64,000 nt of DNA, taken from Terrimicrobium sacchariphilum (lineage in GTDB: Bacteria; Verrucomicrobiota; Verrucomicrobiia; Chthoniobacterales; Terrimicrobiaceae). Both the position numbers and the translations under genes were made by a program. Shown here in pieces: positions 1 through 64,000 of this stretch. Within the stretch, counting starts at the first letter, position 1, and each line of letters begins with the position of its first letter. The notes under the pieces were generated by a model that saw only the letters and a program-made list of their open reading frames with translations, was not told where the DNA came from and did no database searches. The stretch lies in assembly GCF_001613545.1 (NCBI RefSeq), contig NZ_BDCO01000002.1:1736001-1800000 (forward strand), written 5' to 3'.

Positions 1-447
1 CTTGCGATCAATGAGGTAATCGACGAGATCCTGGCGCTGGCCCGCACGGGGCTGGACGGAGTGCGGCTGGTTAAGGACTACTCCGCCCGATTGCCTCTCG
101 TTCATGGCGACAGGGTGCAGCTTCAGCAAGTCATCCTGAATCTTGTTCTTAATAGCCTCGATGCGATGAAAGTCACACCTGACCGCGCCCCGGCTTTGAG
201 CATCAGCACGGGCGTCACGGTGGGCGGAGATATCGAGGTGGCCATCTGCGACAACGGCATCGGCCTCACGGAGGAGCAGGTGGAAAAGATATTTACGACA
301 TTTTTTACCACCAAGACCGAGGGGCTGGGGATGGGGCTGTCGATTTGCCGTTCAATCATCGAGCAGCATGGGGGCCGACTTTGGGCGGTGCCCAATGGTG
401 ACACGGGCGTGACTTTCCGGTTTACTCTGCCGGTCGCACTCCTTTGA
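1..447 (+). CDS. Sensor histidine kinase, C-terminal part (cut by window start)
   Basis: The reading frame is open from base 1, so the gene begins outside the window; 148 residues are visible. They form a HATPase_c domain: N box ([13 protein letters not shown]-like, around residues 46-60), G1 box (CDNGIGLT, around 84-91), F box (IFTTFFTTK) and G2 box ([12 protein letters not shown]), ending in a GVTFRFTLP strand. This is the ATP-binding half of a two-component kinase of the FixL/NtrB type. The dimerisation and sensor domains are outside the window, so the signal is unknown. Its stop codon overlaps the start of the response regulator, so the two are a cotranscribed cognate pair. Confidence 0.93.
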
Positions 448-1073
448 TGGCCGACTCTCGGAAAAACTCCCAGGTTTTCGTCGTTGATGACGATCTAGCG
501 ATATGTGACGCCCTTTCGAGCCTTATTCGCTCGGCGGGATGGGCAGTCAAAACATTCGGTTCGGCGAGGGAGTTTCTCCGCCAGGAGGTTCCTGATGGTC
601 CTGCCTGTCTGATCTTGGATTTGCGGTTGCCGGATGCCAGCGGTCTCGCTCTACAAGAAGACCTTCTCGCGCGGTCCTATCACATTCCGATCATTTTCAT
701 CAGCGGGCATGGCGATGTTCCCACGAGCGTCCGGGCCATGAAAGCGGGAGCCATGGAGTTTCTGGTAAAGCCTTTCGGAGATGAGGAACTGCTTGGCGCG
801 ATTCGTCAGGCACTCGCCCGGGCGGAGGAAATCCTTGGACGTCGCGCCGAGGAGGCTGGTTTGCGGGAACGCTATGAGACTCTGACGAATCGTGAACGGG
901 AGGTGATGGGACTCGTTATCAGGGGACTCCTGAACAAGCAGGTGGCCGCCGAACTCGGAACCAGTGAGATCACTGTCAAGGTCCAGCGGGGCAAGGTCAT
1001 GCAAAAGATGAGGGCGGAATCCCTGGTTGATCTGGTTCACATGGCTGAAAAGCTCGGTGTGAATCGATCCTAG
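447..1073 (+). CDS. FixJ-family response regulator (REC + LuxR-type HTH)
   Basis: A 208-residue regulator. The N-terminal receiver domain has the acidic pocket ([10 protein letters not shown]), the phospho-acceptor Asp in [12 protein letters not shown], and the conserved Lys in LVKPF. The C-terminal LuxR/GerE helix-turn-helix starts at [20 protein letters not shown]. The order and length match FixJ/NodW/TodT regulators. The ATG overlaps the kinase stop by 1 nt (TGATG); a TTG one codon upstream is possible but less likely. The upstream kinase should phosphorylate it. Target genes cannot be deduced. Confidence 0.93.
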
Positions 1074-1098
1074 GGGATCCCGCCCTCGGTTTCTCCTG

Positions 1099-2079
1099 CT
1101 AAATCTTGGAGAGGCGCAGCTTGAGTTCATCAGCCGCCTGCCGCATGGCCGACTGCACGGCTGGAACGGTGGAAAGTGCGTTCAGCAGTCCATAGTCGTG
1201 GATGAGATTGCTGTACCGGATCGCTGTCACTTCCACTCCAGCTTCGTCGAGTCTGGCTGCATAGGCTTCTCCTTCGTCGCGCAAGACATCCCGTCCTGCG
1301 GTCTGCACAAGGGCTGGAGGCAGGCCACGAAGCTGCTCCAGAGAAGCCTGGAGAGGGGAGGCAAGGATTTCCCTGCGTTGGGCCGGGTCGGGAGCGTAAG
1401 CATCCCAGAACCATTTCATCATGGCTTTTGAGAGGAAGTATCCGTCGGCATATTCGTTATAGGAACCTGTTTCGAAGTTTGCATCGGTGACCGGCCAGAG
1501 CAGAACCTGGGAGAGAATATTTGGTCCGCCTTTTGCCTTGGCCAGCAATGCGACCACGGCGCTCATGTTGCCGCCTACGCTGTTGCCGACGACCGCCAGC
1601 CGGGAGCCATCGACCTGAATTTCATCGCCATGCTGGGAAACCCATTTCGTCGCGGCATAGGCTTCATTGATTGCCGTGGGATATTGCGCCTCGGGAGATG
1701 GGGTGTAGTTCACGAATACAGCGGTAAAGCCGGAGTAGTGCACGATATCGCGCACGAGGCGTTCGTGAGTCGGGAAATCGCCAAGAATCCAGCCGCCTCC
1801 ATGGAAAAACATGAAAACGGGTGTCTTTCCTTGCACGGTCTTGGGACGCACGATCGTTAGTTTCACCTCGTGGCCGTCTTGAGAGATCGTTCGCTTCGAG
1901 ATGTCTGCAGGAGGAAGGGTGACCGGCACGGAGGCTTGAGCTCCCACCAGTACTTGTCGTGCTTCGGTCGGCGGGAGGGTTTCGATGGGCTGGCCGCCGG
2001 AAGAGTTGAGGGCTTTCAGGAATTCACGGACCTGATGGTCCACTTGTGGATTCTTTGCGGGGTCGATTTTTGTGCTCAT
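1099..2079 (-). CDS. Alpha/beta hydrolase, HSL-type esterase
   Basis: A 326-residue cytosolic esterase/lipase of the hormone-sensitive-lipase family. The oxyanion motif HGGGW is near residue 93, the nucleophile elbow is GNSVGG near 165, the acid is in GRDVLRDEGEAYA and the catalytic His is in LIHDYG. No signal peptide is seen. It sits 28 bp downstream of an SDR gene on the same strand and probably shares its transcript. Substrates of this family are short-chain acyl esters; the physiological substrate here is unknown. Confidence 0.9.
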   Translation of the reverse strand: MSTKIDPAKNPQVDHQVREFLKALNSSGGQPIETLPPTEARQVLVGAQASVPVTLPPADISKRTISQDGHEVKLTIVRPKTVQGKTPVFMFFHGGGWILGDFPTHERLVRDIVHYSGFTAVFVNYTPSPEAQYPTAINEAYAATKWVSQHGDEIQVDGSRLAVVGNSVGGNMSAVVALLAKAKGGPNILSQVLLWPVTDANFETGSYNEYADGYFLSKAMMKWFWDAYAPDPAQRREILASPLQASLEQLRGLPPALVQTAGRDVLRDEGEAYAARLDEAGVEVTAIRYSNLIHDYGLLNALSTVPAVQSAMRQAADELKLRLSKI

Positions 2080-2107
2080 GGTTTTTGATTTGTGGAGTTG
2101 GAGGGAC

Positions 2108-2848
2108 CTAGATCATTCCGCCGTTGGCGCGGATGACTTGGCCGTTGATCCAGCCACCTTGCGGACTCATCAGAAAGGACACCGTGTTGGCGATATCGTC
2201 GGGCGAGGCTATCCGGCCGAGAGGATTGAGCTGGGCGAGGTGCTCGATTTGCTCGGGAGTTTTTCCATCCAGAAATAGCTCGGTGGCCGTCGGTCCGGGA
2301 GCGATCGAGTTCACTGTGATATCGCGTCCGCGCAGCTCCTTTGACAGGATGCGGGTGAGGGCATCGACTGCGGCTTTTGAAGCAGAGTAGAGGCCGTAGG
2401 TCGGCAGCGACAGTCCCACGACGCTGCTGGAGAAGTTCACGATACGGCCCCCATCGCGCAGGCGCTTTGCTGCTTCGCGGAGGATCAGGAAAACTCCACG
2501 GACGTTGATATTGAAGATACGTTCGTAGGTCGCCTCATCGCCATCGGCAATGGTTTGATTGATCATCACCCCGGCGTTGTTGACGACGCCGTCAATACGG
2601 CCAAAGGCCTTTTCGGCTTCGTCAAAAATGTGGGAGACATCGGTAGCCGAGGAGACATCGCCCTGAACTGAGATGGCAACTCCTCCAGAGGAAGTGATGC
2701 CCTCGACGACTTTCTGGGCCGCTTGGGCGTTTCCGGCATAATTCACAGCCACGGCATAGCCATCGGCTGCCAGACGGGTGGCCAGGGCAGCGCCGATTCC
2801 GCGCGAGGCTCCTGTGACAAGTACGGATTTTTGAGAGTTCGCAGTCAT
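2108..2848 (-). CDS. SDR-family oxidoreductase
   Basis: A classical 246-residue short-chain dehydrogenase. The cofactor motif TGASRGIGAA lies at residues 12-21, NNAGV near 90, and the catalytic Ser and YxxxK in SSVVGLSLPTYGLYSASK. The C-terminus has the usual ISPDDIANTVSFLMS-like and GQVIRANGG segments (FabG-like consensus). It is first in a probable two-gene unit with the HSL esterase. NADPH is the likely cofactor because the motif is followed by a basic region, but the substrate cannot be read from the sequence. Confidence 0.9.
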   Translation of the reverse strand: MTANSQKSVLVTGASRGIGAALATRLAADGYAVAVNYAGNAQAAQKVVEGITSSGGVAISVQGDVSSATDVSHIFDEAEKAFGRIDGVVNNAGVMINQTIADGDEATYERIFNINVRGVFLILREAAKRLRDGGRIVNFSSSVVGLSLPTYGLYSASKAAVDALTRILSKELRGRDITVNSIAPGPTATELFLDGKTPEQIEHLAQLNPLGRIASPDDIANTVSFLMSPQGGWINGQVIRANGGMI

Positions 2849-3033
2849 AGTTGAAAAGAGAGCTTCAGATTGTGTGCCAGGAGGGGTGGAATTTGTAAGC
2901 TTTTGCTGGCTAGCAGGTTGGTGAAAATGGCATGGCGTTGGAGGTCGTTCGATATTTCGGACGTGCGATCCTTCGCCCCGTTATCATTCAGGATTCTTTG
3001 CGAAGGTCCGACATCCAGCGCATCATCTCCCAT

Positions 3034-4044
3034 ATGAAAGCGATCGTTACGACGCGGCCTCTGGCCGTGGAAGAAGTGGACTCTTTGATCGAAATCGAGC
3101 GGCCAAAGCCTCGGGCGAGCGGGCGTGACTTGCTGGTTCGTGTCCAGGCGGTAGCGATCAATCCCGTGGATACCAAGGTACGGGCCAGCGTCGCCAATAC
3201 GGACGGCGTGATCCTTGGCTGGGATGCTGCTGGCATCGTCGAGGAGGTGGGACCCGAGGTGAAGGGATTCTATCGGGGAGACGAGGTGTATTACGCTGGC
3301 GACATCACCCGTCCCGGCTCGAATGCGGAATACCAGCTCGTAGACGAGCGTATTGTTGCGCGAAAGCCGAAAACTCTCTGCTTTGCAGATGCGGCTGCGT
3401 ACCCACTGGTCACCATCACAGCGTGGGAGGCGCTTTATGAACGACTGGGCATCGACAGACATGGCTCGGACGCGGGAAAATCCCTGTTGATCATCGGAGG
3501 AGCGGGAGGAGTTGGTTCCATGGCGATTCAACTGGCCAGGCTGGCAGGCCTGACCGTGATCGCGACAGCCTCCCGCCCGGCCTCGCGCGAGTGGGTGCTT
3601 TCTCTCGGTGCGAATCATGTGGTGAACCATGGTGAATCCCTGGCTGGCCAGTTGGCGAAAATCGGATTTCCTGAAGTCGATTTCATTGCAAATTTCAACA
3701 ATACCGACTCCTATTGGGGCGTGATGGCCGAGGTGATCAAACCGCTCGGAAAGATCGTTGGCATCGTTGAGACCTCCAGCCCCGTGGATTTGGGGCTGCT
3801 CAAGACGAAGAGCGCCACCTTCTCCTGGGAGTTCATGTTTACCCGATCGAAGCTGCAGACTCCTGACATGGACGTCCAGGGAAAGCTTCTCGCAGAGACC
3901 GCCGGGCTGATCGACGTTGGCAGGATCAAGCCCATCATCGGTGAGCGCCTTGAGAGGATTTCTGCAATAACCCTCCGGAAGGCGCACCAGCGTGCCGAGT
4001 CTGGCACGCTCGTCGGGAAGCTCGTGATCGGAGGGTGGCAGTGA
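3034..4044 (+). CDS. Zinc-type alcohol dehydrogenase-like / quinone reductase family (MDR)
   Basis: A 336-residue medium-chain dehydrogenase/reductase. I chose the ATG giving MKAIVTTRPLAVEE because it matches the family N-terminus; an upstream in-frame ATG at 2932 would add 34 unrelated residues. The GroES-like domain carries VAINPVDTKVRAS and ILGWDAAGIVEEVG. The Rossmann motif is IIGGAGGVGSMAIQLA. The structural-zinc Cys cluster is absent, as expected for the quinone-reductase-like branch. It is transcribed divergently from the SDR gene, and both may handle related carbonyl compounds. Confidence 0.88.
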   Translation: MKAIVTTRPLAVEEVDSLIEIERPKPRASGRDLLVRVQAVAINPVDTKVRASVANTDGVILGWDAAGIVEEVGPEVKGFYRGDEVYYAGDITRPGSNAEYQLVDERIVARKPKTLCFADAAAYPLVTITAWEALYERLGIDRHGSDAGKSLLIIGGAGGVGSMAIQLARLAGLTVIATASRPASREWVLSLGANHVVNHGESLAGQLAKIGFPEVDFIANFNNTDSYWGVMAEVIKPLGKIVGIVETSSPVDLGLLKTKSATFSWEFMFTRSKLQTPDMDVQGKLLAETAGLIDVGRIKPIIGERLERISAITLRKAHQRAESGTLVGKLVIGGWQ

Positions 4045-4172
4045 TGATCACTCACTGGCTCCTGGATATTTGGCGGAATTTCCCTATCCGGCATTTCCAC
4101 CCATCCGCATCCTGCGAAAGGTCGCAGACGTTAACTTAGCTGACTCGCAACACAAAAACCCCCACAAAAACC

Positions 4173-5189
4173 ATGCCAGAATTTCACGCCTACGCCGCTA
4201 CCAGTCCCAAGGGAATCCTTGAGCCCTATTCCTTCGATCCCGGTGATATCGGTCCCGAGGAGGTTGAGATCAAGGTGACGCATTGCGGCATCTGCCACTC
4301 GGACCTCTCGATGCTCAACAACGACTGGGGTATGTCGAGCTACCCCTTTGTCCCTGGCCATGAGGTGGTCGGTACGGTCGTCGCTCTCGGCGAACATGCC
4401 AAAGGTCTCAAGATCGGCCAGCGGGTCGGGGTGGGGTGGTCGGCCTCCAGCTGCCTGTCCTGCCCGCAATGTATCTCTGGTGATCACAACCTTTGCGCAA
4501 CCACGCAGGGCACCATCGTCGGCCGCCATGGCGGATTCGCGGATCGTCTCCGCGTGCAATGGATATGGGCGCGGCCTTTGCCGGAAGGCCTGGATTCCAA
4601 GAACGCAGGTCCGCTCCTGTGTGGCGGAGTGACGGTTTTCACACCGCTGCTCGGCTACGATGTCTCCCCCAGCGCCCGGGTGGGCGTGATCGGTATCGGC
4701 GGGTTGGGACACATGGCTTTGCAATTTGCCAACAAATGGGGATGTGAAGTGCATGCCTTCACCACCAGCGACAGCAAGGAAGCCGAGGCGAGACAGCTCG
4801 GTGCGCATCACGTTCACAACACCCGCAGTCCGGATGCCCTGAAGAAGCTCGCCGGCTCGCTCGATCTGATTATTTCGACCATCAACGTCCCGCAGAATGT
4901 TCCGGCGTTGCTGGATACTCTGGCACCGCATGGCCGTTTGCATGTCGTCGGTGCGGTGCTAGAGCCATTGCAGATTCCCGCATTTTCGCTGATCATGGCG
5001 CAGCGTTCTGTCACGGGTTCGCCCACGGGCAGCCCGAGTGCGCTCGATACCATGTTAAGCTTCTCCGCGAGGCATAACGTCGCACCAGTGATCGAGACTT
5101 TCCCGATGTCCAAGGTCAATGACGCCCTTGATCATCTGCGCTCCGGCAAGGCTCGTTATCGTATCGTTTTGGAGAACGATATTTCCTGA
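4173..5189 (+). CDS. Zn-dependent NADP(H) alcohol/aldehyde dehydrogenase (YahK/Ahr-like)
   Basis: A 338-residue zinc MDR enzyme. The catalytic-zinc motif CGICHSD is near residue 37 and GHEVVG near 64. The four-Cys structural zinc site is CLSCPQCISGDHNLC near 95-109, and the Rossmann motif is GIGGLGHMALQFA. The family (cinnamyl-alcohol-dehydrogenase-like YahK/Ahr) reduces many aldehydes with NADPH. It follows the other MDR gene by 128 bp on the same strand. The A/C-rich leader immediately before the ATG has no Shine-Dalgarno sequence. Confidence 0.92.
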   Translation: MPEFHAYAATSPKGILEPYSFDPGDIGPEEVEIKVTHCGICHSDLSMLNNDWGMSSYPFVPGHEVVGTVVALGEHAKGLKIGQRVGVGWSASSCLSCPQCISGDHNLCATTQGTIVGRHGGFADRLRVQWIWARPLPEGLDSKNAGPLLCGGVTVFTPLLGYDVSPSARVGVIGIGGLGHMALQFANKWGCEVHAFTTSDSKEAEARQLGAHHVHNTRSPDALKKLAGSLDLIISTINVPQNVPALLDTLAPHGRLHVVGAVLEPLQIPAFSLIMAQRSVTGSPTGSPSALDTMLSFSARHNVAPVIETFPMSKVNDALDHLRSGKARYRIVLENDIS

Positions 5190-5239
5190 TATTTAACGGG
5201 CTTGTCCCTTGATGTGCTGTTTCTCCTTTTAAACTTTTC

Positions 5240-5268
5240 TTGATCCGATTGGCGCGGTTTCCTATCGT
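5240..5268 (+). promoter_or_regulatory. Predicted sigma70-type promoter of the SulP gene
   Basis: TTGATC at 5240-5245, a 17-nt spacer, then TATCGT at 5263-5268. Transcription would start near 5275, giving a leader of roughly 48 nt with an AAAGG-type ribosome site shortly before the GTG start. This gene therefore has a normal leader, unlike cysK downstream. Confidence 0.45.
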
Positions 5269-5322
5269 GCCAACGGTCAGTGAGAACAGCGAGACAGGTT
5301 GAATTGGAAAGGTTGAGCGATC

Positions 5323-7062
5323 GTGAAGCGATTGATTGACCGCCTCGCATTCCGCCCCCGGCTGTTCGAGCTTTTTCGCAAAAAGGGCGAGCCTGTTGTG
5401 TGGTCGCGCGAGATCCTCGCCGGTGCCACGGTCGGGTTGATTGCGTTGCCACTCGCGCTGGCTCTTGGTATCGCGAGCATTCCCTCGGGAGTAGCGACGC
5501 CCAGTCCCGCTCCGGCCCTGGGCATTCTCACTGCCATCGTGGCGGGCCTTATTATTTCGACATTGGGAGGCAGCCGTGTGCAGATCGGCGGACCGACCGC
5601 GGCGTTTGTGCCGATCATCCTGCTCATCGTCATGGAGCACGGATATGGAGGGCTGGTTCTTGCCACCATGATGGCGGGGGTCATCCTGATCCTGCTTGGC
5701 GTGGCGCGCATGGGGGCGTTGATCAAGTTCATCCCATGGCCCGTGACGAGCGGGTTTACCACCGGTATCGCCGTGGCGATCATGATCACCCAACTGCCGG
5801 ACTTTTTCGGCTTCACTGCTGAGAAAGGGATGCCGCGGGAGTTCCTGGAAAAAATCCCATGGGTCTGGGAGCACCTGGGAGGCGCCAACCCGTACTCTTT
5901 CGGTCTCGCCGCAGCATGCGTTGGGATCATCTTTCTCTGGCCTCGCTTGAAGATCCGCCTTATTCCGGGCTCTATCGTTGCGATGTTGGCTGCCACCGTA
6001 TTCGTGGCGATTGCAGGGTGGGGTGAAGCTCATGGGGTTGCGACCATCGGCAGCAAATTTGGCCCGGATGCGATTCCCTCCGGGCTGCCGTTCCCGCATT
6101 TTCCCAACATCGATCTGGCGACGATCGGAAAGCTCATTGGTCCCGCCACGGCCATTGCCCTGCTCGGTGCCATCGAATCCCTCCTGTCGGCCGTCGTGGC
6201 AGATGGGCTTTCCGGTGACCGTCATGACAGTAATACCGAGCTGATCGCTCAGGGCATTGCCAACCTGGTCTGCCCGTTCTTCGGTGGCTTGCCTGCCACC
6301 GGAGCTATCGCCCGCACCTCGGCCAACATCAACAATGGTGGCCGCACGCCCGTCGCGGGCATCGTTCATGCGGTGACACTGCTGGGTATCGTGCTCCTCG
6401 CCTCGCGCTGGGCGGTCTATATCCCGATGGCCTCAATGTCCGCGGTGCTCATCGTGGTCGCCTTCAAGATGGGCGAGTGGCATGAACTGGCCCGTTTTCG
6501 CCGTATGCCGATAAGCGATGCCCTCGTACTTTTTACCACTTTCGGACTCACGGTTGTCTTTGATCTGGTCGTAGCGGTCGAGGTGGGCATGGTGCTCGCA
6601 GCCATGTTGTTCATCAAGCGTGTCTCCGAGACCACGGAGGTCAGTCGGGTGACAGCCGACGATATGCTGGAGCGCCCTGAACACATCGCGCAGGGAAAGC
6701 ACATCCCTGATGGCGTACTGGTGTACCGCATTTTTGGCCCCTTCCTTTTCGGCGCTGCGGAAAAGATGGAGGACGCCATCGCCAGCATCGGCCAGTGGCC
6801 CAAGGTCCTAATCCTGCGCCTCCACCTCGTCACGGCGATGGACGCCACGGGACTCAATGCCCTCGAAAGCATCGTCGAGCGCATGAAAACCCGGGGCGGC
6901 ACGGTCATTCTGAGCGGTATCCATCGGCAGCCGCTGGAGATGTTGCGCAAAGCCGGTTTCATTCAGTCCATCGGACGTCGAAATTTCTGTGCAACTTTCG
7001 ATGATTCCCTCCGCAGAGCCGAGGAGCTGTGCTCTTCGGAATCAATCAGTCAGCAGGGTTGA
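5323..7062 (+). CDS. SulP-family inorganic anion transporter with STAS domain
   Basis: A 579-residue inner-membrane transporter that starts at GTG. It has about ten to twelve hydrophobic segments between residues 25 and 400, including the family signature regions (GLIALPLALALGIAS-like and GGSRVQIGGPTAAFVPI-like). A C-terminal STAS domain occupies about 440-560 (LRLHLVTAMDATGLNALESI). SulP proteins move sulfate, bicarbonate or other anions. The adjacent cysK and sulfate-binding protein genes favour sulfate, but bicarbonate (BicA-like) uptake cannot be excluded. Confidence 0.9.
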   Translation: MKRLIDRLAFRPRLFELFRKKGEPVVWSREILAGATVGLIALPLALALGIASIPSGVATPSPAPALGILTAIVAGLIISTLGGSRVQIGGPTAAFVPIILLIVMEHGYGGLVLATMMAGVILILLGVARMGALIKFIPWPVTSGFTTGIAVAIMITQLPDFFGFTAEKGMPREFLEKIPWVWEHLGGANPYSFGLAAACVGIIFLWPRLKIRLIPGSIVAMLAATVFVAIAGWGEAHGVATIGSKFGPDAIPSGLPFPHFPNIDLATIGKLIGPATAIALLGAIESLLSAVVADGLSGDRHDSNTELIAQGIANLVCPFFGGLPATGAIARTSANINNGGRTPVAGIVHAVTLLGIVLLASRWAVYIPMASMSAVLIVVAFKMGEWHELARFRRMPISDALVLFTTFGLTVVFDLVVAVEVGMVLAAMLFIKRVSETTEVSRVTADDMLERPEHIAQGKHIPDGVLVYRIFGPFLFGAAEKMEDAIASIGQWPKVLILRLHLVTAMDATGLNALESIVERMKTRGGTVILSGIHRQPLEMLRKAGFIQSIGRRNFCATFDDSLRRAEELCSSESISQQG

Positions 7063-7086
7063 CTGAATTTTTTTTCCGATTCGGAG

Positions 7087-7115
7087 TTGACGAGGTCTTA
7101 TTAACGACCTAACTA
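7087..7115 (+). promoter_or_regulatory. cysK promoter with overlapping dyads; probably leaderless
   Basis: TTGACG at 7087-7092, a 17-nt spacer and TAACTA at 7110-7115. The ATG follows after only 7 nt, so the expected transcription start falls at or next to the start codon. Two inverted repeats cover the promoter: AGGTC/GACCT (7093-7097, 7106-7110) and ACGAC/GTCGT (7104-7108, 7116-7120). Either could be an operator for a sulfur-responsive repressor, though the repressor is not in this window. Confidence 0.55.
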
Positions 7116-7122
7116 GTCGTGT

Positions 7123-8085
7123 ATGGCTTACTTTGAAAACGTGGTTGCATCGGTCGGCGGGACGCCTCTTATCAAACTGAATCGTCTTTCGGAGGGATTG
7201 CCCGCCACCATCGCGATCAAGGGGGAATTCAACAACCCGCTGGGGAGCGTAAAGGATCGCATCGGTGCCGCCATGATCGCTGCTGCGGAGAAAGACGGTC
7301 GTCTCACGCCGGAGACCACGATTATTGAGCCTACCAGTGGCAACACAGGCATCGCTCTCGCTTTTGCCGCCGCCGCCAAAGGATACAAACTGGTGCTCAC
7401 CATGCCTGAGAGCATGAGTCTGGAGCGACGCACACTCCTTGCGCTCCTGGGGGCGCAGTTGGTTTTGACCCCCGCCGCAGAGGGAATGAAAGGTGCCATC
7501 AGCCGGGCGGAGCAGCTCGCGACCGAGTTGCCGAACGCGTGGATTCCTCAGCAGTTCAGCAATCCCGCCAACCCGGAAATCCACCGCCGCACCACGGCAG
7601 AGGAAATCTGGAAGGACACCGAGGGCAAGGTGGACGTCTTTGTTTCCGCTGTCGGTACGGGAGGTACCATCACCGGTGTCTCCGAAGTCATCAAACAGCG
7701 CAAGCCAGGCTTCAAAGCCATTGCGGTGGAACCCAAGGACTCGCCAGTTATTACCCAGACCCGTAACGGGGAGCCGGTGAAGCCCGGGCCGCACAAAATC
7801 CAGGGAACGGGCGCGGGTTTCGTCCCGAAAAATCTCAATCTCGATATCCTCGACGATGTGGTGACCGTAACGAATGAAGACGCCCTCGCGACTGCCCGCC
7901 GACTCGCCCTGGAGGAGGGGCTCCTCGTCGGCATCTCCTCGGGTGCCAATGTCTGGGCGGCACTGGAGGTCGCCAAGCGCCCCGAGAATGTCGGGAAGCT
8001 GATCGTCACGGTCGGCTGCAGCACGGGAGAACGTTATCTCTCCACCGCTCTCGCCGAGGAGGCGAGAAAGAGCGTTTCCGCCTGA
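7123..8085 (+). CDS. cysK: Cysteine synthase A (O-acetylserine sulfhydrylase)
   Basis: A 320-residue PLP enzyme that makes L-cysteine from O-acetylserine and sulfide. The PLP lysine is in [11 protein letters not shown] (about residue 45), the substrate loop is [10 protein letters not shown], and the phosphate-binding glycine loop is GTGGTITG. Length and motif order are those of CysK rather than cystathionine beta-synthase. There is no Shine-Dalgarno sequence, and the -10 box sits 7 nt before the ATG. It lies between a SulP transporter and a sulfate-binding protein, consistent with a sulfur-assimilation locus. Confidence 0.95.
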
Positions 8086-8119
8086 GCGGACCCTTCACTC
8101 GATTCTTAACTTCTTGAGA

Positions 8120-8147
8120 GAGGGGCGCACGATGCGCCCCTCGTTTT
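8120..8147 (+). terminator. Rho-independent terminator after cysK
   Basis: A perfect 10-bp stem (GAGGGGCGCA/TGCGCCCCTC) with a 3-nt CGA loop is followed by G and TTTT. It ends 13 nt before the ATG of the sulfate-binding protein, so it could also modulate read-through into that gene. Confidence 0.75.
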
Positions 8148-8160
8148 ATCCACCACCATC

Positions 8161-9138
8161 ATGAAATATTTTCTGCTCAGCATTCTCTTTGCCGGCTATG
8201 CGACAGCGGCACAGCCGACCATCCTCAACGCGTCGTACGACGTGACGCGTGAGTTTTATCAGGACTTTAACAAAGCCTACGCTGCCAACTACAAGAAGGC
8301 CCACGGCGAGGAGCCGGTGATCGATCTTTCCAATGGAGGATCAAGCAAACAGGCAAGGGCCGTTATAGATGGCTTGCAGGCCGATGTGGTGACGATGAAC
8401 CAGGATACCGATATCCAGGCCATCGCAAAGGCCGGACTCATCGCACCGGATTGGAAAACCCGTCTACCGGACAATGCGGCACCCTACACTTCGACGATCG
8501 TATTCCTCGTTCGCAAGGGCAATCCCAAGGGGATCAAAAACTGGGACGATCTCACGAAGCCTGGCGTATCTGTCATCGTGCCAAACCCGAAAACCTCCGG
8601 GAACGGTCGATACAGCTATCTCGCCGCATGGGCCTATGCGAAGGAAAACCCCGGCGTCGGCACTCCAGCGGATTTTGTGAAGGCAATTTTCAAGAATGTC
8701 CCGGTGCTCGAGACCGGCGGGCGGGCAGCTACCAATACCTTTGTGCAAAAGGAAATGGGTGACGTGCTCCTGACCTTTGAGAGCGAGATCCTGCAGATTA
8801 CGCGAGTGTTCAGTCCGGATAAGTTTGACGTGGTTTATCCAGCGAGCAGCATCCTCGCAGAAGCGCCGGTGAGCGTCGTGGATTCCGTGGTCGACAAACG
8901 CAAGACTCGCGACCTCGCGACGGATTACCTCAAGTATCTCTGGTCCGACGAGGGCCAACAACTTGCGGTGAAGTATTACTTCCGCCCGCGCTCGGAGAAG
9001 CTTCTTTCGGAAAATGCCCCGCTCTTTCCCGCGATCAAGCTTGTAAGTGTGGACCAGGCGTTTGGCAGCTGGGCTGATGCTCAAAAGGAACACTTTGCCG
9101 ACGGTGGTACGTTCGACCAGATCTACCTCGCCAAGTGA
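8161..9138 (+). CDS. sbp: Sulfate ABC transporter substrate-binding protein
   Basis: A 325-residue periplasmic protein with a signal peptide (MKYFLLSILFAGYATA). It carries the Sbp/CysP signatures ILNASYDVTREFY, NGGSSKQARAVI and GLQADVVTMNQ, plus NPKTSGNGRYSYLAAW. It should bind sulfate or thiosulfate and deliver it to a CysTWA importer. No permease or ATPase genes are in this window, so the rest of the transporter must be encoded elsewhere. It follows cysK after a strong hairpin, and its TGA overlaps the next gene's ATG. Confidence 0.93.
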   Translation: MKYFLLSILFAGYATAAQPTILNASYDVTREFYQDFNKAYAANYKKAHGEEPVIDLSNGGSSKQARAVIDGLQADVVTMNQDTDIQAIAKAGLIAPDWKTRLPDNAAPYTSTIVFLVRKGNPKGIKNWDDLTKPGVSVIVPNPKTSGNGRYSYLAAWAYAKENPGVGTPADFVKAIFKNVPVLETGGRAATNTFVQKEMGDVLLTFESEILQITRVFSPDKFDVVYPASSILAEAPVSVVDSVVDKRKTRDLATDYLKYLWSDEGQQLAVKYYFRPRSEKLLSENAPLFPAIKLVSVDQAFGSWADAQKEHFADGGTFDQIYLAK

Positions 9139-9953
9139 TGAAGGCTGTGTCGGATTTTCGTCGCCCCATATCTCGGGAGCAGCGGCACATCCCGACCCTG
9201 TTGCGACCGCTCGATGAGCTGGCTCGTTATTCGGACCACCTCTTTGCCGCCCATATCGCCTTCGAGCGTCAACTCGGGGTGCGTGAAATACTGCCCAAGT
9301 ATCTTTTCGCCGGTCCCGGCGACAGTCGTTCCTATCTGCGCGTTGGCATCTTTGCCGGAGTGCATGGGGACGAGGCCAGCGGAGTGCACGCGGCCATCGA
9401 ATTGCTGAATCGCCTGCACGCCGAGCCGGAGCTTGCCCGTGGGTACGAACTGTTTGTGTACCCGGTTTGCAACGGCGCGGGATTTGGGGAGAACTCCCGC
9501 TGGCTGCGGAGCGGGAATGACATGAATCGGGAGTTCTGGAAAGGTTCCTCGGAGCTTGAGGTGCAACTGCTCGAGCGGCAGTTGCTGCATCTGCGTTTTG
9601 ACGGGTTGATCTCGCTGCATAGCGACGACACGAGCGAGGGACTCTATGGCTTTGTCAAAGGTCACCAGCTCACTCGTCACGTGCTGGAGCCGGCTCTTGA
9701 GGCGGCGGGGAGCATCCTCCCGCGCAATTTCGACCGGAGCATCGATAACTTTGAGGCAAATAACGGCATCATTGAGCTGGGGTATGAGGGAATACTTTCC
9801 GCTCCGCCAGAGCAGAAGCCGAGGCCATTCGAGATTGTCTTTGAAACCCCGCATCATGCGGCGCTTGAGAAACAGGTCGCCGCGCACGTACGCGCTTCGA
9901 TCACGATCCTGGATCGCTTCCGGGTACTGATCTCCGAAGCACAGAATATCTGA
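9138..9953 (+). CDS. Succinylglutamate desuccinylase/aspartoacylase-like zinc hydrolase
   Basis: A 271-residue protein of the M14-like AstE/AspA superfamily. The zinc HxxE motif is in FAGVHGDEASG (about residue 76), a second conserved patch is NDMNREFW and the third ligand region is SLHSDD. These enzymes hydrolyse N-acyl amino acids or related amides. Translational overlap (TGATG) couples it to the sulfate-binding protein. Whether it acts in sulfur or amino-acid metabolism is unknown. Confidence 0.85.
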   Translation: MKAVSDFRRPISREQRHIPTLLRPLDELARYSDHLFAAHIAFERQLGVREILPKYLFAGPGDSRSYLRVGIFAGVHGDEASGVHAAIELLNRLHAEPELARGYELFVYPVCNGAGFGENSRWLRSGNDMNREFWKGSSELEVQLLERQLLHLRFDGLISLHSDDTSEGLYGFVKGHQLTRHVLEPALEAAGSILPRNFDRSIDNFEANNGIIELGYEGILSAPPEQKPRPFEIVFETPHHAALEKQVAAHVRASITILDRFRVLISEAQNI

Positions 9954-10535
9954 TCACTTTGAAGCGTTCAGCCAACGCGCGAAGAGCGCGGTGAGCAGAG
10001 GGGTAATGACATAGGTCATCATCCAGACGATGACGACCGAGGTGATAAGCGTGCCCAGCAGGGTGGGAATGCGTGCCAGCGCGGGAGCGAACCACTCCGA
10101 GATTGCCAGCGACATGGGATAGACGGCAAAGATGAGCAGCACCGCCATCTTCCAGCGAGGCGGACCATCCGAGCCATTGGTGAACAAGGCCTGCATGCCG
10201 ACGTATTTGGTTACGCTGCCAGACTCGGGCGGGGCGATTTCTTCCCGCCAGCTTTGGAACTCCGGGGAATTCACCCACTCATCGTGGTCCGTCTGCGTGG
10301 GAAAATGCTGGATGATCGTGATCTCAAGCTGCCCGCTGGCTGCCGTACTGCGAAAGACTTTCATCGATGCCCGGGGGTGCAGCCGGGAAAAGCTCTCCGC
10401 ATGGAGCTTGAGCGCTTCCAGATAAGCGACTGACTCCGAGCTCTCAACCTGCCGACGAATCAGAGCGGTCACTCCAGCATTCGGCGAGGGCGATTCCTGC
10501 TGACCGGGGATTTCGATGGGAATAAGCGTCTCCAT
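9954..10535 (-). CDS. ABM-type monooxygenase-like domain with C-terminal membrane segments
   Basis: 193 residues. The N-terminal half (about 22-115) resembles the antibiotic-biosynthesis-monooxygenase dimeric alpha-beta barrel, with VTALIRRQVE and SRLHPRASMKVFRS segments. The C-terminal part has two to three hydrophobic helices (about 130-150 and 155-185). This arrangement is known among ABM-superfamily proteins of unknown function. It is convergent with the preceding gene, with which it abuts exactly. No enzymatic role can be assigned. Confidence 0.75.
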   Translation of the reverse strand: METLIPIEIPGQQESPSPNAGVTALIRRQVESSESVAYLEALKLHAESFSRLHPRASMKVFRSTAASGQLEITIIQHFPTQTDHDEWVNSPEFQSWREEIAPPESGSVTKYVGMQALFTNGSDGPPRWKMAVLLIFAVYPMSLAISEWFAPALARIPTLLGTLITSVVIVWMMTYVITPLLTALFARWLNASK

Positions 10536-10550
10536 GGCGGCATCTGTAAA

Positions 10551-11549
10551 CTATCGTCCGTCCGACTCCGGGGATAACTCTGCAGGAGAGGTGGACTGAA
10601 GGTACAGTCCATCAAGGATCGCTCTCTCGAAGCGCGCAAACTCGGCCTCACTTCCATAGATATGAGCGCAGACTTTGAAGACGCGATGATTTGCGTCGTG
10701 AAAATAGTATTTCTCCACGAAATAGCGGCGACCTTCCGGCATTTCGCCGTAGAATGTGGCGTGCAAGCCCTCCAGACCGGACGCGGTTTTCACCGGTACG
10801 CTGCCCTTGTATGCACGGCGGTCATTGTATGATCCCCTCGGGCCGCTTTGCTCGGTGATGCGATCGAGCTCGGCATCGATGGCTGCCTGTAGGGATTGGG
10901 GCGTGCCCTTTACCGGTTGAAGATGAATTTTGCGAGTGAGCGAGCTTTTCGTTTTTTCCGGTGGAGCGATGCCGTTGAGATTCCAATACGGCTCCAATCG
11001 CCAACCGGGGGGCGCCAGCAGGACGGCGCGGGAGTCCGGGAGGCTGACATGGAGGGGAATGATCGACTCGCCGTATCCCTCCAGGGTGGTTTCATCCAGT
11101 TTTCGGATTTCCGCCGCCAACTCGGCGACGGCTATGCCACTTCGGTCGCTCGCTTTGGTGTCGGGCGGCCAGATGACCTCGCCATGATAGTCCGTGAATC
11201 GCGTTCTGTCCGTCTTGGTGATACGAAGATAGAACGGCGCGGAACCCCGGAAGGAACCGCGATACCAGGAGGTGATCATCGTTGCTTCAGAAAAAGGGCG
11301 TTCTCCCAGAAAGTCGGGACGCCCTATCGGAGAGAAGCCGTTGATTGAGAGAAAATATTGTAGCTTCATCTCTGCGTCATCCGCCGGGATGCTCGAGATT
11401 GCACGCATATCAAAAACTGGCATGGCCGCGATCTGTCGCCCCGATTCGGAATCTGCCAGCACCATCCCGCAGTTACCGACGCATGCCAGATACGCCATGG
11501 TCATCACGAGCCGTTTGGAAAATGAGGGAGCCCTGTTCCGTGCTTCCAT
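10551..11549 (-). CDS. Secreted protein of unknown function
   Basis: 332 residues with an N-terminal hydrophobic stretch (MTMAYLACVGNCGMVLA, residues 16-32) that looks like a signal peptide ending near Ala-Asp. The mature part has no domain I recognise. It is rich in aromatic and charged residues and is predicted globular. A start at Met16 is equally plausible. It is in a leftward run between the ABM-membrane protein and the SGNH hydrolase. Confidence 0.65.
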   Translation of the reverse strand: MEARNRAPSFSKRLVMTMAYLACVGNCGMVLADSESGRQIAAMPVFDMRAISSIPADDAEMKLQYFLSINGFSPIGRPDFLGERPFSEATMITSWYRGSFRGSAPFYLRITKTDRTRFTDYHGEVIWPPDTKASDRSGIAVAELAAEIRKLDETTLEGYGESIIPLHVSLPDSRAVLLAPPGWRLEPYWNLNGIAPPEKTKSSLTRKIHLQPVKGTPQSLQAAIDAELDRITEQSGPRGSYNDRRAYKGSVPVKTASGLEGLHATFYGEMPEGRRYFVEKYYFHDANHRVFKVCAHIYGSEAEFARFERAILDGLYLQSTSPAELSPESDGR

Positions 11550-11557
11550 CGCTGCCT

Positions 11558-12556
11558 TCAGGCAATCTTCTTGAGCACCGGATACATCACCTCGGCCATG
11601 CGGCGGTAGCCGAGGTCGGTGGGGTGGCTGCCGTCCGGGGCGGCTTCGTTGTCGTCGCCGAAGAGATTCGTGCCGTCGATATAGTGGAGGTCTTTGATCC
11701 CGGCAGCCTGGAGTTTCTTGAAGGCGCGCAGGTATTCCCTGGCCCGTTCCTTTTCATCACGGAGCAAGGCATGGCGTATCCAGCTGTTTGTGTAGGGGCG
11801 CTCGCCGACGAGGACGATGGGCGTTTTGGGCCGGGCTTTGCGTAGGTGTTGAACAAAGGGAATGACACGCTCGCGGACATGGTCGGCGCTCATGTTGGGC
11901 ACGCAATCGAGCACGTAGACCTTGGCCTCGAGTTCCGCGAGGAGTTCGGCCAGGGCGGGCTCCATGCGGGCGTTGCCGGAGAAGCCGAGATTGAGCGTCG
12001 GCCGGTTGAGCCAGCGGCCGAGCACCGCCGTGTGAATCGTGCCGGGGCGCGAAGCATAAGCGCCATGAACGATCGACGTGCCGTAAAACACCACCGGCTT
12101 CTGCTTGCGGGTGATGGGAGTGAAGGACGCGCCGTCCGGCACTCCGATCTCGACGGACTCGACCGGGTTGCGCAGCGGGAGATAAAGGAGGTACTTGCGG
12201 CGCTTTGGCGTCATCTCGCGGGCGATCGCCTGTTCGTGCTTTGCCCCCTTCACCTCATGGCCCGCGCCGACCCAGCGCCAGCCCTTCTTCGTCCACGTGT
12301 ACAAATCCAGCCCGCTGAATCCGGCGGCGGGGAAGTTTGGTTCGTTGTACTCCTCGGATTCCATCGCCCACCGTCCCCAGATTTCTGCGGCATCGCTTTC
12401 AAACAGCGTCGCCATTCCCGTCGCGGAATGGCTGAGGTCCCACACCGCCTCGGGCACGCTGGCGCGGGCTCGGGCAGGCAGGCGGTCATAGTAGCGTTCC
12501 GTGTCGGTCCATCCCTTGCCCTCGATACCCCATTCGCGAATGTTGTGCCAATTCAT
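11558..12556 (-). CDS. SGNH/GDSL-family hydrolase
   Basis: 332 residues. The C-terminal SGNH domain has block I as YGTSIVHG (nucleophile Ser near 178), block II as NLGFSGNARM, block III in VLDCVPNMS and block V as DGSHPTDLGYRRM (catalytic Asp and His). The N-terminal 150 residues form the beta-sandwich-like region common to two-domain carbohydrate-esterase-type SGNH proteins. It carries no evident signal peptide. It may deacetylate glycans, but the substrate is not visible. Confidence 0.88.
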   Translation of the reverse strand: MNWHNIREWGIEGKGWTDTERYYDRLPARARASVPEAVWDLSHSATGMATLFESDAAEIWGRWAMESEEYNEPNFPAAGFSGLDLYTWTKKGWRWVGAGHEVKGAKHEQAIAREMTPKRRKYLLYLPLRNPVESVEIGVPDGASFTPITRKQKPVVFYGTSIVHGAYASRPGTIHTAVLGRWLNRPTLNLGFSGNARMEPALAELLAELEAKVYVLDCVPNMSADHVRERVIPFVQHLRKARPKTPIVLVGERPYTNSWIRHALLRDEKERAREYLRAFKKLQAAGIKDLHYIDGTNLFGDDNEAAPDGSHPTDLGYRRMAEVMYPVLKKIA

Positions 12557-12656
12557 GGTCTCTGGTGGCGATCCTCGATAGAGCGAGGCGGGGAATCAAG
12601 TGGCAAAGGCGGGGACAGTCCACCACCAGGACGACTTGGAGTCTCGGGAAGGTTTC

Positions 12657-13115
12657 TTACACGCTCCCCGCGAGTTCCTTGCCCATCAACTGATGCGGAA
12701 TCCCGAGTTCCAGATAGATGTCGCCAATGCGGGAATACCCGAGCTTTTCATAAAAGCCGATCGCGGTATCGCGGGCGTGAAGGGAGAGGGACTTTACGCC
12801 GGAGCGGCGGAGTTCCGCTTCGGCTTCCTGCATGAGGCGACGGCCTAAACCCGAGGATTGCCTTGTCGGCGACACGGCCATTTGCCGGATGCGCACCGAG
12901 TCGTCGGAAAGCGGAGAGGCCAGCACGCAGGCTAAGAGATCGCCCGCTACGTCAAACAAACCAAAATGACGCGTGCCGTCCTCCCAATCCCGCACCTCAG
13001 CGTCCAGCGTGAGCCCAAGCGGTTGGCGGAGCAGGATGTTGCGGAGCGCGCGTTCCTGCAGATATGCGCCAGTGCCAGGGAATATCTCGCGAAAGGCGAT
13101 GTCAGTTGCCGCCAT
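12657..13115 (-). CDS. GNAT-family N-acetyltransferase
   Basis: 152 residues. The acetyl-CoA-binding motif A is VSPTRQSSGLGRRLMQEAE (about residues 82-100). Motif B follows as AIGFYEKLGYSRIGD. The length is typical of a single-domain GNAT. The acceptor substrate cannot be predicted. Six nucleotides separate it from the upstream TPR-like gene, so the two are likely cotranscribed. Confidence 0.88.
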   Translation of the reverse strand: MAATDIAFREIFPGTGAYLQERALRNILLRQPLGLTLDAEVRDWEDGTRHFGLFDVAGDLLACVLASPLSDDSVRIRQMAVSPTRQSSGLGRRLMQEAEAELRRSGVKSLSLHARDTAIGFYEKLGYSRIGDIYLELGIPHQLMGKELAGSV

Positions 13116-13121
13116 GAGCCT

Positions 13122-13601
13122 TTAGGGAAGTGCCGCGGCGTTTCGCTTCAGCGTTGCCTCGATCTGCTTGTATTGATCGTGGATTTTTCCCGCAGGCGCA
13201 TCTGTGCGATACAGAGTCCAGAGAATAACGAAGTCGTATAGTCCCGCCTTCGCTTTTTCATTCTGCGGCTCTTTGGCGAGGATTTGCCGGTAGCGTTTCA
13301 GGGCGAGGTCGTAGCGACCTGAGGACACGTAGTCCGAGGCGGATGTGAATAGCGAGTCTACACTGTCCTGTGATGTCTCGGCCTTTTTGAGAATCTCCTC
13401 CTCCAGCTTCTCCGGGCTTTTGAAAAATGCGCGGGTTCCTTCGTATCCAAAGGTTGCGCGAGGCCGGAGGATCGAACCCGAGTCATAGTCGCCCGGCGGA
13501 AAATCCTTGAGAGCCTGGTCGAGAGCCTTTTGGTAACCTGCGTCCTGAGCGAAGGCCGCAAGGGGAGTAAGAAGAAGGAATGCGAGCAGTGTGGTACGCA
13601 T
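13122..13601 (-). CDS. Small secreted TPR-like protein of unknown function
   Basis: 159 residues with a clear signal peptide (MRTTLLAFLLLTPLAAFAQ). The mature part is helical. The stretch YVSSGRYDLALKRYRQILAK resembles one tetratricopeptide-type helical hairpin. It probably acts in the periplasm. No enzymatic motif is present. It is upstream of and probably cotranscribed with the GNAT gene. Confidence 0.7.
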   Translation of the reverse strand: MRTTLLAFLLLTPLAAFAQDAGYQKALDQALKDFPPGDYDSGSILRPRATFGYEGTRAFFKSPEKLEEEILKKAETSQDSVDSLFTSASDYVSSGRYDLALKRYRQILAKEPQNEKAKAGLYDFVILWTLYRTDAPAGKIHDQYKQIEATLKRNAAALP

Positions 13602-13702
13602 GGGAACCGGCAGTTTCAGGAGGTTTTGTCTCTGGGAAGCAGACTATGGTTGCGGCCCGTCCCCGGCAATCCTGTGCTTAGGACCCACCGATTCGCGAGG
13701 CG

Positions 13703-14149
13703 TCACTCCGCCGTCTTCGGGCGGATGCCGATGCGGTACTCGGTGTCGCGCAATAGCTCCACGTCGCCGCCCGGATAAACGAGCTCGCGAGAAAGAGTCT
13801 TGGTTGTTCCCGCGATGGGGAAGGAGATCGTGACATTATACAAGTCGCCATCAGGTTTGCGCCCGAGGTATTCGATCGAGGCGGAGTAGGGAGGCTTGCC
13901 TTCCTCGGAGGTGGTTGCGGAAAATTTCGTCTTCACGTCAGGCGACCACCGAGAGAAATCGGGCTGCGTGGTGGAGCCCTGATTGGGACCGAGTACGTAA
14001 TTGTTGATGTAGAGTTCGATCCCGGGGTGAAGCGGAGTCGCAACTTCGATCACCTGGGCTGGAACGACATTCGACTGCGGAGCGGGTTTGCACGCGACTA
14101 GGAATGCGCAGGTCAGGCCGACGGTGAAAATGAGGGAAAGGTGACGCAT
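13703..14149 (-). CDS. Putative lipoprotein of unknown function
   Basis: 148 residues from the ATG I prefer, which gives MRHLSLIFTVGLTCAFLVAC, a signal with lipobox LVAC (Cys at residue 20) followed by KPAPQ. A longer reading from 14308 would hide this signal. The mature domain is beta-rich, with no family I recognise. It probably sits on a membrane facing the periplasm. Confidence 0.7.
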   Translation of the reverse strand: MRHLSLIFTVGLTCAFLVACKPAPQSNVVPAQVIEVATPLHPGIELYINNYVLGPNQGSTTQPDFSRWSPDVKTKFSATTSEEGKPPYSASIEYLGRKPDGDLYNVTISFPIAGTTKTLSRELVYPGGDVELLRDTEYRIGIRPKTAE

Positions 14150-14329
14150 GAGAGAGAGTGCAGGGTGTGGAGAATTTGGTGGGAGAGTCTCGCTCGGCAG
14201 AGTTGACCGCAGGTCAGCGACGGCGTGGAGTGCCGAAAGTCGGGATGCCAATTGCGAGTGATTCAAGGCAATGACGATAAGCAAGCCAATCCCTGATGCC
14301 AATCGCAACGATAGGATTCTCTCCTGGTC

Positions 14330-14770
14330 TCAGGCCGATTGCTCGCGAGTCGATGTCGGAAGCTTGCTCCACACCAGTTCAACGGCTTTGCGGATGCTCG
14401 TAACCCTTTCAGCTTCGCTGTCCTCAATGGTGATGCCGAAAGCCTTCTCCAGTCCCACGACGACTTCGACGCTGGACATGGAATCCAGCATCCAGATCAC
14501 CTGAAAGTTTCCTGAAAAGTCGTCATCCGCACCCAGAGCAGAGAGATCAGCAGGAATATTTTCCCGAAAAATTGCCCGCACCCCCGCCACGACGTCACGT
14601 GGTATGCCCGAATCAGCGAAGGACAGGTCATAGAACGCATTATCATCAAGCGAGGGTCTGTCTCGTGTGAGGTGCGCTAATTTGCGTTTCGTTTTTCGAT
14701 CGATGCTCGACATGAGCAAAAAGCTGAGCAGAAGAACGGCCGCCAATCCCATGATGGATGGTAAAGACAT
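14330..14770 (-). CDS. Membrane-tethered acyl-carrier-like protein
   Basis: 146 residues from the ATG at 14770. There is one N-terminal transmembrane helix (residues 5-20) followed by a basic stretch (DRKTKRK). The C-terminal region matches a carrier-protein fold: MLDSMSSVEVVVGLEKAFG, with Ser97 in DSM at the position of the 4'-phosphopantetheine serine, then TIEDSEAERVTSIRKAVELV. If modified, it would be a carrier held at the inner face of the membrane. The Sfp-type transferase at 33477 could be the modifying enzyme (inference). No synthase gene is adjacent. Confidence 0.68.
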   Translation of the reverse strand: MSLPSIMGLAAVLLLSFLLMSSIDRKTKRKLAHLTRDRPSLDDNAFYDLSFADSGIPRDVVAGVRAIFRENIPADLSALGADDDFSGNFQVIWMLDSMSSVEVVVGLEKAFGITIEDSEAERVTSIRKAVELVWSKLPTSTREQSA

Positions 14771-15017
14771 ATTGGAAGGGGAGTGGGAAAGTTGGCCCGA
14801 AGTCAGAATGCGGAGTATTGGTAACGAGTGAAGGCAATGCGTTTCGCTATGACCCATACAATGGGGCGAACGAGTCGAGCGGTCGCGAAATGTTCTTCTT
14901 CAGAACGTCGACGATCAGCAGTCAAGAGCCTGTTCTCTACTCTGGAATCGGTGTGATTGGCAAAAGAATCGTTCGTGTTTTGCACGCGCCCTGACAGCCG
15001 GGGGCGAGGTGCGTTGG

Positions 15018-15470
15018 CTAATTTGGCGGACCATGAATAATTGGGTTATAGAAGAACGTCCACACTCTCACTTCCTTTATGAATTGGAGGTCGCTATGGG
15101 GCGGCAAAAACTGGAGACGCATCTTCCATGTGCCGGAATGCCAGTGGTTGTGGGATTGCGGGTGAGATGGGTCAATCAGCCATAGAGAGCCAGTTCGCCA
15201 ACAGCTACTCCCGATATCTCGCCCGCTTGAGACAAATCGCAAGGAATATCTCTTTCCGTTTGGGGCGATGGCATATGAGCGTTCAATATCAATCTCTGGC
15301 TTGTCGGATTCCCTCGGGGAGTTGCTGGTCTTCCAGCTAATCGCAAGAGATCCATCGCTCTCGACATATCCGCCCAGGCGACCGTCTTTTGGTGTGATCG
15401 CTGTCTGAGTAAGGGGGATGCATCCTGATAATGTGACGATGAAGAGTGCTGCTATCGCCAGGCGTATCAT
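15018..15470 (-). CDS. Putative lipoprotein of unknown function
   Basis: 150 residues from the ATG at 15470. The signal MIRLAIAALFIVTLSGC has lipobox LSGC. The mature part is beta-rich with Trp and His (PSHPQSHNHWHSGTW). No family is recognised. A longer start at 15563 is open but would bury the signal. The local GC content is lower than that of neighbouring housekeeping genes. Confidence 0.62.
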   Translation of the reverse strand: MIRLAIAALFIVTLSGCIPLTQTAITPKDGRLGGYVESDGSLAISWKTSNSPRESDKPEIDIERSYAIAPNGKRYSLRFVSSGRDIGSSCWRTGSLWLIDPSHPQSHNHWHSGTWKMRLQFLPPHSDLQFIKEVRVWTFFYNPIIHGPPN

Positions 15471-15576
15471 AATATTGACGGCCGTCCCCAATGATCTGTT
15501 CCCTCTGGCTTCTGGCATCCTGAGGCTGTGATGTTGCGGAAATGCGAGAATTGCCGTCGGCATGGGGGTATGCTCG

Positions 15577-15984
15577 CTAGATATTTCCTATCTTCTGTTT
15601 AATCTCACGAATAAAGCGTTCGCGATCACGCGGCGAAATCAGTCGAAAACCATTGCCCAGTTTAATCTTTACGCGTTGGAGTGAAAGGGCTGGGGCGCTC
15701 AATGGGTCGCTGCTTGGAACGGCATCTCTGATATTCTGTAATTGGATTATTTCTCGCAGTATACCGCATTGAATAGTTAGATGCTTTTCGGTCAGCGTAT
15801 ATCGACATGGAATCGCGATGGCTGCAAAACCGAGAGCCATGAGAAGACCCGTGGGAATCAAAATCATAGCGGTCAAGTCACCGAGGTAGATGCCAAGGCC
15901 AATTACAAGCAATGGAACTGTAATCAGCAATATGGCAAGCCACGCATCGACCTTGGATGGATAGATGGATTCAGAATCGGGCAT
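15577..15984 (-). CDS. Small membrane protein with bacterial PH-like domain
   Basis: 135 residues. Two hydrophobic helices (about 12-32 and 36-55) are followed by a short beta-rich module (RYTLTEKHLTIQCGILRE) ending in PRDRERFIREIKQK. This layout matches YdbS/YyaB-like bacterial PH-domain proteins. The PH-like part would face the cytoplasm. Function is unknown. Confidence 0.68.
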   Translation of the reverse strand: MPDSESIYPSKVDAWLAILLITVPLLVIGLGIYLGDLTAMILIPTGLLMALGFAAIAIPCRYTLTEKHLTIQCGILREIIQLQNIRDAVPSSDPLSAPALSLQRVKIKLGNGFRLISPRDRERFIREIKQKIGNI

Positions 15985-16396
15985 GTGTCTTGGCTAATGT
16001 TGAAGGAAAGGGTTGAATTTGACTCTGCCGGAGGGGGCGGGTTGTCTAAGCAATGTGCCTCCAGTGTCCCGTGCGGATGGGGTGTGTTTCTGTGGGCAGG
16101 TTGCATGGATAAGGAAGATTACAACGACGCAGGGGGCATGAGAATTAGAAAGCGCTCATGTGTTTCCGAAAAGACGGTGAACACGAGGGCAAAGTTTTTA
16201 AGGCTTTGAGCCTGCTCTTAGCTGCAATCCAGCCCTCAGATGGTTGTTCTCCTGGAAAGAAAGTCTAGTAATTTGAGGTGTCTTTCCTCGCTGGGTGCTG
16301 AATGGTTGTGGGTTGGCTGGCGTCAAAGCCTCCCGATACCACTTGGCAGGGAATTGATTTTCTGCCTACCATAGCCATAGCCGGTTCCGGGTGAAC
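15985..16396. other. 412-bp interval without a convincing gene
   Basis: Open frames here are short, overlap on both strands and show no recognisable protein features. Composition is more A/T-rich than the flanks. Near its right end is a possible promoter for the tRNA: TTGATT at 16354-16359, an 18-nt spacer and TAGCCG at 16378-16383. Confidence 0.5.
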
Positions 16397-16472
16397 GGGG
16401 GTATAGCTCAACGGTCAGAGCAGGCGGCTCATAACTGCTTGGTTCACGGTTCGAATCCGTGTGCCCCCACCA
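16397..16472 (+). tRNA. tRNA with CAU anticodon (tRNA-Ile2 or elongator tRNA-Met)
   Basis: 76 nt. The acceptor stem GGGGGTA pairs with TGCCCCC (one G-U), followed by A and an encoded CCA. The D-arm is GCTC/GAGC. The anticodon loop is CTCATAA (anticodon CAU at 16430-16432), and the T-arm contains GGTTCGAATCC. The anticodon arm and variable loop (AGGCGGCTCATAACTGCTTGG) resemble bacterial tRNA-Ile2, which is modified to lysidine, more than typical elongator Met, so Ile(k2CAU) is the better guess. Confidence 0.93.
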
Positions 16473-16587
16473 ATTCCCGGCGCTACCGGCGCGATTCGCC
16501 CGGGTTTTGCGGGTTTGGTGACCTTGGAGGGGGCGGTTTGGCGGGTTTTTCTTGCCTCTGGACGGGCAAGATTCATCACTTTGCGGG

Positions 16588-17607
16588 ATGAAGTCCCCGT
16601 TTCGCGTGATTGGCCGCGTGTTGTTCCTGCTGGTCGTCGTCACCTTGTTGGTGATCGGCGGCGTGCTGGCGTATTTCACGTCGTGGCGGTCGGACAAGCT
16701 GGCGGAGCTGAATGAGGGCAGCGAGGTGATCAAGACGGCTTGGGGGGATGTTGAGGCTGTGACGCGCGGGAACGGGCCTGCGGTATTGGTTTTTCACGGA
16801 GCACCGGGCGGTTATGATCAGGCGCTGGTTTTGGCCAATGGTCTCGACGATGCGGGATATCAGATCATTGCGCCATCGCGTCCCGGATATCTGCGTACAC
16901 CGCTCGCCTCGGGATTGCTGCCTGTCCAGCAGGCCGACATCATGGTCGCGCTGCTGGATACGCTGGATGTAAGCAAAGTCACGCTTCTCGGCGTGGCAGA
17001 AGGCGCTCCCGCAGCGATCGAGTTTGCCCTGAAGTATCCCAACCGCGTTTCCGGGCTTGTTCTTGTCTCCCCGGTCTTGCGCCGCTGGACGGCTTGGAAG
17101 AAGGAGGAACTGCCGCCGCTGGCCTCGGGAATCCTGAACGGCCTCACGGGTGACGTCGGGAGTTGGATCGCGGTGGAAAAGGCGGTGCGCGATCCTCGCA
17201 GCCTGCTCAATGACATGGAGGTGATGACCAGCTCCGGCACGGTCGATCAGCATGCCCGTATCGTCGATGGTGTGCTGGCCAACGCGGATCAGCTCGAGTG
17301 GTTCCAGAGGCTGGTGGCTTCCTTCGCTCCCTTGACGCCTCGCGAAACCGGCACCCGCAACGACATCCTCCAGATCCGCAACCTGCCGGATTATCCTTAC
17401 GAGAAAATCACCGTCCCGGTGCTTCTATTGTACGGAGCGCTCGATCCGCGTCTCCCTGCTGATCTGGTCGAGTCCGTGACGAAGCGGGTCCCCTCCATCG
17501 AGATTGGCACCATGCCGGTCGAGGGTTCTGTGGTATGGCTCGGGCCGGATGGCGATACGGTGAGGGAGCGCATCCTCGCCTTTCTCAAGAAAAACGCCCA
17601 ACAGTAA
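16588..17607 (+). CDS. Alpha/beta hydrolase-fold protein lacking nucleophile and His
   Basis: 339 residues with an N-terminal membrane anchor (about 8-30). The fold is clear: VLVFHGAPGGYDQA (oxyanion strand and loop), IIAPSRPGYLRTP and a late acid strand LLYGALDPRLPADL. The nucleophile elbow reads LLGVAEGAPAA, with Ala where Ser is needed. The C-terminal catalytic His is also missing (VEGSVVWLGPDGDTVRERI). It is therefore probably a pseudoenzyme with a binding or regulatory role. It lies 11 bp upstream of the M48 protease gene. The ATG at 16588 is chosen because the anchor starts there. Confidence 0.82.
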   Translation: MKSPFRVIGRVLFLLVVVTLLVIGGVLAYFTSWRSDKLAELNEGSEVIKTAWGDVEAVTRGNGPAVLVFHGAPGGYDQALVLANGLDDAGYQIIAPSRPGYLRTPLASGLLPVQQADIMVALLDTLDVSKVTLLGVAEGAPAAIEFALKYPNRVSGLVLVSPVLRRWTAWKKEELPPLASGILNGLTGDVGSWIAVEKAVRDPRSLLNDMEVMTSSGTVDQHARIVDGVLANADQLEWFQRLVASFAPLTPRETGTRNDILQIRNLPDYPYEKITVPVLLLYGALDPRLPADLVESVTKRVPSIEIGTMPVEGSVVWLGPDGDTVRERILAFLKKNAQQ

Positions 17608-17618
17608 CGCCTCGTCGC

Positions 17619-19490
17619 ATGGATTTCTTTGATCGTCAGGCTGCCGCCCAGAAAAGGACCGGCTTGCTCGTATTCTATTTCATCCTGGCCATCGTCTGCC
17701 TGATCGCGCTGATCGTGGTGGCGGTTTCGCAGATCGCGGGGATTCCGTGGAACGACCCGCAGCTCCTGGGTTACGTCACGCTCGGCACGATCGCCGTGGT
17801 GGCCATCGGCAGCCTGACCAAGATCGCCGAGCTCGCGCAGGGCGGGCGGGTCGTGGCCGCGATGCTGGGCGGAGAACCTGTCACTCCCAACACCACCGAC
17901 CCTCAGGAGAAAAAGCTCCTCAACGTGGTGGAGGAAATGTCGCTGGCCTCCGGGGTTCCGGTGCCCGAGGTCTACGTGCTGAATGACAATACGATCAATG
18001 CCTTCGCCGCCGGCCATGGACCGGGCGACACGGCCATCGGTGTGACGCGAGGCTGTATCGACAAACTGAGCCGCGACGAGCTCCAGGGCGTGATCGCCCA
18101 TGAGTTCAGCCACATCCTGCACGGGGACATGAAGCTCAACGTGCGGCTGATCGGGTTGCTCAATGGCATCCTTTGCGTTGCGCTCATCGGCGCCTTCGTC
18201 ATGCGCATCTTTGCCTACATCCGCGTGGATGATGGGGGGAGCTCGAATGACGGGGACCGCAAGAACGGCATGGCGCTCACGGTGGCGGTCTTTCTCATCG
18301 GGCTGGCTGTCTACATCATCGGCTATATCGGCGTGTTCTTTGGCAACCTCATCAAGGCCGCGGTGAGCAGGCAGCGCGAGTTTCTGGCCGACGCCTCGGC
18401 GGTGCAATACACTCGCAATCCGGATGGCATCGCGGGAGCCTTGTGGAAGATCGGGAAATTCGAGTCCCGGCTGTCGAGTCCGCACGCGGAGGAGGCGAGC
18501 CACCTGTACTTTGGCGATGGATTGGCGGCGAGGACGTTCAGCTTCTTTGACACGCATCCGCCGCTGGAGGACCGCATCCGCGCCATCGCGCCGAATTTCG
18601 AGCCGCCCGCCGAGCTCGACAGGCCGCCGGCCCCGAGCATCCAGCGTTCGTCCGCCGCTACTCAACCTCCACCGCTGCCCACGCAGCCCGTCACCACGGC
18701 GGAAACTCTGGAGCGTACTCTCGCCGGCGCTGCTGCCCTTCTCGCCAGCGTGCCGGACTTTGCCCTCTCCAATGTGCGCGATCTGCACGGAGCCATTGCC
18801 TTTGTCTACGCCATGCTGCTCGATGAGAGGGCGGATTACCGCGAGGCGCAGCTTGCCAGCATCGGGGTGGACGACGCCATGCGCCGCGAGGTTATGGGGC
18901 TCTACAACCGCCGGAGCGAAATCCCGCTCCCGCAGCGTCTCCCGCTCATCGACCTCGTCGTGCCGACACTGCGCCAGCTTTCGCCGGATCAGTACGCGAC
19001 CTTCCGCGACAATGTCCACAAGCTCATCGCCGCCGATCAGGCGGTGCATCTCTTTGAGTTCGCCCTGCAAAAGACCCTCCTGCGCCACCTTGATCTGTAC
19101 TTCACCCGCCAGACCGGCGCGTCGGTGAAATACCGCACGATCATTCCGCTCCTGCCCTCGGTGCAGACGCTGCTTTCCGCACTGGCCTACATCGACCACC
19201 CGGACCCGGCGCAGCGCGATGCGGCCTTCCAGGCCGGTGCGCAGCAGCTCATGATCAATGCCTCATCCTATCCCATGACACGGGTGGACGGCTGCGACCT
19301 CAACCGCGTCGACGCCGCCCTCGACGAGACCGCCCAGGCCGCGCCGCAGGTGAAGCGCACGATCCTCGCCGCTTGCCGCGAGGTGGTGAAGCACGATGGA
19401 GTCGTCGATACCCAGCAATACGAACTCCTGCGCGCGATCGCGGACTCCCTCGACTGCCCGATGCCCCCGCTCCCGCCCGTCACGGAATGA
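17619..19490 (+). CDS. M48-family membrane metallopeptidase with long C-terminal domain
   Basis: 623 residues. Two N-terminal membrane helices (about 20-45, 50-70) are followed by an M48 zinc-protease domain: VIAHEFSHILHGD (His161, Glu162, His165) and the third ligand in QREFLADASAVQYTR. Further membrane segments lie around 180-250. After a Pro-rich linker (about 330-365) comes a C-terminal helical region of about 260 residues. Its end (AACREVVKHDGVVDTQQYEL) recalls a TerB-like module. It resembles HtpX/Ste24 enzymes that clear membrane proteins, but is twice the HtpX length. The preceding hydrolase-fold protein may be its partner. Confidence 0.88.
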   Translation: MDFFDRQAAAQKRTGLLVFYFILAIVCLIALIVVAVSQIAGIPWNDPQLLGYVTLGTIAVVAIGSLTKIAELAQGGRVVAAMLGGEPVTPNTTDPQEKKLLNVVEEMSLASGVPVPEVYVLNDNTINAFAAGHGPGDTAIGVTRGCIDKLSRDELQGVIAHEFSHILHGDMKLNVRLIGLLNGILCVALIGAFVMRIFAYIRVDDGGSSNDGDRKNGMALTVAVFLIGLAVYIIGYIGVFFGNLIKAAVSRQREFLADASAVQYTRNPDGIAGALWKIGKFESRLSSPHAEEASHLYFGDGLAARTFSFFDTHPPLEDRIRAIAPNFEPPAELDRPPAPSIQRSSAATQPPPLPTQPVTTAETLERTLAGAAALLASVPDFALSNVRDLHGAIAFVYAMLLDERADYREAQLASIGVDDAMRREVMGLYNRRSEIPLPQRLPLIDLVVPTLRQLSPDQYATFRDNVHKLIAADQAVHLFEFALQKTLLRHLDLYFTRQTGASVKYRTIIPLLPSVQTLLSALAYIDHPDPAQRDAAFQAGAQQLMINASSYPMTRVDGCDLNRVDAALDETAQAAPQVKRTILAACREVVKHDGVVDTQQYELLRAIADSLDCPMPPLPPVTE

Positions 19491-20374
19491 TCTGGACGCC
19501 GCCCGAGTACGTCGCCGAGCTGGAGGGAGAGGGGACCACGGTTTGCCGCATTGCCTCCGCCGAGGGGCTGCGCATTGAGCGCTTCGGCCCCGGGGCGATC
19601 ATCTCCCATCGGGAACGCGAGGTGCGGCCCGAGCTGATCGACCGCCTTGATGCCTGGACGACACGCGCGGGTATCGCCCTCGACCGCATTTACGAGCGCC
19701 AGCTCGTCATCGGCCCCGGCGAAACCGACAAGCCGCGTCCGCTGCGGGGCGACGAGCTGGATTCCGTGCTGACGGTGCAGGAGCTCGGGCTGCGCTACGA
19801 GGTGGACTTCCTCGCGGGCTACTCGTGCGGGCTCTTCATCGACCAACGGCAGAACCGGAAGTATCTCCTCGGCCTGCGCCCACGCCGCGTGCTCAATACC
19901 TTTTCCTACACCTGCGCCTTTTCCATCGCCGCCGCCAGCGTCGGAGCAGAGACGCTTAGTGTTGACCTTGCCAAGATCGCCCTCGCGCGCGGTCGGCGCA
20001 ATTTGGAGCTCAATGGCATCGCGCCGGAGGGGCATCGCTTTATTGCCGACGATGTGCTCGATGTCCTGCCCCGGCTGATTCGTCGCGGGGAGAAATACGA
20101 TGCCATTATCCTCGATCCGCCGACCTTTGCCCGGGGAGCGAAGGGACGCCCCTTCCGTGTCGAGCGGGATATGGAAAAGCTCCTCTCCCTCGCGCTGGAG
20201 GTGGGAACCCCGGGGGGCTGGATTTTGCTCTCCACGAATGCCTCGGAATTGCAGGTCCGCGACCTCCGCAGCATGGCGCGGCGGCAGGGTTGCGACCGCT
20301 TTCACGAGGAGGCATTGCCGAACGACCTGACCCATGGTCCGGTCTCCACGACGGTGTGGGTGCAGATTCCCTGA
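19487..20374 (+). CDS. RlmI-like SAM-dependent methyltransferase, short form
   Basis: 295 residues. The Rossmann methyltransferase core has motif I as NTFSYTCAFSIAAASVGA, the acidic post-I residue in LSVDLAKIAL and the catalytic/base motif IILDPPTFARG. RlmI-type 23S rRNA m5C methyltransferases are about 390 residues with an N-terminal PUA domain. Here the N-terminal part is short and no PUA is evident. The start overlaps the M48 stop (ATGA), indicating translational coupling. The target could be rRNA, but this is inferred from family only. Confidence 0.83.
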   Translation: MIWTPPEYVAELEGEGTTVCRIASAEGLRIERFGPGAIISHREREVRPELIDRLDAWTTRAGIALDRIYERQLVIGPGETDKPRPLRGDELDSVLTVQELGLRYEVDFLAGYSCGLFIDQRQNRKYLLGLRPRRVLNTFSYTCAFSIAAASVGAETLSVDLAKIALARGRRNLELNGIAPEGHRFIADDVLDVLPRLIRRGEKYDAIILDPPTFARGAKGRPFRVERDMEKLLSLALEVGTPGGWILLSTNASELQVRDLRSMARRQGCDRFHEEALPNDLTHGPVSTTVWVQIP

Positions 20375-20431
20375 TCCAGCCCTCAGTGCCGAACGCCTCG
20401 ACGGATGGCGATTTTTGGTCATACTGGCCGG

Positions 20432-21538
20432 ATGCCCGCCGAGACCCAGGAAGAAGCCAGCTACCGCCAGGAAGGTGGCGTCGTGCATCTTTCCGGTCGT
20501 CTCGATGCGGAAGGCTCGGCCCAGCTCTGGCGCACGATCTTTCAGCGCTCCCGCAAAAAGCGCGACGCGGTGATGTCGATCGACGCCTCGGGGTTGACGT
20601 ATTGCGACGGGGCGGGCATTGCGCTGCTCTTTGCCCTTTCGCGCCAGACCAAGGCCTCCATCGACAATCTCGCCCCGGAGTTTCAGAAGCTCCTCGACCA
20701 GTTTTCCTCCGACAGCTTTGACCGGCCTGTCGACCCGCCGCGCAAGATCTCGGCGATCGAGAAGCTCGGGATGGGAGGGGCGGAGTTTGGCCGCGATCTT
20801 TACGAACAAGTCGTCTTTCTCGGGCGCATGTCGGTCGTTTCCGTACAGACGCTTTTCCGGCCCTCGCTCGTTCGGTGGGGTGACATGTGGCGTGTTTTCG
20901 AAAAGGCTGGGGTCAATGCCGTGGGCATCGTCGGAATGATTGGCTTTCTCATGGGGCTGATCATGGCGTTCCAATCCGCCATCCCGCTCAAGCAATTCGG
21001 CGTCGATATTTTCGTGATTAACCTCGTCGCGCTGGCGATGTTCCGTGAGCTGGGTGCGATCATGACGGCGATCCTGCTGGCCGGGCGCTCCGGCTCGGCC
21101 TTTGCCGCCGAGATCGGCACGATGAAGGTCAACGAGGAACTCAATGCCCTCAAGACGATGGGCATCGACGATGCGCGCTTCCTCGTCGCGCCGCGCATGA
21201 TCGCAGGCATCATTGCCACGCCACTGCTGAGCATTTACGCGAATCTCATGGGCCTCCTCGGCGGCTTCATCGTCATGATGTCCTTCGGTTTTCCCTTCGC
21301 CGCCCTGTACCGCCAGGTGACAGCCAATGTGGAGATCAACGACATCCTCTCCGGGTTGATCAAATCGGTGATCTTCGGCGTTCTCGTGGCGGGCATCGGA
21401 TGTCTGCGGGGATTGCAGACCAAGTCGGGCGCAACCGCCGTGGGTGACTCGACGACACGCGCCGTGGTGAGCGGCATCGTCCTCATCGTGATCACCGACG
21501 CGATCTTTGCGGTGATCTTCTACGTGCTGAATTTCTGA
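20432..21538 (+). CDS. mlaE: MlaE-type lipid ABC permease with N-terminal STAS domain
   Basis: 368 residues. Residues 10-95 form a STAS domain (SIDASGLTYCDGAGIALLFA). Residues 120-368 form the MlaE/YrbE permease with five to six membrane helices and the conserved ELGAIMTAILLAGRSGSAFA and EIGTMKVNEELNALKTMG segments. In E. coli the STAS protein MlaB is separate; here it is fused. Together with MlaF and MlaD it moves phospholipids between inner and outer membranes, indicating a diderm cell. The ATG at 20405 is an alternative start. Confidence 0.92.
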   Translation: MPAETQEEASYRQEGGVVHLSGRLDAEGSAQLWRTIFQRSRKKRDAVMSIDASGLTYCDGAGIALLFALSRQTKASIDNLAPEFQKLLDQFSSDSFDRPVDPPRKISAIEKLGMGGAEFGRDLYEQVVFLGRMSVVSVQTLFRPSLVRWGDMWRVFEKAGVNAVGIVGMIGFLMGLIMAFQSAIPLKQFGVDIFVINLVALAMFRELGAIMTAILLAGRSGSAFAAEIGTMKVNEELNALKTMGIDDARFLVAPRMIAGIIATPLLSIYANLMGLLGGFIVMMSFGFPFAALYRQVTANVEINDILSGLIKSVIFGVLVAGIGCLRGLQTKSGATAVGDSTTRAVVSGIVLIVITDAIFAVIFYVLNF

Positions 21539-21539
21539 G

Positions 21540-22295
21540 ATGAGTGACGCGATCATCGAAGTCAAAGACCTCACCGCCGGCTACGAGGACAATGTCATCC
21601 TCGAGGGCGTGTCGTTCGACGTCCAGAGGTCGGAGATCGTCGTCATCCTCGGCGGCTCAGGTTGCGGCAAGAGCACGCTCCTCAAGCACATGATCGGCCT
21701 CTATCATCCGCCAAAGGGTGACGTGCTGATCAATGGCAAGAGCATCGTCAATGCCGAGGGCGAGGAATTACAATCCATTCTGCGATCCATCGGCATCACC
21801 TATCAAAGCGGGGCGCTCTTTGGTTCGCTCACCTTGTCGGAAAACGTCCGCCTGCCCCTGGAGGAGTTTACCGATCTGCCCTCGGATGCGATGGCCCTGA
21901 TCGCAAAGATGAAACTCAGCCTCGTCGGGCTGGAGGCTTTCACCCGCAGCCTGCCTTCGGAGGTCAGCGGCGGCATGCAGAAGCGCGCCGCCATCGCCCG
22001 AGCCATGGCGCTCGACCCTCAGGTGCTTTTCCTCGACGAACCCTCGGCAGGCCTCGATCCCATCACCTCGGCGGAACTCGACCAGCTCATCCTGCGGCTC
22101 AACGAGAGCCTCGGCATCACCTTTGTGATCGTGACGCACGAACTGCCCAGCATTTACACCGTGGCCGACCGCGTGGTGATGCTGGACAAGGAGATCAAGG
22201 GAATCGCCGAGATCGGGTCGCCCGAGGAGTTGCGCGACAAGTCACAGCACGAGTGGATTCGTGAGTTCATGAAGCGGGAAGTCCATCCCACCTAG
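21540..22295 (+). CDS. mlaF: MlaF-type ABC transporter ATPase
   Basis: 251 residues. Walker A is LGGSGCGKSTLLKHM, the signature is VSGGMQKRAAIARA and Walker B is VLFLDEPSAGLDP, with the switch His in VIVTHELPS. It powers the MlaE permease. The start lies 1 nt after the mlaE stop. The C-terminal end (EWIREFMKRE) resembles the short MlaF tail. Confidence 0.93.
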   Translation: MSDAIIEVKDLTAGYEDNVILEGVSFDVQRSEIVVILGGSGCGKSTLLKHMIGLYHPPKGDVLINGKSIVNAEGEELQSILRSIGITYQSGALFGSLTLSENVRLPLEEFTDLPSDAMALIAKMKLSLVGLEAFTRSLPSEVSGGMQKRAAIARAMALDPQVLFLDEPSAGLDPITSAELDQLILRLNESLGITFVIVTHELPSIYTVADRVVMLDKEIKGIAEIGSPEELRDKSQHEWIREFMKREVHPT

Positions 22296-22302
22296 AAAAG
22301 CC

Positions 22303-23247
22303 ATGCCCAAACCAGCCAACTATTTTCGGATCGGTATCTTCATTCTCCTAGCCATCGCCATTCTGGTCGTGGGCCTGGTGGTGTTCGGCGCCGGTCAGTT
22401 TTTCAAGCGCAAGATCACCTTCGAGACCTATGAGAAGGGGACCGTGCAGGGCATCGATGTCGGCTCTCCGGTGAAGTTTCGCGGTGTCCAGATCGGGCAG
22501 GTGAGCTGGCTCGGCTTCAGCTTCAATACCTATCCGCAGAAGGACATGAGTAATAAGGAGAACTATGTCATCATCCGTATGGAGGTCGACAAGGAGATCT
22601 TCCCGGGCATGTTTCATGAAAATCTCCAGCCCGTCCTCGAAAAAGGGATCTCCCGGGGCATGCGCGTTCGCATTGAGCCGCTGGGCATTACCGGGCTGAA
22701 TTACCTCGAGATCAACTACGTCGACGATCCGAGCCAGTATCCCCTCCTGCCTTTCCACTGGACGCCCGAGTTCTACTACATCCCGTCCGCTCCGGGCGAA
22801 CTGACCGACATCCTCGACTCGATGAACAAGATCATGCGCGATGTCGAGCAACTCAACCTGGGCGAAATCCAGAATGGTCTCAAGGATCTCCTGCAGAACC
22901 TGAACAAGGCGCTCACCGACGCGCAGATTGATCAGGTGAGCCAGAACCTTCAGAAGCTCCTTACCCAGATCGATCAGGCCATCCAGGAGGCAAAGCTCGG
23001 TGACCTGAGCGCCGATGCTCGCTCCCTGATGAGTGGGCTGGAGGAATCCAATAAGGAGCTGCAGAAGGTTCTCTCCAATCTCAAGCCCGAGGATATCCGC
23101 TCCACCCTGAGAAGCCTCTCAGCCACGATGGACAATTTGGAGGACTTTTCCTCCTCGATAAAACAGCGCCCGTCCTCGCTGCTCTGGGGTAGCCCGCCGA
23201 AGCCGGAACCTGCATCCACTCCGACTCCCCGCAAGCGGAGCCGCTAG
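22303..23247 (+). CDS. mlaD: MlaD-type MCE-domain substrate-binding protein
   Basis: 314 residues. One N-terminal membrane helix (about 7-30) precedes the MCE domain (KGTVQGIDVGSPVKFRGVQI, about 45-65). A long helical tail (about 175-290) has repeated Gln/Leu/Asp heptads (LLQNLNKALTDAQIDQVSQN), and the C-terminus is Pro/basic. It would be anchored in the inner membrane with the MCE ring in the periplasm, taking lipid from MlaE. It lies 7 bp after mlaF. Confidence 0.92.
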   Translation: MPKPANYFRIGIFILLAIAILVVGLVVFGAGQFFKRKITFETYEKGTVQGIDVGSPVKFRGVQIGQVSWLGFSFNTYPQKDMSNKENYVIIRMEVDKEIFPGMFHENLQPVLEKGISRGMRVRIEPLGITGLNYLEINYVDDPSQYPLLPFHWTPEFYYIPSAPGELTDILDSMNKIMRDVEQLNLGEIQNGLKDLLQNLNKALTDAQIDQVSQNLQKLLTQIDQAIQEAKLGDLSADARSLMSGLEESNKELQKVLSNLKPEDIRSTLRSLSATMDNLEDFSSSIKQRPSSLLWGSPPKPEPASTPTPRKRSR

Positions 23248-23300
23248 AGGAAAAAGGGCAGGGGATTGCCAAGAAAGCGCGTCCCCGATAATGTCACCCG

Positions 23301-24752
23301 ATGGAACCGATTAGTGACTTGCTGGCCGTGCGCCGGCAAAAGCTCGACGCCCTTCGTGCCAAGGGCGTCCGCCCCTTTGGGGGCCGCTTTCCCACGGATG
23401 GCAGTATCTCGGATGTGCGCAACGCCTTCGCCGAGGGGAAAACCGTGCGCGCTGCCGGGCGCATCACCGCCCACCGCGACATGGGCAAGAGCCGCTTCCT
23501 CGACCTTTCCGACATCACGGGCCGCATGCAGCTCTTTCTCCATGCCAAGGAGATCGGAGAGGATGCCTTCGCGACCTTTCAGCAACTCGACATCGGCGAC
23601 TGGATGGGGGTCGAGGGCGAGTATTTCACGACCAAGACCGGCGAGCCGTCGATCCGGGTCAAGACCCTGACCGTGCTCTCCAAGGCGCTGCGTCCGCTGC
23701 CCGACAAGTGGCACGGCGTGCAGGACGCCGAAATCAAGTACCGCCAGCGCTACCTCGATCTCATCTCCAACCCCGAGTCGCGCGAGGTTTTTCTCCAGCG
23801 TATCGCCATCGTCCGCGAAATCCGTCGCTTCCTCGATGAACGCGGGTTTCTCGAGGTCGAGACGCCCATGATGCAGGCCGTCGCGGGCGGAGCCGCCGCC
23901 GCGCCTTTCAAGACGCATCACAATGCGCTCAGCATGGACCTCTTCCTCCGCATCGCGCCGGAGCTGTACCTGAAGCGTCTTCTCGTCGGCGGGTTCCCGA
24001 AGGTGTTCGAGCTGAACCGCAACTTCCGCAACGAAGGCATTTCGCGCCGCCACAATCCGGAGTTCACCATGCTGGAGGTCTACTGGGCCTTCTCCGACTT
24101 CGAGAGCATGTCCGAGCTGGTGGAGGAGATGATCTGCCACCTCGCTCAGTCCGTGCGAGGTACCCTCCAGATCGAGCACAAGGACGCCGAGGGCAATGTC
24201 ACCAAGACCATTGACCTGTCCCGCCCCTGGAAGCGCGCCCGGTACTCCGACCTCATCAAGGGCGTCGTGCCCGAGTGGTACGAGCTTTCCTCCGAGGCGA
24301 AGCGCGCCAAGTGCGTCGAGCTCGGCCTCGACATCCAGCATTGCACCGAGGACTTCGAACTCACCCAGCATGTCTTTGAGAAGCTGGTGGAGGAAAAGTC
24401 GATCAACCCGCTTTTCGTCACCCATTGCCCGAAGGAGCTCGTCCCCCTGGCCAACCAAAACGCCGAGGACGACAGCGTCGTCGATGTCTACGAACTCGTG
24501 ATCAACGGGCAGGAAATCTCGCCCGGTTACTCCGAGCTGAACGACCCGGACATCCAGCGTCAACGCCTGGAGCACCAGAGCGGCGGGGAAACCCAGAAGC
24601 TCGACGAGGACTTCCTCGGTGCGCTGGAGTACGGCATGCCGCCCGCAGGAGGCGTCGGCATCGGCATCGACCGGCTGGTCATGATGCTGACCGGAGCGGA
24701 GAGCATCCGCGACGTCATCCTCTTCCCGCACATGCGGGTACGCGAGAGTTGA
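23301..24752 (+). CDS. lysS: Lysyl-tRNA synthetase, class II
   Basis: 483 residues. The N-terminal OB-fold anticodon-binding domain spans about 50-150 (GKSRFLDLSDITGRMQLF). The class II catalytic core has motif 2 (FRNEGISRRHNPEFTMLE) and motif 3 (GVGIGIDRLVMMLTGAESIR). It charges tRNA-Lys in the cytosol. There is no Shine-Dalgarno sequence. A GATAAT box at 23287-23292 ends 8 nt before the ATG, with TTGCCA 15 nt further upstream, so initiation may be leaderless or nearly so. Confidence 0.96.
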   Translation: MEPISDLLAVRRQKLDALRAKGVRPFGGRFPTDGSISDVRNAFAEGKTVRAAGRITAHRDMGKSRFLDLSDITGRMQLFLHAKEIGEDAFATFQQLDIGDWMGVEGEYFTTKTGEPSIRVKTLTVLSKALRPLPDKWHGVQDAEIKYRQRYLDLISNPESREVFLQRIAIVREIRRFLDERGFLEVETPMMQAVAGGAAAAPFKTHHNALSMDLFLRIAPELYLKRLLVGGFPKVFELNRNFRNEGISRRHNPEFTMLEVYWAFSDFESMSELVEEMICHLAQSVRGTLQIEHKDAEGNVTKTIDLSRPWKRARYSDLIKGVVPEWYELSSEAKRAKCVELGLDIQHCTEDFELTQHVFEKLVEEKSINPLFVTHCPKELVPLANQNAEDDSVVDVYELVINGQEISPGYSELNDPDIQRQRLEHQSGGETQKLDEDFLGALEYGMPPAGGVGIGIDRLVMMLTGAESIRDVILFPHMRVRES

Positions 24753-26128
24753 ATGTAGAGCAGCCGGCTTCGGCGAATGACCCAGGGAGCGGTCAGAAGC
24801 ACGGCGGCGGCTTTTTGTCGTCGCCGGGGCCGGTTAGCGCGCATTGGTTCCAGCTCTTCAATGCGTTTTCCTTCCAGATCGTCCTCGGGGCGCCGGTGAT
24901 CGTTTTCGCGAAGTCACTCGGCGCTTCCTCTACCGTGCTCGGCATCATCGCGTCCTTTACGCCGCTGATGACCGTCTTTCAGCTCCCGGCCGCGCAGCAT
25001 CTCGACCGTTATGGTTACCGTCAGTTCGTGCTGGCCGGCTGGGGGGCGAGGACGTTCTTCATCTTCCTCATGGCCTTCGTGCCTCTGCTCGTCTTCCTCG
25101 ATGGTACGTCGAAGATCGTCGTGCTCATGGCGGCACTGTTCTTTTTCAACCTGCTCCGGGGTATCTCCTCGGCGGCATGGATGCCGTGGATCACGGAGAT
25201 CGTGCCCGAGCCTGTGAGGGGACGGTTTCTCTCGGTCGACCAGCTCTTCATGTATGTGGGAGCGCTTCTCTCGCTCATCGCCTCGGCGGTGCTCATGGCG
25301 GGAAAGGTCGATCCCTGGGAGTATTGCCTCGTATTTCTTCTGAGCGCCTTCTCCGCCACGGCGAGCCTGTTCGTGCTGCGTCGCATCCCCGAGGTGCCTC
25401 CGAGCGAGAAAAAGTCGCGCAATTCGCAAAAGGTGCCGTGGCGCGCGATGCTCTCCTATCCGCCCTTTCGCGAGCTGATCATTTTCAACCTCCTCTTCAT
25501 GTCGGTCGTGGGCAGCCTCGGCGTCTTTACCGTCGAGTACCTGCGGGAGGTGGGGCATTTCGATGTATCCTCGGTGATGTACATCTCGGCCTTTTCCTTT
25601 GTCGGGGCGCTCATCGCGCTGCCATTCAGCGGAAAAATCGTCGACCAGACCGGGAGCAAGCCGCTCATGCGATTCGCCACGGCGATGTTTTCCGCTGTGA
25701 TCTTCCTCTGGTTCCTCGCTGCCGCCAGCGTCGTTCCGACCTCCATGTCGCTTATCGCGACCCTTAATGTCTTCTCCGGCATCGCGTCGGCAAATTTCAA
25801 CCTCGCCAATGCCCGCATCACCATGGCGACCATGCCCGAGATGGGGCGGAATCACTTTTTTGCCCTCTTCACCGTCATCACCAGCCTCGGGCTGGGCGCT
25901 GCGCCCGTCATGTGGGGCCTCACCCTCGACATGATCGGCACCTACGAGGCCGTCACGGGCGTTTTTCACTGGAAGCGGCACAGTATTTACTTTCTGGCCC
26001 TCCTCGTTATCAACATCGTCGCATTCCTGTACATTCCGCGTCTCCACGAGTCGCCGGGGTCCGAAGGGAGGGAATCCCTGTCGATCTACCGACGGCTGAA
26101 GAGCCTTACGCAGTTCCGGCACCGCTAA
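24749..26128 (+). CDS. MFS transporter
   Basis: 459 residues, about twelve membrane helices. The most plausible start is the TTG at 24749 (TTGA overlap with the lysS stop); the frame is open further upstream but only antisense-like residues are encoded there. The first helix begins near residue 30 (FQLFNAFSFQIVLGAPVIVF). The loop-2 motif is HLDRYGYRQFVLAGWGART. The substrate is not identifiable. Confidence 0.85.
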   Translation: MNVEQPASANDPGSGQKHGGGFLSSPGPVSAHWFQLFNAFSFQIVLGAPVIVFAKSLGASSTVLGIIASFTPLMTVFQLPAAQHLDRYGYRQFVLAGWGARTFFIFLMAFVPLLVFLDGTSKIVVLMAALFFFNLLRGISSAAWMPWITEIVPEPVRGRFLSVDQLFMYVGALLSLIASAVLMAGKVDPWEYCLVFLLSAFSATASLFVLRRIPEVPPSEKKSRNSQKVPWRAMLSYPPFRELIIFNLLFMSVVGSLGVFTVEYLREVGHFDVSSVMYISAFSFVGALIALPFSGKIVDQTGSKPLMRFATAMFSAVIFLWFLAAASVVPTSMSLIATLNVFSGIASANFNLANARITMATMPEMGRNHFFALFTVITSLGLGAAPVMWGLTLDMIGTYEAVTGVFHWKRHSIYFLALLVINIVAFLYIPRLHESPGSEGRESLSIYRRLKSLTQFRHR

Positions 26129-26134
26129 TCATCC

Positions 26135-27424
26135 ATGATCCAACGCAGTTTCAGCCTTTTCCTCGCGCTCCGCTACCTGCGGCCAAAGCGCACGTTTCTC
26201 TCCATCATCACGCTCATCTCGATCCTGGGTGTCACCCTCGGCGTGATGGTGCTCATCCTCGTCATCAGCGTCATGACCGGCTTTGAGCGGGAACTCGAGC
26301 GCAAGGTCGTCGGCTTCGACGCCCACGTGGTCGTTTCCCGCATGGACAGTCCGCTGACAAACTGGGAGGAGCTTCAGGACAAGATTCTCAAGCTCAAGGA
26401 CGTCGTCGCAGCTGCGCCCTTCGTCCAGGGTCCCGTCCTGGTGGAACACGAGAACATCCGCGTCGCACCGAAGATCCGCGGCATCGATCCCGAGGCCGAG
26501 GAAAAGGTCACGGAGTTGAAGCAGTTCATTGTCCAGGGCGATCTCGATCTCGATGGGGACAAGGTGATACTCGGCTCCGAGCTGGCCGCCCTCCTGCATG
26601 CACGGGTGGGGGACAAGATCACCCTCTACTCGCCCGGCAACGTCAGCCAGATCTTCAACGAGCTCGACCGCATTCAGAAGGAAGGCAACAAATCCGACGC
26701 CGCCGCGCTCAAGCAGATGATCCTGCCCCGAGAGCTTACCGTTACAGGCATCTTTGAGAGTGGGCGCTATCTTTACGATAGCGACTTCATGCTCGTGCCG
26801 CTCTACGTCGCCCAGGAGGTCTATGATCTCGGCGGCGACATCCATGGTCTCGCCATCCGCACCACCGACCGTTACCGCGCCGATGCCGTGAAGGAGGAGA
26901 TTCAGGGAATCCTCAAATACCCGGATACGGCGATGACCTGGATCGACATGAACAAGCAGATATTCGACGCCATCAAGATGGAACGGAACGTCATGTTCTT
27001 CATCCTGCTCTTCATCGTCCTCGTTGCCGCCTTTGGCATCATGAATACCCTCATCACCGTGACCGTGCAAAAGACACGCGAGATCGGCATCATGAAAGCC
27101 CTCGGCGCCCAGACCATGCAGATTGTGGGCGTCTTTATGGCCCAGGGCGTCGTGGTGGGCCTCTTCGGCACGATCGTCGGCCTCATCACTGGCATTTCCC
27201 TTGTGCAATACCGCAATCAGGTCAGCGACTTCCTCGCCAATGTCTTCCACATAGAGGTCTTTCCGCGTTCCGTCTACCAGTTCAGCGAGATCCCGGCGGA
27301 AATCGTTCCCTCCGACGTCGCAATCATCTGTACCAGCGCCTTCATCATTTGTTCGCTGGCCGCACTCATTCCCGCCTATTTCGCCGCCCGCCTCGACCCC
27401 GTAAAAGCGCTCCGCTACGAGTAG
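26135..27424 (+). CDS. LolC/LolE-type lipoprotein-releasing ABC permease
   Basis: 429 residues. A first helix with the FtsX/LolC signature (FSLFLALRYLRPKRTFLSII) is followed by a large periplasmic domain (about 50-280) and three C-terminal helices (about 285-420) ending LDPVKALRYE. It would extract lipoproteins from the inner membrane for transfer to the outer membrane. The partner ATPase LolD is not in this window. It is 6 bp downstream of the MFS gene and probably in one transcript with lysS. Confidence 0.92.
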   Translation: MIQRSFSLFLALRYLRPKRTFLSIITLISILGVTLGVMVLILVISVMTGFERELERKVVGFDAHVVVSRMDSPLTNWEELQDKILKLKDVVAAAPFVQGPVLVEHENIRVAPKIRGIDPEAEEKVTELKQFIVQGDLDLDGDKVILGSELAALLHARVGDKITLYSPGNVSQIFNELDRIQKEGNKSDAAALKQMILPRELTVTGIFESGRYLYDSDFMLVPLYVAQEVYDLGGDIHGLAIRTTDRYRADAVKEEIQGILKYPDTAMTWIDMNKQIFDAIKMERNVMFFILLFIVLVAAFGIMNTLITVTVQKTREIGIMKALGAQTMQIVGVFMAQGVVVGLFGTIVGLITGISLVQYRNQVSDFLANVFHIEVFPRSVYQFSEIPAEIVPSDVAIICTSAFIICSLAALIPAYFAARLDPVKALRYE

Positions 27425-27484
27425 AAGCGCGCAACTCTGGCGGAGAGCGGGTACAAAAATGGGAGATTTCTCGAAATTTCCCAT

Positions 27485-27514
27485 TTGACGTGTGGCGGAA
27501 ACCTCGCTTTACTT
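27485..27514 (+). promoter_or_regulatory. Predicted promoter of tRNA-Arg
   Basis: TTGACG at 27485-27490, an 18-nt spacer and TTACTT at 27509-27514. The tRNA 5' end lies 14 nt downstream, a normal distance for a tRNA transcript with a short 5' leader. Confidence 0.5.
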
Positions 27515-27527
27515 TCCCTCCCTTAAA

Positions 27528-27601
27528 GCAGCCGTAGCTCAATTGGATAGAGCATCTGACTACGGATCAGAAGGTTTGGGGTTCGAATCCCTACGGCTGC
27601 A
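27528..27601 (+). tRNA. tRNA-Arg (ACG)
   Basis: 74 nt. Acceptor GCAGCCG/CGGCTGC is perfect, with discriminator A at 27601; CCA is not encoded. The anticodon stem is TCTGA/TCAGA with loop CTACGGA (anticodon ACG, deaminated to ICG in bacteria). The T-arm is GGGGTTCGAATCCCT. A terminator follows directly. Confidence 0.96.
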
Positions 27602-27610
27602 CTTTCCAAA

Positions 27611-27644
27611 CCCGCAGGAATCCTTGTTCTGCGGGCTTTTTTTT
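27611..27644 (+). terminator. Rho-independent terminator of tRNA-Arg
   Basis: A 7-bp perfect stem CCCGCAG/CTGCGGG (27611-27617, 27629-27635) with an 11-nt loop is followed by C and eight T. It marks the end of the tRNA transcript. Confidence 0.85.
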
Positions 27645-28348
27645 GCTCCGACTCGGAGCCTGTGTGCGAAACGCCGCTCGATATGGGCGATGAGCGTTGG
27701 CCTCGGGATGGGCTCGCGCTCGGCGGATCACCTCCTGCAGTCGCTCACTTTTGGTGGTTTCTTGACGCACTAAAAATCCTCCAGAGTGCCCAGCGAGAAA
27801 AACCGGCTCATCCTGATCCCTCGGCCCCAGATGTAGAATGAGGATCTGTTTTTTTACGGCTCCCCTCCGCAGAGGGGCATAACCTCGAATCTCACGCGAG
27901 AGCAACCAACTTGGATCCTGCGAATCGCCAGCCTGCCTAGCCACCAATAATCTCTGGGACGGCCGTGGTGGCCCCATCAAGGGGCGCCAGGCTCGGGATG
28001 GGGGGCGATCGCCTCCCACAGGGCGCGAGTCAGCGCAAATGGGAACAGATACTCCGCGCTGTGGGCTGCAAACCGGCGGAGCTAAAGCGGGAGTGGGCCT
28101 CGGTGATCGCCATCGGCTGCGAACTCGTTCCACGTCTGAGGGTACTGATTATCCACTGCCGCTTCCACGTCTCTCTGCGTTGATGGATAAGCGAGTAATC
28201 GACACGGCCATAACGCGGCTATGTCGGCTCGCTTCATCTGCTTCTGGCGATCCTGCTGAGGATCGCGGTGCAGCCCAGACGCCATGCCTTAAAAAAAACG
28301 AAGACTGCTTTCTGGGAATTCACAGTTACTCCAAGCTAAAATGCAAAG
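27645..28348. other. 704-bp segment without a convincing gene (accessory region, left part)
   Basis: Open frames are short on both strands and I recognise none. A 72-codon plus-strand frame at 27965-28183 contains protein-like text (KWEQILRAVGCKPAELKREW) and could be a decayed gene fragment. There is no copy of the tRNA-Arg 3' end here. Codon structure is lost compared with the flanks. A TAAAAT box at 28337-28342 precedes the next gene by 6 nt. Confidence 0.45.
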
Positions 28349-28861
28349 ATGCTTGAGGCCTATCTTTCTTCAGGTGGTCTGTCTCGGAAAAGCGGTCCGT
28401 GCGTTTATGCCCTTATCCTTATCGCGAAAGATCATGACCCTAGAATATATATTGGCCGCACCGGGACTTCCTCAAAAACAGGCGTAGACTCGCCTTTCGG
28501 AAGATTAAGCACCCACCTGAAGAAACGCGGAAAAACTGCAACATGTATTTTCGGCGGACGGAATGATCCTGCATTCATTGAATCAGCGAGAGTCGTCTTC
28601 CTTGCCGTTCACATTCCTGGTTCACATCCGGAGGTTGGGACCGCGGAGAAGTGGATGATTTGGCACTGCGAGCAGAATAAGAAAGTCGGGAGGTATGAAT
28701 TGCTCAACGGAGAGGATATCCCGAAAAACGAGCCTCCCATTCGCGAATCTATAAGGGCGGAGTTGTTGAAGCTTTATAAAAAGGCTGTTCATTGTTGCGG
28801 TGTTGAACCGAAATGCCTTCCTTCAGGCAGGAGCGCACCTATCAAGACAGGAAACATATGA
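28349..28861 (+). CDS. GIY-YIG-like nuclease-domain protein (putative)
   Basis: 170 residues. The region CVYALILIAKDHDPRIYIGRT matches the spacing of a degenerate GIY-YIG motif (VYA, then about 11 residues, then YIG). It continues with GRLSTHLKKRGK, which holds the conserved Arg region, and a Glu in FIESARVVF. GIY-YIG domains cut DNA in mobile elements, restriction and repair. The first motif is not canonical, so catalysis is uncertain. The gene has lower GC and A/T-rich codons unlike its neighbours, and is the only clear gene between tRNA-Arg and tRNA-Phe, suggesting acquisition. Confidence 0.55.
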   Translation: MLEAYLSSGGLSRKSGPCVYALILIAKDHDPRIYIGRTGTSSKTGVDSPFGRLSTHLKKRGKTATCIFGGRNDPAFIESARVVFLAVHIPGSHPEVGTAEKWMIWHCEQNKKVGRYELLNGEDIPKNEPPIRESIRAELLKLYKKAVHCCGVEPKCLPSGRSAPIKTGNI

Positions 28862-29476
28862 AGGATTGGCGGTACGCACCCGCCCGAAAATCGTCCAGCT
28901 AGTCCCGACCTTTAGGTGGTTTCGTCAAAAGTGTTCTGTTCTCCTGGGACGTGCGTCACAGATCGAAAACGTTCCGATTTCGTGTTCGTTCATCTCACAA
29001 AGCGCTCCGGCTTGGGACGCCAAGCATGGTGCACGAGGGAATAGGCGCCAAGGTTGAGGAAATATTAGCATTCGGTTCTGCAAGATTTTACGCCATTGTG
29101 CAGTTGCGGAGTCTGGTGAGGATTCTTAACACTGAGGAGGGGGCTTCAAAATTTGTTGCTGTCCTTATGGGACAGCGCTTTTCCGGGAGCTGTCTTCCAG
29201 AGACAGGTTAGCTCGCGCAGATTGATTGTTCCTTTCAAAGCGGCGGTCTGGATCGCGCGTGTTGCGGCCTCTGGATCGCGAGCAAACGAAAAGGGCCGTA
29301 TGGTCACCTTCGTGCGGAAGTTGGAACATGGCCTGCGGTCAGGAATCGGGGGAATTCTGCAAGAAAAGCAGCTCCTTCACGTACCATCAGCTCGTGTGGC
29401 ACAAAAGTGGCCTCGGACGGCTGTGATTCCGCTTTTCAGGACAACATGGAGCCTTTTAGCTCCATTATCAGTAAAG
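28862..29476. other. 615-bp segment without a convincing gene (accessory region, right part)
   Basis: Only short open frames are present (up to about 147 codons, one of them running through the tRNA antisense) and none has recognisable features. Composition is mixed and lower in GC than the flanks. It ends at the 3' end of the leftward tRNA-Phe. I see no direct repeat of either tRNA, so no attachment site is claimed. Confidence 0.45.
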
Positions 29477-29552
<76 letters not shown>

Positions 29553-29570
29553 CCTGGGAAGGGAGGGCTG

Positions 29571-29599
29571 AATCTAGGGAGAAGTGCGCGAGTTGACAA
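29571..29599 (-). promoter_or_regulatory. Predicted promoter of tRNA-Phe
   Basis: On the minus strand: TTGTCA (29594-29599), a 17-nt spacer and TAGATT (29571-29576). The tRNA 5' end at 29552 is 18 nt downstream of the -10 box. Confidence 0.65.
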
Positions 29600-29687
29600 G
29601 CGGAAGATTGCGAAAAATCTCATAATTTCCCGCGCGTCATTGTGGCTCGACTTGTTTCCTGGGACCTGACTGGCTTGGAGTTTCAGC

Positions 29688-30374
29688 ATGGACAGCAACG
29701 GCATCAGTCTCATCGTCATGACCATCGTGGTGATTTTCCTCGTGAGCTGGATTGTCGCAGGGTGGCTGGAGGCGCGGCGGCGAGAAGCCTTCCGTACTTT
29801 GGCTGGAGAGTTGGGGTTGACCTACTCCCCGGATCGGGATCGCAGTCTGGCGGAGAGATACTCGTTTCTGAACCTCCTTGACCAAGGGGAAAATCGATAT
29901 GCGCAGCACATCTTTACCGGGATGTACGACGGGCTACCCGTGACTGCTTTCGAGTACCATTACGAAACAAGCTCCAGGAGTTCCAAGGGCGGCCGCACTG
30001 TGCATCATCATTATCTCAGTGTTTTTCTGACCGCAGTGCCTGGACCTGTGCCTGAGATGACCATACGGCCTGAAGGTTTTTTTTCCAAAATTGCACAGGC
30101 GTTCGGGTATGATGATATCGATTTTGAATCGGCGGAGTTCTCTCGCGAATATTGTGTCCGGTCTCGGGATAAACGGTTCGCCTACGATGTGTGTCACCCT
30201 GCCGCGATTGAGTTTCTTTTGCGGTGCTCCGGTGTGGATATTGAGATCGAAGGATATGAGATGGCCTTCATCAAGGAATACGGCCTGCAAAGGCTTGAAG
30301 TGGCGGGGAATCTCGCGCTCCTCACGCGTTTCCGGCACCTTTGGCCTGCTCATTTGAACGAAATCCGCGCATGA
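29688..30374 (+). CDS. Membrane-anchored protein upstream of LemA, unknown function
   Basis: 228 residues. One N-terminal membrane helix (about 7-25) is followed by WLEARRREAFRTLAGELGL and a soluble, beta-rich domain (about 45-220). This matches proteins of unknown function often paired with LemA, in which a membrane helix precedes a domain with a conserved FTGMYDGLPVTAFEY-type strand. It overlaps lemA by 4 nt (ATGA), so the two are coupled. Confidence 0.75.
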   Translation: MDSNGISLIVMTIVVIFLVSWIVAGWLEARRREAFRTLAGELGLTYSPDRDRSLAERYSFLNLLDQGENRYAQHIFTGMYDGLPVTAFEYHYETSSRSSKGGRTVHHHYLSVFLTAVPGPVPEMTIRPEGFFSKIAQAFGYDDIDFESAEFSREYCVRSRDKRFAYDVCHPAAIEFLLRCSGVDIEIEGYEMAFIKEYGLQRLEVAGNLALLTRFRHLWPAHLNEIRA

Positions 30375-30937
30375 ATTTCTCGATCATATATTGGATTATC
30401 GGAGCGGTTTTCGTGATAGGCGCTCTTTATGGACTGGGCCAATACAATGGCCTCATCGTCCTGCGAAATCACATGGCCGAGGCATGGAGCGACATCGATA
30501 CGGAGCTAAAGAGGCGATACGATCTCATTCCCAACATGGTGGAAGTCGTGCGGAGCTATGCCCGTCACGAGCGGGACGTTCTGGAGACTGTCGTCAGATT
30601 GAGGGCCGAGTGCATGGCTCCGCATGGCACTGTCGATCAACGGGCCGTGGACGAGAGGAGACTCTCATCGGCCTTGGGAGGGCTTCTCGCCGTGGCGGAG
30701 TCTTATCCCGGGCTAAAGGCCGATCACGCGTTTTCTCGCCTCCAGAATGAACTCGTGGAGACGGAAAATCGTATTCAGGCTGCGCGGCGATTCTACAATG
30801 GAAACGTCAGAGACTACCGAAACAAGGTAGAATCATTTCCGGGGAGCTTGGTTGCCGCAGCGTTTGGATTTGGGTCAGTCGAGTTTCTGGAATTTGACCC
30901 CGAGATATCCAGGCTGAGCGACATCCGCCTGCCATAG
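30371..30937 (+). CDS. lemA: LemA-family protein
   Basis: 188 residues. One N-terminal membrane helix (about 4-22) is followed by the four-helix LemA domain: LRNHMAEAWSDIDTELKRRY, DLIPNMVEVVRSYA, then ENRIQAARRFYNGNVRDYR near 130-148. The C-terminus FPGSLVAAAFGF is typical. LemA proteins face the periplasm or cell exterior and have no settled biochemical role. The ATG that overlaps the upstream stop is used instead of the one at 30341. Confidence 0.93.
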   Translation: MNFSIIYWIIGAVFVIGALYGLGQYNGLIVLRNHMAEAWSDIDTELKRRYDLIPNMVEVVRSYARHERDVLETVVRLRAECMAPHGTVDQRAVDERRLSSALGGLLAVAESYPGLKADHAFSRLQNELVETENRIQAARRFYNGNVRDYRNKVESFPGSLVAAAFGFGSVEFLEFDPEISRLSDIRLP

Positions 30938-30960
30938 CAACTCCGGGGGAGTTGCCATGG
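30932..30960. terminator. Long hairpin between convergent genes (terminator-like)
   Basis: A 13-bp stem with one mismatch (arms 30932-30944 and 30948-30960) and a GGG loop covers the lemA stop codon. It lies between convergent lemA and the H1-like gene. There is no T-run, so it may act in a factor-dependent way or as an RNA 3'-end stabiliser. Confidence 0.45.
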
Positions 30961-30987
30961 CGAACGGAAAATATACGTGGGGAAAGA

Positions 30988-31467
30988 CTAGCGCTTCTTT
31001 CCGCGGACCGGGGCCTTGGCCTTCTTGCGGGCGGGAGCCGGGGCTGCCTTGCGGCGGGCGACGGGCTTCGCTTTAGCTTTTGGCTGAGCCTTGGCTGGCT
31101 TGCGGACGGGTGCTGTCTTGGCTTTTCCCTTCACCGGTGCCTTGGCGGCCGGGCGCAGCGGCTTCCGGAGAGCCGGTTTGGCTGCTGGCTTGGCAACAGG
31201 GCGGGTGGGTCGGGCGGGAGCCGGGCGTTTGGCGCCTTTGGCTGGAGCTTTGCCGGAGCGCTTGGGCGCTTCCTGCTCAGCTTTGTGCCGGGCGCGCCAA
31301 GCCGCTACCTGCAGGCGCACGCGTTCGCGTTGGGCTTCGATGTCTCGATGATACCACTCGCTTTTTCTAGCGGCCTCAGCTTTGCGAAAGTTGGGGCTGG
31401 AGCGGTACTTTTCGGCGTACTTTTTACGGTAGTACGCTTTGCCGTATTCTTTGTCGGCGTATGGCAT
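30988..31467 (-). CDS. Histone H1-like Lys/Ala/Pro-rich basic protein
   Basis: 159 residues. Residues 1-65 are an aromatic and charged helical segment (YGKAYYRKKYAEKYRSSPNF, then WYHRDIEAQRERVRLQVAAW). Residues 66-159 are an unstructured tail built almost only of Lys, Arg, Ala and Pro in PAKxA-like repeats (KAPVKGKAKTAPVRKPAKAQ). The tail resembles eukaryotic histone H1 and bacterial Hc1/AlgP-type chromatin proteins, so DNA binding or compaction is likely. The N-terminal segment is unlike H1 and may provide specificity or oligomerisation. Confidence 0.75.
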   Translation of the reverse strand: MPYADKEYGKAYYRKKYAEKYRSSPNFRKAEAARKSEWYHRDIEAQRERVRLQVAAWRARHKAEQEAPKRSGKAPAKGAKRPAPARPTRPVAKPAAKPALRKPLRPAAKAPVKGKAKTAPVRKPAKAQPKAKAKPVARRKAAPAPARKKAKAPVRGKKR

Positions 31468-31491
31468 GATTAGGGACGGATACCGCTAACC

Positions 31492-31519
31492 ATCGTAACG
31501 CTGCATCCGGTTTCGTCAA
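31492..31519 (-). promoter_or_regulatory. Predicted promoter of the H1-like gene
   Basis: On the minus strand: TTGACG (31514-31519), a 16-nt spacer and TACGAT (31492-31497). The ATG at 31467 is 24 nt downstream, giving a leader of about 17 nt. Confidence 0.45.
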
Positions 31520-31811
31520 TTCAGTTCTGCGGCAAGGAGTTCTGAACTTTGCTTTAGACAATGGATTTAAATAAGACTGAGACTCAATAAGGTTGCTTTG
31601 GGCATGGTTTCGACCAGCTTTCCGGATGCGCCTCTCGAGGGAAATCGGGAGTACGGAAGGGCCGGGCTGTGTGTCGGGCAATACCTTTTGCGGGTCGTTG
31701 TAGTCAATAGCATCGCTGCAAGACAGGCTGTGTTGCAGGGGGCTGCGACGATTTGACCTGGCTGGATTCCCGCGGCGATGCAGGCAATACCCGTGGGCAA
31801 ATAAGTATCTG
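31520..31811. other. Intergenic interval with no gene seen
   Basis: Together with the promoter on its left this makes 344 bp between two leftward genes. Open frames are short and unconvincing. Several imperfect repeats of AGTTCTG/GAACT type occur around 31521-31551 but do not form a clear stem. Nothing else is recognised. Confidence 0.4.
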
Positions 31812-32081
31812 CTATCCCTTCCGAATCCGGTCCTTGCGTTCTTCCCGCTTTTCCTCGAGGCGGGCAAGTTCGGAGGCAAGTTGACGTCGGAGTTCGTCCT
31901 GGGCGAGGGAATCCCCGGCCGACTTTATGATTTCTCCCTCCAAAAATACCTTTTTTTCGGCGATCTTGGCATTGATTTCAGAGTCGATCTCGGCGATCTG
32001 CCGCTTTTGGTCGTCGGAGAGTTTCTGAATCGGGGCTTCCTTTTCCAGGCGGCTCATGGCGAGTTCGTAGGCAGATTTCAT
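31812..32081 (-). CDS. Small conserved coiled-coil protein (MKSAYELAM-type)
   Basis: 89 residues, all-helical and highly charged. It begins MKSAYELAMSRLEKEAPIQK and continues with LSDDQKRQIAEIDSEINAKI and heptads of Ala/Leu/Ile to an Arg/Lys-rich end. Proteins starting this way recur as short unknowns in Verrucomicrobiota and Planctomycetota (from memory). No enzymatic motif is present. It is probably a cytosolic, dimeric coiled coil. Confidence 0.75.
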   Translation of the reverse strand: MKSAYELAMSRLEKEAPIQKLSDDQKRQIAEIDSEINAKIAEKKVFLEGEIIKSAGDSLAQDELRRQLASELARLEEKREERKDRIRKG

Positions 32082-32150
32082 GGAAGCATGCTACCTCGGT
32101 AGAGACCGTTCGCCAAGCTTCAGGCGCCGACGGTGTGGCTCAACGAGCCC

Positions 32151-32179
32151 TTGCCACCACAGGGAACCACTTTTACTGT
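32151..32179 (+). promoter_or_regulatory. Promoter of the HAD phosphatase gene, leaderless type
   Basis: TTGCCA at 32151-32156, a 17-nt spacer and TACTGT at 32174-32179. The ATG follows after 9 nt, so transcription should begin within a few nucleotides of the start codon. Confidence 0.55.
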
Positions 32180-32188
32180 ATCGCCGCC

Positions 32189-33007
32189 ATGCCAAATATC
32201 CGACTCCTGAGCACAGATTTTGACGGTACGTTGATCGGATTTGATTCCGATGGACGTTGCTCAACCGAATTTGCCCTGGCGATCCGTGAATATCACGCGG
32301 GAGGCGGCCTTTGGGCCATCAATACCGGGCGCAGTGTGGAGCATGCCGTCCAGGGATTGCGGCGATTTGATCCGCCGGTCATGCCGGACTTTCTGCTGAC
32401 CTGCGAGCGGGAGGTATATCGGCGGCTGGCGGATGGGCAATGGGAGGCTCACGGGCACTGGAATGAAACCTGTCGCCAGCGCCATGAAGAGCTCTATTCG
32501 TTGGCGGAGGAGCTTTATACACTGATCGCCGCCCGGGCGGAGAAAATCGGGGGCATCGAAATGATCTGGGAAGAGGGAAGACTGGTCGGTTTCGTCACCA
32601 GGACGGAAGAGTTGATGGAGACATTTCTGAAGGAGGTTGATCTGCTCTCCGCAGACTTTGTTGACTTTTCCTATCAGCGAAACACGGTTTACCTGCGCTT
32701 TTGTCATCGCGATTATCACAAAGGGTCTGCGCTGGGAGAGCTTTGCCGACTGGAAGGTATGGACCCGGCAAGGGTGCTTGCGGCAGGTGATCATTACAAC
32801 GACATCCCGATGCTGGACGGGAGGCATGCCAGACACACGGCCTGCCCTGCCAATGCGATCGAAGCGGTGAAGCATCGGGTGCGTCTCTCGGGAGGCTATG
32901 TCGCAGACCGGAATTACGCGGACGGTATAGCCGATGCCCTGGCTTTTTTTGAAAGAAAAGAGGCGGAGGGCTTTCGCACCACCGCCTCGGTTGGGAATGT
33001 AATGTGA
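32189..33007 (+). CDS. HAD-superfamily phosphatase (Cof-type)
   Basis: 272 residues. Motif I is STDFDGTLIG (Asp10, Asp12), motif II is AINTGRS, and motif IV is AAGDHYNDIPML with Lys in the preceding YHKGSAL region. The large C2-type cap lies between, as in Cof/sucrose-phosphatase-like enzymes that act on sugar phosphates and similar small molecules. The substrate is unknown. I start at 32189 because motif I then lies at the expected distance; an upstream ATG at 32135 falls inside the promoter. Confidence 0.88.
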   Translation: MPNIRLLSTDFDGTLIGFDSDGRCSTEFALAIREYHAGGGLWAINTGRSVEHAVQGLRRFDPPVMPDFLLTCEREVYRRLADGQWEAHGHWNETCRQRHEELYSLAEELYTLIAARAEKIGGIEMIWEEGRLVGFVTRTEELMETFLKEVDLLSADFVDFSYQRNTVYLRFCHRDYHKGSALGELCRLEGMDPARVLAAGDHYNDIPMLDGRHARHTACPANAIEAVKHRVRLSGGYVADRNYADGIADALAFFERKEAEGFRTTASVGNVM

Positions 33008-33021
33008 AGGGGACTCTCGAA

Positions 33022-33417
33022 CTAGGCCTTCAGGCGGTAGCGGCCGGCGGACAGCTTCTGGATCGTGCCGAGCTTGCGACCGGTGCTGCTGAACCAGACA
33101 TGGACGTTCTGGGCCTTGACGCCGAGCTTTTCCGAGAGTTCCTTGACGCTGATGCCCTTGTCGCCGGAAGCCTTCAGGGCGGCGAGGATGGCCTCCTTGA
33201 GAGCGCCGCGACGACCGGAAGACTTGCTGCCGATGGCCTTGGCGGCCTTGGTGCTTGCGCCGCGACCGCGAGGGGCTTTCGCTGCGACAACTCCGCCAGC
33301 GTAGAGGGACTCGATCTGGCTTTCGATTTTTGCGATTTCACCGAGCAGGGACTCCCGCTGCTCCGTCAGCTTCAGGATGTTCTTAAGAACCGAAGTGCTG
33401 AGTTGAGATATTGCCAT
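33022..33417 (-). CDS. Small basic protein: coiled coil plus winged-helix-like domain
   Basis: 131 residues. Residues 8-40 form a helical coiled coil (LKNILKLTEQRESLLGEIAK). Residues 45-70 are a basic Gly/Lys/Ala linker (RGRGASTKAAKAIGSKSSGR). Residues 70-131 look like a small winged helix (LKEAILAALKAS, GISVKELSEKLGVKAQNVHV, RYRLKA). It probably binds DNA or RNA, and may be a chromatin-associated or regulatory protein. It is transcribed divergently from the PPTase gene with 59 bp between. Confidence 0.68.
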   Translation of the reverse strand: MAISQLSTSVLKNILKLTEQRESLLGEIAKIESQIESLYAGGVVAAKAPRGRGASTKAAKAIGSKSSGRRGALKEAILAALKASGDKGISVKELSEKLGVKAQNVHVWFSSTGRKLGTIQKLSAGRYRLKA

Positions 33418-33476
33418 AAGGGGAAAGTGCCTTAATTAGCTGGTTTGTCCAGTGCAAGAAAAATAACTATTCGAAA

Positions 33477-34172
33477 ATGGAAAACATCCAAATAGCCGCA
33501 TGGAATGAGATGCCCGGCCCCTTGCCAGTATTGGATGGCCACGTGGATGTTTGGAGAATTTTTCCTAATCTTCGGAATAATCGAGATCTCCCCGAGGAGG
33601 AATTGCAGCGATGCGAGGCTATTAACAACGCGTTAGCGAGGCAGCATGAACTCAGCTCCCGCATCGGAGTTCGGCGGATTTTAGGGCGCTACACCGGGGT
33701 TTTGCCCTCGTTGCTGGCATTTGAACGAGCAGGCCGGGGGAAGCCATTCCTCGCGGAAGGGCCGCAATTCAACCTATCGCATACACGGGATCAAATCCTG
33801 TTAGGTGTGTCACATCAACCAGTTGGGCTTGATGTGGAATCCAGGGATCGGAAAGTGAAGGCGGGCGATCTGGCCGCCAAGTTTTTTCATAAAGAAGAGC
33901 TGGCAGCTGTTATGAACCATGCCGATAGCGAGAGGGTCTTCTTAAAATATTGGGTTTGCAAGGAGGCTACGGTTAAGCTCTCCGGGGACGGGATTTATCA
34001 TGGCCTCAGGGACGCCAGGATCGAGATGGAAGGGGATAGTGTCCGAGGGACTTATTGCGACCGGGAGGTCTGTCTTTCGCTGTTTGCGCCTGCGCCGGGC
34101 TTTATCGCAGCGGTGGCATCTTGGGAGACGCACCTGACACCGCGGTTTTTTGGCTTGGCGAGCGATCTTTAG
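33477..34172 (+). CDS. 4'-phosphopantetheinyl transferase, Sfp-type
   Basis: 231 residues, the pseudo-dimeric Sfp/Gsp length. The Mg2+/CoA motif is VGLDVESRDRK and the second motif is KYWVCKEATVKLSGDG (WxxKEA). The P1-type motif is GKPFLAEGPQFNLSHT. It transfers phosphopantetheine from CoA to carrier-protein serines. No polyketide or peptide synthetase lies nearby; the membrane-tethered carrier at 14330 is a candidate client. The -10-like TAACTA (33464-33469) precedes the ATG by 7 nt. It overlaps the convergent transporter gene by 4 bp. Confidence 0.92.
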   Translation: MENIQIAAWNEMPGPLPVLDGHVDVWRIFPNLRNNRDLPEEELQRCEAINNALARQHELSSRIGVRRILGRYTGVLPSLLAFERAGRGKPFLAEGPQFNLSHTRDQILLGVSHQPVGLDVESRDRKVKAGDLAAKFFHKEELAAVMNHADSERVFLKYWVCKEATVKLSGDGIYHGLRDARIEMEGDSVRGTYCDREVCLSLFAPAPGFIAAVASWETHLTPRFFGLASDL

Positions 34173-35122
34173 TATCCTCGCACCCAATGGAGGCCGAAGC
34201 CGATCCACAGGGGGATCGCAAAGAGACCGATCAATGAGGTCCCAAGCACAACCTGCAGGGCGGTGGGGACATCGCCATCGTGAACTTTCGTGACAACGAT
34301 CGGGAAGATGGCTGCAGGCATGGCTGCCTGGAGAACGAGTATTGCTTTCAGGTTGGGGTCAAACGGAACCAGCGCTGTGATCGCCAGTATAAGCACTGGC
34401 AGGGTTACGACTCGCGCCACGGTGGCGAGCAGGATCGTGCGGGAACCTTTCTTGAGGGCGGAGAAGTTGATGTGATCTGCGACTAGAGCTCCGCTCATGA
34501 GCAAACCCAGCGGCACTGCGCAAACGCCGAGGAGGTGAAAAGTCGAGTCAATGGCGGCGGGAATCCAATGCTCCGCGCCGATGGCATTCAGGAGCATTGC
34601 GCTCGGGATGGCGACGACCTGGGGGTTGATCGTCTGCCGCCAGCTTCTTGCCTCTGTTCCGCGGGTTAGCTGCCAGAGAGCAATGCTCCAGAAGGAGAGC
34701 TCCACTCCGAGCACCAGTGCGAAAAGCACGCCGACGGTTTCCTTTCCAAACAAGACCAGGCAAAGTGGCAGCGGGATATAGGCATAGTTTTGTACCGATG
34801 TGGTGAAGACGAATGTCTTTCGTACCCTGGGGTTGGTACCGGGCAGGCCCTTGGAGAATATGCGGGCCACAAGGATGCCTAATGCGACGGTGCCGACACC
34901 GGCGAGAGGAGGGATGAGCCAGTTTGCCGGAGATCTCAGGGCTTCATTTCCGATAATGGTATCCAGCGCGAGGCTGGGCGCCAGTACGGTGACGGTGGTC
35001 CGGATCAAGGATCGATCGGCCTCAGCCGAGAGGATGCCGAGTTTGCGGATGGCATAGCCGACCGCCATGACGACGAAGACCGGAGCGACGATCTGCAATA
35101 GGGAAACGTACTGAGCTCCCAT
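34169..35122 (-). CDS. AEC-family (auxin efflux carrier-like) transporter
   Basis: 317 residues with about ten membrane helices. The start VAPVFVVMAVGYAIRKLGIL and the mid-protein PLGLLMSGALVADHI-type segment fit the AEC/Mem_trans family, which exports or imports organic acids such as malate. It is 8 bp downstream of the SpmA-SpmB fusion and is likely cotranscribed with it. Confidence 0.88.
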   Translation of the reverse strand: MGAQYVSLLQIVAPVFVVMAVGYAIRKLGILSAEADRSLIRTTVTVLAPSLALDTIIGNEALRSPANWLIPPLAGVGTVALGILVARIFSKGLPGTNPRVRKTFVFTTSVQNYAYIPLPLCLVLFGKETVGVLFALVLGVELSFWSIALWQLTRGTEARSWRQTINPQVVAIPSAMLLNAIGAEHWIPAAIDSTFHLLGVCAVPLGLLMSGALVADHINFSALKKGSRTILLATVARVVTLPVLILAITALVPFDPNLKAILVLQAAMPAAIFPIVVTKVHDGDVPTALQVVLGTSLIGLFAIPLWIGFGLHWVRGY

Positions 35123-35130
35123 CGTCTGAC

Positions 35131-36516
35131 CTAGCGAAAGACGATGTTGCAGACGACCACTGCGGCGATAACTCCAGCGAAGTCTGCGGTCAGACCTGCG
35201 GCCACGGCATGACGCGTGCGGCGAATCGCCACCGAACCAAAGTAGACCGCCAGCACGTAAAAGGTGGTCTCTGTACTCCCCATGATGGTGCCTCCCATGC
35301 GGGCGATGAGGCTGTCAGGACCGTACTGTTTGATCAGTTCCGCGAAGAGCGCTGTCGTACCACTGCCGCTCAATGGGCGCATGAAGATCATCGGCAGAAG
35401 TTCCGATGGCAGACCGAAGGGGGTAAGTAATAGCGCCAGAGGGCGCGAAAGCAAATCGATGCCTCCGGCAGCTCGAAACATTCCGACCGCGACCAGGATC
35501 GCGACCAGGTAGGGAATGATGCGAATAGCCACCTGGAAACCTTCCTTGGCTCCTTCGACAAATTCTTCATACACCGGGACCCGGCGACCGGCGGCATACA
35601 GGGGAAAGACGATGACGATCAGCGGGATGGCAAGCAGGGAAATCGTGGCAATGGAACGTTCATACCACGGTTTGGAGAACCATGCCTCCCCGGGGGTATA
35701 ATTGGCTGGGAAGGAAAGCATGGAGCGAATGTGGTTTACCAAGCCCTGAAAATACTCCGGGAAGAACGCCATGAGGACGAATACGCCAAAGAACAGGCAC
35801 CCCATGACGGCGAGCAATGCCTGTGCCCACCCCTGGAGGGAGCTGGCGGGATCGGGCAGGGCTTCGAGATCGGTATCATCCTTCTCGCCGGGGAGCGCGA
35901 CCTTGTTGACCGGTGGCATGACGGGGGGAATCGCGAACATCGGGAGCTTCTCGAAAAACTTCACCACGATGATGGCGACCGCGGTGGAGCAGATCGTGGC
36001 AATGAAGGAAGTGCCGATGATTGCAGTTGGCTCCTTCGATCCGGCCGCAGCGAGGAGCGCCACCGTGGTTGCCGGGATGAGCTGGATCGAACTCGTATTG
36101 ATCGCGAGAAAAGTACACATCGCGTTGGTCGCGGTGCCGGGGCGGGTATTCAGCTTCTCCAGATCCTGCATGGCCCGCAGGCCCAGCGGTGTGGCGGCGT
36201 TGCTCAGGCCGAGCATGTTGGCGGCCATGTTCATCACCATCGAACCCATGGCGGGGTGATTCGTCGGCACCTCCGGGAAAAGGCGGCGCATGATGGGGCG
36301 GAGTGCCTTGGCAAGGATGGCCACCAGGCCGGCCTTTTCCGCGATGCGCATCATCCCGAGCCAGAAGGCCATGATACCCGCCAGCGGCAGGGCGAGATCC
36401 ATTACCGCGGTTTTGCAGGCGGTAAAGGCGGCATTGGTCACCGCATCGAGTTGGCCGGTGAGTGCTCCCAATGCGACGGCGAGAACGATGAGGCCTAGCC
36501 AGATCCAGTTGAGCAT
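35131..36516 (-). CDS. SpmA-SpmB fusion, nucleoside-recognition (Gate) membrane protein
   Basis: 461 residues. The N-terminal half is SpmA-like (MIRR..., HPAMGSMVMNMAANMLGLSN, ATPLGLRAMQDLEKLN). The C-terminal half is SpmB-like (RIIPYLVAILVAVGMFRAAG, then MRPLSGSGTTALFAEL and GSTETTFYVLAVYFG). The two halves are separate genes in Bacillus and affect spore dehydration. Fused forms are common in non-sporulating Gram-negatives and their role there is unknown, possibly solute transport. Confidence 0.88.
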   Translation of the reverse strand: MLNWIWLGLIVLAVALGALTGQLDAVTNAAFTACKTAVMDLALPLAGIMAFWLGMMRIAEKAGLVAILAKALRPIMRRLFPEVPTNHPAMGSMVMNMAANMLGLSNAATPLGLRAMQDLEKLNTRPGTATNAMCTFLAINTSSIQLIPATTVALLAAAGSKEPTAIIGTSFIATICSTAVAIIVVKFFEKLPMFAIPPVMPPVNKVALPGEKDDTDLEALPDPASSLQGWAQALLAVMGCLFFGVFVLMAFFPEYFQGLVNHIRSMLSFPANYTPGEAWFSKPWYERSIATISLLAIPLIVIVFPLYAAGRRVPVYEEFVEGAKEGFQVAIRIIPYLVAILVAVGMFRAAGGIDLLSRPLALLLTPFGLPSELLPMIFMRPLSGSGTTALFAELIKQYGPDSLIARMGGTIMGSTETTFYVLAVYFGSVAIRRTRHAVAAGLTADFAGVIAAVVVCNIVFR

Positions 36517-36601
36517 GAGAAACGCCCAGCCTCCGCGAAGACCGGGCGTCGGGTCAAAGGATTTTCTCGAGGAATGTCAGGCCTCGCTCAGTCGGGGACT
36601 T

Positions 36602-37057
36602 CTAGATGCCGAGACTGGCCATCGTGCGGCGATCCAGCCGACCGGTAACAGGAAGTCCGTTATCGACCTGGTAGTGCTGGATCGCACGGCTGGTCTGTGG
36701 GCCAAATTCCCCATCGACCGAACCCCGGTAATAACCCAGGCGGTAGAGGCGGGATTGCGCCGCAATGAGGGCATTCGGGCCATAATTAGAGCCGTAGTAG
36801 ACGGGAGCCGGTGTTACGATGACCGGTGCTGGCTGGTAGACGACCGGCGCAGGCTGGTAGTACACGCGGCGATAGACCGGGGTGATTGGGGCTCCGAAAG
36901 TGATGCCAAATGAGGCCGTGGAGCCACCCCATCGCGGACCGCAGTTCGGAGGTGGTGGCGGGCAATATCCTGGTCCCCATCCGCCTCCAGCCAGTGATGT
37001 TCCGGCAGAAATTGCCAAACCGACCAGTGCCACTGCGAAGAGTGAACGAATTTTCAT
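36602..37057 (-). CDS. Secreted peptidoglycan-binding-domain protein
   Basis: 151 residues. A signal peptide (MKIRSLFAVALVGLAISAGTSLA) is followed by a Pro/Tyr-rich low-complexity stretch (about 25-90; repeats such as YYQPAPVVYQPAPVIVTPAP). A C-terminal PG_binding_1 domain (LYRLGYYRGSVDGEFGPQTS, about 103-148) completes it. It is probably periplasmic and attached to the cell wall through the C-terminal domain. The Pro/Tyr repeat is likely an extended spacer. Confidence 0.85.
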   Translation of the reverse strand: MKIRSLFAVALVGLAISAGTSLAGGGWGPGYCPPPPPNCGPRWGGSTASFGITFGAPITPVYRRVYYQPAPVVYQPAPVIVTPAPVYYGSNYGPNALIAAQSRLYRLGYYRGSVDGEFGPQTSRAIQHYQVDNGLPVTGRLDRRTMASLGI

Positions 37058-37135
37058 GGATATTGCAGGTCGAACGTACGGCGGCCGTAACTGAAATCAA
37101 GTGACGACCTGCGAATTTTCCATTTCGTTCCGCGA

Positions 37136-37615
37136 TCAGTTCCCCAGAGCGGGGAACAGCGGCCTTCCGTACTTCAGAAACGAGAGAGGCCAGGGGATCG
37201 AAAGGACGATGAGCAGGGCGGAAATGGTATACGCGATGGCTGAAGTCAGAAAACGGGACCGATCGGTCGTCGCCCGCTTGGCTCTCGAGTAACCGATCTG
37301 GGCAATAATGGCCGCCAGCAGCATTGCTGTCGGATGCTCCACCGCAAAAAAGCGGAGGTAGGGGTCCTTCATGGCCGCGCCGAAGTTTGCCATCGCCGCC
37401 TTGGTTACCGGGCTGATGGCGTAAAGGATGATGCCCAGGAGGACCTGGAGATTGAGGAAGCTGGTGAAGACGAGGCCGCACATGCGGTCCGACTTTGTCC
37501 ACTCGCTGTTTCCCTTGACCCCGCTCCACAACCGGAGAAGCGCCCAGGCGCAGGTAAGGAGAACGACCCAGCGGAGGATATTATGCGTGTCTTTGAGAAA
37601 AATGTCGGGAGTCAT
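37136..37615 (-). CDS. Four-helix membrane protein, unknown function
   Basis: 159 residues from the ATG giving MTPDIFLKDTHNILRWVVLL. There are four hydrophobic helices with conserved His in HNILRW and in VEHPTAML, so it could be a small b-type haem or quinone-linked membrane protein. This is only an impression from His placement. A start nine codons upstream is possible. Confidence 0.65.
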   Translation of the reverse strand: MTPDIFLKDTHNILRWVVLLTCAWALLRLWSGVKGNSEWTKSDRMCGLVFTSFLNLQVLLGIILYAISPVTKAAMANFGAAMKDPYLRFFAVEHPTAMLLAAIIAQIGYSRAKRATTDRSRFLTSAIAYTISALLIVLSIPWPLSFLKYGRPLFPALGN

Positions 37616-37648
37616 AACGGCGGTGGCATGTGATATACGCACCGCAGG

Positions 37649-37852
37649 CTATTCCGCGACATCATTTTCACCTGGCCTGACTCCTGACTCGTCCTTTTTT
37701 GGCAGTTTACGGGGTTTGCAGAGCACCTTCGATGTATTGGCCACTCTCGCGCACTTGCGACAGTAGAATCTCGGCTCCAGCACAAGCTCCGCGAGCTTTT
37801 CCGGATGCCGCTCAAGGTCGCGTTTTGACCAGTCACAAAGGGTTTTGCTCAT
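37649..37852 (-). CDS. Small CxxC protein, unknown function
   Basis: 67 residues. MSKTLCDWSKRDLERHPEKL is followed by YCRKCARVANTSKVLCKPRK, whose Cys spacing (CxxC, then a third Cys) could bind zinc. The C-terminus is charged. It is short but internally protein-like, and resembles unknown small proteins of the phylum (from memory). It is divergent from dps, with 84 bp between. Confidence 0.6.
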   Translation of the reverse strand: MSKTLCDWSKRDLERHPEKLAELVLEPRFYCRKCARVANTSKVLCKPRKLPKKDESGVRPGENDVAE

Positions 37853-37901
37853 GGGTGTGCATCTACACTGGCACGGCTCGTTTCTTGCGCAAGCGCACTT
37901 C

Positions 37902-37931
37902 TTGTCTTAGTTTCGAATACCGAGGTAACAT
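37902..37931 (+). promoter_or_regulatory. dps promoter, leaderless type
   Basis: TTGTCT at 37902-37907, an 18-nt spacer and TAACAT at 37926-37931. The ATG follows after only 5 nt. No ribosome-binding site fits in this space. Confidence 0.55.
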
Positions 37932-37936
37932 ACACC

Positions 37937-38410
37937 ATGAGTACGGAAACCATCTCAAAATCGGAGTCGACTGCGGTCGTCAATAACTTGAAAACCCTCC
38001 TCGCGGACAGCTACGCGCTGATGGGACAAACGCACGTTGCTCACTGGAATGTTGAGGGACCGGCCTTCTTCCAGCTGCACACGGCATTCCAGACTCAGTA
38101 CGAGGAACTCTTTGAGGCGGTGGATGAGATCGCCGAGCGCCTGCGCGCTCTCGATGTATTGTCCCCGGGCGGTCTACGCACCCTCGCCGACATGTCGAGC
38201 ATCTCCGAGATCGGAATCGAGCAGATCCCGGCCAAGGATTATGTCGCCCATCTCATTGAATCTCACGAGATCGTTGTGAGCGCCGCCAAGGCTGTCCGCG
38301 ACAGCGCGGGGTCCGTGGAAGATCTCGAGACCCAGGATCTCGCCATCGGCCGCATCCAGACCCACGAAAAGACTCTGTGGATGCTCAAGAGCTTCCTCAA
38401 GAATCTGTAA
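37937..38410 (+). CDS. dps: Dps-family DNA-protection ferritin
   Basis: 157 residues. Ferroxidase-site residues are in place: His36 (HVAHWNVEGP), His48, Asp63 and Glu67 (EAVDEIAERL). Dps forms a dodecamer that oxidises and stores iron and protects DNA in stress. The N-terminus is short, with one Lys, so DNA binding through the tail may be weak. A strong terminator follows. Confidence 0.93.
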   Translation: MSTETISKSESTAVVNNLKTLLADSYALMGQTHVAHWNVEGPAFFQLHTAFQTQYEELFEAVDEIAERLRALDVLSPGGLRTLADMSSISEIGIEQIPAKDYVAHLIESHEIVVSAAKAVRDSAGSVEDLETQDLAIGRIQTHEKTLWMLKSFLKNL

Positions 38411-38434
38411 ATCACTGATCCATTGAATTCCCGA

Positions 38435-38471
38435 CAGGCTGCGTGACCGAGCGTTGCGCAGCCTGTTTTTT
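38435..38471 (+). terminator. Rho-independent terminator of dps
   Basis: A perfect 9-bp stem CAGGCTGCG/CGCAGCCTG (38435-38443, 38457-38465) with a 13-nt loop is followed by six T. It lies 24 nt after the dps stop. Confidence 0.88.
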
Positions 38472-38895
38472 GTGACGCTCTATCCTTGCGAGGCCGAGGG
38501 TGGATTCTGGAAGAGATCCAACTGAACTGGCCGTGAAAGGGGAACGGTTTTTGCGGGCTTCGGCTTCGTTTTGGCTTCTGATGGTCTCTCCTTGAGTGCG
38601 GCAAAACTTTGCCGTGTCAGAAACGCCAAGTTTCGGAGCACTGAATGAACGCCTGTGCTCGGCGTACGCGGAGGGTTTTCGTCGGTATTCACGGATAGAA
38701 AAGCCGGATGACGTGCCGACCGAGAGTTTCTCCTGGCCATCGCGCAACTGATGCGAGAGGCCTCGGATTGAGCCGGGTCGGCGAGGATGGAGATACTGGT
38801 CGCTACCACGGAAAGCGCTTATCGTGTAAAGTCACGATAATGGCAAGAAAATTGTTCTGTCGAGGGGAGGTGGGGCGTTATATTGAGCGAGGCTC
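38472..38895. other. Intergenic interval between dps and the helicase
   Basis: No convincing gene. The best open frame is on the minus strand at 38480-38809 (109 codons), with a basic Pro/Lys-rich C-terminus ending in SRPVQLDLFQNPP. It has no recognised domain and competes with another minus frame, so I do not call it as a gene. Confidence 0.4.
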
Positions 38896-38925
38896 TTGCC
38901 TAGGAGCGTGGGAAGACGTTAGGCT
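38896..38925 (+). promoter_or_regulatory. DEAD-box helicase promoter, leaderless type
   Basis: TTGCCT at 38896-38901, an 18-nt spacer and TAGGCT at 38920-38925. The ATG follows after 9 nt. The layout is the same as that upstream of galE (TTGCCT, 18 nt, TAGGTT, 9 nt). Confidence 0.55.
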
Positions 38926-38934
38926 GACCGGATC

Positions 38935-40161
38935 ATGTCTTTCCAAGATTTGGGACTCTCCGATGCTGTTGTCCACGGCGTACAGCGCATGGGATATGTC
39001 GACCCATCACCCATCCAGCTCCAAGCCATTCCCGTTATTCTCTCTGGAAAGGACCTGATCGCCTCCGCTCAGACCGGCACCGGTAAGACGGCCGCCTTCG
39101 GCCTCCCGATTCTGTCCAAGCTCGATTCGCCGCAGGAGTTTCCCCGCTGCCTCATCCTCGAGCCTACGCGTGAACTCGCCATGCAGGTTGAGACCGCGTT
39201 CCGTGACTTTTCCCGCTTCATGCACCTGGAGATCGCGCTGCTCTTCGGCGGAGTGGGTTACGGGAAGCAAAAGGATACCCTTTTGAAGGGGTGTGATGTC
39301 GTTGCCGCCACTCCGGGCCGTCTCCTTGACCATATTGAGCAAAGGACCATCAATCTTTCCAAACTTGAGATTCTCGTCCTCGACGAAGTCGACCGCATGC
39401 TCGACATGGGCTTCCTGCCTGACGTGCGCCGTATCGTGGAGAAATGCCCCAAGGAACGCCAAACGCTGCTCTTCTCAGCCACGGTGCCGGAGGAAATCGG
39501 CCGTCTGGCCTCCTGGTGCCTGCGCGATCCCGAGAAAATCGAGATCGGTGCCCGTCGTTCGCCGGCTGAGACGGTGACCCACGCACTTTACCCTGTCGCG
39601 GCCAGCCAGAAGTTTGACCTCCTCATCGCGCTCCTCAAGCGTACGGAATTTGAAAGCGTGCTCATTTTCTGCCGCACAAAGGAAGGGGCCGATCGAATCG
39701 CCCGCAAACTGAAGACCGAGAATCATTCCGTAGCCGTGCTTCACTCCAATCGCACCCAGCAGGAGCGGATCGACGCCCTGGAAGGATTCAAGGACGGCCG
39801 CTACGAGGTGATGGTCGCTACCGATATCGCTGCTCGTGGCATCGATATCGCGGGTGTTTCGCACGTGATAAACTACGACGTGCCGCAGCATCCCGAGGAC
39901 TACGTGCACCGCATCGGTCGCACTGGCCGCGCCCAGAGTATTGGCGATGCGTTTACCATCATGACGGCTGAGGAATTGCCGCATGTGAAGGACATCGAGC
40001 GCTTCATCGACCAGAAGATTACTCGCCAGAAGCTGGAAGATTTCGACTACGTCTTTTCGGCGATTTTCAACGAGGATTCGGTCGCCGCAGCCCTCAAGGG
40101 AGCCAAGGGGGTGCGTACCCACAAGGGGATGCGCTTCGGCGCCTCCCGCAAGAGACGCTAG
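38935..40161 (+). CDS. DEAD-box ATP-dependent RNA helicase
   Basis: 408 residues. The Q motif GYVDPSPIQLQAIP is followed by motif I AQTGTGKTAAF, Ia PTRELAMQ, II VLDEVDRML (DEVD instead of DEAD), III SAT, V ATDIAARGIDIAGV and VI HRIGRTGRA. The C-terminus after the helicase core is short and basic (RFGASRKRR). It should remodel RNA in ribosome assembly or decay. It resembles the RhlE/CsdA group but the paralogue cannot be fixed. A tRNA-Val gene follows. Confidence 0.94.
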   Translation: MSFQDLGLSDAVVHGVQRMGYVDPSPIQLQAIPVILSGKDLIASAQTGTGKTAAFGLPILSKLDSPQEFPRCLILEPTRELAMQVETAFRDFSRFMHLEIALLFGGVGYGKQKDTLLKGCDVVAATPGRLLDHIEQRTINLSKLEILVLDEVDRMLDMGFLPDVRRIVEKCPKERQTLLFSATVPEEIGRLASWCLRDPEKIEIGARRSPAETVTHALYPVAASQKFDLLIALLKRTEFESVLIFCRTKEGADRIARKLKTENHSVAVLHSNRTQQERIDALEGFKDGRYEVMVATDIAARGIDIAGVSHVINYDVPQHPEDYVHRIGRTGRAQSIGDAFTIMTAEELPHVKDIERFIDQKITRQKLEDFDYVFSAIFNEDSVAAALKGAKGVRTHKGMRFGASRKRR

Positions 40162-40206
40162 GATGAGGGGGCATGTGGGAACTTGCAGGAAATGCAAATC
40201 CCGCGC

Positions 40207-40235
40207 TTGAAATCCGTTTCCGGTCTGCTTTAATC
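40207..40235 (+). promoter_or_regulatory. Predicted promoter of tRNA-Val
   Basis: TTGAAA at 40207-40212, a 17-nt spacer and TTAATC at 40230-40235. The tRNA 5' end lies 12 nt further on. Confidence 0.5.
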
Positions 40236-40247
40236 AACCTCCCTTTC

Positions 40248-40322
40248 GCGCGATTAGCTCAGCGGTAGAGCGCCTGCTTCACACGCAGGAAGTCGCAGGT
40301 TCGAACCCTGCATCGCGCACCA
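40248..40322 (+). tRNA. tRNA-Val (CAC)
   Basis: 75 nt. Acceptor GCGCGAT/ATCGCGC, discriminator A and encoded CCA. The anticodon stem CCTGC/GCAGG has loop TTCACAC (anticodon CAC). The T-arm contains GGTTCGAACCC. Confidence 0.96.
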
Positions 40323-40530
40323 TCTCCCTCCCTGGCAACACGTAAAGCGTTTCTCGGAGGTCTTCTTGACGGCAATTCGTGCTGCATTGACTGACTCCAT
40401 GGCGCAGTCAACGGTTTGACATTCGAACTCGTTGCTGATCTCGCAACGTTGCGGCTATACGGCCTCCATCCTTTCCCATGCAGCGATCACCAGTGAACTG
40501 ATCGTTGCTGCGGATGGATCTCCCCCAGCC

Positions 40531-43500
40531 ATGAAAATCGTTCCCCTCCTGTCGGGCTGCCTTCTGGCAGCGTTTTACGGCGTATCCGCTGCCGGTGCAC
40601 AGACGACGAACACGGTCAATGCAACGACGTTGGCTTCATATGACAACGTGCACCCCAAGTTGTTGCTCGATACGACGAAATTCAACAGCATACGGAGCGC
40701 CATCGTGACCCCGCCGAGTGGCACACGCTGGGCCGACATGTGGCTGGACTTCAAGGCCGTGGCCGATGCCGCTGCGGCCAAGCTGCCGCTGGAGTATACG
40801 ACGCCGGGGACCAGTGACGAGCAGCTCTGGCAGCGTGAGGTGGGTGATACCCTGGGCATCCTCGCGATGGCTTATGTCCTGACCAAGACGACTCCTCCCG
40901 CAGTCGACACCATCTGGATGGAGGCGGAAGATGTTCCGGTGTCGGCACCGATGACTGTCTACATGGAACCGACAGTCTCGGGTGGTAAATATATCGCCAC
41001 GCCGATCGGGGGAGCATTGAACAACCCGAATGCTCAATCGCCGAGCGCCACGTACGCTTTTTCCACCGTGCGAACGGCCAACTACCATCTCTGGATGCGG
41101 GCCTATTCGCCCGACGCGAATTCCAACACGGCATGGCTGACCGTCAATGGTGCCCAGATGAGCTTTACCAGCCCGACTCCGCATGCCAGCTGGAAGTGGG
41201 TGTATTGCGGAAGCTGGAACCTCTCACCGGGCAATCACTCGTTCAGCCTCACATTTCAAAAACAGGGACTCTGTATTGATAAACTGGTCTTTTCTTCGGA
41301 TCCCAACCTCGCGCCCTCGGGACTGGGAATCGAACAGCGTTGGGTGGAGGCAGAGAGTTTTCAACTCAACAACACAGGTCCAGCTACCAATCCGAACAAC
41401 CTGAATGTGAAGACAAGCAGCGGACTCATGCCTTTCGGTGATGCGCTCGCGCATGGCCGGAAGTGGCTGGAAAGCTGGTCTGGCATCCCGGCAAACAATT
41501 CCCTGCCTGCGGCGACTGCTGTTCCAGATGCCCAAAAGACACTTACTCTGACAGGCGGCTCGTATGACGTGTGGGTGAGATTCAAGGCACCCTACAAAGG
41601 ACATGACAGCTTTTACTTTGGAGTCGATACCTTGGGGTACAGTCAGGTAGCCCTGGATGGAACGAGTGTATTTCCTTACAATGCTCTCGTTCCAGTCGCG
41701 CAGCTTCCTTACAACAAGACACTCTCCGCGCCAAACAATGCCTATGCATACCGGGAGTGGGTCTGGCGCAAGGTGGCTGCAAATTATACTCTCGCGGCAG
41801 GCGATCACACCTTCAAGCTATCCAATCGAGACTCAAGCGGCGGAGCCAATCCCGCCATCGATCGCATTCTCGTCGCTCCGGCTGGAAGCGCGGCTCCGCC
41901 GGAACCGAACAAATACCTCGCCGCAGCCCAGCTGTGGGCGCGGAACTCCTGCAGCTACCCGACATGGGGCACCGGCGACTACGGTGGGGACGGCCTCGCG
42001 GCGGCGCATCAATTGGTCGGCCTCAGTCTGCTCTATGACTGGTGCGCCAATGTCCTCGGCGGCATGGATCACCTGATGCTGAAGAATACGCTAAGTACGC
42101 GAGGAGCGGACATGTACAACGGCATTCCAACAGCATGGTGGCGGGACAACTATCTTCAGAATCATCTCTGGACGGATATGAATGCGCTCACTTTTGCCGG
42201 TGTGGCGATTCATGGCGAATCTGGTGCTCCCGATACACTGCCTTGGTTGCAGGCAGCCATGGATAAACTCGGCATGACGATGTACTGTCTGGGATCGGAC
42301 GGTGCTGATCATGAGGGACCAGGTTATTGGTGTGGGATCGATCACTTGCTCAAGTACATGGACGTCTCGAAAAAAATCCTTGGCGTCGACTTCTTTGGCA
42401 CCCCATGGTTCGGAGAGACTGCGGATTACCGGCTGTACTTTGATCTGCCGCGCAATGGTCAGACGGGATCGCAAACGCACATCAATTTCGCGGATAGTGT
42501 CGGGTATGATTGGGCAGGCCCCAACTACATCCTGAGAAAGCTGGCGGGGGAATATAACATCCCGACGGCTCAGTGGCAGGCCGCCGAGTACGACGCAAAG
42601 AAGATCAACTACTCGAACAACGTCACATACAACACCGGTACATCCCCCTGGCTCAATCTCGTATGGTATAATCTGGCGGTGCCTGAGAACTCTCCCATAG
42701 CGGAGGGGCTGTCGACCTTTGGGTATTTCGATGATCTCGATTTTGCTGTCATGCGAACGGGGTGGGATGGCGATGAATCCGTCGTGGCTTATCAATGTGG
42801 GCCTTTCCTCGGCCATGGGGTTGAAGCCAAGAACACGACGAATTATGTGAACTGGGGCGGCAATCACGTCCACCCGGCAGCGAGTAACTTCTGCATTTTC
42901 GGCAGCGGCGAATGGCTGCTGCAAAACGCGGGCTATACGTACAAGATGACCGCCTACACAAACTCGCTCTTGATCAATGGCACCGGCCAGCTGGGCGAGG
43001 GCGCCTTTACCTTCAACTCCAAACCAGCGAGTGCGGCTGATCCAAATGGCACGCTCAACCCGGCGATCGACAATGACCTGAGCTTTACCAGTCCCGAGCT
43101 CGATTATGTTGTCGGCAATGCCACCGCATGCTATCCGGTTTCGGCGGGGTTAACCAAGTTCCGGCGGCATTTGCTATTCCTCAAGCCGGACGTGCTGGTG
43201 GTGGTGGATGATATTGCCTTGTCCGCCCCCAAACCGCTGGAACTCCGGTTCTTCCCGAAGCAGCAGACGGTCGTCCAGCAGGGAAATGTCTTCAAGACCC
43301 AGGGGCCAAAGGCGAAGCTCGATTTCGCGGTCCTGCGGATTCCTGCGGAGGTGCAGGCTTCCACCAAGACGGTCCCGGTCACGATCAATACCGGCGGCAC
43401 TTCCAATCGCACCGCATACAGCCTCTCGACTACCAGCAATCTTGCCAGCATGTCCTCTGCGGTGGCTTTTTCCTGGTCGCCCAATGCGAGCACTCCCCGA

Positions 43501-44043
43501 GAGGTGACCTTCGTGGCCGAGCCCGATGGCTCGGTTTGGAAATTCAAGGCCGGCAAGCAAACAATCGTGCTGAATCGCAGCGACGATAGCGTCCGCCTGT
43601 TTACCTGCCTGGAGGCCGAGGGAGGGGCGCTGAGCGCGCCGATGGAGATATATGGCGACGAGGCTCAGACGGGGAGCGGCCGGTACGTGGCAGCGAAAGC
43701 AGGCTCGATCACCAACAGCCCCGATACGCTCACCGCACCCAGCGCACAGTATGCATTCAGCGTTCCTGCCACCGGGAATTACGCCATATGGGCGCGGGTG
43801 AAGGCAGCGGACGGTGGGAGCCATTCTTTTTACTTTGCGCTGAATCCGGGAGCGAGCACGGCTTACACGCTCAAGTCGACCTACCCCAATTATGGAAGCT
43901 GGGTCTGGATCAAACTCAACGGGGCGGCAGCACTCAACGCGGGAAATAACATCCTTGCGATTCGGTACCGGCAGGCTCTTTGCAAGATCGACCAGTTTTT
44001 GGTTACCGAGGACAGTTACTTTGTTCCCTCCGGCAGTTACTAG
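40531..44043 (+). CDS. Heparinase II/III-like polysaccharide lyase with three CBM-like modules
   Basis: 1170 residues, secreted (signal MKIVPLLSGCLLAAFYGVSA). Order: N-terminal lyase segment (about 41-125, HPKLLLDTTKFNSIRSA); CBM35/CBM6-like module (about 128-260, WMEAEDVPVSAPM); second such module (about 270-450, WVEAESFQLNN); alpha/alpha-toroid (about 459-725, with NHLWTDMNAL and GADHEGPGYWCGID); heparinase-type beta-sandwich (about 730-1020, with NHVHPAASNFCIFG); and a third module at the C-terminus (about 1026-1170, CLEAEGGALSAPM). Asn/His, Tyr and His of these motifs are the expected lyase residues. The substrate is probably a uronic-acid polysaccharide; the exact one is unknown. Two modules interrupt the toroid. 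Confidence 0.85.
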   Translation: MKIVPLLSGCLLAAFYGVSAAGAQTTNTVNATTLASYDNVHPKLLLDTTKFNSIRSAIVTPPSGTRWADMWLDFKAVADAAAAKLPLEYTTPGTSDEQLWQREVGDTLGILAMAYVLTKTTPPAVDTIWMEAEDVPVSAPMTVYMEPTVSGGKYIATPIGGALNNPNAQSPSATYAFSTVRTANYHLWMRAYSPDANSNTAWLTVNGAQMSFTSPTPHASWKWVYCGSWNLSPGNHSFSLTFQKQGLCIDKLVFSSDPNLAPSGLGIEQRWVEAESFQLNNTGPATNPNNLNVKTSSGLMPFGDALAHGRKWLESWSGIPANNSLPAATAVPDAQKTLTLTGGSYDVWVRFKAPYKGHDSFYFGVDTLGYSQVALDGTSVFPYNALVPVAQLPYNKTLSAPNNAYAYREWVWRKVAANYTLAAGDHTFKLSNRDSSGGANPAIDRILVAPAGSAAPPEPNKYLAAAQLWARNSCSYPTWGTGDYGGDGLAAAHQLVGLSLLYDWCANVLGGMDHLMLKNTLSTRGADMYNGIPTAWWRDNYLQNHLWTDMNALTFAGVAIHGESGAPDTLPWLQAAMDKLGMTMYCLGSDGADHEGPGYWCGIDHLLKYMDVSKKILGVDFFGTPWFGETADYRLYFDLPRNGQTGSQTHINFADSVGYDWAGPNYILRKLAGEYNIPTAQWQAAEYDAKKINYSNNVTYNTGTSPWLNLVWYNLAVPENSPIAEGLSTFGYFDDLDFAVMRTGWDGDESVVAYQCGPFLGHGVEAKNTTNYVNWGGNHVHPAASNFCIFGSGEWLLQNAGYTYKMTAYTNSLLINGTGQLGEGAFTFNSKPASAADPNGTLNPAIDNDLSFTSPELDYVVGNATACYPVSAGLTKFRRHLLFLKPDVLVVVDDIALSAPKPLELRFFPKQQTVVQQGNVFKTQGPKAKLDFAVLRIPAEVQASTKTVPVTINTGGTSNRTAYSLSTTSNLASMSSAVAFSWSPNASTPREVTFVAEPDGSVWKFKAGKQTIVLNRSDDSVRLFTCLEAEGGALSAPMEIYGDEAQTGSGRYVAAKAGSITNSPDTLTAPSAQYAFSVPATGNYAIWARVKAADGGSHSFYFALNPGASTAYTLKSTYPNYGSWVWIKLNGAAALNAGNNILAIRYRQALCKIDQFLVTEDSYFVPSGSY

Positions 44044-44056
44044 CCGATTTGCTCCG

Positions 44057-44090
44057 ATGCCATGCGTCTGAGGTGGGCGCATGGCATTTC
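44057..44090 (+). terminator. Hairpin after the lyase gene
   Basis: A perfect 10-bp stem ATGCCATGCG/CGCATGGCAT (44057-44066, 44078-44087) is followed by TT. The T-run is short, so termination may be weak. It lies 13 nt after the lyase stop. Confidence 0.55.
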
Positions 44091-44151
44091 CAGGCTATTG
44101 AAAGACCGTAAAGAAGATCGCCTCCTGCCGCACTTTTGATACGACGTTCCC

Positions 44152-44937
44152 ATGGCTTTTCTGGAATGTCGTTTCTTCTCCGAGTCCCTTGGTCTGTCGT
44201 GTTCGATGAATGTGATCCTGCCTCAGGCAACCCGAGGGCAGATCGGAATGAAGGGACGGGTGCGCGGAAAGAAGCACCCGGTGCTGGTGCTCCTGCATGG
44301 CATGAGTGACGACCATACGATCTGGGCGCGACGCACCTCGATCGAACGGTACGCCGCGGATCTCGGTCTGGCTGTGATCATGCCGGCTGGAAACCTGAGT
44401 TGGTATCAGGACATGGCGTCGGGTCCGAAATACGCCACCTTTTTCCGTGAGGAACTGCTGGAAACAGCACGCAGTTTCTTTCCGCTTTCAGAGAGGCGGC
44501 AGGATAACTTCATCGCGGGGCTATCCATGGGCGGGTATGGCGCGCTTTATCTCGCCCTGACCCAGCCGGAGAAATACGCGGCCGCGGCGAGTCTCTCGGG
44601 GGCGGTGGATGTGGCGAATATCGCAGACGGGCGCGACGAACATTGGCGGACTGTGATGCGGTCGGTCTTTGGGGATTTCACGAAGATCGGCGGCGGTGCA
44701 TCCGACCTCTTTGCCATTTCCCGGAAACTCGTTCGTGCGGGAGTCAAACTCCCGGCGATTTATTCCTGCTGTGGTACGGAGGATCACTTGTTACTAGGAA
44801 ATCGACGATTTGCAGCTCACGCAACGAAGCTCAAGATGCCGTTTACCTACGAGGAGCACGAGGGGTTTGGTCATAGCTGGGACTACTGGGATCAGCAAAT
44901 CCAGCGAGTCCTGCAGTGGCTGCCTCTCAAGCGATGA
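44152..44937 (+). CDS. Esterase-D/tributyrin-esterase-like carboxylesterase
   Basis: 261 residues. The nucleophile motif is AGLSMGGYGALYLAL, the acid is CGTEDHLLLGN and the catalytic His is in GFGHSWDYWDQ, with the oxyanion strand VLVLLHGMSDDH. No signal peptide is seen, so it is cytosolic. Relatives hydrolyse acetyl or feruloyl esters of sugars, or S-formylglutathione. Sitting directly after the lyase, it may deacylate oligosaccharide products (inference). It begins 108 bp downstream. Confidence 0.88.
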   Translation: MAFLECRFFSESLGLSCSMNVILPQATRGQIGMKGRVRGKKHPVLVLLHGMSDDHTIWARRTSIERYAADLGLAVIMPAGNLSWYQDMASGPKYATFFREELLETARSFFPLSERRQDNFIAGLSMGGYGALYLALTQPEKYAAAASLSGAVDVANIADGRDEHWRTVMRSVFGDFTKIGGGASDLFAISRKLVRAGVKLPAIYSCCGTEDHLLLGNRRFAAHATKLKMPFTYEEHEGFGHSWDYWDQQIQRVLQWLPLKR

Positions 44938-45049
44938 CGGGGTGCTCCCGTGGCGCGTTAGCTAATCCTGCACCGTTGCGGCTTTACTAATGCGCCCTCT
45001 TTACAAGGGCGATGGTTTCCCTTATTGGACTCGCAGAGTCCCATTTGCC

Positions 45050-46231
45050 GTGAACCTTCGGAACTTTTTTTTGCTCGCTGCTGCCGTCATCGCAACCTCT
45101 TCCTCCTGGGCCGAGATCGAGTGGGAGCCCGTGGTGTACCCCAAGGACGAGCTCTATCCATCGATGATCTTCAGCACGGCGACGCTCAAACCGGGTGAGG
45201 ATGTATTTGCCAAGTGGGCAGGGCATGTTCTCGGTCAGGAAAACGGCGTCGTAGGGGTCAGTATCGATGGGCTGAAAAGCGGCGATATGGTACGCGTCGA
45301 GGTGAAACCCAATGCGGTAATGGAAGGGGGAGTCTTCGAGGGAAAAATCCCAAAACGGGCAGATACGTGGAAGATCTTTCCTAACCCCAAGTTTCGCTTC
45401 GATGCCTTGTTGTCCACGAAGCAGGCGACGCCGTTGAGCGTGACTTTCAAGGTATCGGTCAATGACAAGGATCTCGGCGAACAAACGCGCGATGTCACCT
45501 TGCAAACCATCAACGATTGCATGTTTGCAGTATCCGAGTCGGACGAGGAGGGGGATGTTTCGGATTACAGTTGGCTGTTTGCTGCTTATGTGAATGAAAA
45601 CCATCCGTGGATTGATGGCATTCTCCGGGAGGCTCTGGATACGGGGATTGTGAGCTCCTTCGATGGCTATCAGAGCGGCGATCCCGCAGTGGTGGCGGAT
45701 CAGGTGTTCGCCATCTGGCACGTGTTGCAGGAGCGGGGATTCCGGTATAGTGACATCACGACCACGGCGACGGATTCCGATGATGTCGCTCGCCAGCACG
45801 TCCGGCTATTCGATGACGCGATCAAGGCCCGTCAGGCCAATTGCGTCGATGGGAGTGTGCTCATGGCGTCGATCCTCAGAAAGATCGGCCTCAATCCCTA
45901 TCTCGTCAGCATTCCCGGCCACATGTTCCTCGCGGTTGATCTTGATGAGGAAGGGGAGAAGACGATCGCTATTGAGACCACCATGATGGGTGAAAAAGCC
46001 GATGAGGCCTCGGAGGGTGTTGATTGGATTTCAAAAAAGGATCTCAAAGTTCGCCGGAAAGCTCCGGGCTGGTTTGCCTTTGAGGCGGCGGTGCAGGCTG
46101 GCAATGAAGAGCTTAACGACGCATGGGACAAGCTTGAGGATCCCAAGGAAATGGATTACCAGATCATCGACATCGCCGAAGCGCGCAAGATGGGCATCAT
46201 CCCCATCAGCTATCGCGAGCCGTCGAAATAG
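45050..46231 (+). CDS. Secreted transglutaminase-like protein
   Basis: 393 residues from a GTG giving NLRNFFLLAAAVIATSSSWA, a signal peptide; an ATG 20 codons upstream is possible but would bury it. Residues 30-160 are a beta-rich domain. Residues 160-350 hold a transglutaminase-like core with Cys in QANCVDGSVLMASILRKIG and His in IPGHMFLAVDLD, plus a following acidic residue. The function is not known; it could process periplasmic peptides or amides. Confidence 0.75.
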   Translation: MNLRNFFLLAAAVIATSSSWAEIEWEPVVYPKDELYPSMIFSTATLKPGEDVFAKWAGHVLGQENGVVGVSIDGLKSGDMVRVEVKPNAVMEGGVFEGKIPKRADTWKIFPNPKFRFDALLSTKQATPLSVTFKVSVNDKDLGEQTRDVTLQTINDCMFAVSESDEEGDVSDYSWLFAAYVNENHPWIDGILREALDTGIVSSFDGYQSGDPAVVADQVFAIWHVLQERGFRYSDITTTATDSDDVARQHVRLFDDAIKARQANCVDGSVLMASILRKIGLNPYLVSIPGHMFLAVDLDEEGEKTIAIETTMMGEKADEASEGVDWISKKDLKVRRKAPGWFAFEAAVQAGNEELNDAWDKLEDPKEMDYQIIDIAEARKMGIIPISYREPSK

Positions 46232-46249
46232 GCGCGAAGTTCCAGCAAA

Positions 46250-46286
46250 GAAAAAAGCCCCCTGCGAGATGGATCCCGCAGAGGGC
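46250..46286 (-). terminator. Rho-independent terminator of pyk
   Basis: On the minus strand a 10-bp stem (GCCCTCTGCG/CGCAGGGGGC with one G-U pair) is followed by a T-run (complement of 46251-46256). It lies between the convergent transglutaminase-like and pyk genes. Confidence 0.85.
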
Positions 46287-46312
46287 TGAGATGATCGGTT
46301 TGGCTGAGCGCT

Positions 46313-47716
46313 TTAGGCGACGCGGCGAACCTGGATCGAATCGAAGCGGTCCTTGCCCGTCATGACATCCGTGAGGACGACGAGCTGGGTGCCGACTTCG
46401 ACCAGACCGAGTCGGAGAAGAACCTTCTCGGCTTCGGCAATGGTGTACTCGGGATTCAGGTCAAACGGCATCACGATGGGTAGGGTGGCCCAGTTCAGCG
46501 TGAGACGTCGCGCCACGTGTGCACTCGGCGTGAAGGCAAAGATGGGTGCCTCCGCCGGGCGCAGCTGGCTGAAGTGATCAGCCATGTATCCGCGCTTTGT
46601 GAAGACAACGATCTTCGATCCCGGAATGCTATTGGCGAGGGCGACGGCGGATTTGACCGCCTTTTGACGCACGTCGTTGATCTCGGCAAACTCGGCAAAT
46701 TCCGCTCCACCGCTGCGCTCGATGCGGCGTGACACGCGGTCAAACACCTGCACGCACTCGACGGGGTACTTGCCCACGGTGGTTTCTCCACTGAGCATGA
46801 TGGCATCGGCCTGTTCGAAGACGGCATTGGCGACATCCGTGATCTCTGCGCGCGTGGGGAGTGGGTTTTCGATCATCGATTCCAGCATGTGGGTCGCCAC
46901 GATCACCTGGCGTCCCAGGGTGATGCAACGTTTCACGATGCGGCGCTGAATGATCGGGAGTTCTTCCATCGGGCACTCGATACCGAGGTCGCCACGAGCG
47001 ACCATCACGACGTCGGCGCTGCGGATGATGTCGTCGATGACGGTGACGGCATGCTGGTCCTCGATCTTGGCGATGGCTCGGGCCTGACTGCCCGACTCGG
47101 CGAGGACACGCTTAAGGGCCTCGATGTCGGCGGCTTCACGACAAAAACTGAGTGCGACGTAATCCACGCCGACCTCGACGCCGACTTCGATGTCCTTGAG
47201 GTCCTTCTCCGTGAGGGGCGGGAGGTTGACCTTGACTCCGGGGAGGTTGATGTGGCGGCGGGAGCCGAGCACGCCCTGAGTCAGAACTTCACAGCGGATG
47301 CGATGGTGGTCTTTTTCGAGCACCTTCATGTGGATCACACCGTTGTCGACGAGAACGACGTCGCCGACCGAGATGTCATTCACGAGGCCCTCGTAATTGA
47401 CGTCCACCGAATGGCAATCCTCACTCTTTTCACCGCGGACAGTGAACTCAAAAATATCGCCCGGAGTCAGGTTGAGCTTGGCCGGGAGGTCTCCTGTACG
47501 GATGGCAGGTCCCTGCGTGTCCATGAGTATGCCGGTGATGACACCCAGTTCGGCTGAGATGGCGCGAATGCGCTTGGTCACCTCCCGCACCCAGTCGTGC
47601 GGAGCGTGGCTCATGTTCAGACGGAAGACATTCGCGCCGGCGAGGATAAGCGCGCGGAGTTTCTCCGGCGAGTCCGTCGCAGGACCGAGGGTACAGATAA
47701 TTTTCGTTTTTCGCAT
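46313..47716 (-). CDS. pyk: Pyruvate kinase
   Basis: 467 residues from the ATG giving MRKTKIICTLGPATDSPEKL; an upstream frame extension to 47764 is not family-like. The barrel has MVARGDLGIECPMEELP with the catalytic-site Glu/Lys region (RAIAKIEDQHAV). The C-terminal allosteric domain ends VVLTDVMTGKDRF. It makes pyruvate and ATP from phosphoenolpyruvate in glycolysis. The length equals common bacterial tetrameric PykF/PykA. Confidence 0.96.
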   Translation of the reverse strand: MRKTKIICTLGPATDSPEKLRALILAGANVFRLNMSHAPHDWVREVTKRIRAISAELGVITGILMDTQGPAIRTGDLPAKLNLTPGDIFEFTVRGEKSEDCHSVDVNYEGLVNDISVGDVVLVDNGVIHMKVLEKDHHRIRCEVLTQGVLGSRRHINLPGVKVNLPPLTEKDLKDIEVGVEVGVDYVALSFCREAADIEALKRVLAESGSQARAIAKIEDQHAVTVIDDIIRSADVVMVARGDLGIECPMEELPIIQRRIVKRCITLGRQVIVATHMLESMIENPLPTRAEITDVANAVFEQADAIMLSGETTVGKYPVECVQVFDRVSRRIERSGGAEFAEFAEINDVRQKAVKSAVALANSIPGSKIVVFTKRGYMADHFSQLRPAEAPIFAFTPSAHVARRLTLNWATLPIVMPFDLNPEYTIAEAEKVLLRLGLVEVGTQLVVLTDVMTGKDRFDSIQVRRVA

Positions 47717-47793
47717 TAATGGATCGTGTGTGGAGTGGTTGCCCGGTGCCGGGCGCCGTCTCACCTGACGTGTTTAGCCTCGGGAAGCAAGTT

Positions 47794-48678
47794 CTATTCC
47801 TCGCTCCGCCTCCGCCCGATCCATAGGGTAAAGATAAAGATCAGCAGCAGCAGCGTTCCCAGGGCGGCGCCAAAGGGTTGGGCTCGGCCGGAGGTGAATT
47901 GTTTGTAAATCACCTCGCCGATGGTCGGGGGATCGCCTCCGCCCATGAGGTTGGTGATGGCAAACATCGCTATGGAGGGAACAAAGACGAGAAGCGCTCC
48001 GGCGACGATGCCGGGGCTGGTGAGAGGAATGATGATCTGGGAAAAGGCGCGAACTGGCCGAGCCCCGAGATCATAGGCGGCCTCGATCATGGCATTATCC
48101 AGCCGCTCCACGCTGGTATAGATCGGCAGGATCATGAAGGGTAGATAGTTATAAACGAGTCCTAATACCGCGGCGAAAGGGGTATAAAGGATGGTGATCG
48201 GCTCGGGCACGATCTTGGCTGCAACGAGGAAACTGTTGATCAAGCCTTCCTTGCTCAGGATGGTGATCCACGCATAGGTGCGGATAAGGAAGCTCGTCCA
48301 GAATGGGATCATCACCAGGGTGAGGAGCATGTTCCTCATATTCTCCGGTGATCGACCGATGTAATAGGCGACCGGGTAGCCGATGACCATGCAGATGCCG
48401 GTCGTGAGCAGGGCGTACCAGATCGAGGTCCAGAAGACCTTCAACCATGTCCAGTTGAAGGCTCGCTGGTAGTTCTCGAGGGTGAAGGTGAACTCGATTG
48501 TGCCCAGGCCGCGCTGTTCGCCGAAGCTCAGCGCGACCAGGGTCAGAGTCGGAACGATGACAAACAGAATCAACCACGCTGCCAGCGGGGCAAAGACCAG
48601 CCAGGCGACCCAACTGGGCCGCCGTTTATAGGCGGATGCTCCGAGGTTATCCGTTGCAGCGGCGCTGATCCCGGCCAT
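47794..48678 (-). CDS. potB: Spermidine/putrescine ABC permease, PotB type
   Basis: 294 residues, six membrane helices. The ABC-permease EAA loop is EAAYDLGARPVRAFSQIIIP. It has the long first periplasmic loop of PotB. It is the last gene of a three-gene minus-strand unit, 3 nt after the solute-binding gene. It would import polyamines together with PotC. The transporter ATPase is not adjacent. Confidence 0.9.
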   Translation of the reverse strand: MAGISAAATDNLGASAYKRRPSWVAWLVFAPLAAWLILFVIVPTLTLVALSFGEQRGLGTIEFTFTLENYQRAFNWTWLKVFWTSIWYALLTTGICMVIGYPVAYYIGRSPENMRNMLLTLVMIPFWTSFLIRTYAWITILSKEGLINSFLVAAKIVPEPITILYTPFAAVLGLVYNYLPFMILPIYTSVERLDNAMIEAAYDLGARPVRAFSQIIIPLTSPGIVAGALLVFVPSIAMFAITNLMGGGDPPTIGEVIYKQFTSGRAQPFGAALGTLLLLIFIFTLWIGRRRSEE

Positions 48679-48681
48679 CGG

Positions 48682-49806
48682 TTATTCGGCTTTCAGAGAG
48701 GTGACGAGTTCGTCGACCTTGGTCGCCTGTCCGCCGATATCCTTGAAGGTCTGCATTTTGGAAATCTGCTCCGCCGTTGGGAAGCTGGCGGGGTTTTCCT
48801 GCTGTTCCTTGGTGAGCAGCGGCCGGGCGGCGGCGTTCGGGTTCAGGTACGGAAATGCGTCGGACATTTTCACGCTGATCTCCGGGCGCAGGATGAAGTT
48901 CATGAACTGCTGCGCATTCGTCGGGTGCTTGGCGATTTTTGGTATGGCCAGGCTGTCGATGAAAAGGTGGGTGCCTTCTTTCGGAATGACCCACTTGAAC
49001 TTCTTGTCGGCATTCAGCAGGAGCGCGCCTTCGCCGCCCCACACAACGCCGAGAGCGACATCGCCGTTGAGCAGCGCGGTCTTCGGGCTGTCGGAATCGT
49101 AGACCTTCACGAGCTGCACCCATTTGGCGACAGTCGGTTTGACCTTCTCGAGGTCGGCGTCGGTCATTTCATTGATCGGAATGCCCTGGGTCAGCATGGC
49201 CCAGGTGACGATCTCGCGAGCATCGTCGAGGACGACGATGTTTTTCTTGTACTTGTCCTGGAAGACATCGTTGAAGCCCGCGACTTCGTCTTTCACGAGT
49301 TCGGTATTTACGACGATGCCCACCGTGCCAGCCATGTAGGGGACGGTGTATTTATTGCCCGGGTCGAACGACATATTCAGGAACTCGGGGGCGATGTTCT
49401 TGAGGTTGGGAATCAGCGCATGGTCGATCGGGATGAGCAGGTTCTCCGCGATCAGGCCCTCAATGGCGTATTCGCTCGGCTGGATCAGATCATAGCTGCC
49501 TCCCCCCGCGAGGAGCTTGGCCAGCATTTCCTCGTTGGAGGCGTAGTTCTCCACCGATACCTGGATGCCGGTTTCCTTGGAGAAGGCATCGATGACGTCC
49601 TGCGGGATGTACTCGGACCAGCAGAAGATATTGAGCTTTTTCTCCTCCTCTTGCGGGGCGGGAGTCGTGGCAGCAGCCGCTGGCGACGAGCCTGGAGAAG
49701 ATGCGGGTGTGGGCGTTGAGGCGCTGGGCTCCGGCGGTTTTCCACATCCGGCAAGCGAGAGCATTGCCAGGGCGGACAGCATCAGGTGGCGTGCGTTGTT
49801 TTTCAT
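48682..49806 (-). CDS. potD: Polyamine-type ABC solute-binding lipoprotein, PotD type
   Basis: 374 residues. The signal MKNNARHLMLSALAMLSLAGC has lipobox LAGC. A Pro/Ser/Thr-rich linker (about 25-48) follows. The binding domain starts KLNIFCWSEYIPQDVIDAFS and contains YDLIQPSEYAIEGLIAENLL and LPYMAGTVGI-type segments of PotD/PotF. It is a lipoprotein, unlike the soluble E. coli PotD. It overlaps potC by 4 nt (ATGA). Confidence 0.92.
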   Translation of the reverse strand: MKNNARHLMLSALAMLSLAGCGKPPEPSASTPTPASSPGSSPAAAATTPAPQEEEKKLNIFCWSEYIPQDVIDAFSKETGIQVSVENYASNEEMLAKLLAGGGSYDLIQPSEYAIEGLIAENLLIPIDHALIPNLKNIAPEFLNMSFDPGNKYTVPYMAGTVGIVVNTELVKDEVAGFNDVFQDKYKKNIVVLDDAREIVTWAMLTQGIPINEMTDADLEKVKPTVAKWVQLVKVYDSDSPKTALLNGDVALGVVWGGEGALLLNADKKFKWVIPKEGTHLFIDSLAIPKIAKHPTNAQQFMNFILRPEISVKMSDAFPYLNPNAAARPLLTKEQQENPASFPTAEQISKMQTFKDIGGQATKVDELVTSLKAE

Positions 49807-50648
49807 GGGCTTTTTCTACGGGTTAGTAGTTCGCTGGCGATCACCAGCACGACTGTGCCGATGACAAAAAGGGTGCTGAGCGCGTTGAGTTGCGGGTTCA
49901 GGCCCACCTTGGCCATGCCATACACTTTGAGAGGCAGGGTCTGGGATTGAGCATTCGTGGTAAAAATCGACACGATGTATTCGTCGAGCGACAGGGTGAA
50001 GGACATCAGCGCACCGGAGACGATGGCGGGAAAAAGATAGGGGACGATGACCTTCCAAAAGGCTTGCGCCGGAGTCGCACCCAGATCCTGCGCCGCCTCC
50101 TCGAGAAAAGGGTCGAGGCCTTGCAGGCGGGCCTGGACGCCAACGAGGACAAAAGGGAAGCAAAACGTCGTATGGGCGATGATCATCGCGACATGACCGA
50201 GTGGTAATTTGAGCAGATGGACAAATTCCGCACGCATGCTCACGCCCATGAGCACCTCCGGGATCACCATCGGGATAAAAATAAGCAGGCCGATGGCGCG
50301 TTGGAACGGGAACCGGTAGCGATAAAGCATCCAAGCTCCGATCGTTCCGAGAGCGGTGGAGATTACCATGGTGGCGGTGGCCACGATGAGGCTGTTCTGG
50401 AAGGCGTGGAGGATGGGGGCGTTGGTAAAAAGCTCGCCGTACCACTTCCAGGTAAAGCCCTCCCAGCGGATATTCAGCTTGGAGTTGTTGAAGGAGAAGA
50501 TGATCAGCAGCAGGATCGGAATGTACAGGAACGCAAAAACGCCAATCGTCCAGGCTCCAAAGAGCCAGCGCTGTACCACCGGGCCGTGGATTTTACGGAA
50601 GAAGGCCGGAAAGGAGGAGGCCGCCATTCCGGGATCTGCTGCGGACAT
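49803..50648 (-). CDS. potC: Spermidine/putrescine ABC permease, PotC type
   Basis: 281 residues, six membrane helices. The start contains LYIPILLLIIFSFNNSKLNI and the EAA loop is EAAQDLGATPAQAFWKVIVP. It is first in the operon potC-potD-potB. A TACATT box 5 nt before the ATG, with TGGACG 18 nt upstream, could be a leaderless promoter of the unit. Confidence 0.9.
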   Translation of the reverse strand: MSAADPGMAASSFPAFFRKIHGPVVQRWLFGAWTIGVFAFLYIPILLLIIFSFNNSKLNIRWEGFTWKWYGELFTNAPILHAFQNSLIVATATMVISTALGTIGAWMLYRYRFPFQRAIGLLIFIPMVIPEVLMGVSMRAEFVHLLKLPLGHVAMIIAHTTFCFPFVLVGVQARLQGLDPFLEEAAQDLGATPAQAFWKVIVPYLFPAIVSGALMSFTLSLDEYIVSIFTTNAQSQTLPLKVYGMAKVGLNPQLNALSTLFVIGTVVLVIASELLTRRKSP

Positions 50649-50710
50649 GCTTCAATGTAAGCAATTTCCGCGCCGAGCGTCCAGTTTTTGGGGCGGGTGT
50701 TCGGAGCTGT

Positions 50711-53122
50711 TTATTCCGGGGAGTTCGTCCAGAATTTCTGAAAGGCTTCCGTCCAGTCTCGGTTCTCCACCTTGGCGCGAGCAGCCGCGCCGAGACGTTC
50801 CCGCAATCCCGGGTCCTCGCTCAGGCGGCGAATCGCCTCGGAGAGTTCGATCGAGTCGAGCGCCTTGGTGACAAAGCCGTCCTTGCCGTGGCTCACAAGG
50901 TCTCGCGGTCCGCCGACATCGGAGACGATCACGGGCAGCCCGCAGGCCTGGGCCTCGATCACGACGTTGCCGAAAGTGTCCGTAGTGCTTGGGAAGACGA
51001 AGAAATCCGCGGAGGCGTAGGCCCTGGCCAGGTCCTCGCCCTTCAAATATCCGGTGAAAATCGCATCGGGGAGGAGCTTTTTCATCTCGGCGAGATACGG
51101 GCCATCACCCACGAAAAGCGGGCGTACCGGTGTCTGCCATTCGGCGAGGCGGCGCGTCGCCGCGACTAGTGTATCGAGGTTCTTTTCCTTCGAGATGCGA
51201 CCGACAAAAAGCATGCCGACCTCGCCCTCCCGCAGCCCGCGCGAGCGCCAGAAATCGGCCTCACGCCGAGACCGGCTGAACAGCTTCGTATCGAGGCCTC
51301 TTGGCAGAATTTTCAACTTCTCCGCTGGAATGCCGCGATCCACCCAGCATTTTCGGTAGTCCTCGGAGTTCACGTACACGATGTCGAGCTGGCTGTAGAA
51401 CCAGTGCATGAAATCCCACGTGAGCGTCTCCATGAAGGAGTCGTCGGTGAGGATGCGAACATACTGGGGGAAGTCTGTGTGATAGATGCCGACGGCGCGA
51501 ATGCCGAGTGTCTTGGCGGCGAGCAGCGCGGCGAGGCCGAGCGGGCCGGGCGTACTGATGATGAGTTCGGAGTAGTTCTCGCGGATCAAATGCTCGAGGA
51601 TTGCGAGCACAGGCGGGAAGCTGAGCCGCTGGAGTTCATACTCAGGGAGCTCAAATTCGCCCACCGGGGGGAAATTCATGAGTGGAATCCCGTGGTCGCC
51701 GATCTCGGACCGGCATGTCATCACCTTCACGTCGTGACCGGAAGCGACACCGGCAGCGATCATCTTGCGGATCGTGGTGGCCACTCCGTTGACGTCTTCC
51801 AGCGTATCGGTGAACCACGCCCGTTTGGTGTTTTGCAGGAAGGGTGGGATGGTCCCGGCAGCCGTGCGGGTGAGTTCGCGTGCCATCTCGCGCCGGGGCT
51901 GGCGCAGGGCATGCAGGTACGGGCTGAGCAGCCCGGCGATCGGCACGAGCGGGCTGATCGTCTGGATGCTCTCGATGAACTTTCCCGCCGAGAGCTGGGC
52001 GATGAATTGCGTAAAGAACCGATAGCCGAGTTGGTTGGCCACGAGATTGGCCATGAGGAACGCGCGACGCTCGGGCTCGACCACCCCAGCGGTTTCCCGG
52101 GCCATCGCGGCTTTCACCTCGGGCTTGGAGAAGTAACTGGAAAGCTCCTTCCAGAGCGAGGTATTACCTGCCATCGCGAGCTCGAACACCTTGCCCGAGG
52201 CGATGCCCTGGGCGAGGAAGCCGATTTTCTCGGCGAGGGTGAATTCCGTCGGGTCCTTGCCCTCCATGAAACGCGAAAACCCTTTCTCGATCAGGCCGGC
52301 CGCAGGGTCGCCCGGCTTGAGGGCAAACTTCGCCTTCAGGAACTGAAATGCCGTATTGTACGTGCCATGGGCGAGGGAGAGGGGAGTGCCTCCTTCTCCG
52401 GATGGGCTGCATTGCCCTTCGCGGATGTTTTTAAGAAATTCCGCCGCCGTGTCGCATCGGGGTGTTTCGGTCCAGGCGCGGCCTGGATAAACGCCGCCAT
52501 GGTCGTCGGAACCGCCGACGAAGACTTTCTTCCAAGGCTCCCCGTGTGTCGGTTCGATTCCCGTGCGGGCGACAAAGGTCTCGATGGTGCGCGGAGTGAG
52601 CGCCTTGAGGCTGAACTGGGCGGCCTCGCTCCAGCGCGCCAGATAGCGCCCATTGATGCCCTCAAAATGGCGGAAGAGCAGGATGAGCTTCTGGAAGTGG
52701 AGGGGAGTGAGCTTGTCGTTGGGGCTCTGGAAGGGGTGGGCGACGGCGTGGGCGAGATTTGCCGCGGCGAGATACTTTTGAAACTCGAAGATATTCTCCC
52801 GCAGCGCCTGTATCTCCCGGTGTTGAGTCTCGGTAAGCCCCCAGACCAGTATGTGAACCCGGCACTCCTCATCGGGAAAATGAACCGTGACCTCCTCGCC
52901 AAAAATCACACCCGGCAGGTGGGCGATCTCGAGGCAGCCCGCGATCGTGTTGTGATCCGTGATTGTCACGTACTGCATTCCCGCGTCGCGCAGACGCTGA
53001 TAGGTTTGCAGGGGATCGGAGTAGCTGGCGGGAAAGTCGAACCGGCGGAGCACCCAGTCTGCCGCCCGGGTACTGAACCGGGAGTGAATGTGAAGGTCGG
53101 CCTTGGAAATCGGTTGGTTCAT
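50711..53122 (-). CDS. PHP-domain metallo-phosphoesterase fused to GT4 glycosyltransferase
   Basis: 803 residues. The N-terminal PHP domain (about 1-240) has KADLHIHSRFSTR, TDHNTIAGCLEI, VAHPF and VGGSDDHG, the metal-binding His/Asp set. A linker helix region spans about 250-390. The C-terminal GT-B enzyme (about 400-803) has TDTLEDVNGVATTIRKM at its start, VGRISKEKNLDTLV and the donor motif DTFGNVVIEAQACGLP (EX7E). It probably makes a glycolipid or capsule sugar. The deacetylase gene overlaps its start by 4 nt. I chose the ATG at 53122; upstream residues are not conserved-like. Confidence 0.88.
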   Translation of the reverse strand: MNQPISKADLHIHSRFSTRAADWVLRRFDFPASYSDPLQTYQRLRDAGMQYVTITDHNTIAGCLEIAHLPGVIFGEEVTVHFPDEECRVHILVWGLTETQHREIQALRENIFEFQKYLAAANLAHAVAHPFQSPNDKLTPLHFQKLILLFRHFEGINGRYLARWSEAAQFSLKALTPRTIETFVARTGIEPTHGEPWKKVFVGGSDDHGGVYPGRAWTETPRCDTAAEFLKNIREGQCSPSGEGGTPLSLAHGTYNTAFQFLKAKFALKPGDPAAGLIEKGFSRFMEGKDPTEFTLAEKIGFLAQGIASGKVFELAMAGNTSLWKELSSYFSKPEVKAAMARETAGVVEPERRAFLMANLVANQLGYRFFTQFIAQLSAGKFIESIQTISPLVPIAGLLSPYLHALRQPRREMARELTRTAAGTIPPFLQNTKRAWFTDTLEDVNGVATTIRKMIAAGVASGHDVKVMTCRSEIGDHGIPLMNFPPVGEFELPEYELQRLSFPPVLAILEHLIRENYSELIISTPGPLGLAALLAAKTLGIRAVGIYHTDFPQYVRILTDDSFMETLTWDFMHWFYSQLDIVYVNSEDYRKCWVDRGIPAEKLKILPRGLDTKLFSRSRREADFWRSRGLREGEVGMLFVGRISKEKNLDTLVAATRRLAEWQTPVRPLFVGDGPYLAEMKKLLPDAIFTGYLKGEDLARAYASADFFVFPSTTDTFGNVVIEAQACGLPVIVSDVGGPRDLVSHGKDGFVTKALDSIELSEAIRRLSEDPGLRERLGAAARAKVENRDWTEAFQKFWTNSPE

Positions 53123-53868
53123 ACGCGCGCCCGGTGGAGCCAACCCTCATAGGTGATCGGCTCGCGTGCGGCAAGCGTTGCTCGCACAATCCTGAGCACC
53201 TGGCGACGGATGGCCGGATGCGACCAGTCCGGCGGATGCAGCCCGATACGTACTAGCGGATTCTCACCAAGGCGGTTCAGCAGGTAGGCGTTCCAACCCA
53301 GGCTGATTATCCTCCGCCAGGCCGCCCGTACGCTCCAGACGAGACTCTGGCTGAGATCCTCCCGCCCGGTCGCCAGATCCTTGAACGTCTGGAGGCGGGT
53401 GGTGTATTGAAAACCGGCGTCCTTTACCGCCGCCTCCGCCTCGGCGCCCAGCAGCCAGGCTGGGGCGATGAACCCGACCGGATGCAGGCCATTCTCCGCA
53501 AATTCCCTCTTTGCCTTCGCGAGACGTTCGGCAGCCTCCTCTTGCGAGAGGTCGAAGAACTCGCCCTCTCCCGCCGTGTAATGCTCGGTGATGAGAGACT
53601 TGAGCAACGTTGTCTGCTTGGGCGGGCGCAAATGATAGTAACCGTGGAGGACGACTTCGTGGCCGCAGGAGACGAGATTGCGCAATTCCCGGCAAAAAGA
53701 TGCGTCATGGGCAACAGGCGCTTTTTTATGGTGATCCGGCACCACGAGGAGCGATGTACGGGATACTCCCGCGTCGGCGAGATCCGCCAGCATGGTGTGC
53801 ACGACGGCCTGCGTGAGCGGGCTCACATCGTGAATTGAAACGACAAGACTCTGGCGCGGCGTTTGCAT
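53119..53868 (-). CDS. DUF2334-type polysaccharide-deacetylase-fold protein
   Basis: 249 residues. The conserved start SLVVSIHDVSPLT holds the Asp, and HGYYHLRPP holds the metal-binding His pair. The C-terminal segment VRIGLHPPDWSHP carries the late His. This is the DUF2334 branch of the carbohydrate-esterase-4 fold. Overlap with the glycosyltransferase gene (ATGA) implies a shared glycan pathway. It diverges from ftsH with 36 bp between. Confidence 0.88.
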   Translation of the reverse strand: MQTPRQSLVVSIHDVSPLTQAVVHTMLADLADAGVSRTSLLVVPDHHKKAPVAHDASFCRELRNLVSCGHEVVLHGYYHLRPPKQTTLLKSLITEHYTAGEGEFFDLSQEEAAERLAKAKREFAENGLHPVGFIAPAWLLGAEAEAAVKDAGFQYTTRLQTFKDLATGREDLSQSLVWSVRAAWRRIISLGWNAYLLNRLGENPLVRIGLHPPDWSHPAIRRQVLRIVRATLAAREPITYEGWLHRARV

Positions 53869-53904
53869 TTACGAAAAGCGTATGGTACGGGATGATGTTT
53901 ACCG

Positions 53905-55950
53905 ATGGCCGAAGACAACAAAAATCCACAACGAGAGCAGCGTCCGCCCGGCGGGAATGACCCGCAACTGAACTGGAGAGGCCTCGTCCTCTTCGCTATC
54001 GCGCTGGCTCTGATCGGTGGCGCGTTCCTTTTCCGGAACGGCAATTTCAATCAAACCGAGGTCATCACGACGAGTAAATTTCTCCAGCTCATCAAAGATG
54101 GGCAGGTCATCTCGACGGACCAGAAGCCGCTCGAGATCGTGGTTGAGGAAGGCCGCAAGACCGAAACGATCACCGGATTTTTCAAGCAGAAATCTGCGAC
54201 AGACGGTCAGGAGGTCGAGGTGCCGTTCCGCACGCCGATGTTTGCTCCGATGAACGGAGCGGAGATTCGCGACGCGCTCACCACCGCGGGGCTAACCTAT
54301 AATGTGAAGCCGGAGTCGAATCTCCTCGCGTCGGCGATCCTGAGCTTTCTGCCGATCGCCCTCTTCCTCGTGATCCTGTATTTCTTCTTCCGCTCGCAAA
54401 TCAAGATGGCGGGCCGCAGCGCGATGAACTTTGGCAAGAGCAAGGCGCGCATGCTTTCCAAGGAAAAGAACCGCGTGACGTTCAAGGACGTCGCCGGTGT
54501 CGAGGAGGCGAAGGAAGAGGTTTCCGAGCTCGTCGATTTCCTCAAGGACCCAAAGAAATTTCAGCGCCTCGGCGGTCGCATCCCGAAGGGCGTGCTGATG
54601 GTCGGCCCTCCGGGCACCGGCAAGACGATGCTGGCCCGCGCCATTGCGGGAGAGGCGGATGTACCGTTCTTCTCGATCAGCGGTTCGGACTTCGTGGAGA
54701 TGTTCGTCGGCGTGGGAGCCTCGCGTGTCCGCGACATGTTTGAACAGGGCAAGAAGAGCGCCCCGTGCCTGATTTTCATCGACGAAATCGACGCGGTCGG
54801 TCGTCACCGTGGTCATGGCCTCGGCGGCGGACACGATGAGCGCGAGCAGACGCTGAACCAGCTCCTCGTGGAGATGGATGGCTTCGACACCCAGGATGGC
54901 GTGATCATCATCGCCGCCACGAACCGCCCCGACGTGCTTGACCCCGCGCTCCTGCGTCCCGGTCGCTTCGACCGTCAGGTCAATGTCAGCCTGCCGGATG
55001 TGAAGGGCCGCGAGGAAATCCTCAAGGTCCACGCCCGCCGTGTGAAGATCTCGGCCGATGTCGACCTCTCCGTCGTGGCTCGCGGTACGCCCGGCTACTC
55101 CGGTGCGGAACTCGCCAACGTGATCAACGAAGCCGCCCTCCTCGCCGCCCGCAAGGGACTCAAGGCCATCACTATGGCGGAGATGGAAGAGGCCCGCGAC
55201 AAGGTGCGCTGGGGCAAGGAGCGTCGCAGTCTCGCCCTCTCCGAGAAGGAGAAGGAAAACACCGCCTACCACGAGGCTGGGCACGCGATCCTGCTGGAGC
55301 TCCTGGAGCACACCGAACCCCTTCACAAGGTGACGATCATTCCTCGCGGACCGTCGCTCGGTTCCACCATGTGGCTGCCTGAGGAGGACAAGTATACGAC
55401 CCGTAAGAACGAATTGCTCGATCAGCTCGTCGTGACGATGGGCGGTCGCGTTGCCGAGGAAATCGTTTTTGGCGATGTCACCAGTGGTGCTCGCGGCGAT
55501 ATCGGTCAGGCGACGGCGATTGCCCGCAAGATGGTTTGCGAGTGGGGCATGAGTGAAAAGATGGGCATGGTCGAGTACGGCGAGCACGATGATTACGTGT
55601 TCCTCGGGCGCGATCTCGGTCGTTCACGGGGTTACAGCGAGGCTACAGCCCAGGAGATCGATCGCGAGGTGCGCAAGCTTTGTGACGACGCCTACGCCCG
55701 CGCCAAGGAATTGCTGATCAAGCACCGCGACCGCCTGGAGGCCATCGCAAAGGCCCTGCTCGAGTACGAGACTCTCGACGGCATTCATATCCGGGAGATC
55801 ATGGAGTTCGGTGAATTGCGGAACCCGCCGCGCAAGTACAAGGCGCCGCCGCCGCTTCCGCCCGAGCCGACCGATACCCCCGGCGGCACTGCCGAGCCGA
55901 CTCAGGAGGACCTCCCTCCGGGTGGATTCCCTGCACCGGCACCAGCCTAG
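53905..55950 (+). CDS. ftsH: ATP-dependent zinc metalloprotease FtsH
   Basis: 681 residues. Two N-terminal membrane helices (about 21-40 and 145-165) flank a periplasmic domain. The AAA domain has Walker [13 protein letters not shown], Walker [12 protein letters not shown] and [22 protein letters not shown]. The zinc site is HEAGH with the Asp in [14 protein letters not shown]. It degrades membrane and regulatory proteins. The C-terminal tail is Pro-rich ([16 protein letters not shown]). A short intergenic separates it from the divergent deacetylase. Confidence 0.97.
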
Positions 55951-55965
55951 TCGGAAAGACCTCTT

Positions 55966-56003
55966 AAGCCGCATACGGGTGAAAATCCGTATGCGGCTTT
56001 TTT
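55966..56003. terminator. Bidirectional terminator between ftsH and the hybrid kinase
   Basis: A perfect 13-bp stem (AAGCCGCATACGG / CCGTATGCGGCTT; 55966-55978 and 55987-55999) with an 8-nt loop is followed by T-runs for ftsH. On the minus strand the stem ends in AA/TT pairs, so it can serve both converging genes. Confidence 0.88.
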
Positions 56004-56006
56004 GCT

Positions 56007-59000
56007 CTAGATCGGGGTCTTCGCCTGAAAAGCCCGCCTTAGTACGGTGGCAAGAGTCTCGGAGCGAACTGGCTTGCTTAGGTAGTCGTTCATGCCGGCG
56101 GCAATGCAGTCCTCCCTGTCGCCTTCGACTGCGTGCGCCGTCAGGGCCACCAGCCAGGGACGCTTGGTCTCTGGATATTCTCGGCAAATGGTGCGGGCTG
56201 CTTCCAGGCCGTCCAGCTCCGGCATTTGTATATCCAGGAACACCACGTCATAATGTGACTCCCTCAAGCGATCCAGGGCCTGCCTCCCATCGCTCACGAT
56301 ATCGGCCTCATAGCCGAGGCGTCGCAGCAGCAGCGCGGCGACTCGCTGGTTCACGAGGTTGTCCTCGGCTACCAGGATGCGGAGAGGGCATGCTACGGCA
56401 AGATCCTCGTTCTGTTCCTGTGGTCTCGATTGCCGGTGCATTTTCCTGAGACCCATCGCATTGCGGATCGCGTGCGCCAGTTGACTGTTCTTGACCGGCT
56501 TGGAGAGGACCACAGAAATGCCAAGGTCTTCCGCGGACATGCGCTTCTCAGGCCCGATGGAGGTCAATACTATGATGGGTAATGCCGGGAGAGCTTTGCG
56601 GATCTCACGAATCAAGTCGTAGCCATCCATGCCCGGCATCACCACATCCAGGATGGCGAGATCGAAATTCTCTCCGAGGTGATCGAGGGCTTCCCGTCCG
56701 TTTTTGCACAAGGTAGCTGCCATTCCCCAGGACTTCACCTGCATCTTGAGGATGCCGAGGTTGGTCGGGTTGTCATCAACGATCAGTGCCTTCAGACCGG
56801 TGAGATCAAGCGTCTCGACAGACGCGTTCGCGGGGATCTCATCTGTCGGGTGCAGAGGAATTTCAAATTGGAAAATGGAACCTTTGTCGACGACGGACTC
56901 CACCCAGATTCGCCCCTTCATCATCTCGATCAGGCGCTGCGTGATGACGAGGCCGAGGCCGGTGCCGCCGAATCGTCGGGTGGTCGATGAGTCCACCTGG
57001 CTGAACGCCTGGAATAGCCTCTCCATTCGGTCAGTAGGAATCCCGATCCCTGAGTCCTTCACCTCCACCCGCAGAAGTGGCGTTCCGTCGGAGGAATTAC
57101 GCTTTATCAACTTGATGAATACCTGGCCGCGCGGGGTGAATTTAATGGCATTCGTCATGAGATTGACAAAGACCTGCCTCAATCGCGCCGGGTCACCGAA
57201 ACTGGCTGCAGGCAGAGCGGGGTCGAGCCAGCAAAGAAGTTCCAGACTCTTTCCGGCAGCCTGCGGTGACACGATGTCGACAGCCGACTCCACGCATTCG
57301 CGAATCGAGAAGGGGATATTCTCGAGTTCGAGATGGCCCGACTCGATTTTCGAAAAGTCCAGGATGTCGTTGATGATCGACAACAGCATGTCGCCGCTGC
57401 TGTGAATCGTGTCGACAAACTCTCTTTCCCGCGCATCGAGTTTCTCGTGAGTGAGCAACTCCGACATGCCGATGACGGCGTTGAGTGGTGTCCGGATTTC
57501 ATGGCTCATGTTGGCGAGAAACTCTGCCTTTGCCTTTGCGTGAGCTTCTGCTCGCTGGGTGGCAATCTCCAGCTGGCGGTTACGCTCAGCCAGGAGGTCC
57601 GCCGCCCGATGGCGATCATCGATATCCTGGATCACGCCCCGGAGCGCGATCAATCGGCCAGAGTCATCCGTGACAGGTTCTCCACGAGTCTGCACCCAGC
57701 GGATATTTCCTTTTGCTGTGAGGAGACGGGCTTCAAATTCAAACGGCCGGATTTCTTCTGTAGCCTGGCGAATCAGGCTCTCCACCCGTTCCTGATCTTC
57801 TGCCAGATAGCAATTTATTGCGTCCTCCAAAGACACGCGTGTGCCAGGCGGGACTTCGTGGATTTGACAGGTGATGTCTGACCAGTAGGGCGAGGAGTCG
57901 CCGATTTTAACCTCCCAGTGCCCGATGCGTGCGATGCGACCGGCGGCTTTCAATAGCGCCGAGGCGGCTTGCTGGGCGGTGATCGCCGAGCGCAGTTCCT
58001 GCTCGATACGCTTGATCTCCGAGATGTCCTGCACGATCGAGCAGATCATCGCGCCCCTTTGGGGGTCATTGATGAGCATGCCTTGCAGCAATACTGGAAA
58101 CCTATCACCGTTCTTTTTGATGAATTCCTTCTGGTAGGGGCCATATCGTCCATTCACTCGCAGGAGCCGGAGTTGTTCCTCTTCCTGCATTTGGTATTCT
58201 TGAGGCGTGATATCCCAGTAGGATAGGGCGGCAAACTCGGCCTGCGTGCATCCTACGCTATCGAGCAGCGATTGATTGGCTGCGATGAACTGGCCCGTTT
58301 CGAAATCATTCAAGGCCATCCCGACTGGTGCAAACTCGAAGATTCCGCGAAACTTTTGTTCGCTCGTCCTCAACTCGCTTTCCATTTTCCGCCGTTCTGT
58401 GATGTCCACTGATGTGCCGAGATACCCGGTGATTTCTCCGGCGTTGTCCCTCAATGGATAGACATACAGGTCGATGAATTTACGTGACCCATCTTTGCAG
58501 ATGTAGGTCCATTCGCGTCGTTCGCTCCCCAGACGGTCTGCGATCGAGGTGAAGACCCGAAAGCCGGTGATCGGCTCGCCGAGTTGCTCTGTCAGCTCAC
58601 GGGAGCGCTGGGCGATTTCTTCCGGGTCATGAATGATCGCCGGGGTCTGCTGGCCCACCATTTCCTCGCTCGTATAGCCGAGAAGGGATTCCGCGCCCCG
58701 GCTGAAATACGTAATGACTCCCTCTGGGTCCGCCGCGACAACTGCTACTCCGGTGGCGGCATTGAGAACAACGCGGAGCCGTTCTTCGCTTTCGCGCGCT
58801 CGTTCTTCGGCGGCTCGACGATCCGAAATGTCCGAGTGCGTCCCGATCACGCGCAGGGGGAGTCGATCGGCGCTCCACTCAAGTATTCGTCCGCGGTCGA
58901 GGATCCATTTGTACGTGCCATCGCGACAGCGGAGGCGGTGTTCGCTTTTGTAAATCGATGCTTCTCCGCTGACATGGCGAAAAAACTCGCGGCGAACCTC

Positions 59001-59996
59001 CTCCAAATCATCTGGATGCACCAGTGCCTCCCAGTCGGCCAGAGTGTCTCCGATTTCTTCCTCCCGATATCCCAGCATTTCCTTGCATCGCGCTGAGAGG
59101 AAGAGAGTCTTGGAGGTGGGATCGTATTCCCATATCCCATCGCCCGATGCCTCGAGCGCAAGCCGTAGTCGCTCCTTGCTCTCCCGGAGCGTTTTTTCTC
59201 CGAGCACTCTTTCTGTGACATCGGTCTGGAGGGCGACGAATTTGCGAACGGCTCCGGTCTCAGAGAGCACCGGGTCGATTCTCATCTGGAGATAAAACGG
59301 CGATCCGTCCTTGGTGTAGTTCAGGATGGTCTCTTCGCAACATCTGCCATCCCTCAGAGCGGTGCGAATGCGGTCCACCGTGACGGGATCTGTTTCGGGT
59401 CCCTGAAGGATTGCCCCCGGCTTTCGTCCGAGAACCTCGGAAAGACTGTAACCGGTCAGGTGCGTAAAGCTGTCATTAACCCATTCTATCAGTCCTTCCT
59501 TGTCGGTGATGACGACGCCGTTGATGGTGTGAGACGCCACGAGCGACAATCGCTCCAGCATGAGGTCCTGTTTCTTCTGGTCCGTGATGTCGGTGCAGGT
59601 GCCGATCACCCTCAATGGCATCCCCTCAGGATCCCTAAGGAAGACCTTTCCCCGCTCCAGGATCCACTTGAACGAGCCATCCCGACACTGCATGCGATGT
59701 TCGCTCACATACGAGGGGGATTTTCCATCCAGGTGGTTCTGGAGGGATGCTTCGGCGGACGACCGATCATCCGGATGAATGAGTGCGAGCCACTCGTCGG
59801 AGCAATGGCCGATTTCTTCTTCGGCGTAGCCCAGGATCACCTTGCAGAGATGCGAAACAAAGATCGTCTTGGCGGGAATATTCCTGTCCCACACTCCATG
59901 TCCCGAGCTTTCCAGGGCAAACAGCCAGCGCTCTTCACCCTCTTCAAGCGAAGCTTTCTGGCTTAGCTGACCCTCATTTGCGATGTCTCCTGGCAT
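56007..59996 (-). CDS. Hybrid sensor histidine kinase with six PAS domains and two receivers
   Basis: 1329 residues, soluble. Six PAS/PAC units lie at about 20-140, 145-270, 272-400, 405-545, 548-670 and 680-810. The first and third are near duplicates (both contain EHR-CRDG-KWIL segments and ALE-SG-G-W starts). HisKA has the phospho-acceptor in [15 protein letters not shown] (about 848-862). HATPase_c has NLMTNAIKF and [13 protein letters not shown]. Two REC domains follow: IVDDNPTN with [13 protein letters not shown], and VAEDNLVNQ with [15 protein letters not shown]. There are no membrane helices, so the signal is cytosolic (redox, haem or flavin are options known for PAS). No HPt is attached. 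Confidence 0.93.
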
Positions 59997-60205
59997 GAGC
60001 GTTTGGAGGAAAGGAGAGGTGGGAAATCGATAGCTTCTTAAAATCGGTTCAGACCAGCGTGCAGGTTTGCTCTCCGGCCAATCCTGCTCGTGCCTACGAA
60101 GTTACCTTGAAATCATAAAAACGTCACAGAAAACCGATCAAAAATACGCAGAAGTTCCGAATAAAATGCATGCAACTGGTTTTTCTCGGAAATCCCATCG
60201 GCACC

Positions 60206-60234
60206 TTGCCACTTTGACCCCCAGCCACTAGGTT
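60206..60234 (+). promoter_or_regulatory. dnaE promoter, leaderless type
   Basis: TTGCCA at 60206-60211, a 17-nt spacer and TAGGTT at 60229-60234. The ATG follows after 6 nt. No Shine-Dalgarno sequence is possible between the predicted start and the ATG. Confidence 0.55.
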
Positions 60235-60240
60235 GTCCCC

Positions 60241-63200
60241 ATGTCCGGAAAGTCGTTCGTTCACCTGCATTGTCACACCGAATATTCGCTGCTCGACGGT
60301 GCGATCCGGACCAAGGATCTGGTTAAAAAGGCCGCCTCTCTCGGCATGCCAGCCGTCGCCATGACGGATCACGGCAACATGTTTGGCACGGTGGAGTTTT
60401 TTCAGGCTGCCCAGAAGGCGGGGGTGAAGCCGATCGTGGGCTGTGAGGCCTATGTCGCACCGGGGTCCATGCTGGACAAGGCGGCGGGTTCTGCTCGCGA
60501 CGCTGCCTATCACCTGACGCTCCTCGTGCAGAATGCCGAGGGGTACAGCAACCTCGTCAAACTCATCAGTGCTGCCCACCTGGAAGGTTTTTACTACAAG
60601 CCGCGGATCGACCGGGAACTGCTGGCCAAGCACTCGGATGGCCTTATAGCGCTCAGTGGTTGCCTCAAGGGCGAGGTGAACCATCACATCCTCGCGGGGG
60701 ACGGGGGCAAGGCCCGGGAAATTGCTGGACTCTATCGCGATATTTTCGGACCGGAGCGCTATTTTATCGAACTTCACGACCACGGCATCGACGCGCAGCG
60801 CCGCTGTAATCCCGAGCTGATCAAGATCGCCCGGGAAATGAAGCTCGACCTCGTCGCGGCCAACGACGTCCACTTCCTGGACCGTGCCCACCACGAGTCG
60901 CATGATGTGATGCTCTGCATCGGCACCGGCTCGATGGTGCTGGACGAGAAGCGCATGCGTTACGCGACCGAGCTGTATTTCAAGAGCCGTCAGGAAATGG
61001 AGCAGCTCTTCGGCGACATTCCCGAGGCCCTCGACAACACCCTCAAGGTGGCGGAGTTGTGCGACTTCCAGATGGAGTTCGGCAAGCCGAAGTATCCCGC
61101 CTTTGAGCCGCCTGCCGGGGTGACGCGCGAGCAATACCTGCGCGATCTGTGCTGGCAGGGATTGCGAGAGCGTTACGGCAATGAACGGGCCGAGAAGGAC
61201 GAGGAACTCCGCAAGCGCCTCGAGTACGAGCTCGGGGTCATTGAGAAGACGGGATTCGTCAGCTATTTCCTCATCGTCTGGGACTTCATCAACTACGGCA
61301 AGGAGAACGACATCCCGGTCGGTCCCGGCCGTGGCTCGGCGGCAGGTTCGCTCATCGCGTACGTGCTGCGCATCACAGACATCGATCCGCTGCGGTATGG
61401 ACTGATCTTCGAGCGATTCCTCAACCCGGAACGTATCAGTCCGCCGGATATCGACGTCGATTTCTGCATGGAACGCCGTGGCGAGGTGATCGACTACGTG
61501 CGCCGCAAATACGGCGAGCGCTGTGTGTCGCAGATCGTGACATTCGGTACGCTCGGCGCGAAGAGCGTGGTGCGCGACGTGGGCCGCGTGCTGGGCTGGA
61601 GCTATGGCGATGCCGACCGGCTCGCCAAGATGATTCCGAACGAGCTGAATATTACCTTGTCCACCGCGGCGGAAAAGAGCCCGGAGCTCAAGGCCGCGCT
61701 TGAGACCGAGCCCGCGACGCGCCAGCTGTGGGATCACGCCTCGGTGCTGGAAGGTCTCTGCCGCAATACCGGCATCCACGCGGCGGGCGTCGTGATCGGC
61801 GACCGTCCGCTGGACGAGTACATCCCTCTTTGCCGCGGCAAGGACAATGAAGTCATCTCGCAGTATGAGATGAACGCCCTGACCGAGCTGGGCATGCTGA
61901 AGATGGACTTTCTCGGCCTCAAGACGCTGACCATCCTGCAGCACGCCGTGCGGCTGATTCATGAGAAGAATCCCGGTTTCGATCTCGCGGCCATTCCGAC
62001 CGACGACAAGGAGACCTTCGACATCTACAACCGGGGCGAAACTCTTGGTGTGTTCCAGATGGAAAGCGGCGGCATCACGAACTGCTGTAAGCGCTTCGAT
62101 GTCGACAAGATCGACGACATCATCGCCATCGGCGCGCTTTATCGTCCGGGCCCGATGCAGTTCATCGACGACTACATCGCGCGTAAAAAAGGTCTCAACA
62201 AGATCGAGTACGCGCATCCGCTGCTGGCCCAGGTCTGCGCCGATACCTACGGCATCATCGTTTATCAGGAACAGGTGCAGAAAGCGGCGAATATCCTGGC
62301 CGGCTACTCCCTTGGCGACGCTGACCTGCTCCGCCGGGCGATGGGTAAGAAGGACAAGGAAAAGATGGCCAAGGAGCGCGTGCGCTTCGTCGAGGGCTGC
62401 GGCAAGGTCAACAACATCCCGCCTGGAACGGCCGACGCGATCTTTGACTTTATCGCGAAGTTCGCGGAATACGGCTTCAACAAAAGTCATAGTGCCGCCT
62501 ACGGATGGGTTTCCTACCAGACGGCCTTCGTCAAGGCTCACTACCCGGTGGAGTTCATGGCCGCCTTGCTCACGCATGACGCCTCGACGACCGACCGCCT
62601 CGCCGTCGTCATCGCGGAATGCACGCGCATGGGCATCAAGGTGCTCCCGCCTGATGTGAACAGCAGTTTCCTGTTTTTCACCCCCGAGCTGTTCGGCGAT
62701 CAGCGCGCCATCCGGTTCGGCCTCGCCTCCATCAAGAACGTGGGCGCGGGAGCGATGCAGGCGGTGCTGGAGGATCGGGAAAAGAACGGCCCGTTTACCT
62801 CGCTGGAGGATTTTTGCTCGCGCCTCGATTCCCGCACGGTGAATCGCAAGATCTTGGAAAGCCTCGTGAAGTGCGGCGCCTTCGATGGCTTCAAGAAGAA
62901 TCGTGCCGAGCTCTTCGAGGACATCGAGCAGGCCATGGCCGCTGCTGCCGCCGTGCAGAGGGATCGCGCATCGGGGCAGGTGTCGCTCTTCGATGCGATG
63001 GACACCGCGCCCCAGAAATCCAAGGGTACTGCTCGCAAGGTGGAACCGTGGCCGCAGAATGAGATCCTCGCGCACGAGAAGGAACTGCTCGGCTACTACA
63101 TCACAGGACACCCGCTTGAGGCTTACGCTGGTCACTTCGACAGCATAAAGGTAAGCAAGATCGCCGACGCCCTCCAGGTCGAGGAATCCGCCACCTTCAA

Positions 63201-63663
63201 ACTGGCCGGTCTCATCACCTCGGTGGAACGCAAGTTTACCAAGAAAGATGGTCGTCCCTTCGCCATCATCGCTTTGGAGGACTTCACCGGGCAGGTGGAA
63301 CTCACGGCGTGGGATGAGACTTATTCCGAGAATGCCGAACTGCTGGTTTCCGGGACGGTCGTGGCGGTTTCCGCCCGTCTTACGCGGCGGGAGGAATCCA
63401 TCCGCGCCACGGCGAATTCCTTCAAACCGCTCAAGCCCAAGGCGTCAGCCCGCCCGGTGTGTCTGCGTCTTGCCCATGAAAAGCTGAGCGATGCGAGCCT
63501 CGCGTCCGTGCTGGAGGCGGTAAAGCGCCACCCGGGGAAGCGACCTCTGCTGCTGGAGTTCGTTCGCAAGGACGGTCCGCCGGTGGTCATTGAGGCCGAC
63601 GACGATTTTTCCGTCGGCGACGAGGGTGCTTTACAGCGCGAACTGGCGATCTTTGCGGCTTGA
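60241..63663 (+). CDS. dnaE: DNA polymerase III subunit alpha
   Basis: 1140 residues. The N-terminal PHP domain starts HLHCHTEYSLLDGA. The polymerase core has GPGRGSAAGSLIAY and the catalytic aspartates in PPDIDVDFCMERRG, plus YHPY-type palm and NKSHSAAYG segments. The C-terminal OB-fold (about 990-1070) is present and the short C-terminal region matches DnaE1. It is the main replicative polymerase. A 1003-codon open frame lies antisense to it and is judged a GC-rich shadow. Confidence 0.97.
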   Translation: MSGKSFVHLHCHTEYSLLDGAIRTKDLVKKAASLGMPAVAMTDHGNMFGTVEFFQAAQKAGVKPIVGCEAYVAPGSMLDKAAGSARDAAYHLTLLVQNAEGYSNLVKLISAAHLEGFYYKPRIDRELLAKHSDGLIALSGCLKGEVNHHILAGDGGKAREIAGLYRDIFGPERYFIELHDHGIDAQRRCNPELIKIAREMKLDLVAANDVHFLDRAHHESHDVMLCIGTGSMVLDEKRMRYATELYFKSRQEMEQLFGDIPEALDNTLKVAELCDFQMEFGKPKYPAFEPPAGVTREQYLRDLCWQGLRERYGNERAEKDEELRKRLEYELGVIEKTGFVSYFLIVWDFINYGKENDIPVGPGRGSAAGSLIAYVLRITDIDPLRYGLIFERFLNPERISPPDIDVDFCMERRGEVIDYVRRKYGERCVSQIVTFGTLGAKSVVRDVGRVLGWSYGDADRLAKMIPNELNITLSTAAEKSPELKAALETEPATRQLWDHASVLEGLCRNTGIHAAGVVIGDRPLDEYIPLCRGKDNEVISQYEMNALTELGMLKMDFLGLKTLTILQHAVRLIHEKNPGFDLAAIPTDDKETFDIYNRGETLGVFQMESGGITNCCKRFDVDKIDDIIAIGALYRPGPMQFIDDYIARKKGLNKIEYAHPLLAQVCADTYGIIVYQEQVQKAANILAGYSLGDADLLRRAMGKKDKEKMAKERVRFVEGCGKVNNIPPGTADAIFDFIAKFAEYGFNKSHSAAYGWVSYQTAFVKAHYPVEFMAALLTHDASTTDRLAVVIAECTRMGIKVLPPDVNSSFLFFTPELFGDQRAIRFGLASIKNVGAGAMQAVLEDREKNGPFTSLEDFCSRLDSRTVNRKILESLVKCGAFDGFKKNRAELFEDIEQAMAAAAAVQRDRASGQVSLFDAMDTAPQKSKGTARKVEPWPQNEILAHEKELLGYYITGHPLEAYAGHFDSIKVSKIADALQVEESATFKLAGLITSVERKFTKKDGRPFAIIALEDFTGQVELTAWDETYSENAELLVSGTVVAVSARLTRREESIRATANSFKPLKPKASARPVCLRLAHEKLSDASLASVLEAVKRHPGKRPLLLEFVRKDGPPVVIEADDDFSVGDEGALQRELAIFAA

Positions 63664-63677
63664 GGGAAGTTTCGGAA

Positions 63678-63707
63678 TTGCCTCATGACCAGCCTTCCAG
63701 CTAGGTT
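63678..63707 (+). promoter_or_regulatory. galE promoter, leaderless type
   Basis: TTGCCT at 63678-63683, an 18-nt spacer and TAGGTT at 63702-63707. The ATG follows after 9 nt. It shares its -10 with dnaE and its -35, spacing and start distance with the helicase gene. Confidence 0.55.
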
Positions 63708-63716
63708 TCCCGGCGC

Positions 63717-64000
63717 ATGAGTACCATTTTCGTCACCGGCGGTGCCGGTTACATCGGCAGCATCTGCGTCGAGCAGCTGCTCAACGAAGGCTATCGCGTA
63801 GCCGTCTTTGACAATCTCACTGAAGGCCACCGCAAAGCCGTCGATACCCGCGCGGATTTCTTCCAGGGCGACCTTTCGGACCGGACTGTCCTGCGTCACG
63901 CCTTTGACGAGGCCAAACCCGATGCCGTGATGCATTTCGCTGCCAGCGCGCTGGTGGGCGAGTCGATGTCGAATCCCTCGAAGTATTTCCGCAACAACGT
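63717..64000 (+). CDS. galE: UDP-glucose 4-epimerase, N-terminal part (cut by window end)
   Basis: 94 residues are visible. The start MSTIFVTGGAGYIGSICVEQ has the GxxGxxG NAD-binding motif, followed by VFDNLTEGHRKAV and VMHFAASALVGESMSNPSKY, which is specific to GalE. It interconverts UDP-glucose and UDP-galactose for surface glycan synthesis. The catalytic YxxxK lies beyond the window. Confidence 0.93.
   Translation, partial: MSTIFVTGGAGYIGSICVEQLLNEGYRVAVFDNLTEGHRKAVDTRADFFQGDLSDRTVLRHAFDEAKPDAVMHFAASALVGESMSNPSKYFRNN

Follow-up and report, generated by a model that had tools for sequence, protein, structure and literature searches.

We have found that the 1,874 bp separating a tRNA-Arg gene from a tRNA-Phe gene in Terrimicrobium sacchariphilum are, on balance, probably a lineage-specific islet, the largely deleted residue of an element that targeted a tRNA gene. 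This is the best explanation we have and it is not proven, because the interval retains neither an integrase nor an attachment repeat, nor any gene relic that can be recognised. The interval lies in a stretch of 64,000 nucleotides that was analysed as a whole (the window), and the genome comprises 4,751,807 bases in 3 contigs; the published draft of T. sacchariphilum NM-5T is likewise reported to hold 4,751,807 bases in 3 contigs (PMC5532833).

The two tRNA genes, both identified with ARAGORN and Rfam, are convergent, with the interval lying between their facing 3′ ends: tRNA-Arg(ACG), which has no encoded CCA, forms the left border (27528-27602, plus strand) and tRNA-Phe(GAA), which has one, forms the right border (29477-29552, minus strand). 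Directly 3′ of tRNA-Arg is a terminator-like hairpin with a T-run (27611-27645, plus strand). A gene for a 170-aa orphan protein resembling a GIY-YIG domain (28349-28861, plus strand) stands between two pieces of lineage-specific DNA in which no gene is supported, one at 27603-28348 (52-64% GC per 150 bp) and the other at 28862-29476 (about 51-58% GC per 150 bp). The GC content of the interval is 53.7%, against 58.5% for the whole window; it is lowest at 28203-29252 (47-52% per 150 bp), and only one of 1260 sampled 1-kb windows has a GC content as low as that of 28250-29249. Codon log-odds were trained using 30 long ORFs of the window, which themselves score 0.325 on average and 0.141 at the lowest. 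On this scale the 170-aa ORF scored -0.129 and the six other scored ORFs of the interval -0.246 to 0.038; not one of the seven, the best at 0.038 against the training minimum, has native-looking codon statistics. The original prediction of a low-GC, poorly coding segment of about 1.9 kb, with a single clear gene of 170 aa and A/T-rich codons, is borne out. It had also singled out a protein-like fragment at 27965-28183, for which we find no support: GC3 in this ORF is 0.74, its codon score is only 0.038, and no family matches it above the cut-off (the best in Pfam is DUF6362, E=0.13, and there is none in NCBIfam). Rfam gives no RNA family above its gathering score in the interval, only two sub-threshold noise matches.

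We note that the window holds a second low-GC stretch, at 14766-16360, directly before tRNA-Met at 16397. The lowest-GC sampled 1-kb window, at about 15200, falls inside it; from about 14766 to 16338 there is no match in either congener, and long similarity begins at about 16361-16397. A GC-skew switch was also considered as a replication landmark and dropped, the negative stretch spanning only about 17-28 kb.

Relatives were compared in a family set of 26 genomes, made up of T. sacchariphilum itself, its two congeners (G387 and G388) and 23 others. The interval DNA has no match in either of the congeners, and among the 25 other family genomes it matches only one, G400, over 38 bp of the terminator (84%), which in that genome stands behind a tRNA-Lys gene; none of it was found in plasmids. 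The left flank, the gene of which we read as lolC, matches G387 with 91% identity as far as the final base of tRNA-Arg (27602) and no further, while its similarity to G388 goes only to 27423, since tRNA-Arg has another location in that genome. On the right, similarity to G387 begins at 29473 and similarity to G388 at 29479, both at the 3′ end of tRNA-Phe. The non-conserved piece is therefore bounded by tRNA 3′ ends, on the Arg side as judged from G387 only. In G394, which belongs to a different genus, lolC is likewise followed by tRNA-Arg, within which the contig ends. A conserved, syntenic interval, which would speak against the original prediction, was looked for in the relatives and not found.

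The same comparison bears on the idea that the interval is old DNA native to the genus, displaced or deleted in both congeners by islands and rearrangements of their own at the same tRNA genes. The congeners do have an apparent island or rearrangements there, and the terminator directly after tRNA-Arg is of the native type, as native DNA would have, which also counts against the residue of an element. Yet, G400's 38-bp terminator apart, no trace of the interval is present in either congener or the 23 other family genomes, and the codon usage of the 170-aa gene is atypical; we consider old native DNA improbable.

In G388 the two flanks are not adjacent, and in G387 they are found on separate contigs. 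A rearrangement breakpoint is therefore a serious competing explanation, and the borders of the interval may also stem from rearrangement. In G388 the tRNA-Phe flank (C11:73472), tRNA-Arg (C11:93538-93612) and lolC (C11:1186937) are all separated, and the tRNA-Phe flank is bordered by a gene cluster, moxR-type by our reading, that is about 380 kb away in T. sacchariphilum; at least one rearrangement must therefore have separated or joined the flanks. If this were the whole story, the side with lolC and tRNA-Arg would have been brought together with that of tRNA-Phe by an inversion or translocation, and what lies between would be a patchwork of ordinary intergenic DNA that was never an element, with which the unequal GC of its left and right parts agrees. 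What such a breakpoint leaves unexplained is the position of the breaks, at the 3′ ends of tRNA genes that in G387 resemble attachment sites, and the change in the 3′ end of tRNA-Arg; we regard it as rather unlikely, while giving it real weight.

We also note that the G388 block running from tRNA-Phe to tRNA-Arg (about 73472-93700; L084/L085, C11:56000-95999) sits between stretches that flank tRNA-Ala in the other two genomes. No tRNA-Ala was found at the place of that block in G388, and a direct repeat of 55-59 bp (86%) occurs in G388 at 80585 and 93685.

In G387 both tRNA genes look like attachment sites for tyrosine-recombinase elements. An exact 49-bp copy of the 3′ end of G387's own tRNA-Arg lies about 39 kb downstream (C25:240150-240198), and a gene for a 386-aa tyrosine recombinase (PF00589, E=1.8e-8) starts 55 bp from this copy; the segment between the tRNA gene and the copy contains a TrwC-type relaxase gene, and a second, degenerate copy of the tRNA-Arg end (84%) follows about 0.96 kb beyond the exact one. 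An exact 52-bp copy of the 3′ end of the T. sacchariphilum tRNA-Phe is likewise present in G387 (C48:40094-40145), overlapped by a second tyrosine-recombinase ORF (PF00589, E=2.1e-7). Here it is the tRNA-Phe of G387 itself that has an altered 3′ end and the distal copy that has the T. sacchariphilum sequence, the gene and the copy being split over two contigs. We infer that each pair of tRNA gene and copy delimits one element. Two further observations concern these surroundings: a repeat of 42-78 bp near the tRNA-Arg attachment copy (L089:9020-9097) recurs elsewhere, at several sites in G387 and G388, and an AbiEi-like gene (E=4.8e-53; L091:10903-11628) lies a few kb from the recombinase ORF in the apparent tRNA-Phe element.

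The 3′ end of tRNA-Arg in T. sacchariphilum has itself changed. The first 49 nt of the gene are identical to those in G387, G388 and G391 (the last from another genus), and three substitutions, at 27577, 27587 and 27593, all fall after base 49, in the last third, at sites where those three sequences are identical to one another. Two of the three swap one T-stem pair from A-T to T-A, and all three are also present in the degenerate second copy of G387. The T-arm form of the T. sacchariphilum gene is a common one, and the encoded CCA is absent from tRNA-Arg in G391 as well. By our own arithmetic, if three changes were placed at random, the chance of finding all of them within the final 24 of 73 bases would be about 0.04, and the clustering is therefore suggestive only; to that extent, these are changes of the kind that an incoming element could leave.

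The interval was also searched for what a mobile element might have left in it. No direct repeat of the tRNA-Arg or tRNA-Phe end occurs there, which upholds the earlier remark that no attachment-site repeat is visible, and elsewhere in the genome only weaker tRNA-like matches to either end exist (at most 78% identity over at least 50 bases). A tblastn search with the two G387 integrases revealed no integrase or integrase relic in the interval, returning only a noise match of 27.5% over 40 aa (E=5.4) and the tRNA-Phe end itself, and none of the 35 stop-to-stop segments in six frames holds a relic of a mobile-element gene, with no E-value better than 0.018 in Pfam or PHROGs. The tRNA-Phe 3′ end also has an imperfect match in inverted orientation, at 27932-27946, which was set aside as expected by chance on our own estimate. 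Separately, the segment 29149-29376 (minus strand) has a 26-aa match to L086, with 50% identity and E=0.002 in a small local set.

The original prediction that an element entered at a tRNA gene and decayed is thus upheld in part. Absence from the congeners, similarity that stops at tRNA 3′ ends, two tRNA genes that resemble attachment sites in a congener and the changed tRNA-Arg end all speak for it, whereas the lack of an integrase, an attachment repeat or a mobile-element gene relic, and flanks that are apart in G388 and on different contigs in G387, speak against it. If the interval is indeed such a residue, an element would have entered at tRNA-Arg, an entry for which the direct example comes from a congener only, and would have left its own version of the tRNA-Arg 3′ end. 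The element would then have been largely deleted, and the deletion, or a rearrangement associated with it, may have brought the remainder up against tRNA-Phe. Anonymous DNA would be left, together with a single cargo gene encoding a small GIY-YIG-domain protein.

We take the 170-aa protein as a stand-alone protein remotely related to the GIY-YIG domain found in candidate defence proteins (PDC-S14). The PADLOC profile PDC-S14 matches it with E=9.8e-5; a profile built from 15 PDC-S14 proteins of the phylum scores 17.6 bits, whereas no score among 1000 shuffles exceeds 3.2; and hhalign against an alignment of 11 sequences (A1) gives a probability of 75% and E=2.4e-5, the highest probability among 60 shuffles being 1.25%. 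The aligned columns of the PDC-S14 profile are 55-164 of 288 only, the C-terminal region not being covered, and the Pfam profile PF01541 reaches 12.3 bits against a cut-off of 22.6 (E=0.22). The motif residues Y20, Y34, G36, R52, H56 and N120 are kept, among which Tyr20 in the first motif, Arg52 and His56, together with the YIG at 34-36, are presumably the residues that correspond by role to those of the GIY-YIG catalytic domain; the invariant Glu of the family (E125 of A1) aligns with I104, and E100 lies four residues before. The notion of a GIY-YIG protein is therefore supported by sequence profiles, while a single-sequence AlphaFold2 model (pLDDT 36.5) is too poor to use. Should the protein be active, it would act by cutting or nicking DNA, possibly DNA of foreign origin.

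Homologues at E<=0.001 were found in 3 of 387 genomes of the phylum, one of them T. sacchariphilum itself. The other two were rejected: in G130 the match shares its reading frame with a 572-aa helicase-like ORF, which by our own reading would be a DEAD-box protein, and in G135 it has five internal stops and overlaps a long ORF read in a different frame. A family search at E<=1 returned 5 of the 26 genomes including T. sacchariphilum, the other four with E of 0.02-0.18, and the PDC-S14 family search at E<=0.001 did not match the T. sacchariphilum genome. Plasmids and phages hold no homologue at E<=0.01, and only noise with E of 4-7 at E<=10; scans of viral contigs and genome contigs gave no confirmed relative, NCBIfam and PHROGs no match, and the best hit among PDB sequences, with E of 0.49, was not meaningful. 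There is no second copy of the gene in the T. sacchariphilum genome.

GIY-YIG domains are found in homing endonucleases, as described in PMC4081073, and the gene might on that ground be a homing-type selfish gene that inserted itself beside a tRNA gene. We consider this very improbable: the non-conserved DNA spans the whole 1.87 kb with borders at the tRNA ends, not at the ends of the gene; we noticed neither an intron nor a host gene that had been split, nor does the genome hold the gene twice. A more speculative thought, to which we give little credence, is that the protein founds a new minimal GIY-YIG family, a trimmed, stand-alone cousin of PDC-S14 disseminated as cargo at tRNA attachment sites and directed against incoming DNA, and that the islet is not decayed at all, being a still intact micro-element that integrases of neighbouring elements mobilise in trans.

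The islet is real and specific to this lineage, it sits at tRNA hot spots and it carries an orphan gene; most likely it is a remnant of integration, and the locus is of an ordinary kind. The phenomenon in general is already well known; what the locus adds is two adjacent tRNA genes as likely points of integration and breakage in a little-studied genus of the Verrucomicrobiota, and an orphan nuclease-like protein with motif residues that can be tested. Literature searches on Terrimicrobium with GIY-YIG, and on Verrucomicrobi integrative and conjugative elements at tRNA genes, found no description of this locus.

Lastly, both the protein and the interval can be set beside known systems. With the GIY-YIG catalytic domain (PF01541) the protein shares Tyr20, YIG 34-36, Arg52 and His56, but its first motif is CVY, the catalytic Glu is not aligned and the score is below the Pfam cut-off. 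With PDC-S14, a candidate anti-phage protein with a GIY-YIG-like region, it shares the GVY/YIG-like motifs, the Arg, the His and the Asn-Gly motif with the segment that follows, over 107 columns, but it has 170 aa against about 300, lacks the C-terminal part and has Ile104 aligned with the invariant Glu. Compared with tRNA-associated genomic islands the interval is very small, has no integrase, is bracketed by two different tRNAs and is without flanking direct repeats, which are reported for all 88 tRNA-integrated elements of a paper on such hot spots in Sinorhizobium meliloti (PMC11476347). Nevertheless, it shares with such islands its borders at tRNA 3′ ends, its absence from relatives, its atypical composition and, in a congener, apparent tyrosine-recombinase elements at the same tRNA genes.
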